Shown in pieces: positions 1 to 32,582 of a stretch of 32,582 nt of DNA. The first letter of the stretch is position 1. Every line of letters begins with the position of its first letter. This DNA is from Anaerolineae bacterium. Lineage in GTDB: Bacteria > Chloroflexota > Anaerolineae > Aggregatilineales > Phototrophicaceae. Below the pieces are notes generated by a model. It saw only the letters and a program-made list of their open reading frames with translations. It was not told where the DNA came from and searched no databases. Both the position numbers and the translations under genes were made by a program. The stretch lies in contig JAEUQX010000308.1 of assembly GCA_016788625.1 (NCBI GenBank), forward strand, positions 1-32,582. Reading direction: 5' to 3'.

Positions 1-318
1 CAGTCGAATTGGCTTGATGAGGTATTCATCCGCCCCGGCATTCAGGCCATCAATCACACTTTCTTCAGTGATAGCCTGGGCAGACAACATCATAATGGGC
101 GTATCGGCAATTTCGCGGATACGCTGACAGGTGGTAAGACCGTCCATGCCGCCGGGCATAACGATATCGAGGATCACAATATCGGGGCGCTCGGCATGAA
201 ACGCCCGCAGCGCTTCCAGTCCATCACCACAAAGTACAACATCAAAGCCTTCGCGGCGCAGTTTGCGTCCCAATGCGTCCCGGATGTCCATCTCATCATC
301 GGCAATCAGGACCTTCAT
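1..318 (-). CDS. Response regulator, receiver domain (C-terminus cut by window edge)
   Basis: The reverse strand is open from an ATG at 318 to the window edge, giving 106 residues that begin MKVLIADDEMDIRDAL. This is a CheY-like receiver: acidic pair D7/D8, phospho-acceptor D51 in the stretch ILDIVMPGG, a Ser at 79 in the switch Thr/Ser position, and K102 in YLIKP. A GAGG element lies about 8 bases before the ATG. The output domain, if any, is beyond the left edge, so I cannot say whether it is a DNA-binding regulator or a stand-alone receiver. It is divergent from the PKD lipoprotein gene. No histidine kinase is visible in the window. Confidence 0.9.
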   Translation of the reverse strand, partial: MKVLIADDEMDIRDALGRKLRREGFDVVLCGDGLEALRAFHAERPDIVILDIVMPGGMDGLTTCQRIREIADTPIMMLSAQAITEESVIDGLNAGADEYLIKPIRL

Positions 319-374
319 GCTTCAACCTCACAATCTTATGGCAAGCGTGATGATAATTGCCCAAAGAAACATAT

Positions 375-389
375 TGCAATTGCATTATA
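375..389 (-). promoter_or_regulatory. Probable -10 element and small palindrome upstream of the response regulator
   Basis: On the reverse strand a perfect TATAAT lies at 389-384, about 65 bases before the receiver gene start; the -35 region is weak. The perfect ten-base palindrome TGCAATTGCA (375-384) sits directly at the expected transcription start and could be an operator. A single copy is weak evidence for binding. Confidence 0.45.
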
Positions 390-444
390 GCCCAACATCA
401 GCAGGGAATAACCCACCACACGTCAGGTTGACCCCATGCAGAAC

Positions 445-453
445 TGTTATAAT
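445..453 (+). promoter_or_regulatory. Extended -10 promoter for the PKD lipoprotein gene
   Basis: TGTTATAAT matches the extended -10 pattern TGnTATAAT. A TTGACC lies at 428-433, but only 14 bases away, so the extended -10 probably does most of the work. Its position downstream of the ATG at 436 argues that translation starts at 496 and not at 436. Confidence 0.6.
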
Positions 454-495
454 CACTTTACTTGGAGTTGTGAATCGATTGAAAAGAGGGTTCTA

Positions 496-3400
496 ATGGC
501 TGGAAGAGTAGGAATGAAGGTTCTGCCTCTGGTGCTGCTGCTCATAGCTACACTGTTGGCGGGTTGTAACTTATCCAGCGCGCCTGAACAGCAACTAGCG
601 CTGACCGAGATCCCCACAAATACTCCCCCGCCGAGCCGAACGCCTGCGGGCGTCTCGGGTGTGCCGACGACGCTGCCACTGACACCACTGCCGACGACCA
701 TTGGTGGCGGGCAAGGTATAGTACCTACGTCGGCAGCGCTTCCACCTACGGGTGTCCCCTTCCCCACGCTTACCCCAACACCCATCAGTATTGTGATTCT
801 ATCTCCCATTCCTGGCAACGTTGTGGCGAGTAATGTGCAGATATTGGGAGCGGCCATTCATCCACAGTTCCTGCAGTATCAGGTTGAATATGGCCCCGAC
901 CCCAATCCGAGCAACCTGTGGTTTGCGGCGACCAGCATTGTACAGACACCTGTACTGAATGGCTTGTTAGGCATATGGAATACGACCACCACGCCCGATG
1001 GCATCTATCAGCTTCGGCTGCGCGTAACGCTTTCGGATGGCACTAGCCTGGCGACAGTGGTAAACAATATTCGCGTGCAAAACCAGCAACCGACCCCTAT
1101 TCCGTCGGCAACACCGAGCATCCAGCGTCCTATCGCTGCCTTCACGCTGGACAGGTCATCTGGTCAGACACCGTTGGTAGTGCGGTTCACCAATCAATCG
1201 AGCGGCCAGATCTCAAGCTATACCTGGGACTTTGGCGATGGTGGCACCAGTACCGAAGCCAGCCCGACCTATACGTTCCGCCGTACTGGCGTGTTTAATG
1301 TCATACTCACAGTCGCGGGGCCAGGTGGTTCGTCCAATGTCTCGCGGCAGGTGAACGTACAAAGCCCTGCGGCCCCGCTTGCTGCCTTCACGCAGGATCG
1401 AACCAGCGGTCCAGCTCCGCTGACGGTACGTTTCACGAATCAATCGAGCGGCCAGATTACTGGCTACACCTGGGACTTTGGTGATGGCAGCACCAGCACC
1501 GAACAAAACCCAATCCATCAGTTCGCTCGTATTGGCACCTATAACGTCATTCTGACGGTCACCGGGCCGGGTGGAACAGCCTTTGCAACCGTGAAGGTTA
1601 CAGCGGAAGACACCTCTATTCCCGCGCCAGATGCGGTCTTCACTGCGGCGCCAGCCAGTGGCAATGCCCCGCTGGATGTGCAGTTCACCAGTGCTTCAAC
1701 AGGCCAGATTACCAGCTATAGTTGGGACTTTGGTGATGGCAGTACGAGTACGGAAACCAACCCTCGCCATCGTTTTGATCGCGCGGGCACATACACGGTC
1801 AGGCTGACGGTCGTTGGCCCCGGTGGTCAGGACAATGCGCAGCAAACAATTAGCGTAACTCAGCAGGCAAATGCACCTGTGGCATCCTTCAGGGCAACCC
1901 CACTGTCTGGAAACGTGCCACTGAATGTCCGCTTTGAGAACACGTCGAGCGGCAGCATCACCAGCTACAGTTGGGATTTCGGTGATGGGCAAACCAGCGC
2001 CGAGCAGTCACCGTCTCACAATTACACGGTGGCTGGCACCTACACAGTGAAGCTGACGGTGAGCGGGCCAGGTGGCACAAGCGAGGCTACAGGCACAATC
2101 ACGGCGACACAACCTGTTACAGCGCCAACCGCAGCCTTTGCAGCCGACCCAACAACCGGTGAAGCGCCCTTGACCGTTGTGTTCCGCAATCAATCAACGG
2201 GACAGGGCTTGTCCAATGCGTGGGATTTCGGTGATGGGCAGACCAGCACGGAAACCAGTCCAACACATATTTTCAATGCCGTGGGACGATATGAAGTTAA
2301 ACTGACTGTTACCAACAGCGCAGGTTCTTCAACGGCCACTGCAGTTATCCAGGTTAGTGATCGACCGGTCGCGCCAGTGGCGAGCTTCACGGCTAACCCG
2401 CCGAGCGGGGACGCGCCGCTGAATGTGCAGTTCGACTCGTCAGCCTCGAGCGGAATGATCACCAGCTACGCCTGGGACTTTGGTGACGGCGGCACGAGCG
2501 CGGATGCCAATCCGAGCCACCAATACACGACGCCGAACACGTACACCGTGACGCTGACGGTGAGCGGGCCAGCGGGCAGCAACAGCACAACAGGCACCGT
2601 CACGGTCAACGCGGCAGCTGTCGCGCCAGTGGCGAGCTTCACAGCTAACCCGCCGAGTGGGGCCGCGCCGCTGAATGTACAGTTCGACTCGTCAGCCTCG
2701 AGCGGAACGATCACCAGCTACGCCTGGGACTTTGGTGACGGGGGCACGAGCGCGGATGCCAACCCGAGCCACCAATACACGACCCCCAACACGTACACGG
2801 TGACGCTAACGGTGAGCGGGCCAGCGGGCAGCAACAGCACAACAGGCACCGTCACGGTCAATGCGGCAGCGTTTACTTCTCCGATCAGCGAGCCTGTTGC
2901 ATTTGTCACCGACCGCGATGGCAACAACGAAATCTACCTCCTTGACACGGATGGTACGTTGACTAATCTGACGAACAACGGGGCGAATGATTTCGATCCG
3001 GCCTGGTCGTCGGATGGAAGCCAGATCACCTTTGTGTCGAATCGCGACGGCAACAACGAAATCTACGTCATGAATGCTGATGGCAGCGGTGTGCAGCGCG
3101 TCACTGATAATCCGGCGGATGATGTACTGCCTGTGTGGTCGTCGGACAATCGGCAGATCGCCTTTGTGTCGAATCGTGACGGCAACAATGAAATCTACGT
3201 CATGAATGCTGATGGCACAGACCCTGTCAACGTCACCAATAACCCTACCAATGACACAATGCCTGCACCTGCCCCCAATGGTACGCAGATTGCATTCGTC
3301 ACCGATCGGGATGGCAACAACGAAATCTATGTGTTGAATGCCGATGGCAGTTCAATCAACATCAGCAATGACGTCAACAACGATTTCGCACCGGCCTGGA

Positions 3401-3672
3401 CATCCGACAGCGGTCGTGTCGCGTTCGTATCGAACCGCGATGGTAACAACGAAATCTACGGCATGAATGCCGATGGCAGCGACGTGCGACGTCTGACCGA
3501 TAATGGCGCTGATGACCTGTCGCCGAATTTCACTTCAGACGATAGCCAACTTGCGTTCATCACAAACCGGGATGGCAACAATGAGGTCTATCAGATGAAT
3601 GTGGACGGTAGTAATCCGCTCAATGTAACGAACAACCCTGCGAGCGAATCCTCGCCGCGCTGGCGTCGCTAG
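496..3672 (+). CDS. Exported lipoprotein with seven PKD domains and a TolB/PD40-like propeller
   Basis: A 1058-residue protein. The start at 496 is chosen because a purine-rich ribosome site (AAAGAGGG) precedes it and the promoter lies between 436 and 496. A lipoprotein signal ends in LLAGC (Cys24), so the mature protein should be anchored to the outer face of the membrane. A Pro/Thr-rich linker (about 30-100) and a beta-sandwich-like segment (about 100-200) follow. Then come seven PKD domains (about 214-792), each with a form of WDFGDG, and six repeats of about 44 residues containing NRDGNNEIY (about 800-1058), the PD40/TolB-like propeller type. PKD and such propellers usually mediate protein or glycan binding, so an adhesive or scaffolding role is likely but inferred. 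PKD units 6 and 7 are almost identical in DNA. A hairpin follows the gene. Confidence 0.93.
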   Translation: MAGRVGMKVLPLVLLLIATLLAGCNLSSAPEQQLALTEIPTNTPPPSRTPAGVSGVPTTLPLTPLPTTIGGGQGIVPTSAALPPTGVPFPTLTPTPISIVILSPIPGNVVASNVQILGAAIHPQFLQYQVEYGPDPNPSNLWFAATSIVQTPVLNGLLGIWNTTTTPDGIYQLRLRVTLSDGTSLATVVNNIRVQNQQPTPIPSATPSIQRPIAAFTLDRSSGQTPLVVRFTNQSSGQISSYTWDFGDGGTSTEASPTYTFRRTGVFNVILTVAGPGGSSNVSRQVNVQSPAAPLAAFTQDRTSGPAPLTVRFTNQSSGQITGYTWDFGDGSTSTEQNPIHQFARIGTYNVILTVTGPGGTAFATVKVTAEDTSIPAPDAVFTAAPASGNAPLDVQFTSASTGQITSYSWDFGDGSTSTETNPRHRFDRAGTYTVRLTVVGPGGQDNAQQTISVTQQANAPVASFRATPLSGNVPLNVRFENTSSGSITSYSWDFGDGQTSAEQSPSHNYTVAGTYTVKLTVSGPGGTSEATGTITATQPVTAPTAAFAADPTTGEAPLTVVFRNQSTGQGLSNAWDFGDGQTSTETSPTHIFNAVGRYEVKLTVTNSAGSSTATAVIQVSDRPVAPVASFTANPPSGDAPLNVQFDSSASSGMITSYAWDFGDGGTSADANPSHQYTTPNTYTVTLTVSGPAGSNSTTGTVTVNAAAVAPVASFTANPPSGAAPLNVQFDSSASSGTITSYAWDFGDGGTSADANPSHQYTTPNTYTVTLTVSGPAGSNSTTGTVTVNAAAFTSPISEPVAFVTDRDGNNEIYLLDTDGTLTNLTNNGANDFDPAWSSDGSQITFVSNRDGNNEIYVMNADGSGVQRVTDNPADDVLPVWSSDNRQIAFVSNRDGNNEIYVMNADGTDPVNVTNNPTNDTMPAPAPNGTQIAFVTDRDGNNEIYVLNADGSSINISNDVNNDFAPAWTSDSGRVAFVSNRDGNNEIYGMNADGSDVRRLTDNGADDLSPNFTSDDSQLAFITNRDGNNEVYQMNVDGSNPLNVTNNPASESSPRWRR
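2368..2871 (+). repeat. Tandem duplication of a 252-bp unit encoding PKD domains 6 and 7
   Basis: Two directly adjacent copies, 2368-2619 and 2620-2871, each 84 codons, differ at only a small number of mostly silent positions (for example GGGGACGCG against GGGGCCGCG). The other five PKD units in the gene are much more diverged. This points to a recent in-frame duplication or gene conversion. Confidence 0.9.
2902..3672 (+). repeat. Six tandem coding repeats of 129-132 bp (propeller blades)
   Basis: Repeat units begin at 2902, 3031, 3163, 3295, 3424 and 3556. Each encodes a Phe followed by a Thr/Ser-Asp/Asn-Arg-Asp-Gly-Asn-Asn-Glu core and an Asn/Asp-Ala/Val-Asp-Gly turn. DNA identity is highest in the 40 or so bases around GATGGCAACAACGAAATCTA. 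The rest of each unit has diverged, so these are older repeats than the PKD 6/7 pair. Confidence 0.85.
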
Positions 3673-3690
3673 TTCACACATACCGTAGTT

Positions 3691-3721
3691 GCAAGGACTC
3701 CTCATGACGAGGAGTCCTTGC
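3691..3721 (+). terminator. Perfect 13-bp hairpin after the PKD lipoprotein gene
   Basis: GCAAGGACTCCTC and its exact complement are separated by the five-base loop ATGAC, 18 bases after the stop codon. No T-run follows on either strand, so it may be a weak or factor-assisted terminator, or an mRNA 3' end stabiliser. It sits between two genes that otherwise face the same way. Confidence 0.6.
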
Positions 3722-3737
3722 CCCTCCTCGCGAATGA

Positions 3738-3767
3738 TTGCTGATTGCTCCGAAGCTGTGGTACGAT
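3738..3767 (+). promoter_or_regulatory. Promoter for the G5 lipoprotein gene
   Basis: TTGCTG (3738-3743), an 18-base spacer, and TACGAT (3762-3767) preceded by TG, making an extended -10. The -10 ends only 8 bases before the chosen ATG at 3776, so the transcript may be leaderless. Confidence 0.45.
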
Positions 3768-3775
3768 TGCCTCTC

Positions 3776-5377
3776 ATGTGGACAAAAAGACTCATCCTAC
3801 TCATCCTGCTCGTCGTGGCGTCCTGTCGTCAACCTGCTGAAACCCAGCAGGAAATTCGAGTTTCACTGGTTGCCGACGGGCGCGAACGCACCTTCATCCT
3901 ACCTGCGCCAACAACAATTGATGAATTCCTTCGTACGCCCCGCGTCGATGTCCAGCTTGGAGAACTTGATCAGGTCAATCCTCCCGCGTTCACCCAAATC
4001 ACGGATGGTATGCGAATAACCATTGCCCGTGTCCGCGAAGAAACACAGTGTGAACAGACCGAAGTGCCGTACAAACAGACAACACAATTGAACGAAGGTT
4101 TGGCGGCGGGCGAACAACGCGTAGTTCAGGCAGGACAAAACGGCATTCTGGAAATATGTTATCGGGTAACCATTGTCGATGGAACGCCGCTCAGTCGCGC
4201 GGAAACAAATCGCACGACAATCCGCGCGGCACAGGACGAGATCGTCTACGTTGGCCCAACCGGCGAAATTGAACCCATTCCAATCACGGGCACACTGGCG
4301 TACATCAACAATGGCAACGCCTGGATAATTCGCGGCAGCAGCACCAGCAAACGCCCACTCACAACCGAAGGCGATCTGGATGGTCGCGTATTCAGCCTCT
4401 CCGATGATGGTCGTCGCTTGTTGTTCACACGCAGCTCATCCGACCTTGACCCTGCCACAGTCTTTAACCAGCTTTGGCTCGTTCCAGATACTACGCTCTC
4501 TGCTGAACTTGTGGCATTGGTACCCAACAACATTTTGTATGCTGAATGGATTCCCAACCGCGAAAACACCATTAGTTATTCTTCCGGCACCCCGCGTGAA
4601 GCTGCCCCAAAGTGGCTGGCATATAACGACCTGTGGGAAATGCGAATCGACCCCCTCACGGGAGAGTCATTGGGTGTTCGTGAAATCGTTGAACGTTCAA
4701 CACGCGGGCCGTATAGTTGGTGGGGAACCCGCTTTCACTGGTCACCCGATGGTCAGAAGTTGGTCTGGGTGCAGGCAGACAGCATTGGCCTTGTGAATTT
4801 GGAAACGGGCGAACTGGAGCCGCCTCTCTTAAATTATGCGGTATTGCGTCCTGTTGGTGATTGGTCCTGGCGAGCGACCGTGTCGTGGTCACAGGACAGC
4901 GCGCTCATCGCTACGACTGCGCATGGGGCACCTGTCGGCAGCGAACTGCCGGAAAGCAGCCCAGCATTTGATCTCACCGTCGTTAGCGCGGATGGCTCCT
5001 TCACTGCGCCGCTGCTTCCTGGCGTTGGCATTTGGTCTGCGCCACAGCTTTCACCCTTTATCGTGAACGCCAATTCCGAATTTCCACAGGGCTATCTGGC
5101 CTTCCTGCGCGCCCGCGACCCGTACAACAGCATCAATGGCGAATACGATCTGGTTGTCGCTGACCGTGACGGCAGTAATGCGCGCGTTGTCTTTGGGCGG
5201 TCTGGCATTCGGGCGCAGCAGTCGATTTACCAGAATCGGGAATTCGTGTGGAGTCCGGACGGACGTCAGATTGCATTTGTCTATCTGGGCAACATCTGGG
5301 TTGTTGATGTCGAATCTGAAGTCGCCACTCAGTTAACGCTGGATGGCGCGGCTTCCACCCCCATCTGGACACGATGA
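3776..5377 (+). CDS. Lipoprotein with ubiquitin-like (DUF348), G5 and TolB-like propeller domains
   Basis: 533 residues from the ATG at 3776. That start gives a compact lipoprotein signal, MWTKRLILLILLVVASC, with Cys17; the longer frame from 3689 would start inside the hairpin. Residues about 25-90 (around VSLVADGRERTFILPAPTT) resemble the DUF348 ubiquitin-like fold that often precedes G5. Residues about 93-165 have the G5 pattern, with TEVPYKQ, GLAAGEQRVVQAG and YRVTIVDG. The rest contains repeated WSPDGQKLVWV-type strands of a propeller. G5 domains are known to bind cell-wall or amino-sugar polymers, which suggests a surface-attached role. Its stop overlaps the next start by 4 bases (ATGA), so the two genes are probably translationally coupled. 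Confidence 0.88.
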   Translation: MWTKRLILLILLVVASCRQPAETQQEIRVSLVADGRERTFILPAPTTIDEFLRTPRVDVQLGELDQVNPPAFTQITDGMRITIARVREETQCEQTEVPYKQTTQLNEGLAAGEQRVVQAGQNGILEICYRVTIVDGTPLSRAETNRTTIRAAQDEIVYVGPTGEIEPIPITGTLAYINNGNAWIIRGSSTSKRPLTTEGDLDGRVFSLSDDGRRLLFTRSSSDLDPATVFNQLWLVPDTTLSAELVALVPNNILYAEWIPNRENTISYSSGTPREAAPKWLAYNDLWEMRIDPLTGESLGVREIVERSTRGPYSWWGTRFHWSPDGQKLVWVQADSIGLVNLETGELEPPLLNYAVLRPVGDWSWRATVSWSQDSALIATTAHGAPVGSELPESSPAFDLTVVSADGSFTAPLLPGVGIWSAPQLSPFIVNANSEFPQGYLAFLRARDPYNSINGEYDLVVADRDGSNARVVFGRSGIRAQQSIYQNREFVWSPDGRQIAFVYLGNIWVVDVESEVATQLTLDGAASTPIWTR

Positions 5378-8300
5378 ACCGCAGCCTCGTCATTGTTTTT
5401 CTCGCTGCCCTGATCTTCCTGGGTAGCCTTGTCACGCTGGGCGCGACCGTGCAGGAACGTGACTTCGAACTACGCGGTTATGTTGATGCGTCTCTTGACT
5501 CCAATCTTCCCTTTCGCGTCCCACGTTTCGGCGTCAATGTCGAGTTAGAACAATATGATGATGCCCGTTTGCGGCGGCATCTGGGCTGGATGCAGCAGGC
5601 ACATGTCACCTGGCTGCGTCAAATTGTGCGTTGGGATGAACTGGAACCCCACCCAGACGAATACAATTGGGGTCCTTGGGACAAGATCACGGCTGCTGTG
5701 GCGGAATTTCCCCAGCTAAGGCTCGTCGCCGTGCTGGTCAACTCACCAGATTGGGCGCGGGAACAGGGCGACCTGACAGCACCACCGCAAGACCCTGCAC
5801 GGTTTGCCGCGTTCGCATCGGCTTTTGCAGACCGATACAGCAATATTGTTGACCACTACCAGATCTGGGACGAGCCGAACTTGGCAAGTGCCTGGGGCGG
5901 TCTTGAACCACGCCCAGCCGATTACCTCGCGCTGCTCAGCGCGGCATACCAGGCCATTCACGATAGCGACCCCCATGCGACGGTCTTGAGCGCCGCGCTC
6001 GCGCCGACCACCGAGACGGGGGGGCAGAATATCAGTGACCTGCTTTATCTGCGAGACCTCTATGCGTTGGGCGCCAACGAATACATGGATGCTGCTGCGG
6101 GCAAACCCTTTGGCTTCAGTATCCATCCGCTCGACCGCCAGGTGCGGACAGACACGCTCAGTTTTTCGCGTGCCGTTGCTCTACGTGAAGTAATGCTCGA
6201 CTTCAATCAGGGTAAACAGGCACTCTGGGCGGCGAATTGGGGATGGAACGCACTTCCTGGCGATTGGACAGGAGAAGCATCCATTTGGGGACAGGTTACG
6301 GCGGATGAGCGTGTACATTACACACTGACTGCTCTTGACCGCGCAGACCGCGAATGGCCCTGGTTAGGCGGGTTGATCTTGCAGCATTGGCAGCCAGATG
6401 CACCACCGGATGACCCACAATGGGGTTTTGCCGTCATTGCATCGGATGACACCCCTACTCCATTGTGGCACGCATTGGTCAATCGTCCGCAGCCGCTTGC
6501 CGCCGAGAATGGCCTTTTTCCCGCGGTCAATCCATATGCGACCTATTCGGGAGTCTGGACATTCGGCCCGTTGGGTGCCGATATTGGTTGGGTACAGGAC
6601 AGTCAATTTGCCTTTCGCTTTCGTGGTCGTGATATTTCCCTGCTGCTTCGGCAGGACAATTACACAGCCTATCTCTATCCTAGTATCGATGGTGAGCCAG
6701 CAAATGCGATTCCGCGCGATTCATCGGGGAACGCTTACGTTGTCCTGACTAGCGGCGGCAATCTGCCAGAAATCAATCTGGTGCCAATCGCCCGTGACCT
6801 TGTGCAGACTGAACACACACTGCGCGCAGTTGCAGACCGCGGTTGGGATCGTTGGGCACTTGCCGGTTTTGGGGTGAGTTCCGGTTCCCTTGCTGCTGAG
6901 TATAGCCGTCTGATCGATGCTTTGGTGTTGTCCACTAGTGTCGCAGGCGCTGCCTTTTTCATTACGTTTGTGAACTTGTTGCGACTCCATTTCGCCCGAA
7001 TAATTGCTGTCGCCGGAAGACTATTTGGCAGTATTGCCCGTTTTCCAATTGCTGCTGTTAGTTCAGTACTGCTGCTGGTCGGAATGCTGCTAACCTGGGG
7101 AGATGTTACGCCGACGATTTTTCGCCGCGATGCTGTACCCCTTAGTATCGCCATTGCAACGGCTGGTCTGATCAAGTTAGAGCCGGGCATTGTCATCACG
7201 ATTGCTGCGGCACTGCTGCTGTTTATCATCTGCTTCCATCGGCCTGATATTGGCCTGACGCTGGTCGTTTTCTGGTCACCGTTCTTTCTCTTCCCGGTTG
7301 AACTGTACCGTTTTGCCTTTCCGCTGGCTGAACTGGTGATGCTGATTACCTTTGCAGCGTGGCTTCTGCGCCAGCTCGTTGAGTGGGCACGACAGCGAGG
7401 GGAAACCAGGCAACAGATACCATTAGGTGATCGGCTCCGGCAGCTTCAGATGTTGGACTGGGCTGTACTCGCCTGGGTAGTACTTGGCTGCGCAGCATTC
7501 CTCTGGTCAGAACGACGTGGCGAAGCACTCACAGAACTGCGTATGTTATTTATCGAACCCGCAATCTTTTATCTCATCTTTCGCAGCACGCGGCTTAGTC
7601 GCGGACAGGTTGTGCGAATTGTAGATGCACTGCTGCTTGCGGGATTGTTCGTCGCGGTCATCGGCCTTTGGCAGTTCATTCAGGGCCAGGCGATCATCAC
7701 TGCTGAAGCTGGAGCGCGCCGCCTCGCCAGCGTCTATGGTTCTCCGAATAATGTCGCCTTACTACTGGGTCGCTCTATTCCATTCGCACTGGCCTATTTG
7801 CTCCTGCTTGTCGGTTCGTTTCGTCGCATCAGCGCTGCGCTCTGGTTCGTCCCAGTAACACTTGCACTGCTGTTAACCCAAAGCGTAGGAGCATTGTTCC
7901 TGGGCGTACCAGCGGCTATCGTCACTGTTTTCGCCCTTACCTATCGCCGGCGCGCATTTCTGCCAATTGCTGCGATGGTGGTCATTAGTGTACTTGCCTT
8001 CATCGGTGCGCTTCAAATTCCGAGATTTGCGCGCGTGCTGGATTTCACCGAAGGAACCAACTTCTATCGGCTGCGTGTCTGGGAGAGTGCTGTCAATATC
8101 ATCCGCGACCATCCCTTGACAGGTCTTGGTCTGGATCAGTTCCTGTACGCATTTCGCGGACACTACATCCTGCCAGATGCGTGGCAGGAGCCGAATCTAT
8201 CACATCCGCACAACATCGTGCTTGACTTCTGGGTACGACTAGGTGTCATCGGCGTCGCCGTGCTGTTCAGTATGATGGTACTCTTTTTGCGGCGGATGCT

Positions 8301-8502
8301 GCTTTCCTATAACCGTCACATAAAGGCAAGGTCGCTGTATCTGGCGCTGCTCATCGGCGCGATGGGCGCAATGATGAACCTGCTCGCGCACGGGCTGGTC
8401 GACAATAGCGTTTACGTTCAGGACTTGGCTTACATCTTTGTGTTGTTGCTGGGTTTAGCCGCTCATGCATCGAACACGCGATCTATTGACGAACCCTTGT
8501 GA
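5374..8502 (+). CDS. Glycoside-hydrolase-like domain fused to an O-antigen ligase/polymerase (Wzy_C) membrane domain
   Basis: 1042 residues. The N-terminus has a signal-anchor (about 5-25). Residues about 45-380 form a cellulase-like barrel of the GH39/GH5 type, with WDEPN (165-169) holding the usual acid/base Glu167. The second expected Glu, normally in a W-x-x-E-x-G-W setting, appears as WAANWGW with Asn288, so hydrolysis may be lost. Residues about 385-500 look like a beta-sandwich. From about 510 on there are some 12 membrane segments. The loop with NIIRDHPLTGLGLDQF, and SHPHN further on, is typical of Wzy_C/WaaL enzymes, which join or polymerise lipid-linked glycans outside the membrane. 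A second such enzyme is encoded at 10114-11631. The domain assignments come from motifs and topology; the fusion itself is a single uninterrupted frame. Confidence 0.85.
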   Translation: MNRSLVIVFLAALIFLGSLVTLGATVQERDFELRGYVDASLDSNLPFRVPRFGVNVELEQYDDARLRRHLGWMQQAHVTWLRQIVRWDELEPHPDEYNWGPWDKITAAVAEFPQLRLVAVLVNSPDWAREQGDLTAPPQDPARFAAFASAFADRYSNIVDHYQIWDEPNLASAWGGLEPRPADYLALLSAAYQAIHDSDPHATVLSAALAPTTETGGQNISDLLYLRDLYALGANEYMDAAAGKPFGFSIHPLDRQVRTDTLSFSRAVALREVMLDFNQGKQALWAANWGWNALPGDWTGEASIWGQVTADERVHYTLTALDRADREWPWLGGLILQHWQPDAPPDDPQWGFAVIASDDTPTPLWHALVNRPQPLAAENGLFPAVNPYATYSGVWTFGPLGADIGWVQDSQFAFRFRGRDISLLLRQDNYTAYLYPSIDGEPANAIPRDSSGNAYVVLTSGGNLPEINLVPIARDLVQTEHTLRAVADRGWDRWALAGFGVSSGSLAAEYSRLIDALVLSTSVAGAAFFITFVNLLRLHFARIIAVAGRLFGSIARFPIAAVSSVLLLVGMLLTWGDVTPTIFRRDAVPLSIAIATAGLIKLEPGIVITIAAALLLFIICFHRPDIGLTLVVFWSPFFLFPVELYRFAFPLAELVMLITFAAWLLRQLVEWARQRGETRQQIPLGDRLRQLQMLDWAVLAWVVLGCAAFLWSERRGEALTELRMLFIEPAIFYLIFRSTRLSRGQVVRIVDALLLAGLFVAVIGLWQFIQGQAIITAEAGARRLASVYGSPNNVALLLGRSIPFALAYLLLLVGSFRRISAALWFVPVTLALLLTQSVGALFLGVPAAIVTVFALTYRRRAFLPIAAMVVISVLAFIGALQIPRFARVLDFTEGTNFYRLRVWESAVNIIRDHPLTGLGLDQFLYAFRGHYILPDAWQEPNLSHPHNIVLDFWVRLGVIGVAVLFSMMVLFLRRMLLSYNRHIKARSLYLALLIGAMGAMMNLLAHGLVDNSVYVQDLAYIFVLLLGLAAHASNTRSIDEPL

Positions 8503-8514
8503 TAATGGTGTAAT
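8486..8514 (+). promoter_or_regulatory. Promoter for the macrodomain gene
   Basis: TTGACG (8486-8491), a 17-base spacer, and TGTAAT (8509-8514). It overlaps the 3' end of the fusion gene, so the macrodomain gene can be transcribed on its own. Confidence 0.6.
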
Positions 8515-8547
8515 GTGTATCAATACGCAATGGGGATGTAGTTAGTT

Positions 8548-9099
8548 ATGAAAGCAAAGGTGAACAAGGTCACCATCCAACTGGTGCAGGAAAATATCCT
8601 GTCGCTGGCGGTGCAGGCCGTGGTCACCGTGACTGACACAAACCTGACCGTTAATCCAGCCCTGGCCGCCAAGGCTGGACCTTCAGTGCAGGAAGCCTGT
8701 GATGTGCTGCAGTGGTGCGACGTTGGCTCAGCAGTGATGACGGATCCCGGCGACCTGCCGATACAAAAAATCATCCATGCTGTTGGGCCGCGCTGGGGCG
8801 AAGGCAGCGAACGTGGCAAACTCGCCAATGTGACCATTCAATCTCTCCGTCTGGCGGAACAAAGCCGCCTTAAGTCCATTGCTATTCCCGCGATTTCAAC
8901 AGGTATTCTGGGTTACCCCGTCGAAAATTGTGCCAAAACAATGCTGACACAGATCCTTGATTTCACATTCGAAGCACGCTTTCTCAAGACGATTCTTATC
9001 TGCCTCGACTCACCTTCTGCCTATTCAATCTTCAAAGCCGAACTGACCTTGCAGCTCGATGAACTCAAAGAAGCGGGCGAAGGGGAAGTCAGCGTTTAG
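8548..9099 (+). CDS. Macrodomain protein (ADP-ribose binding or hydrolysis)
   Basis: 183 residues; an ATG start follows a GGGGATG-like purine stretch. The macrodomain order is visible: an early strand with VQAVVTVTDTN (where the family has AIVNAAN), IIHAVGPRWGEG, then AIPAISTGILGYP, and a final strand ILICLDSPSAY. Macrodomains bind ADP-ribose or its derivatives, and some remove ADP-ribose from proteins or nucleic acids. The glycine-rich loop after the key Asn, usually GGGG-V-x-x-A-I, is replaced here by NPALAAKAGPSVQ, so ligand choice or catalysis may differ. It has its own promoter and lies within a polysaccharide cluster where no partner is obvious. No ADP-ribosyltransferase was seen nearby. 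Confidence 0.85.
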   Translation: MKAKVNKVTIQLVQENILSLAVQAVVTVTDTNLTVNPALAAKAGPSVQEACDVLQWCDVGSAVMTDPGDLPIQKIIHAVGPRWGEGSERGKLANVTIQSLRLAEQSRLKSIAIPAISTGILGYPVENCAKTMLTQILDFTFEARFLKTILICLDSPSAYSIFKAELTLQLDELKEAGEGEVSV

Positions 9100-9118
9100 G
9101 CAGATTACTTTCTTGTTG

Positions 9119-9127
9119 TGGTATATT
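9119..9127 (+). promoter_or_regulatory. Extended -10 promoter for the UXS-like gene
   Basis: TGGTATATT fits the extended -10 form, about 45 bases before the TTG start at 9172. The -35 region has no strong match. Confidence 0.5.
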
Positions 9128-9171
9128 CAATTCAGTTAGCAATCTTCCATACCTGATAAAGGGGTATTCAC

Positions 9172-10104
9172 TTGCGCGTACTCATTACTGGCGGGGCGGG
9201 TTTCCTCGGCTCGCACCTGTGTGATCGTTTCCTGGCTGAGGGCCATACGGTTGTTGCGATGGACAATCTGATCACAGGCAACACCCGCAATATCGCTCAC
9301 CTGGCTGGCAACAAGAACTTCACCTTTATCCATCACGATATCACCAACTACATCTACCTCAATGGCGATGTAGATGCTGTCCTGCACTTCGCTTCTCCTG
9401 CAAGCCCCATCGACTATCTCAAGCTCCCGATTCAAACCCTGAAGGTTGGTTCGCTTGGCACACACAACGCACTGGGACTCGCACTTGCAAAGGGTGCCAG
9501 GTTCCTGCTCGCCTCCACCTCCGAAGTCTATGGTGACCCGCTGGAGCATCCGCAAAAGGAAACCTATCCTGGCAATGTCGATCCCATCGGCCCACGCGGT
9601 GTCTATGACGAAGCAAAGCGCTTTGCCGAAGCGTTGACAATGGCCTATCACAATGTTCATGGTGTTGAGACGCGCATTGTGCGTATTTTCAACACCTACG
9701 GCCCTCGGATGCGCTTGGCGGATGGCCGGGTTGTCCCGAACTTCATTGCCCAGGCCTTGCGTGGCGAACCGCTCACTGTTTATGGCGATGGCTCGCAAAC
9801 CCGCAGCTTTCAGTATGTCAGTGATCTGATCGAAGGCATCTACCGCCTGCTGCTCTCGAACTACAATGATCCAGTTAACATTGGCAACCCTGAAGAGATG
9901 ACCATCCTCGAATTCGCCAACGCGGTCAACGCAGCAACCAACAACGCGGCGGGTGTTATCTACAAAGATGAGCGTATCAAAGGTGATCCGCAGACCCGTC
10001 AGCCGGACATCACACGTGCACAGACTATTCTTGGGTGGCAGCCTAAAGTGAAGCTGCGCGAAGGCCTTGAACACACGATTGCTTACTTCCGCGAAGTCCT
10101 GTAA
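9172..10104 (+). CDS. NAD-dependent UDP-glucuronate decarboxylase-like sugar-nucleotide enzyme
   Basis: 310 residues, starting at TTG (9172) after the ribosome site AAAGGGG. An extended short-chain dehydrogenase: NAD-binding GGAGFLGSH (7-15), the STSEVYGDP stretch (115-123) with Glu118, and the catalytic pair Tyr145/Lys149 in YDEAK. The RSFQYVSDL segment is typical of UDP-glucuronic acid decarboxylases (UXS), which make UDP-xylose from UDP-glucuronate; related dTDP-glucose dehydratases are a less likely alternative. The length fits bacterial UXS. It probably supplies a pentose donor for the glycan made by the neighbouring genes. The next gene starts 9 bases after the stop, so the two are likely co-transcribed. 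Confidence 0.88.
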
Positions 10105-10113
10105 GCCTTCACG

Positions 10114-11631
10114 ATGTTGACTATCAACGCGCGAGCGGTGCCAGATTCAGCAAGTCGCTGGATATGGCTACTGCTTGCTGTTGTCTTCGGGTTGTGCGCG
10201 GCAATTTTGCCGTCTGAGCTTGCCCTTGCTGCTTTGGTGCTGTCCGTGATCATCGTCCTCGGTGCACTGTCTCCTTTTGCGGCGCTCATCGTGATGTTGC
10301 TGGTAGCTCCACTGCGCACGCTTATTGCAACAGAGGCCGCTTTTCAACTGCCACTGGATATTGGTCAACTTGCTGTGAGCGGATTCCTGTTGGCTTACCT
10401 GCTCTGGTGTTCAGTACGTCATCAGCCGCTAATACAGGTGTGGCGTTCTCCCCTAGTCATCGCACTTCTTGTGTTTATCATGATTGTGGCGCTGAGCGGG
10501 TTTATGGCGTTTTCGCTCTCAGCGTGGTTGTCGGAAATGCTCAAGTGGGTGCAAATACTCATCTTGGTCATTGTACTGCTCAGCTTTGTCCGGCGCCGTG
10601 AGTGGGAATGGCTGGTTATGGCGTTGGTTGCAGCGGGCGTTGCCAATGCGGTGGTAGGCATCTATGAGTTCTTTGGCGGTAGTGGCGCATTACACCTGTT
10701 GATCAATGACCGTTTCTTTCGAGCATTTGGCACATTCGGACAGCCTAATCCATTTGGCGGATTCATGGGGCTGCTGATTCCCATAGCAGCAGCTGCTGCG
10801 CTAGGCTATGGGCGACGCGCATGGGTAACCTTCAGACATGCGTATAGCGGGTCTATGGTTTACTTGGGCATTGCAGTATTGTACGCGCTGGCTGCCGGCG
10901 TGATGGGAATTGCGCTAGGGATGTCCTGGAGTCGTGGCGCATGGCTGGGTGTGGCTGCTTCCTTTGTCGTGATGGCTTTTGCGTTGCCCCAGCGCACAAG
11001 ACGTGGGGTGATACTGCTCACGATAATGTTGGGTGTGTTCGGTTTGCTCTGGTCACTTGGCTTGCTGCCGGAAGCAGTTGTAGCACGCATTACAAGCTCG
11101 ACACAGGAGTTTTTCGCCTTTGAGGATGTGCGAGGTGTTGATATCTCGCCAGAGAACTACGCAGTCGTTGAACGCCTTGCTCACTGGCAGGCAGCGATAA
11201 ACATGCTGCGTGCAAACCCATTGCTCGGCATTGGTTTTGGCAACTATGAAGTCGTTTATAACCAGTATCGCTTGATCAACTGGACAGAACCGCTTGGTCA
11301 CGCACACAATTACTATCTCAATCTTCTCGCTGAAGTTGGCGTGCTTGGACTGTTAGGTTACGGCAAGGTCTGGGCAGTGATAATGCTAATGACTTGGCGA
11401 GCGCGACATCATCCTGATGGTCTGGCTCGCTTTGTTGTGATAGGGCTTCTGGGGACGTGGACGTACCTGGGCGTTCACAGTGTTTTTGACAATCTCTACG
11501 TCAATAACATTTTCCTCCATTTTGGAGTTCTAGCGGGCATTCTTGCCATTCTGTATAATCAGTTATTCCCTGGTATGAAAGCTATCCGATATGGCGAATA
11601 CTTTGCAAGGCGTGCGTCGCATGATTCGTAA
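10114..11631 (+). CDS. O-antigen ligase/polymerase family (Wzy_C) membrane protein
   Basis: 505 residues with about 11-12 hydrophobic segments (first near 15-35) and the large outside loop typical of WaaL/Wzy. The family signature is seen at NPLLGIGFGNYEVVYN, followed by GHAHNYYLNLLAEVG, whose His residues are conserved in these ligases. It would ligate or polymerise lipid-linked oligosaccharides at the outer face of the membrane. It is much shorter than the fusion protein encoded at 5374-8502 and has no hydrolase-like domain. No good ribosome site precedes the ATG, which suggests coupling to the upstream UXS-like gene. Its 3' end overlaps the GtrA-like gene by 41 bases. Confidence 0.88.
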   Translation: MLTINARAVPDSASRWIWLLLAVVFGLCAAILPSELALAALVLSVIIVLGALSPFAALIVMLLVAPLRTLIATEAAFQLPLDIGQLAVSGFLLAYLLWCSVRHQPLIQVWRSPLVIALLVFIMIVALSGFMAFSLSAWLSEMLKWVQILILVIVLLSFVRRREWEWLVMALVAAGVANAVVGIYEFFGGSGALHLLINDRFFRAFGTFGQPNPFGGFMGLLIPIAAAAALGYGRRAWVTFRHAYSGSMVYLGIAVLYALAAGVMGIALGMSWSRGAWLGVAASFVVMAFALPQRTRRGVILLTIMLGVFGLLWSLGLLPEAVVARITSSTQEFFAFEDVRGVDISPENYAVVERLAHWQAAINMLRANPLLGIGFGNYEVVYNQYRLINWTEPLGHAHNYYLNLLAEVGVLGLLGYGKVWAVIMLMTWRARHHPDGLARFVVIGLLGTWTYLGVHSVFDNLYVNNIFLHFGVLAGILAILYNQLFPGMKAIRYGEYFARRASHDS

Positions 11632-12190
11632 TCCGCTAGATGCTCCTATTGTCGCGATTTCATCACGTTTTGGTGATAAGTCGAAGGAAGTAGAACGCTT
11701 CCTTAAGTTCGCGATTGTCGGAGCTATGGGCGCTGTTGTTGATCTGGGTACGGTTTTCCTACTCCAGGCAACACTCCTGCCTCCAACCGATGCAACTGGC
11801 AATCCGGTTATGCTTAATGTCGCATTGGCAACTACCGTAGCTTTCATCGCTGCGGTTGTCAGCAACTTTCTATGGAATCGCTATTGGACATATCCAGATT
11901 CGCGTTCGCGTTCGGTGCGCCGCCAGTTGGCTCTGTTCACGTTCATCAGTTTTGTTGGTTGGGCAGTTCGCACGCTTTGGATCAGCACGGCGTTTCACTT
12001 TGTTGGTGAAGTATTCATGCCTATTTTGCTGCCATTTATTCATATCGTGCGTCCAACCTATATCCCCTCCTATGCTGCTGAAGGTAAGCTGGGTACGCTG
12101 ATCGCGCAGATTATTGGTATTGGAGTGGTGATGGTCTGGAATTTCCTTGCAAATCGCTATTGGACATACAACGACGTTTCGAAGAAATGA
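11591..12190 (+). CDS. GtrA-like membrane protein
   Basis: 199 residues with four predicted membrane segments (about 37-60, 75-95, 112-130, 172-190). The GtrA pattern is present: FLKFAIVGAMGAVVDLGT near the first helix and the NRYWTY motif, which occurs after both helix 2 and helix 4. GtrA proteins are thought to flip or hand over undecaprenyl-linked sugars during glycan decoration; some act with glycosyltransferases. The start could also be the ATG at 11621 (residue 11), which would cut the overlap with the ligase gene from 41 to 11 bases. The following glycosyltransferase gene starts immediately after the stop, so the pair is probably a functional unit. Confidence 0.85.
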   Translation: MANTLQGVRRMIRNPLDAPIVAISSRFGDKSKEVERFLKFAIVGAMGAVVDLGTVFLLQATLLPPTDATGNPVMLNVALATTVAFIAAVVSNFLWNRYWTYPDSRSRSVRRQLALFTFISFVGWAVRTLWISTAFHFVGEVFMPILLPFIHIVRPTYIPSYAAEGKLGTLIAQIIGIGVVMVWNFLANRYWTYNDVSKK

Positions 12191-13336
12191 ATGGCACATC
12201 TTCCACGTATTGGTATCGACTATACGCCAGCTTATGAGCAAGGCGGAGGTATTGGTCGTTACGTCCGTGAGTTAGTCGCAGCGCTTGTTGCTCAGCGTGA
12301 TCTGTATGATTATCGTTTGTTCGTTGCTGGCGCTGCATTCCCCTTTACTGCTCCTTTCCAAGCATCTCGCGTCTCTTGGTCACCGATAACTGTTACTCCC
12401 TCCTGGCTTGCGCGTATATGGCATAGACTGCGTCTGCCGCTCGTTGTTGAGGCTTTTACTGGCAAGCTCGATCTGTTCCATGCGACTGACTTTGTCTTGC
12501 CACCTACCCTATTGCAGACGGTGACGCTGTTGACAGTGCATGATCTTTCATTTGTTCGGGTTCCGGATTCTGCTTTTCCTGCTTTGAAGCTTTACCTGGA
12601 TCAGGTTGTTCCGCGTTCCGTGATGCGTGCTGATCATATTCTTGCGGATTCGATTGCGACAAAAGTTGACTTGGTTGATTTGTATGGAGTGGTACCAGAA
12701 AAAGTAACGGTTCTTTTGAGTGGTGTTAACCAGTCTTTTGCACGCGCTACTGACCCGGTTTTCCTAATGGCTATGCGAAATAAATACGGTCTGGGGTCAT
12801 GGCCTTACCTGTTCTCGGTTGGGACAGTCCAGCCTCGGAAGAACTATGCTCGTGTCATCCAGGCATTGGCCCTTCTGCATAAGCGTGGTTTCGATCTGCA
12901 TTTGGTCATCGCTGGTGGAAAAGGATGGCTGGATGATCCAATATATGCAACAGTACATGAACAAAAAATGCGGGACTTTGTACACTTTATTGGCTTTGCG
13001 GATGATGCGGATTTGCCAGCTCTGTATTCTGCTGCCAGTTGTTTTGTCTTCCCATCACTATATGAAGGCTTTGGACTTCCTGTATTAGAAGCGATGCGTT
13101 GCGGTACACCCGTTGTCACATCAAACGTCTCATCGCTTCCTGAAGTCGCCGGTGATGCCGCCCTCACTGTTGATCCGTATGATGTCGAGGCTATTGCTGA
13201 TGCCCTTGAGAGAATAGTCTACTCGTCATCACTATGCGAAACTTTAGTGTCGCGTGGTTACGAGCGGGCGCGACAGTTCACCTGGGAAGCATCGGCACAG
13301 CACCTGCTCGATATCTACGCCCAATTGCTCGCTTAG
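12191..13336 (+). CDS. Glycosyltransferase, GT4 family (GT-B fold)
   Basis: 381 residues. The N-terminal half has GIDYTPAYEQGGGIGRYV, the Gly-rich acceptor-side loop of GT4 enzymes. The C-terminal half has FSVGTVQPRKNY and the E-x7-E motif at Glu292 to Glu300 in YEGFGLPVLEAM, followed by GTPVVTSNVSSLPEV. Such enzymes transfer a sugar, often mannose, from a nucleotide-sugar with retention; the substrate cannot be read from the sequence. It is cytoplasmic, with no membrane helix. The ATG abuts the stop of the GtrA-like gene. Codons here end in T more often than in the genes to its right, and the DNA looks less GC-rich, so a different origin is possible. Confidence 0.93.
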   Translation: MAHLPRIGIDYTPAYEQGGGIGRYVRELVAALVAQRDLYDYRLFVAGAAFPFTAPFQASRVSWSPITVTPSWLARIWHRLRLPLVVEAFTGKLDLFHATDFVLPPTLLQTVTLLTVHDLSFVRVPDSAFPALKLYLDQVVPRSVMRADHILADSIATKVDLVDLYGVVPEKVTVLLSGVNQSFARATDPVFLMAMRNKYGLGSWPYLFSVGTVQPRKNYARVIQALALLHKRGFDLHLVIAGGKGWLDDPIYATVHEQKMRDFVHFIGFADDADLPALYSAASCFVFPSLYEGFGLPVLEAMRCGTPVVTSNVSSLPEVAGDAALTVDPYDVEAIADALERIVYSSSLCETLVSRGYERARQFTWEASAQHLLDIYAQLLA

Positions 13337-13345
13337 TGCTACAAT
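13337..13345 (+). promoter_or_regulatory. Extended -10 promoter for the thioesterase gene
   Basis: TGCTACAAT, directly after the glycosyltransferase stop codon and about 36 bases before the next ATG. No convincing -35 element. Confidence 0.5.
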
Positions 13346-13381
13346 CAACATCATCTGCAACGATACACCGGTGGAGACGGC

Positions 13382-13855
13382 ATGAGCGAAACAGGCAAGT
13401 CCATTGCTGATTCCCGCCTGACTATTAGTGCCCTGATGGGTCCGCAGGACGCCAACACACAAGGCAATGTTCACGGCGGGATAATCATGAAAATGGCCGA
13501 CGAAGCCGGCGCACTCGTCGCGATGCGTCATGCTCGTACCCAGGTTGTCACGGTCGTTGTTGACTCGATGACATTTGTAGAGCCAATCTATGTCGGTGAT
13601 CTGGTTCACTGCAATGCAGAACTAACCTATGTTGGAAGAACATCGATGGAGGTTCGTGTTGAAGTCGCTGCCGAGAATCCCTTAAACGGCACCTTACGAA
13701 TCACCAATGTCGCTTACCTGGTTTATGTTGCCCTGGACTCGCATGGCAGTCCAACGTCCGTCCCGCACCTCATCTTCGGCACACCCGCCGAAGAAGCTCG
13801 CGCGCAGGAAGCGCGGGAACGCCAGCAGCTCCGTAAACGTCAACAGCGTCACTGA
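13382..13855 (+). CDS. Acyl-CoA thioesterase, hotdog fold (YciA/BACH-like)
   Basis: 157 residues; the ATG at 13382 follows a GGAGA ribosome site. The hotdog signature is NVHGGIIMKMADEAGA (29-44), with Asp40 in the catalytic-acid position and HGG next to the central helix. DSMTFVEPIYVGDLV and the strand AELTYVGRTSMEV are also typical of acyl-CoA hydrolases that cleave fatty acyl-CoA to acid and CoA. The C-terminal tail (about 130-157) is rich in Arg, Gln and Glu and probably flexible. Substrate chain length cannot be judged. The AAA+ gene starts 16 bases downstream. Confidence 0.9.
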   Translation: MSETGKSIADSRLTISALMGPQDANTQGNVHGGIIMKMADEAGALVAMRHARTQVVTVVVDSMTFVEPIYVGDLVHCNAELTYVGRTSMEVRVEVAAENPLNGTLRITNVAYLVYVALDSHGSPTSVPHLIFGTPAEEARAQEARERQQLRKRQQRH

Positions 13856-13870
13856 AGCAGAAACAGAACC

Positions 13871-15055
13871 ATGAACCAATCGCTCCCCGAATTTAAGGGT
13901 ATCTCCGACTCATCACTCCTTCGGTTGCTAAACCAATCGGGCGCACGCGCAATCCTGTCTGAAGAAGCAGTAGACTTCGGCCTGGCAGAAAACTTCCCAT
14001 TCCCGTTCCTCGCCATCGTCGAGCAGCTTGAAATGCGCATAGCGCTCATGCTGGCAGTCATCAATCCGGCAGTAGGTGGCGTGCTTTTGATCGGCCCACG
14101 AGGCATCGGCAAAACCACCGCTGTTCGCAGCCTGACAGGTTTGCTGCCCGATATCGAAGTAAGCGATTGCGACGAAGGGGCGATTCCCCAGGATCTACAA
14201 GACAACCCCAATGCACGCCTGCTCTACCCGGACTGCTACGAAAAGTTCCAGGCCGGGCAGCCGATTTCGCACCATGAGCCTGTCAAACTGGTCGAACTAC
14301 CGCTGAATGCGCGATTGGAGGATGTTGTCGGTGGTATCAACGAACGTGTCGCCATTCAGCAGCAGCGCGTCAAACTCGAACGCGGCATCCTGGCACGGGC
14401 GGATAACAATCTGCTCTATGTTGACGAGGTTAACCTACTGGACGACGAAATCGTCGATGCAATCCTTGACGCCGCTGCCCAGGGCAGTTACACCGTGCGG
14501 CGCGGCGCAATGTCCGGCACCTATCGCTCTCGATTCGTATTGATCGGTTCAATGAATCCAGAAGAAGGCCGCCTGCGTCCACAAATTCTCGACCGTTTTG
14601 GCCTGCGCGTTAACGTGCGTGGGCTGATGAACAAGAATGAGCGCCTAGAGGTCTACCGGCGTGTGCGCGAATATCGCCACAATCCTCGCCAATTCGGTCG
14701 TGAATGGGAGCAGGCGACAGCCGAGGCGCGGGAGGAGATCATCCTGGCACGTGAACTGCTTCAGGAAACCATTCTGACGGATGAAGCGCTCGACCTGGGA
14801 CTTGCTCTCGTGCAAGCCCTGGATATTGATTCACACCGCGCCGAATACACAATGTTCGAGGCAGCCCGTGCCCACGCCGCCTCGGATGGCCGTGATCGGG
14901 CGGATATTCGCGATATCCGCGCCGTTGCTCCGCTCGCCCTGCGCCAGCGCCGCAGCCAGTTCATGGTCAGTTTCTTTGAGAGCCAGAAGGAAGAAGATGA
15001 CCAGATACGCAGCTACATTGATCAACTGATCAGCACAGACCCGAACATTCCCTAG
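13871..15055 (+). CDS. Magnesium-chelatase subunit I-like AAA+ ATPase
   Basis: 394 residues. Walker A is GPRGIGKT (75-82), Walker B is LLYVDEVNLL with Asp185/Glu186, sensor 1 is in GSMNPEEG, and the arginine-containing LDRFGLRV follows. The insert LPLNARLEDVVGGINE matches the helix-2 insertion of the BchI/ChlI clade. In tetrapyrrole synthesis these ATPases drive Mg (or Co) insertion with D and H/N subunits. No D or H subunit gene is in the window, so a chelatase role is unproven; related ATPases act with VWA proteins as metal-insertion chaperones. The protein is about 50 residues longer than common BchI, mostly in the N-terminal part before Walker A. It is probably co-transcribed with the thioesterase gene. 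Confidence 0.85.
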   Translation: MNQSLPEFKGISDSSLLRLLNQSGARAILSEEAVDFGLAENFPFPFLAIVEQLEMRIALMLAVINPAVGGVLLIGPRGIGKTTAVRSLTGLLPDIEVSDCDEGAIPQDLQDNPNARLLYPDCYEKFQAGQPISHHEPVKLVELPLNARLEDVVGGINERVAIQQQRVKLERGILARADNNLLYVDEVNLLDDEIVDAILDAAAQGSYTVRRGAMSGTYRSRFVLIGSMNPEEGRLRPQILDRFGLRVNVRGLMNKNERLEVYRRVREYRHNPRQFGREWEQATAEAREEIILARELLQETILTDEALDLGLALVQALDIDSHRAEYTMFEAARAHAASDGRDRADIRDIRAVAPLALRQRRSQFMVSFFESQKEEDDQIRSYIDQLISTDPNIP

Positions 15056-15067
15056 GAAACGCGCGTC

Positions 15068-15715
15068 ATGAATTCAGCAAACAACCGCGCCTTGTGGTAC
15101 ATGCTGCTCGCCCTCGCCCTGCTAGCATACGTTCTCCCCTGGCTGCACAATCCTCCTACCGGATTGACCTTCGCTGCCTATGATTTGGCGGAATGGTCGA
15201 GCCTACACCCACTGGCGCGCGCCGCTACCCCACCGCTGCTGACCAGTTTGCTGCTACGCATCCCCCTGCCCTGCCTGTTGTTAGGATTGCTTTTCGTCGT
15301 AAACAATCCGCCAAAGTGGTTCTTGATCTTCAGCGTCAGTGTGACCTCCATCGCGCTGCTGCCACCCTTCGAGTTTCTGACGCAGTTTCGCGACGATCCC
15401 AATTATCAACAGCAGTTCGCCATATCCATACTCACATTCCTGATTGGCATCCTCGCTGCCAGCCAACTCGCGCGATCGCTGCACAAGATCAGCGCACTGG
15501 CATTTTTCGCGCTAAGTATCATCAGCGCCATCGCTGGCACTATCGATGCTGCAAGGTTAATGACTGCATTCGGCCTGCCCGCAAGCATTGGTTTGGGAAT
15601 CATTTTGCACTGCGCCATCGCACTGCTGGCGACAGCACTGACCGTCCCATCCCCGTGGAAAAACAAAACGGAGCAGCTACATCATGCAGCTACCCCGTCG
15701 AATGCCTCGCGATAA
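15068..15715 (+). CDS. Unrecognised multi-pass membrane protein
   Basis: 215 residues, ATG at 15068 after AGGAAA. I do not recognise the family. About six hydrophobic segments are seen (near 9-25, 59-78, 83-103, 116-134, 139-160, 170-191), with short loops and a basic, polar C-terminal tail (about 195-215). No catalytic motif, no cysteine pair and no signal peptide apart from the first helix. It starts 12 bases after the AAA+ gene and is probably in the same transcript; a membrane partner of the ATPase is possible but is only a neighbourhood guess. It faces the acyl carrier protein gene, with 14 bases between the stops. Confidence 0.7.
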   Translation: MNSANNRALWYMLLALALLAYVLPWLHNPPTGLTFAAYDLAEWSSLHPLARAATPPLLTSLLLRIPLPCLLLGLLFVVNNPPKWFLIFSVSVTSIALLPPFEFLTQFRDDPNYQQQFAISILTFLIGILAASQLARSLHKISALAFFALSIISAIAGTIDAARLMTAFGLPASIGLGIILHCAIALLATALTVPSPWKNKTEQLHHAATPSNASR

Positions 15716-15729
15716 TGGTGAGCGGCTGA

Positions 15730-15969
15730 CTAGCCACCCATGTTCGTCGTGATATACTCCACGGCCTGCCCCACCGTCGTGATGCGCTGAGCATCTTCAT
15801 CGGTGATTTCGCCCCCGAATTCTTCCTCGAAAGCCATGATCAGCTCGACCAGGTCCAGCGAGTCGGCTTCCAGGTCTTCGCGAAAACGGGCATCCGGCAC
15901 AACACGTTCTGCATCCACGCCCAGCAGATCGACAACGATATTCTTGATACGTTCTTCAACTGAAGCCAT
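15730..15969 (-). CDS. acpP: Acyl carrier protein
   Basis: 79 residues from the ATG at 15969, chosen because GGGAGGAA lies about 7 bases upstream; the upstream in-frame ATG at 15984 overlaps that ribosome site. The 4'-phosphopantetheine attachment serine is Ser37 in [10 protein letters not shown], the near-universal ACP motif, and the helical remainder ([22 protein letters not shown]) is fully typical of type II fatty-acid ACP. It carries growing acyl chains in the cytoplasm. It is a single-gene unit with its own promoter, not beside fab genes in this window. Confidence 0.95.
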
Positions 15970-16017
15970 CGGAATTCCTCCCATTAGAGTGGGTCATTGT
16001 CAAAAGAGTAGGCTCAC

Positions 16018-16046
16018 ATTATACCGTCAATAAAGTCGGCTGCCAG
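16018..16046 (-). promoter_or_regulatory. Promoter for acpP
   Basis: On the reverse strand: CTGGCA (16046-16041), a 17-base spacer, and a perfect TATAAT (16023-16018), about 50 bases before the acpP start. Confidence 0.65.
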
Positions 16047-16056
16047 TGCAATGTTA

Positions 16057-16086
16057 TTGGCAGTCTTCAACTTTTTTAGGTAGCAT
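16057..16086 (+). promoter_or_regulatory. Probable promoter for the IPP isomerase gene
   Basis: TTGGCA (16057-16062), an 18-base spacer, and TAGCAT (16081-16086), 30 bases before the ATG at 16117. It is divergent from the acpP promoter with only about 10 bases between the two -35 elements, so the two genes may share control. Confidence 0.45.
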
Positions 16087-16116
16087 TACGTTCGCCCAAA
16101 TAAGGAACACCCACTC

Positions 16117-17157
16117 ATGAGCAAAGTCACGGATATTCCATCCACCGAAAGTCGCAAAGTTGACCACATCCGCATTAACCTGGAAAAAGATGTCCAATTC
16201 CCTCGCTTAACCACAGGCCTGGAACACTACCGTTTTGTTCACCAGGCGCTGCCGGAAATCAACTTATCTGAAGTCGATACAAGTGTTGAGCTTTTGGGCA
16301 AACGGCTTGCCGCCCCTATCGTCATCTCGTCCATGACAGGCGGCACAGACATGGCGCACCGAATCAACCAGAACCTCGCCGAAGCTGCCCAAACCCATAA
16401 TGCCGCGATGGGTCTCGGTTCGCAGCGAGCAGCTATCGAAAAACCACATCTGGCGTATTCCTATCAAGTGCGCAATGTGGCACCCGACATCCTACTCTTC
16501 GCAAATATCGGTGCTGTGCAGTTGAATTACAAATATGGTGCATCGCAGTGCCAGCAGGCCGTTGACATGATCGAGGCGAACGCGCTGATCCTGCACTTCA
16601 ATGTCTTGCAGGAAGCCGTACAACCAGAGGGCGATACCAATTTCGCTGGCCTGCTTAACAAGATTGAGATGGTCTGCAAACAGATCAGCGTCCCCGTCAT
16701 CGCCAAGGAAGTGGGTTGGGGATTCTCCCAGCAAAATGCCCGCGATCTCGCCAATGCCGGTGTGGCCGCGATTGATGTCGCAGGAGCGGGTGGCACGTCC
16801 TGGAGTGAGGTCGAGTATCACCGCGCTCCAACAGCATTCCACGCGCGCGTAGCTGCCAGTTTCGCGGATTGGGGCATTCCCACAGCAGATGCAGTTCAGT
16901 ATGCACGGCAGGGCGCACCAGGCCTGCCCATCATCGCCAGCGGCGGACTGAGAGACGGTATCGACATCGCCAAATGCATCGCCCTCGGCGCAACAGCCGG
17001 AGGCATGGCTGGGCCATTCCTCAAGGCGGCAGACCAATCCGCTGAAGCCGTCGACCAGCTAATTCGAGAGACCACCACCCAACTGCGCATCGCAATGCTT
17101 TGCAGCAGCGCACGCAGTATCACAGAATTGCAACAGACGCCCATGCTGAAAGTGTAG
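16117..17157 (+). CDS. fni: Isopentenyl-diphosphate delta-isomerase, type 2 (FMN-dependent)
   Basis: 346 residues, the usual length of the family. It converts isopentenyl diphosphate to dimethylallyl diphosphate using reduced FMN, NADPH and Mg. Features seen: the substrate-binding RKVDHIRI near the N-terminus, ISSMTGGT with the FMN-contacting segment, [33 protein letters not shown], the GAGGTSW loop and [13 protein letters not shown] for FMN phosphate. It is unrelated to the type 1 Nudix isomerase. An AAGGA ribosome site precedes the ATG. The prenyl synthase gene begins 7 bases downstream, so precursor balancing and chain elongation are encoded together. Confidence 0.96.
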
Positions 17158-17164
17158 GACACTC

Positions 17165-18181
17165 GTGCTCGCGGATTTCTTTTCCCGTTATCTTTCCGAA
17201 CTTGATCCCTATATGCAGCAAATTGTGCGTTCGTCGGCGGATCTCCCCGACGATTTCAGCGTCATGCTGCGCTATGCGATGGGCTGGGTCGATGCCAAGA
17301 ATCAACCTTACACACACACGACGGGTAAACGTATCCGCCCCATCCTACTCCTGCTGTGTGTCGAATCTGCAGGCGGCGACTGGCGCAAAGGTCTCCCTGC
17401 TGCTGCTGCCGTGGAACTGCTGCACAATTTCACCTTGATTCATGACGACATCCAGGACGACAGCCCCATCCGCCACAACCGCTCAACAGTTTGGATCGAA
17501 TGGGGCCGCGCCAACGCCATCAATGCAGGAGATGCGCTCTTTACGCTGGCGTATTGTGCTTTGGAATCGCTCAGTCGCCAGAGTATCGCGCCGGAAATCA
17601 TCATCAAAATCTGGCGCATCTTCAACCATACTATGCTCGAACTCACGCGCGGCCAGCACATGGACATGCGTTTCGAGCACGAAACACGTGTCACAACCGA
17701 CGAATATATCTCCATGTTGCGGGGCAAGACTGCTGCGCTCGTCACCGCCTGTGCCCAGATCGGCGCGTTAATCGGGTCAGCGGACGATGAACGCGCGGCA
17801 CATTTTGCCGAGTTTGGCATGAACCTGGGCATCGCCTTTCAGATTCGCGATGACCTGCTTGGTATCTGGGGTGACCCTTCTGTAACAGGGAAGTCCGCCG
17901 CCACTGACATTCTATCACGGAAGAAATCCCTGCCCGTCCTATACGGCCTGGAGCACAGCAGTGCCTTGCAGGTCGTCTACCAGCGCAACCCTTTTTCGGA
18001 ACAGGACGTGAAAGAAGCCGTCGAGTTACTCGATGGCGTCAACGCGCGTGAATACACGCTGCGAAGCGAGACCGAGTACTATACCCGCGCCATGAACGCC
18101 CTTCAGGCCGCAGCACCGCAGGGGCAAGCCGCCGTATCACTCGACCAACTGGTCAAGGCGCTCTTTCAACGCGATCACTAG
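17165..18181 (+). CDS. Polyprenyl diphosphate synthase (geranylgeranyl-diphosphate synthase type)
   Basis: 338 residues from a GTG start at 17165. It condenses isopentenyl diphosphate with allylic diphosphates. First Asp-rich motif DDIQD (94-98) in LIHDDIQDDSPIRHN, the GKRIRP motif that binds IPP, and second motif with Asp229/Asp230 in FQIRDDLLGIWGD; GKSAATDILSRKKSLP follows as in GGPP-type synthases. Product length cannot be fixed from the sequence alone. Membrane quinone, carotenoid or undecaprenyl supply are possible uses. It shares its transcript with fni. Its stop codon overlaps the stop codon of the convergent HemW-like gene. Confidence 0.93.
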   Translation: MLADFFSRYLSELDPYMQQIVRSSADLPDDFSVMLRYAMGWVDAKNQPYTHTTGKRIRPILLLLCVESAGGDWRKGLPAAAAVELLHNFTLIHDDIQDDSPIRHNRSTVWIEWGRANAINAGDALFTLAYCALESLSRQSIAPEIIIKIWRIFNHTMLELTRGQHMDMRFEHETRVTTDEYISMLRGKTAALVTACAQIGALIGSADDERAAHFAEFGMNLGIAFQIRDDLLGIWGDPSVTGKSAATDILSRKKSLPVLYGLEHSSALQVVYQRNPFSEQDVKEAVELLDGVNAREYTLRSETEYYTRAMNALQAAAPQGQAAVSLDQLVKALFQRDH

Positions 18182-19350
18182 ACCAGCTCGCGGAATATCA
18201 TATTACTCAATAGCCGTCCGCGCCGTGTGATGCGTACCATGTGTTCATCAACGGTCACAAGCTCATGCGCTGCAAAACGCCCTGCAAGTTCCGGAAAATG
18301 TTCCAGAACATCAACACCGAAACGCTGGCGGAACGTCTCGCGTGAGATTCCCTCCTGCGTCAGCCGCAGCCCCATCATCAGGGTCTCGGCAATCTCTGCA
18401 GAACGATCAACAACGACAGCGTGATCAACGGCAGGTGTTCGCGGGAATTCCAGACTCGTATCAATCCGCTCTAATGCCTTGATGTAGCGCTGCGGTGACA
18501 GAATTGTGTGATACCGCACTCCAGCAGCATACCCGTGTGCGCCAGGGCCAAGACCTGGATATGGCAGATTGCGCCAGTATTGCAGGTTGTGGCGGCACTC
18601 ATGGCCCGGTTTCGCCCAGTTACTAATCTCATATTGCTCGTAACCGGCTGCATCCAGCATGTCACTGGCAAGTTCATACATGTCCGCAGCCAGGTCATCA
18701 TCTGGCGCGGGCAGCTTACCCGTTTCCACCCAATTCTTCAGCGGCGTACCATCCTCAATGCCAAGCGCATATAGGGAAATATGTTCAGGGGTTAGGCTGA
18801 GCATAGCGTTCAGGCTTTCGCGCCACATCTCCAGCGTCTGGTTTGGGATGCCATAGATCAGGTCAAGATTCAAGTTATCGAAACCGCCCCGGCGTGCTGC
18901 ATCCACTGCGCGAACCACCGTCGGATGATCGTGCCGCCGAGCAAACAAATCAAGTTCAGGTAAATGAGCTGATTGCATCCCAATGCTCAAACGATTGATC
19001 CCCACCTGCCGCACTGCTGTCATGTACGCGACATCCAGATCACTCGGGTTCGACTCCATCGAGATTTCTGCATCAGGACTCACATTGAAATGCTTGCGAA
19101 TTGCAGAGATAATGCGGTGAAGCTGCTCCGGCATGAGGACACTCGGCGTGCCACCACCCAGGTAAATGGTATCAACACGATGTCCAGGTCGCCCTGCCCC
19201 AATAATCGCGATTTCGTTGATCAGGGCGCGCACAAATGGCTCGATCAGATCATCAAGGTTGACATAAGTGTTGAAAGCGCAATACGTGCACTTTATTTTG
19301 CAGAAAGGAATATGCAGATAAACCGAATAGGGCAACTCGTGTACAGACAT
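18178..19350 (-). CDS. hemW: HemW-like radical SAM protein (coproporphyrinogen III oxidase-like family)
   Basis: 390 residues from the ATG at 19350; numbering here is from that Met. The radical SAM cluster motif is Cys17-x3-Cys21-x2-Cys24 in HIPFCKIKCTYC. GGGTPSVL, SMESNPSDLD, QSAHLPELDLFARRHD and YEISNWAKPGHECRHN are typical of HemW, now regarded as a haem chaperone rather than an oxygen-independent oxidase. The C-terminal HemN-like domain is present. The frame stays open to an ATG at 19428, which has its own GAGGA site and a TATAAC upstream. Those 26 extra residues have no counterpart in the family, and a + strand promoter lies in the same DNA, so I prefer 19350, though not firmly. Confidence 0.88.
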   Translation of the reverse strand: MSVHELPYSVYLHIPFCKIKCTYCAFNTYVNLDDLIEPFVRALINEIAIIGAGRPGHRVDTIYLGGGTPSVLMPEQLHRIISAIRKHFNVSPDAEISMESNPSDLDVAYMTAVRQVGINRLSIGMQSAHLPELDLFARRHDHPTVVRAVDAARRGGFDNLNLDLIYGIPNQTLEMWRESLNAMLSLTPEHISLYALGIEDGTPLKNWVETGKLPAPDDDLAADMYELASDMLDAAGYEQYEISNWAKPGHECRHNLQYWRNLPYPGLGPGAHGYAAGVRYHTILSPQRYIKALERIDTSLEFPRTPAVDHAVVVDRSAEIAETLMMGLRLTQEGISRETFRQRFGVDVLEHFPELAGRFAAHELVTVDEHMVRITRRGRLLSNMIFRELV

Positions 19351-19383
19351 GCATGACCTATCGCACAAAGCATTGGCAACCAA

Positions 19384-19412
19384 TTGCGGTATTGTTGCGA
19401 GTTTCATATAAT
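19384..19412 (+). promoter_or_regulatory. Promoter for the kinase gene and signalling island
   Basis: TTGCGG (19384-19389), a 17-base spacer and a perfect TATAAT (19407-19412), 58 bases before the kinase ATG at 19470. It lies in the AT-rich gap between the HemW core start and the kinase gene. Confidence 0.55.
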
Positions 19413-19469
19413 AATTCAAGATACTCATCTTATCCTCTTCAGCTCGGTGTTATAGGAACTGCATAACTG

Positions 19470-21410
19470 ATGCCAGAAACAACGCAATTCCCCGGTGGTG
19501 GTGATGGCCCGGGAGATAACATCTCCGGCAATGGGCTGCCTGCCAATACCGTCTTACAGCGCCGGTACAAGATTCTAGGCGTGTTGGGCGGCGGCGGCAT
19601 GGGCACGGTCTACCAGGCGCGTGACCTGAACTTCCCCGATGTCCGTAAGCTGGTCGCCGTCAAGGAGATGCTTAACCCCAACACAGACCCCAATCTTCAC
19701 GCTTCCACGCTAAAGACCTTCCAACGTGAAGCAAACATCCTGGCAACCCTTAATCATCCCGCGATCCCGAAGATCTTCGATTTCTTTGACCAGAATGACA
19801 AGGTGTATCTGGTCATGGAATACATTAATGGCGCCGACCTGGAGACGCTGCTCAACAAGACCAAAGACCTGCCGGTCGAGAAAATCATTGACTGGTCTAT
19901 CGAATTATGTGATGTGGTGGACTACCTGCACACGCAGCCAAAGCCTATCGTCTTCCGCGATATGAAGCCGTCCAATATCATGGTGGACAGCTTCGGCAAG
20001 ATTCGACTGATCGACTTCGGCATCGCCAAGATTTTCGACAGCGGCGTTAAGAAACACACCATGATTGGCACGGAAGGGTACTGCGCGCCAGAACAGTACA
20101 AAGGCGATGTGACCACGCTGAGTGATGTTTACAGTCTGGGAGCAACACTGCACCACATCCTCACGCGCAAAGACCCGCGCCTGGAGCCACCTTTCAGTTT
20201 CTCCGAGCGTCCGGTTCAGGACTTCAATCCCAAAGTGCCTGATCGTTTTGTTGCCATTATTGAGAAGGCGCTGGCATTTGAGCCGCCGAACCGCTTCCAA
20301 TCAGCAGCAGAGATGAAAACGGAACTCGAAAAGCTGCGCTATCAGCCGACGGTCAGCGTCGTTGCTGCAGGTGGCACCAAAGGCACCGTTGCCGGCACCG
20401 ATTTCTTCGCGGGTGTCGAGGGGCAGGGATCCATTGAACCCAAGTGGAAGTTCACAACCGAAGATGAGATTCGATGCAGCCCGGCCGCCTACAAGGATAT
20501 GGTCTTCATCGGCTCATACGACACCAACATCTGGGCTGTCAACCTCGCCAGTGGTGCGTTCGCCTGGAAATACGCGACACATGGCGGCGTCGCTTCATCA
20601 CCCGTTGTCGATGAAGGCAACCGCCTCGTCATGTTCGGTTCGGAAGACAATACATTCTATGCACTTGACTCGCGCAATGGCCGCATCAACTGGTCATACA
20701 CCACGCAGGACAAGATTCGTGGCACAGCGCGCGTGGCTCCGGATGTCGATGCCGTTTTCTTCGGCAGCGATGACGGGCACCTCTATGCATTAGGCGCACC
20801 TAACGGGCGTTTCCTGTGGAAGTACCAGATGGGTGAACCCGTCCGCAGTCGCCCCTTCGTCAATAATGATGTGGTCATTGTTGGCTGCGAGTCCGGAGAA
20901 GTGTTCGGACTTGGACTGGACGGGAAACGCAAATGGAGCTACCGCACCCGTCGTCCAGTCACTTCGTCGCCATGTGTGGATGTAGAAGAAGGCATGTGTT
21001 ACATTGGGTCTGCTGATGGCTTTATTTATGCGCTGGATGCCAGCAGCGGCTACAGTTCGTGGCGTTTTCGCACCAACGGGCCAGTGATTTCGTCACCCAT
21101 CGTCGAAGACGATCTCGTCTTTTTCGGCTCTGCCGATGGATATCTGTACGCCATCAATGCCCAAACCTCGCGTGAAAAGTGGAAATTCGCGACAGAAAAA
21201 CCGATCATCTCAACCCCTTGTGTGCATCAAGGCGCAGTCTATTTCGGCGGCACTGACGAGTACTTCTACTGCATCGACATTCAGACGGGCAAAGAACGGT
21301 GGAAGTTCAAGTCCAATGGAGCGATCACATCAGCGCCTTGCATCATGAATGACACGATCATGTTTGGCTCACTGGACAAGACGCTTTACGCACTTCCGTT
21401 GGTTGGTTAG
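19470..21410 (+). CDS. Cytoplasmic Ser/Thr protein kinase with eight PQQ-type propeller repeats
   Basis: 646 residues. The kinase domain (about 30-290) has the Gly loop GVLGGGGMGTVY, Lys65 in VAVKEM, the catalytic loop FRDMKPSNIM with Asp164, DFG at 182-184, and GTEGYCAPEQY in the activation segment. The usual His of HRD is Phe162, a variant also found in other bacterial kinases, so activity is expected. A linker of about 30 residues then leads to eight PQQ-like blades (about 320-646), each with a W-K/S-Y/F start and a GS-x-D-G-x-x-Y-A-L end. There is no membrane segment, unlike the common PknB plan with an outside sensor, so the propeller should sense or bind partners inside the cell. It leads a signalling gene set with PP2C and FHA proteins. 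Confidence 0.93.
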   Translation: MPETTQFPGGGDGPGDNISGNGLPANTVLQRRYKILGVLGGGGMGTVYQARDLNFPDVRKLVAVKEMLNPNTDPNLHASTLKTFQREANILATLNHPAIPKIFDFFDQNDKVYLVMEYINGADLETLLNKTKDLPVEKIIDWSIELCDVVDYLHTQPKPIVFRDMKPSNIMVDSFGKIRLIDFGIAKIFDSGVKKHTMIGTEGYCAPEQYKGDVTTLSDVYSLGATLHHILTRKDPRLEPPFSFSERPVQDFNPKVPDRFVAIIEKALAFEPPNRFQSAAEMKTELEKLRYQPTVSVVAAGGTKGTVAGTDFFAGVEGQGSIEPKWKFTTEDEIRCSPAAYKDMVFIGSYDTNIWAVNLASGAFAWKYATHGGVASSPVVDEGNRLVMFGSEDNTFYALDSRNGRINWSYTTQDKIRGTARVAPDVDAVFFGSDDGHLYALGAPNGRFLWKYQMGEPVRSRPFVNNDVVIVGCESGEVFGLGLDGKRKWSYRTRRPVTSSPCVDVEEGMCYIGSADGFIYALDASSGYSSWRFRTNGPVISSPIVEDDLVFFGSADGYLYAINAQTSREKWKFATEKPIISTPCVHQGAVYFGGTDEYFYCIDIQTGKERWKFKSNGAITSAPCIMNDTIMFGSLDKTLYALPLVG

Positions 21411-21456
21411 CACATTGTATCGGGACTCATTACGGGTGTTCGGAGACTAAAACAAC

Positions 21457-22449
21457 ATGGATCTATTTCGCCGATTGTTCAGCCAGACCAATGCTAAACC
21501 AGAGCCTTCAGCATCCCCTGCTGCGGCGAACAAGCCTGCTGAACCAACCAAGGCTGAGCAACTTCCACATACCGAACCCCTGCCCAACCATGTGGGTTCA
21601 GACACGCTGCCCACCACCAGCGCGGCAGATGGCGCAACTCGCCCTCTGCCCCCGGAAACGGTGATTGCCTCCAGCAACGAACACATCATGTTTGGTCAGG
21701 CCACCGACGTAGGCATGGTACGCACCAACAATCAGGACTCGGTCTTTTCGTTTGTTGCCACAAGCCGCAGCGCCGAACAACGTCCCGACTTCGGATTGTT
21801 CGTTGTTGCTGATGGTATGGGTGGACATCACGATGGCGAGAAGGCATCCGCTCTGGCTGCCCGTCTGGTTGCTGCTTATGTAACCCATCATGTCTATATG
21901 CCCATCCTGAACGGCGAACATGATGCAGATCGCGTGCCCATCACCGAAGCCATGATCGCCTCGGTGCAGAAAGCCAATGCCGACATCATCATCAAGGTGC
22001 CGGATGGAGGAACAACCTGCACCAGCGTAGCCGTCGTAGGAGACCTGGCGTATATTGCCCATGTTGGGGATACCCGCGCGTATCTCATCACCAAAGATGG
22101 CGCCGAGCAAATCACCAGAGATCACTCACTCGTACAGCGTTTGATCGAGCTGGATCAGTTGACCAAGGAAGAAGCTGCCGTCCATCACCAGAAGAATGTC
22201 CTCTATCGTGCATTGGGTCAGAGTGAGAATCTGGAAGTGGACGCCCTTACACGGCGGCTGCCCCCTAATTCGCGTCTACTCGTATGCAGTGATGGACTCT
22301 GGAACATGGTCAGCGAGCAGGAAATGATCGACATCATAATGTCTCATGCTAATCCGCAAGAAGCCTGTGATAAACTCGTTGCACTAGCCAATACTCACGG
22401 CGGCACAGACAATATCACGGCCATTTTGTTACATGTTCCCACCAATTAG
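21457..22449 (+). CDS. PP2C-family Ser/Thr protein phosphatase
   Basis: 330 residues; a GGAGA site precedes the ATG. An Ala/Pro/Thr-rich N-terminal tail (about 12-75) is probably disordered. The PPM/PP2C domain (about 78-330) has metal-binding acidic residues in RTNNQDS (Asp94), VVADGMGG (Asp119), VCSDGLW (Asp279) and GTDNIT (Asp318), so all expected positions are kept. HVGDTRAYL and TRDHSLVQRLIE are standard. It removes phosphate from Ser/Thr, and its direct position after the kinase gene suggests it reverses that kinase's action, as in PknB/PrpC pairs. It is soluble, with no membrane segment. 29 bases separate it from the J/VWA gene. Confidence 0.95.
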   Translation: MDLFRRLFSQTNAKPEPSASPAAANKPAEPTKAEQLPHTEPLPNHVGSDTLPTTSAADGATRPLPPETVIASSNEHIMFGQATDVGMVRTNNQDSVFSFVATSRSAEQRPDFGLFVVADGMGGHHDGEKASALAARLVAAYVTHHVYMPILNGEHDADRVPITEAMIASVQKANADIIIKVPDGGTTCTSVAVVGDLAYIAHVGDTRAYLITKDGAEQITRDHSLVQRLIELDQLTKEEAAVHHQKNVLYRALGQSENLEVDALTRRLPPNSRLLVCSDGLWNMVSEQEMIDIIMSHANPQEACDKLVALANTHGGTDNITAILLHVPTN

Positions 22450-22478
22450 ACCGGTTATTCAAGCGTGTTGAACCCATC

Positions 22479-23978
22479 ATGAGCGACATCTTCGATCCTT
22501 ATCTGTCGCTAGGCGTTTCAAAAGACGCCTCAAGTGAAGAAATCAAGTCAGCGTATAGGCGCATTGCACGCCGTTTGCACCCGGATGTGAATCAAGGGAC
22601 GCCTGGTGCGGGTCTGCAATTTCAGGACATCACGGCAGCCTATGAACTGCTCATGGATGCGGACAAGAAGAATGCCTACGATCTTCAGGCTGTCAAACGT
22701 CAGCGCAGCCAGGAAGACCATTATTTCACGCTGCGGGTAACGCCGAGCAAACGTGCCATCATTCCCTTACCAGAAGCCCAGGTGATCTACCTCCTGGCAG
22801 AAATCCTGCCCGATCCACGCGCGCGTGACCAATCTCAAAAACGCGAATCACGCCTGAATCTGACCCTCGTACTCGATCACAGCAACTCGATGAACGGCAC
22901 CCGTCTTGACAAGGTCAAGGTTGCCGCACATCAGATCATCGACCAACTGAACGACGGCGATATCCTGTCTGTTGTCACCTTTAACGACCGGGCCGAAGTC
23001 ATCATCCCTGCAACCCCCATCAACAACAACAAAAATGGCCTAAAAGCCCGCATCAGCATGATGGTTGCGGCAGGTGGCACAGAGATATTCAATGGGTTAT
23101 CCGCAGGCGTCGACCAGAACAAGCGCTATTTGGGGCCGAAGCTGGTCAATCACGTTGTGTTGTTGACGGATGGCAATACCTTCGGCGACCAGGATAAATG
23201 TCTCGAACTTGCACGCACAGCGACTCGGCAAGGCATCAGCATTAGCGCGATGGGCTTAGGGCAGGAGTGGAATGACCAGTTCTTGGATGAACTCGCCTCG
23301 GCGACGGGTGGCTCAAGCTCATACATCAATTCGGCCAGTGCCGTCGTCAAGTTTCTCAACGACCACGTCCGTAATTTGTCCAACGCCTTTGCCGAACGGG
23401 TGCGTATCACGGTCGCGCCAGACCCGGATGTCAAGCTGGAATCAGCCTTCAAGCTTGCTCCCCATCCTCAGCCTCTGGCAATCACCGATGGATACATTCA
23501 ACTTGGCAGTTTGCAGGCCAACCGCCTGATTTCTGTCCTGTTTCAATTCCAGCTACCTGCAAAAATGGATCACGGTTTCCGCTCGATTTCGCGCCTGGTC
23601 GCACACGGCGACATCCTGTCCAATCAGCAACAGCAGTTTCAGGCCATCAGCGACCTCTCGCTCGAAATTACCGATAACCCACCACCCGAAGATCCGCCAA
23701 TTGCCATTCTCGACGCGCTTGGTAAACTAACCCTCTATAGAATGCAGGAACGTGCCCAGGAAGCACTTGCTTCGGGTGACGTCAAAGAAGCAACTCGCCG
23801 TTTGGAGAACCTCGCAACGCGACTACTGGAGTTGGGCGAAGAAGACTTAGCACATCAGGCCCGCTCGGAGGCACGCCGCGTTGCTCATACCAGCAATCTG
23901 TCTGACAAAGGGCGTAAGACGCTCAAATATCAGACACGCTTTCTCCTTTCGGGACCATCAACAGAGGACTCAGCATGA
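22479..23978 (+). CDS. J-domain/VWA fusion protein
   Basis: 499 residues. Residues 5-70 are a DnaJ-type J domain with the HPD triad at 34-36, normally the contact that stimulates Hsp70 ATPase. Residues about 125-300 are a von Willebrand A domain with a complete metal site: Asp133-x-Ser135-x-Ser137, Thr201 and Asp231 (LLTDG). A beta-rich region (about 305-390) and a helical C-terminal region (about 400-490) follow. VWA proteins bind partners through the metal site; the J domain suggests delivery to an Hsp70, which is inference. No dnaK is in the window. The stop overlaps the next start by 4 bases (ATGA). VWA, PP2C and a kinase together recall the triads described in Ter-type stress systems. 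Confidence 0.88.
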   Translation: MSDIFDPYLSLGVSKDASSEEIKSAYRRIARRLHPDVNQGTPGAGLQFQDITAAYELLMDADKKNAYDLQAVKRQRSQEDHYFTLRVTPSKRAIIPLPEAQVIYLLAEILPDPRARDQSQKRESRLNLTLVLDHSNSMNGTRLDKVKVAAHQIIDQLNDGDILSVVTFNDRAEVIIPATPINNNKNGLKARISMMVAAGGTEIFNGLSAGVDQNKRYLGPKLVNHVVLLTDGNTFGDQDKCLELARTATRQGISISAMGLGQEWNDQFLDELASATGGSSSYINSASAVVKFLNDHVRNLSNAFAERVRITVAPDPDVKLESAFKLAPHPQPLAITDGYIQLGSLQANRLISVLFQFQLPAKMDHGFRSISRLVAHGDILSNQQQQFQAISDLSLEITDNPPPEDPPIAILDALGKLTLYRMQERAQEALASGDVKEATRRLENLATRLLELGEEDLAHQARSEARRVAHTSNLSDKGRKTLKYQTRFLLSGPSTEDSA

Positions 23979-24478
23979 TTACATGCCCCTATTGCGGACA
24001 CAAAGCGCTAGAAGGCGTGATGTTTTGTGAAGAATGCGGTCAAAGCCTCAAGACGGCCACTGCCAACGCCGTCCTGCCGACCCGCCAGCTTGAACAGGCT
24101 TCGAACGACCTTGCCGCTAAAGCGACCTGGGGCACAGCGCGATTCGGCCAAGATGCGTCGATTATCGTTCATATTCGTGATGCTACCGAACCCGTTATCC
24201 TGCAGCCCGCAAAACGCACGATCCTGGGCAGATCAGACACAAACAGTCCACAGAAGCCCGATCTTGACCTGACTCCCTATGGCGCATTGGAAAAAGGCGT
24301 TTCCCGCATTCACGCCGCCATCTACCGCAGCGAAGACACCCTCACGCTCGTAGACATGGGCAGCGCCAATGGTACACATCTCAACGGCCAGCGTCTCATC
24401 CCCGATCAGCCCCGTATTCTGCGTGACGGTGACGAGATTCGGCTGGGCAAATTGGTCGCCCATGTGTATTTCAAGTAA
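23975..24478 (+). CDS. Zinc-ribbon/FHA domain protein
   Basis: 167 residues. The N-terminal zinc ribbon has CPYC (Cys4, Cys7) and CEEC (Cys18, Cys21). A linker (25-60) follows, then an FHA domain (about 62-166) with GRSD (85-88), SRIHA (110-114) and NGTHLNG (132-138); Arg86, Ser110, Arg111, His113 and Asn137 fit the phosphothreonine-binding surface. FHA domains read phosphothreonine, so this is the likely reader for the kinase encoded at 19470. Overlapping start and stop with the J/VWA gene predict coupled translation and perhaps a joint complex. No catalytic domain is attached. Confidence 0.93.
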   Translation: MITCPYCGHKALEGVMFCEECGQSLKTATANAVLPTRQLEQASNDLAAKATWGTARFGQDASIIVHIRDATEPVILQPAKRTILGRSDTNSPQKPDLDLTPYGALEKGVSRIHAAIYRSEDTLTLVDMGSANGTHLNGQRLIPDQPRILRDGDEIRLGKLVAHVYFK

Positions 24479-24508
24479 CGCTCAAGCAATCAAGGAATAG
24501 TAATAGGC

Positions 24509-24754
24509 ATGATTACCTTACTACTGCACATTGCCAACGCTGAGCCCGTCAAACTCGATGTTGAAGACCTGCCCCACCCTTCCGACCTGATGATCCTGGG
24601 TCGCAACCCACGTGACCGCAAAGATCGCGAGGTCGAGTGGCTCGACGAAGGCGTCACCACCGTGATGATTCCGTGGTCTCGCATCAACCTCATTCAGATC
24701 ATGCCCGATCCGAACGCGCAGTCGGATGTTCTGATGCCTTGGCGTAATGACTGA
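24509..24754 (+). CDS. Small unrecognised protein between FHA and response-regulator genes
   Basis: 81 residues, soluble, acidic in its middle part. The ATG at 24509 is preceded by AAGGA about 13 bases upstream. I do not recognise a family. Sequence is strand-like and hydrophobic at the start (ITLLLHIANAEPVKLDV) and end (TTVMIPWSRINLIQIM), with a charged central turn (NPRDRKDREVEWLDE). It fits between its neighbours in spacing (30 and 6 bases) and codon style, which supports a real gene. A 123-residue antisense frame over it is judged to be a shadow. Confidence 0.7.
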   Translation: MITLLLHIANAEPVKLDVEDLPHPSDLMILGRNPRDRKDREVEWLDEGVTTVMIPWSRINLIQIMPDPNAQSDVLMPWRND

Positions 24755-24760
24755 GCGGAT

Positions 24761-25504
24761 ATGACCACGAAACTCCCACGCAGCAATCAGCGCGAGGGTA
24801 AGCGCATTCTGGTAGTCGATGACGAGCCGCGCATGATCGGCTTTGTCCGTATGAACCTGGAACTCGAAGGTCATCAGGTGCTTGAAGCGCACGATGGCCT
24901 TCAGGCTTTGGAAGCCATCCGCACGCGCCTACCCGACCTCGTGCTGCTCGATGTCATGATGCCAGAACTTGACGGCTATGAAACGCTGCGGATGCTGCGC
25001 GAATTTTCCAGCATCCCAGTCATCATGCTCACCGCGAAAGGTGAGGAGAACGACCGTGTTTACGGGCTGGAACTCGGTGCCGATGACTACATTACCAAAC
25101 CATTTGGCCCGCGCGAACTCTCCAGTCGCATCAAAGCCGTCCTGCGCCGCGCGAACATGCCCTCATCCGCACCTGAACAAGCGATACTAACGATCGACTC
25201 ACGTCTCAGCGTCGATTTCAATCAACGTGAAGTCATCGTCAACAACCAGCACATCAAGCTGCGTCCCACCGAGTATCGCCTGCTCTATCACCTCATCGAA
25301 AATGCGGGCTGGACAGTACCTCACGATCAACTGCTCGCCAAAGTATGGGGCTATGAGTACCGCGATGAAGCACACTACGTCCGGCTCTACGTCAACTACC
25401 TGCGCGAAAAAATCGAAGAAGATCCGGCGAACCCCAAGTACATCATAACCGAACGTGGTGTTGGCTATCGCTTCGTGGATTTTAAGCATCCAACACAGAC
25501 CTGA
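24761..25504 (+). CDS. OmpR/PhoB-family response regulator
   Basis: 247 residues. Receiver (about 15-130) with Asp20/Asp21, phospho-acceptor Asp64 in [11 protein letters not shown], Thr91 and Lys113 (ITKPF). The winged-helix DNA-binding domain (about 145-240) has [15 protein letters not shown], the recognition helix segment [15 protein letters not shown], and the RGVGYRF wing. It should bind DNA when phosphorylated. No cognate histidine kinase is next to it. Its place behind Ser/Thr kinase, phosphatase and FHA genes raises the possibility of cross-control by Ser/Thr phosphorylation, which is inference. It starts 6 bases after the small gene. Confidence 0.95.
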
Positions 25505-25533
25505 GCGCCATCAGCGGACAGATGTTCTTATCC

Positions 25534-25562
25534 TTGCGACCAAGAGTGTTTCAACGTACAAT
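25534..25562 (+). promoter_or_regulatory. Promoter for the MglA-like GTPase gene
   Basis: TTGCGA (25534-25539), a 17-base spacer and TACAAT (25557-25562), 38 bases before the GTG start. It makes the GTPase gene a separate unit from the response regulator. Confidence 0.6.
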
Positions 25563-25600
25563 AGCTTCAATTACGATCAGTGACCCTCGAGGAGGGTAGT

Positions 25601-26131
25601 GTGCCAGCATTCAAGATCGTGGTGACCGGCCCCTTCAACTCTGGTAAGACCGAATTCATCAAGACAATTTCGGATATACCGGTTGTCTCGACTGAAAAGA
25701 AGATCACGACTGAAGACAAGGGCATTAAGGCGGAAACCACTGTAGCGATGGACTATGGTCGGTTAAATCTCGACGGCGACACACTCTACCTCTATGGTAC
25801 GCCTGGACAAACTCGCTTCGACTTCATGTGGGAAATCCTCTCATCAGAGATGAACGGCTTCATTGTCCTGGTCGACAGCACAGACGTCCCATCTTTCCCT
25901 GAAGCTGCCGACATGATCGAGATGTTCTCAGGCCTGGTCAACGTACCGCATCTGATCGTCGCTAATAAGACCGATCTACCCAATGCCGCCAAACTTGCCG
26001 AAGTACGGCGCGGCACCCGCGCGGGCAGCGATGTCACTGTCATGCCGTGCGTCGCGCTGCAAAAATCCAGCGTGCGCCAGGTGCTGCTTCAGATGGTGCA
26101 ACTGCTGAAAAAAGAACCGTCCACTCAATAG
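25601..26131 (+). CDS. Small Ras/MglA-like GTPase
   Basis: 176 residues from the GTG at 25601, which sits about 5 bases after a strong GAGGAGGG site; the longer frame from 25580 contains that site and is rejected. P-loop GPFNSGKT (10-17), the YGTPGQTRF switch-2 region (GTPGQ at 66-70), and NKTD (122-125) for guanine. The G-domain is compact with no membrane helix or lipid motif. Such GTPases work with Roadblock/LC7 proteins as regulators in polarity or signalling; a Roadblock gene lies at 29069-29440. A terminator follows the gene. Confidence 0.9.
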   Translation: MPAFKIVVTGPFNSGKTEFIKTISDIPVVSTEKKITTEDKGIKAETTVAMDYGRLNLDGDTLYLYGTPGQTRFDFMWEILSSEMNGFIVLVDSTDVPSFPEAADMIEMFSGLVNVPHLIVANKTDLPNAAKLAEVRRGTRAGSDVTVMPCVALQKSSVRQVLLQMVQLLKKEPSTQ

Positions 26132-26172
26132 CGGACGGTCATCCATATTTCTGCTCTATCAGCATCAAGACC

Positions 26173-26195
26173 ATGCCGCAATACGCGGCATTTTT
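26173..26195 (+). terminator. Intrinsic terminator after the GTPase gene
   Basis: ATGCCGC, loop AATAC, GCGGCAT, then a T-run (26191-26195): a perfect 7-bp stem. A second short hairpin with stem ACCGTCC/GGACGGT (26116-26139) spans the stop codon just before it. The whole gap up to 26212 holds nothing else that I can see. Confidence 0.85.
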
Positions 26196-26212
26196 CATTC
26201 GGGCGTAAAGGT

Positions 26213-28976
<2,764 letters not shown>

Positions 28977-28980
28977 CTAG

Positions 28981-29036
28981 AAAACAAAAAAGAAGGCGGG
29001 GAGAGCGTCGGTCACATAACCTACCGACTCCCCGCC
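28981..29036 (-). terminator. Strong intrinsic terminator after the Roadblock gene
   Basis: On the reverse strand, GGCGGGGAG (29036-29028) pairs with CTCCCCGCC (29003-28995), with a further inner TCGGT/ACCGA pairing, and a T-rich tail follows (TTCTTTTTTG, then TTTT). It lies just upstream of pyrG, so besides ending the Roadblock transcript it could act on readthrough into pyrG. Confidence 0.88.
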
Positions 29037-29068
29037 GATGAAAGTCAGATCATGTCGTCAGAGAAACG

Positions 29069-29440
29069 CTATACCAGTTTCTCAAGATCATCGGCGGTAC
29101 GCCGCATATCGAGGAAAATGAGGCCGAGCTTGGCACCTTCGCGCACGAGTGTCGTCAACACCGCTTCCTCTCCAACAGACATCAGGATGACATAGCCCTC
29201 TTTGCCGCGAATGTAGACTTGCTCCAGAACGCCACGCCCCAGCTCGGTAGAAATTCGTTCACCGAGGGAGAGCATAGCAGCGGACATTGCTGACACGCGA
29301 TCTTCTTCGACCCCTGCGGGCAGTGAGGAAGCCATGATCAGCCCATCGACGCTCACGACTGCGGAGGCTTCAATTTCCGGGGTGGTTGACTGAAGATCGC
29401 GCAGGCGATCAACCATCAGTTCAGTCCGCGATTTCGCCAT
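29069..29440 (-). CDS. Roadblock/LC7-domain protein
   Basis: 123 residues from the ATG at 29440, chosen because GAGAGGAGAA lies about 8 bases before it; the longer frame from a TTG at 29458 contains that site. The Roadblock fold is visible: a helix LMVDRLRDLQSTTPEIEASA, the strand VVSVDGLIMASSLP, a long helix VSAMSAAMLSLGERISTEL, then QVYIRGKEGYVILMSVGEEAVLTTL. Such small proteins (MglB-like) dimerise and act as partners or GAPs of MglA-like GTPases. The GTPase at 25601 is the candidate partner, although it is on the opposite strand about 3 kb away. Confidence 0.92.
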   Translation of the reverse strand: MAKSRTELMVDRLRDLQSTTPEIEASAVVSVDGLIMASSLPAGVEEDRVSAMSAAMLSLGERISTELGRGVLEQVYIRGKEGYVILMSVGEEAVLTTLVREGAKLGLIFLDMRRTADDLEKLV

Positions 29441-29622
29441 AACTCGTTCTCCTCTCAAGAGTCACCCGGAAGGCCTATACCGGGCTGGGGTAACAGTCGG
29501 TTTCAAAGGGCGCTGTTTGGTCGCAGTGCGCTAACTGTCAATTTTACAGGAATTCCACTGAATGTGGTTCACAATCAATAGAGTGATAGTCTGTAAGTTG
29601 AGTGTGCTGCATTCTCATCGAT

Positions 29623-29650
29623 ATTATACAAATCCAGCCACAATCGGCAA
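29623..29650 (-). promoter_or_regulatory. Probable promoter for the Roadblock gene, with a long leader
   Basis: On the reverse strand: TTGCCG (29650-29645), a 16-base spacer and a perfect TATAAT (29628-29623). The expected leader to the ATG at 29440 is about 175 bases. I found no riboswitch fold I could name in 29441-29622. Confidence 0.55.
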
Positions 29651-29667
29651 GTGACACAGCGCTTGCT

Positions 29668-29695
29668 TTGACAGCAGAATCCCCGCTGGTACAAT
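29668..29695 (+). promoter_or_regulatory. Promoter for upp
   Basis: A perfect TTGACA (29668-29673), a 16-base spacer and TACAAT (29690-29695) preceded by TGG, an extended -10. It is the strongest promoter match seen in the window, 33 bases before the GTG start. Confidence 0.8.
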
Positions 29696-29728
29696 ATCAG
29701 GCGATTAATTACAGAGGGAGCTGCATCT

Positions 29729-30352
29729 GTGTCTCAAGTACATGTTTCCCAGCATCCGCTGGTTTTGCATAAACTCACCGTGTTGCGTGACAAAGATACT
29801 GATCACCGCGCATTCCGGGAACTTGTCCGCGAACTGGCGCTGCTGTTGTGCTACGAAGCCACTCAGGACTTGGAACTATCTGCCAAGACTGTAATGACGC
29901 CGATGGGCGAGGCCAAAGGTCATAAGGCCGAAGAAGCCATTGGACTGGTGCCCGTGCTGCGCGCCGGATTGGGTCTGGTCGATGGCGTCATGGAACTGCT
30001 GCCGAATGTTCAGGTCTGGCATATCGGCCTTTATCGCGACGAGAAGACGCTGCGCCCCGTCGAATATTATAATCGTTTACCGACTGAACCGACCGTCCAG
30101 CTTTGCCTTGTGCTAGACCCGATGCTGGCAACAGGCGGCTCGGCGTCAGCAACCGTTGATATTCTCAAGCGTTGGGGCGTCAAACGAATCAAATACCTCG
30201 GATTGATCGCCGCACCGGAAGGCATTGAACGCCTGACCACCGCTCACCCTGATGTGCCCATTCACGTCGCCTCGATTGATGAGCGCCTGAACGACATTGG
30301 TTTCATCATGCCAGGGCTGGGCGACGCGGGCGACCGCCAGTTCGGAACGTAG
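29729..30352 (+). CDS. upp: Uracil phosphoribosyltransferase
   Basis: 207 residues from a GTG start, with GAGGGAG about 8 bases upstream. It makes UMP from uracil and PRPP in pyrimidine salvage. The PRPP-binding motif is [11 protein letters not shown] (128-138). [13 protein letters not shown] (74-86) and the C-terminal [14 protein letters not shown], which binds uracil in this family, are also seen. The length matches bacterial Upp (about 208). It leads a unit with the WecA-like gene 5 bases downstream, an unusual partner for a salvage enzyme. pyrG, also pyrimidine metabolism, is nearby on the other strand. Confidence 0.97.
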
Positions 30353-30357
30353 CGCCG

Positions 30358-31422
30358 TTGGTCGAACTTGCGCCGTTCATCATCGTCTTTGCGCTGTCGT
30401 TCAGCATCGCGCTGCTGGCAGGCCCAGTAGCGCAGTGGTTGGGCAGGCGCTATAACATCATAGCAGTAGCCGGGGGACGGCGACTCAACGAAGGGGATAA
30501 GCGCGGGGTCTCGAAGCTCGGCGGCTTATGTTTGTTTTTGGGCTTCACGCTCACCGTGCTGGTCGCGCAGCTGCTGCCAGTGCCGCGCCTAGACCCCTAC
30601 GAGATTATCCGCCTGGCGGGTTTGCTGCTGGGCGGGGTATTCATTTTCGCAGTTGGCATACTGGACGATCTGTTCAATCTGCGTTCATTCCCGCAGTTCC
30701 TCGGGCAGTTCATCGCCGCCGGCATCGCCATCAGCTTCCAGATCTTCATCGAATACATCAACAATCCCTTCACCGGGCAGCAGACCGACCCCTGGCCGTT
30801 CATCTTCACGGTTGCCGTCAGTTTCTTCTGGCTGATCGGCATGATGAACACTGTCAATTGGCTCGATGGCGCGGACGGGCTCGCAGGCGGGGTCGCTTTG
30901 ATCGCCGGGGCAACCCTGTTCATCAACAGCGCCTTCGTGCTTTCGCCGCCCCAAACCAGTGTCAGCCTGCTCATGCTGGCGCTGATGGGAAGTTCGTTGG
31001 GCTTTCTGCTGTACAACTTCTACCCAGCACGTATTTTCATGGGCGGCGGGGCTGTGTATCTCGGCTACTTACTCGGCACGCTCAGCATCATTGGCGGCGC
31101 GAAAATGGCGACCATTCTGCTCGTCATGGGGCTGCCTTTACTTGACGTAGGCTGGCAGATCCTCAACCGCTTGCGCCAGGGGCGCAGCCCGTTTGACGGC
31201 GACCGAGGACACATCCATTTTCGCCTGCTTGATCTCGGCTTTTCGCAGCGCCAGATTGTCATCGGATATTATGCGTTCTGCGCCCTGTTCGGCGGCATCA
31301 ATCTGCTTGTGGAAAGCCAGATGTTCAAGTTCCTGGCGATGGGCGTTATGTTTGCGCTGGCCGTCGTCGGATTCGCGTTTGTCGCCCGATCTGGTCAGGC
31401 AGGATCCTCGAAGTCTTCATAG
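30358..31422 (+). CDS. Polyprenyl-phosphate glycosyl-1-phosphate transferase (WecA/TagO/MraY family)
   Basis: 354 residues from a TTG start 5 bases after the upp stop, with about 10-11 membrane segments. It moves a sugar phosphate, typically GlcNAc-1-P or a related HexNAc-1-P, from the UDP-sugar to undecaprenyl phosphate, the first step of many surface glycans. Motifs: Asp103/Asp104 in LDDLFNLRS, the NTVNWLDGADGLAGG stretch with Asn164, Asn167, Asp170 and Asp173, and the cytoplasmic loop GDRGHIHFRLLDLGFSQRQ. UDP-MurNAc-pentapeptide use (MraY proper) is less likely from this loop. It may start the glycan finished by the ligases at 5374 and 10114. Its 3' end overlaps the convergent membrane protein gene by 28 bases. 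Confidence 0.93.
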   Translation: MVELAPFIIVFALSFSIALLAGPVAQWLGRRYNIIAVAGGRRLNEGDKRGVSKLGGLCLFLGFTLTVLVAQLLPVPRLDPYEIIRLAGLLLGGVFIFAVGILDDLFNLRSFPQFLGQFIAAGIAISFQIFIEYINNPFTGQQTDPWPFIFTVAVSFFWLIGMMNTVNWLDGADGLAGGVALIAGATLFINSAFVLSPPQTSVSLLMLALMGSSLGFLLYNFYPARIFMGGGAVYLGYLLGTLSIIGGAKMATILLVMGLPLLDVGWQILNRLRQGRSPFDGDRGHIHFRLLDLGFSQRQIVIGYYAFCALFGGINLLVESQMFKFLAMGVMFALAVVGFAFVARSGQAGSSKSS

Positions 31423-32582
31423 GTCTGCTCACTATCATCTGGCTTGACATTCGCAGGCAGCGCTGGCTTTGCGCTCGTGGGTGGTTTTTCCGTCGCAGAG
31501 CCAGCAATCATGGATGGAGTCGAACGCGGCGCAGAGATCGAACTGGTCGGCGTGACAAACAGCGGATCCTGCGAAATCACCAGTCCCTCATCACCAGATG
31601 CACGTGAAACCGGCTCTTTGCCTGGCGCGCCGGGCAAAGGAAGCGGCAGGCGATAAACCGTCGGCGTGCCAATAGGCGCGGCAGTGGGCTTCACAGCCTT
31701 AGATTGTGGAGCGAGGGCTTGGCTGCGTTGTGCCAGCATCTCCTGCCGCGTCATAGCGACCATCTTTCCATCCTTGAAAGTTGCGCTGTGCCCGGTGACG
31801 CGCTCGACGAGCGCCTCGATAGTGCCCAGAACAGCCACCATGAAAAGATTCAGTCCGATGATCACCGCGAAAATACTCGACAAGGCGTTCAGGCTGTTGG
31901 TGATCGGCCCTTTGAGTGCATCGAAAATGACGGCGTTCCCTGCCCCAAGCGCGTACAGCACAACAATGATCACACCCAATCCGGTTAGCACTATCCTCCA
32001 TCCTCGCAGATTCCGGAAATCGGGCATCATCGTATTGCTGATCGTAAACGCCACATACACCCACAGCCAGAAATCCTGCGCGGCAGTGAAACGGGCTGCG
32101 GCCTCAGTGAAGTCGAACAAATAATTACCACGCAGGTCATTCAGGAAACCCGGTACATTCAGGATGTTGTTGGCGATGTGCCAGATCAGAATAATGCCGA
32201 CGATCAGTGGCGTACTGCTGATCAGCGCCAAGCGGAATGCATCAACATTCTTGCTCAGCTTGACGAAACTCAGCTTGAGTTCACCAATCTCCTGTTTCTC
32301 CGGCCAGGCAATTGCACGATCCGCCCGCACGTTCAACAATCCAGCCACAGCCCAATACATGAACTGATTGATAACAATGCCCGGCAGGAAAAAGGCATAG
32401 TACAGGATCGTTGTCGTCTGAAACTGGTGCGTGAGCAGCCAGCCGACTTTGAAGATGTGCTGGTGCAGCCAGGTTTCCAGGCGCCGCAGCAGGTAAAGCA
32501 GCCCCCCCAGCACCAGCCAGGGGGTCAGCAGGTCGAACAGTTCCAGCTTAGATACCTTTCGCCTTTGCGGCAGCTTCGACCA
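31395..32582 (-). CDS. Membrane protein resembling an M50-type protease scaffold without HExxH (5' end cut by window edge)
   Basis: The reverse frame stays open through the right edge, so at least 395 residues are present and the start is outside. About five to six membrane segments are followed by a Pro/Ser/Ala-rich cytoplasmic-looking tail of about 130 residues ending EDFEDPA. The segment FFLPGIVINQFMYWAVAGLL has the layout of the PG-x-x-x-HExxH-W helix in M50-like integral membrane proteins, but HExxH reads Asn-Gln-Phe-Met-Tyr. A nearby STPLIVG and TISNTMMPDFRNLRGW also recall that family, from memory. If correct, it is an inactive relative. A GTG at 32513 is an internal possible start. 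The family call is tentative; the membrane protein call is firm. Confidence 0.72.
   Translation of the reverse strand, partial: WSKLPQRRKVSKLELFDLLTPWLVLGGLLYLLRRLETWLHQHIFKVGWLLTHQFQTTTILYYAFFLPGIVINQFMYWAVAGLLNVRADRAIAWPEKQEIGELKLSFVKLSKNVDAFRLALISSTPLIVGIILIWHIANNILNVPGFLNDLRGNYLFDFTEAAARFTAAQDFWLWVYVAFTISNTMMPDFRNLRGWRIVLTGLGVIIVVLYALGAGNAVIFDALKGPITNSLNALSSIFAVIIGLNLFMVAVLGTIEALVERVTGHSATFKDGKMVAMTRQEMLAQRSQALAPQSKAVKPTAAPIGTPTVYRLPLPLPGAPGKEPVSRASGDEGLVISQDPLFVTPTSSISAPRSTPSMIAGSATEKPPTSAKPALPANVKPDDSEQTYEDFEDPA

Follow-up and report, generated by a model that had tools for sequence, protein, structure and literature searches.

Glycosidases are encoded in many exopolysaccharide loci, where it is debated whether they are needed, and in PelA and PgaB a glycosidase-fold domain is built into a protein of exopolysaccharide synthesis or export. 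PgaB is described as a multidomain exopolysaccharide export protein with a glycosidase domain (PMC5933820). In PslG of Pseudomonas aeruginosa, E165 and E276 are the catalytic residues (PMC6813494, PMC9075953), and a covalent probe attaches to E276 (PMC11912335). Wu et al. found the activity of PslG to be important, with the catalytic residues needed for normal Psl output (PMC6813494); according to Baker et al. 2015, as reported by Wu et al., neither the PslG protein nor its activity is required (PMC6813494). Among the membrane enzymes of glycan assembly, R288, H338 and R215 have been reported as important residues of WaaL (PMC3643930). Our literature search found no description of a fusion between a Wzy protein and a glycosidase, and neither natural glycosynthases nor pseudo-glycosidases of such loci were covered by any relevant paper in it.

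The window analyzed here is a stretch of 32,582 nucleotides taken as a whole (positions 1 to 32,582, forward strand) from contig JAEUQX010000308.1 in the assembly GCA_016788625.1 of an Anaerolineae bacterium. It codes for a protein that, like PgaB and PelA, has a glycosidase-fold domain within a predicted synthesis or export protein; unlike it, PgaB and PelA belong to other GH families, are active hydrolases, and have no Wzy_C fusion. The barrel of the window protein has its fold, sequence, acid/base Glu and aromatic cleft motifs in common with PslG, a GH39-type endo-beta-glucanase of the psl cluster, and the two proteins also share a membrane-side location and a setting in a polysaccharide assembly locus (PMC6813494, PMC11912335). 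However, PslG is a free protein, whereas the window barrel is fused to a putative Wzy_C membrane enzyme and has Asn in place of Glu276 and Asp in place of Asn164. We posit, with a probability of roughly two in three, that this protein polymerizes or ligates glycans at the membrane and is equipped with an outside arm, made up of a non-hydrolyzing PslG-like barrel and a CBM-like jelly roll, that holds the glycan.

Architecture of the fusion protein

The protein starts with a membrane anchor, which is followed by a (beta/alpha)8 barrel like that of PslG, then by a jelly roll of the CBM/CE2-N kind, and at the C-terminus by a membrane domain of the WaaL/Wzy_C type. The coordinates in the window are:

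5374..8502, forward strand: whole fusion protein, an open frame with an ATG start, 1042 aa
5380..5469, forward strand: transmembrane anchor helix, residues 3-32, a helix in the AlphaFold model
5506..6498, forward strand: PslG-like (beta/alpha)8 barrel, residues 45-375, from phmmer, profile and structure matches to PslG
6499..6888, forward strand: jelly-roll beta-sandwich, residues 376-505, CE2_N / CBM6/35/36-like by model and structure match
6895..8499, forward strand: polytopic membrane domain, residues 508-1042, with a WaaL/Wzy fold by Foldseek and profile
7849..8268, forward strand: Pfam Wzy_C segment, residues 826-965 (PF04932, E 2.6e-20, 73.1 bits, cut-off 31.7)

A preliminary description of this DNA had claimed that one frame joins a glycosidase-like barrel, a beta-sandwich and a Wzy_C domain; the frame, the folds, and the Pfam and structure matches all agree with it. 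The same architecture is found in 131 distinct homologues from the loci of the genome search. Chance or a sequencing error as the origin of the fusion is excluded because the complete fusion is found again in dozens of genomes. Judging from the model, the anchor helix would place the barrel outside the membrane.

A single-sequence phmmer search matches residues 52-302 to PslG (E 1.6e-15), and a profile of 60 fusions does so at E 7e-27, with PslG as the best solved relative. Structure prediction, which the preliminary description had named as a check, likewise yields an eight-stranded barrel: the AlphaFold model, built with 60 homologues (mean pLDDT 87.8), has barrel strands at residues 52-56, 80-86, 116-122, 159-164, 203-209, 240-243, 283-289 and 331-336, and the best structural neighbor of the whole model is PslG (9g17, VIA Z 33.2), with GH39 xylosidases also among its neighbors. 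The strands of the sandwich span residues 380-502 in the full model, and the domain folded alone reaches a pLDDT of 92.4. It matches the CE2 esterase 2waa with a VIA Z of 13.0 and CBM35 domains with about 10, which confirms the jelly-roll fold common to CE2_N, CBM6, CBM35 and CBM36; it differs from the CE2_N family proper, for which the Pfam score stays below the cut-off (18.1 versus 27.9 bits).

The C-terminal part matches the cryo-EM structure of WaaL (7tpg) in Foldseek (E 2.7e-8, TM 0.66 by target length). The membrane part alone found no match in a phmmer search against the PDB, and a profile of 19 homologues was needed to reach 7tpg (E 2e-7). Two conserved elements of the family are present:

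8068..8070, forward strand: Arg899, in register with the Arg that is conserved in WaaL (RLKIW) and invariant in alignments A2 and A3
8203..8214, forward strand: H944-P-H946-N947, in register with the His of the WaaL HxHN motif, H946 and N947 being invariant in the alignments

Thus, the window protein has the fold, the conserved Arg and the HxHN His in common with the WaaL O-antigen ligase and the Wzy polymerases, from which it differs in the addition of a large N-terminal double ectodomain and in having a second Wzy_C protein nearby. The putative bicarbonate transporter IctB (TIGR00947) was rejected as an identity for this domain (66.9 bits against a cut-off of 366.4). Regarding the term 'O-antigen ligase' in the preliminary description, the features of the Wzy_C superfamily in Pfam match, fold and Arg/His residues stand, but the term holds solely as a family name; the NCBIfam RfaL model scores far under its cut-off (21.9 versus 277 bits). 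Sequence and model point to a member of the Wzy_C superfamily, a predicted polymerase or ligase. Lipopolysaccharide is an unlikely acceptor in Chloroflexota.

Catalytic positions of the barrel across Chloroflexota

Two short stretches of the barrel correspond to the catalytic positions of PslG:

5866..5880, forward strand: acid/base motif W165-D166-E167-P168-N169, by conservation and alignment with WNE(165)PN of PslG
6235..6237, forward strand: codon AAT of Asn288, at the end of beta-7, replacing the nucleophile Glu276 of PslG

E167, which directly follows beta-4 in the AlphaFold model, aligns with the acid/base E165 of PslG, and the acid/base Glu is thereby present. At the end of beta-7, STE(276)WGW of PslG pairs with AAN(288)WGW of the window protein (W285-A-A-N288-W-G-W291), and the nucleophile Glu is absent; in the crystallized PslG construct, which begins near residue 31, E165 and E276 are chain positions 139 and 250. 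The preliminary description had read both positions in this way, with Glu167 kept as acid/base and Asn288 in the nucleophile position, and had named another Glu as nucleophile, or the lack of a barrel fold, as what would speak against it; neither was found in the alignment or the model. The Asn of the NE motif of clan GH-A, which precedes the acid/base Glu in 40/40 active relatives, is also absent, its place being taken by Asp166. We sought acids gained near strand ends in nucleophile-less as compared with active barrels, and none was fully conserved except D166. E214 and D239, considered as substitute carboxylate nucleophiles, are not replacements because both groups of barrels conserve them. 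When 76 nucleophile-less barrels were compared with 40 intact ones, sites 341, 337, 288 and 166 differed most strongly. Of these, 337 closes beta-8 and is occupied by Trp in 40/40 intact barrels and by E, Q, A or H in nucleophile-less ones, the window barrel having lost this Trp relative to its active Chloroflexota relatives; R120, E173 and R340 of the active relatives are likewise gone from the nucleophile-less barrels.

Chloroflexota carry the fusion widely. Of 396 genomes of Anaerolineae, the class of the window, 304 have a strong match (E <= 1e-50), and full-length versions also occur in other classes. Positions 166, 167 and 288 were read in 131 distinct fusions picked for diversity, 108 from Anaerolineae and 23 from other classes. 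The latter carry Asn-Glu...Glu in 20 cases, Asp-Glu...Glu in two, and Asp-Asp...Ala in one. The intact Asn-Glu...Glu set occurs in none of the 108 Anaerolineae fusions: residue 166 is nearly always Asp rather than Asn, E167 is present in 94, and Glu288 is absent in 91, where N, H, A, S, Q, D, R or G stands instead, while the other 17 still have it. The combinations at 166-167-288 are D-E-N (30), D-E-H (17), D-E-E (12), D-E-A (10), D-E-S (10), D-E-Q (8), H-E-A (6), H-N-H (4), D-Q-E (4) and a few others. To the question of whether Glu or Asn is usual at 288, which the preliminary description had raised, the answer is that Asn is the commonest letter in the class and Glu the usual letter in other classes; in Anaerolineae, the rule at this position appears from the alignment to be any residue other than a Glu under constraint. 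This pattern is also seen in 56 more distinct fusions, taken from records named Anaerolineae and Chloroflexi, in a scan that used the pattern WDEPN and is hence a biased sample for residue 166. One record named Pleurocapsa minor, a cyanobacterial MAG (L213, JAHHHY010000001.1), contains an Anaerolineae-type fusion with 48% identity; this contig is probably misbinned Chloroflexota.

Since two defining catalytic features fail, the barrel of the Anaerolineae fusions should, on sequence grounds, be filed as a putative pseudo-glycosidase homologue of PslG and not as a GH39 enzyme. The proteins with D-E-E are also devoid of the beta-8 Trp, and therefore appear unlikely to be ordinary retaining enzymes either. 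The barrel might nonetheless still be catalytic in the absence of a nucleophile on beta-7, by substrate-assisted catalysis with D166-E167, by inversion, or by glycosynthase-like transfer from an activated donor with E167 as base. The retention of E167 in 94/108 and of D166 in most of the class fusions speaks for this proposal, as does analogy: GH20 hexosaminidases have a similar layout, with a D-E pair on beta-4 and no nucleophile on beta-7, and the A, S or N frequently seen at 288 could recall laboratory glycosynthases, which carry these residues at the nucleophile position. However, E167 is replaced by Asn in seven class fusions, and in several others by Gln, by Ala or by a gap, with the fusion kept; position 288 is variously N, H, A, S, Q, D or R and can differ even between sister species; residues typical of the active relatives, among them the beta-8 Trp, have disappeared, D166 being the only conserved acid gained near the strand ends; and no natural case turned up in the literature searched. 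We accordingly consider such an enzyme rather unlikely, and its more specific form, in which a nucleophile-free D-E site acts on the nascent glycan by another reaction, be it substrate-assisted cleavage or a glycosynthase-like transfer, coupled to the Wzy/WaaL transferase, to be a distant prospect. As the sub-lineages without E167 (H-N-H, H-N-D, D-Q-E) retain the complete fusion, any role shared by the barrels cannot depend on hydrolysis there. In one sub-lineage (L010, L068, L079, L083, L086, L088, L108), H or N at 166 and N at 167 are combined with His or Asp at 288; by sequence, these barrels look doubly dead and are still fused.

Selection on the barrel and its proposed role

A barrel tree built without the columns 166, 167 and 288 needs a minimum of 33 letter changes at 288, 11 changes between Glu and not-Glu, and six changes of E167; the rooting of this tree on PslG is unreliable owing to the long branch. 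A tree of the membrane domain alone requires a single change between intact and not intact, and about 31 changes of the letter at 288. Even close sisters differ there, for example L046 with Asn and L049 with His. By entropy, position 288 ranks 208th in conservation among 328 barrel sites, E167 47th and D166 50th. W165, N169, W174, W285, G290 and W291 are invariant or nearly so, and P168, N169, W174 and G290 are invariant among 90 nucleophile-less barrels.

Such repeated loss of the nucleophile might suggest that the barrel is a functionless, decaying relic of an active fusion. We find this scarcely credible: closely related pairs of fusions that lack the nucleophile give a barrel dN/dS of about 0.1-0.25, similar to that of their membrane domains; there are no stops; and the barrel is retained throughout the class. 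The median ratio of barrel to membrane-domain identity is 1.16 in nucleophile-less and 1.23 in intact fusions. The barrel is thus under strong purifying selection and better conserved than the ligase domain, and the dN/dS values and identity ratios together rule out relaxation or decay. This strong selection, in spite of the repeated change at 288, therefore points to a maintained pseudo-glycosidase rather than a decaying one.

The holding arm that we favor draws on what was observed of the barrel's homology and fold, on the missing catalytic set, on purifying selection, and on the operon context and spread of the fusion throughout the class. Mechanistically, the barrel would no longer hydrolyze glycan by the Koshland retaining route; instead, the conserved cleft around D166-E167 would bind the nascent chain or the acceptor glycan, and the barrel would hold it where chains enter or leave the active site in the membrane. 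Of a PslG-like function, the locus would then retain the holding half alone. Here we infer that the cleft binds glycan, that the bound glycan is the chain handled by the fused domain, and that this domain is an active catalyst. The earlier suggestion that the outside domain binds the glycan instead of cutting it is well supported in its second half, given the loss of the nucleophile, of the beta-8 Trp and of the NE Asn in a barrel kept by selection; the binding itself we propose by extension. Presentation of the glycan to the ligase is plausible, considering that the two are fused, that a CBM-like domain has been added, and that synteny is conserved. The control of chain length or polarity, which the same description suggested, is speculative. 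Against pure holding, E167 is conserved beyond what a binding site alone would need, which leaves room for chemistry, and Glu288 persists in 17/108 class fusions. According to one study, free PslG needs its catalytic residues (PMC6813494, where Baker et al. 2015 are cited as disagreeing), and therefore the role of the barrel may have changed.

The Chloroflexota thus present a natural separation, wherein a PslG-like barrel fused to a predicted polymerase or ligase is intact in some classes and catalytically incomplete throughout Anaerolineae. The retention of the barrel under strong selection without its catalytic set argues for a non-cutting role in chain assembly, and suggests that such 'hydrolases' can serve the assembly of sugar chains by holding the chain rather than by cutting it. 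Intact, intermediate (D-E-E), nucleophile-less and acid/base-less fusions offer matched natural pairs for testing.

Gene neighborhoods and free PslG-like genes

The neighbors of the fusion are glycan-assembly genes, which recur on its strand; the following counts are of loci (160, from two overlapping samples) and not of independent genomes:

3689..5377, forward strand: secreted protein with G5 and PD40 beta-propeller domains (Pfam), overlapping the start of the fusion by 4 bases; the most constant upstream neighbor, on the same strand in 89/160 loci
9172..10104, forward strand: NAD-dependent nucleotide-sugar epimerase/dehydratase (SDR); downstream in 95/160 loci
10114..11631, forward strand: second, unfused Wzy_C protein (Pfam, 73.4 bits); downstream in 78/160 loci
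11591-12190, forward strand: GtrA-type membrane protein (Pfam); downstream in 71/160 loci
12191-13336, forward strand: GT4 glycosyltransferase (Pfam); downstream in 72/160 loci

The constancy of the G5/PD40 gene, together with the conservation of the barrel without a complete active site, could also be explained if the barrel were a structural or protein-docking domain, for instance for the G5/PD40 protein, with no glycan binding. We hold this to be unlikely, since many of the conserved residues belong to the old active-site motifs (W165-N169, W174, W285-W291) and a second carbohydrate-module-like domain is attached. A further proposal is that the barrel takes over from the chain-length co-polymerase Wzz and acts as a ruler for the polymer; a position beside the polymerase or ligase domain would suit such a ruler, but two Wzz matches are encoded elsewhere in the genome of the window, and we deem this very improbable. 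In three loci (L017, L140, L145), GH and Wzy are encoded side by side in two separate genes, which supports a functional coupling of the two.

In most loci of other classes, a PslG-like gene, in nearly all cases intact, lies directly upstream of the fusion; gene and fusion are both intact in L019-L022, L027-L029, L033, L037, L137, L138, L141 and L142. L135 and L136 stand in between, with an intact free GH and an altered fused barrel. No separate GH gene was seen beside the fusions of the window's class for which flanking sequence was available; further PslG-like genes with an intact motif occur on other contigs of the window's genome. One of these contigs (G000:C191, in L002 and L005) has several PslG-like genes in tandem, several of them with WNEPN. 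In two loci of another class (L026:66-1319 and L143:945-2198), it is the free PslG-like gene that lacks the nucleophile (WHEPN...A) and the fusion that is intact; either partner of such a pair, it seems, may be the dead one.

Directly upstream of the G5/PD40 gene, positions 436-3672 of the window code for a secreted protein with seven PKD domains and PD40 repeats. Within the glycan locus, positions 8548-9099 hold a gene for a Macro domain (ADP-ribose-binding), a homologue of which is found downstream of the fusion in 33/160 loci.
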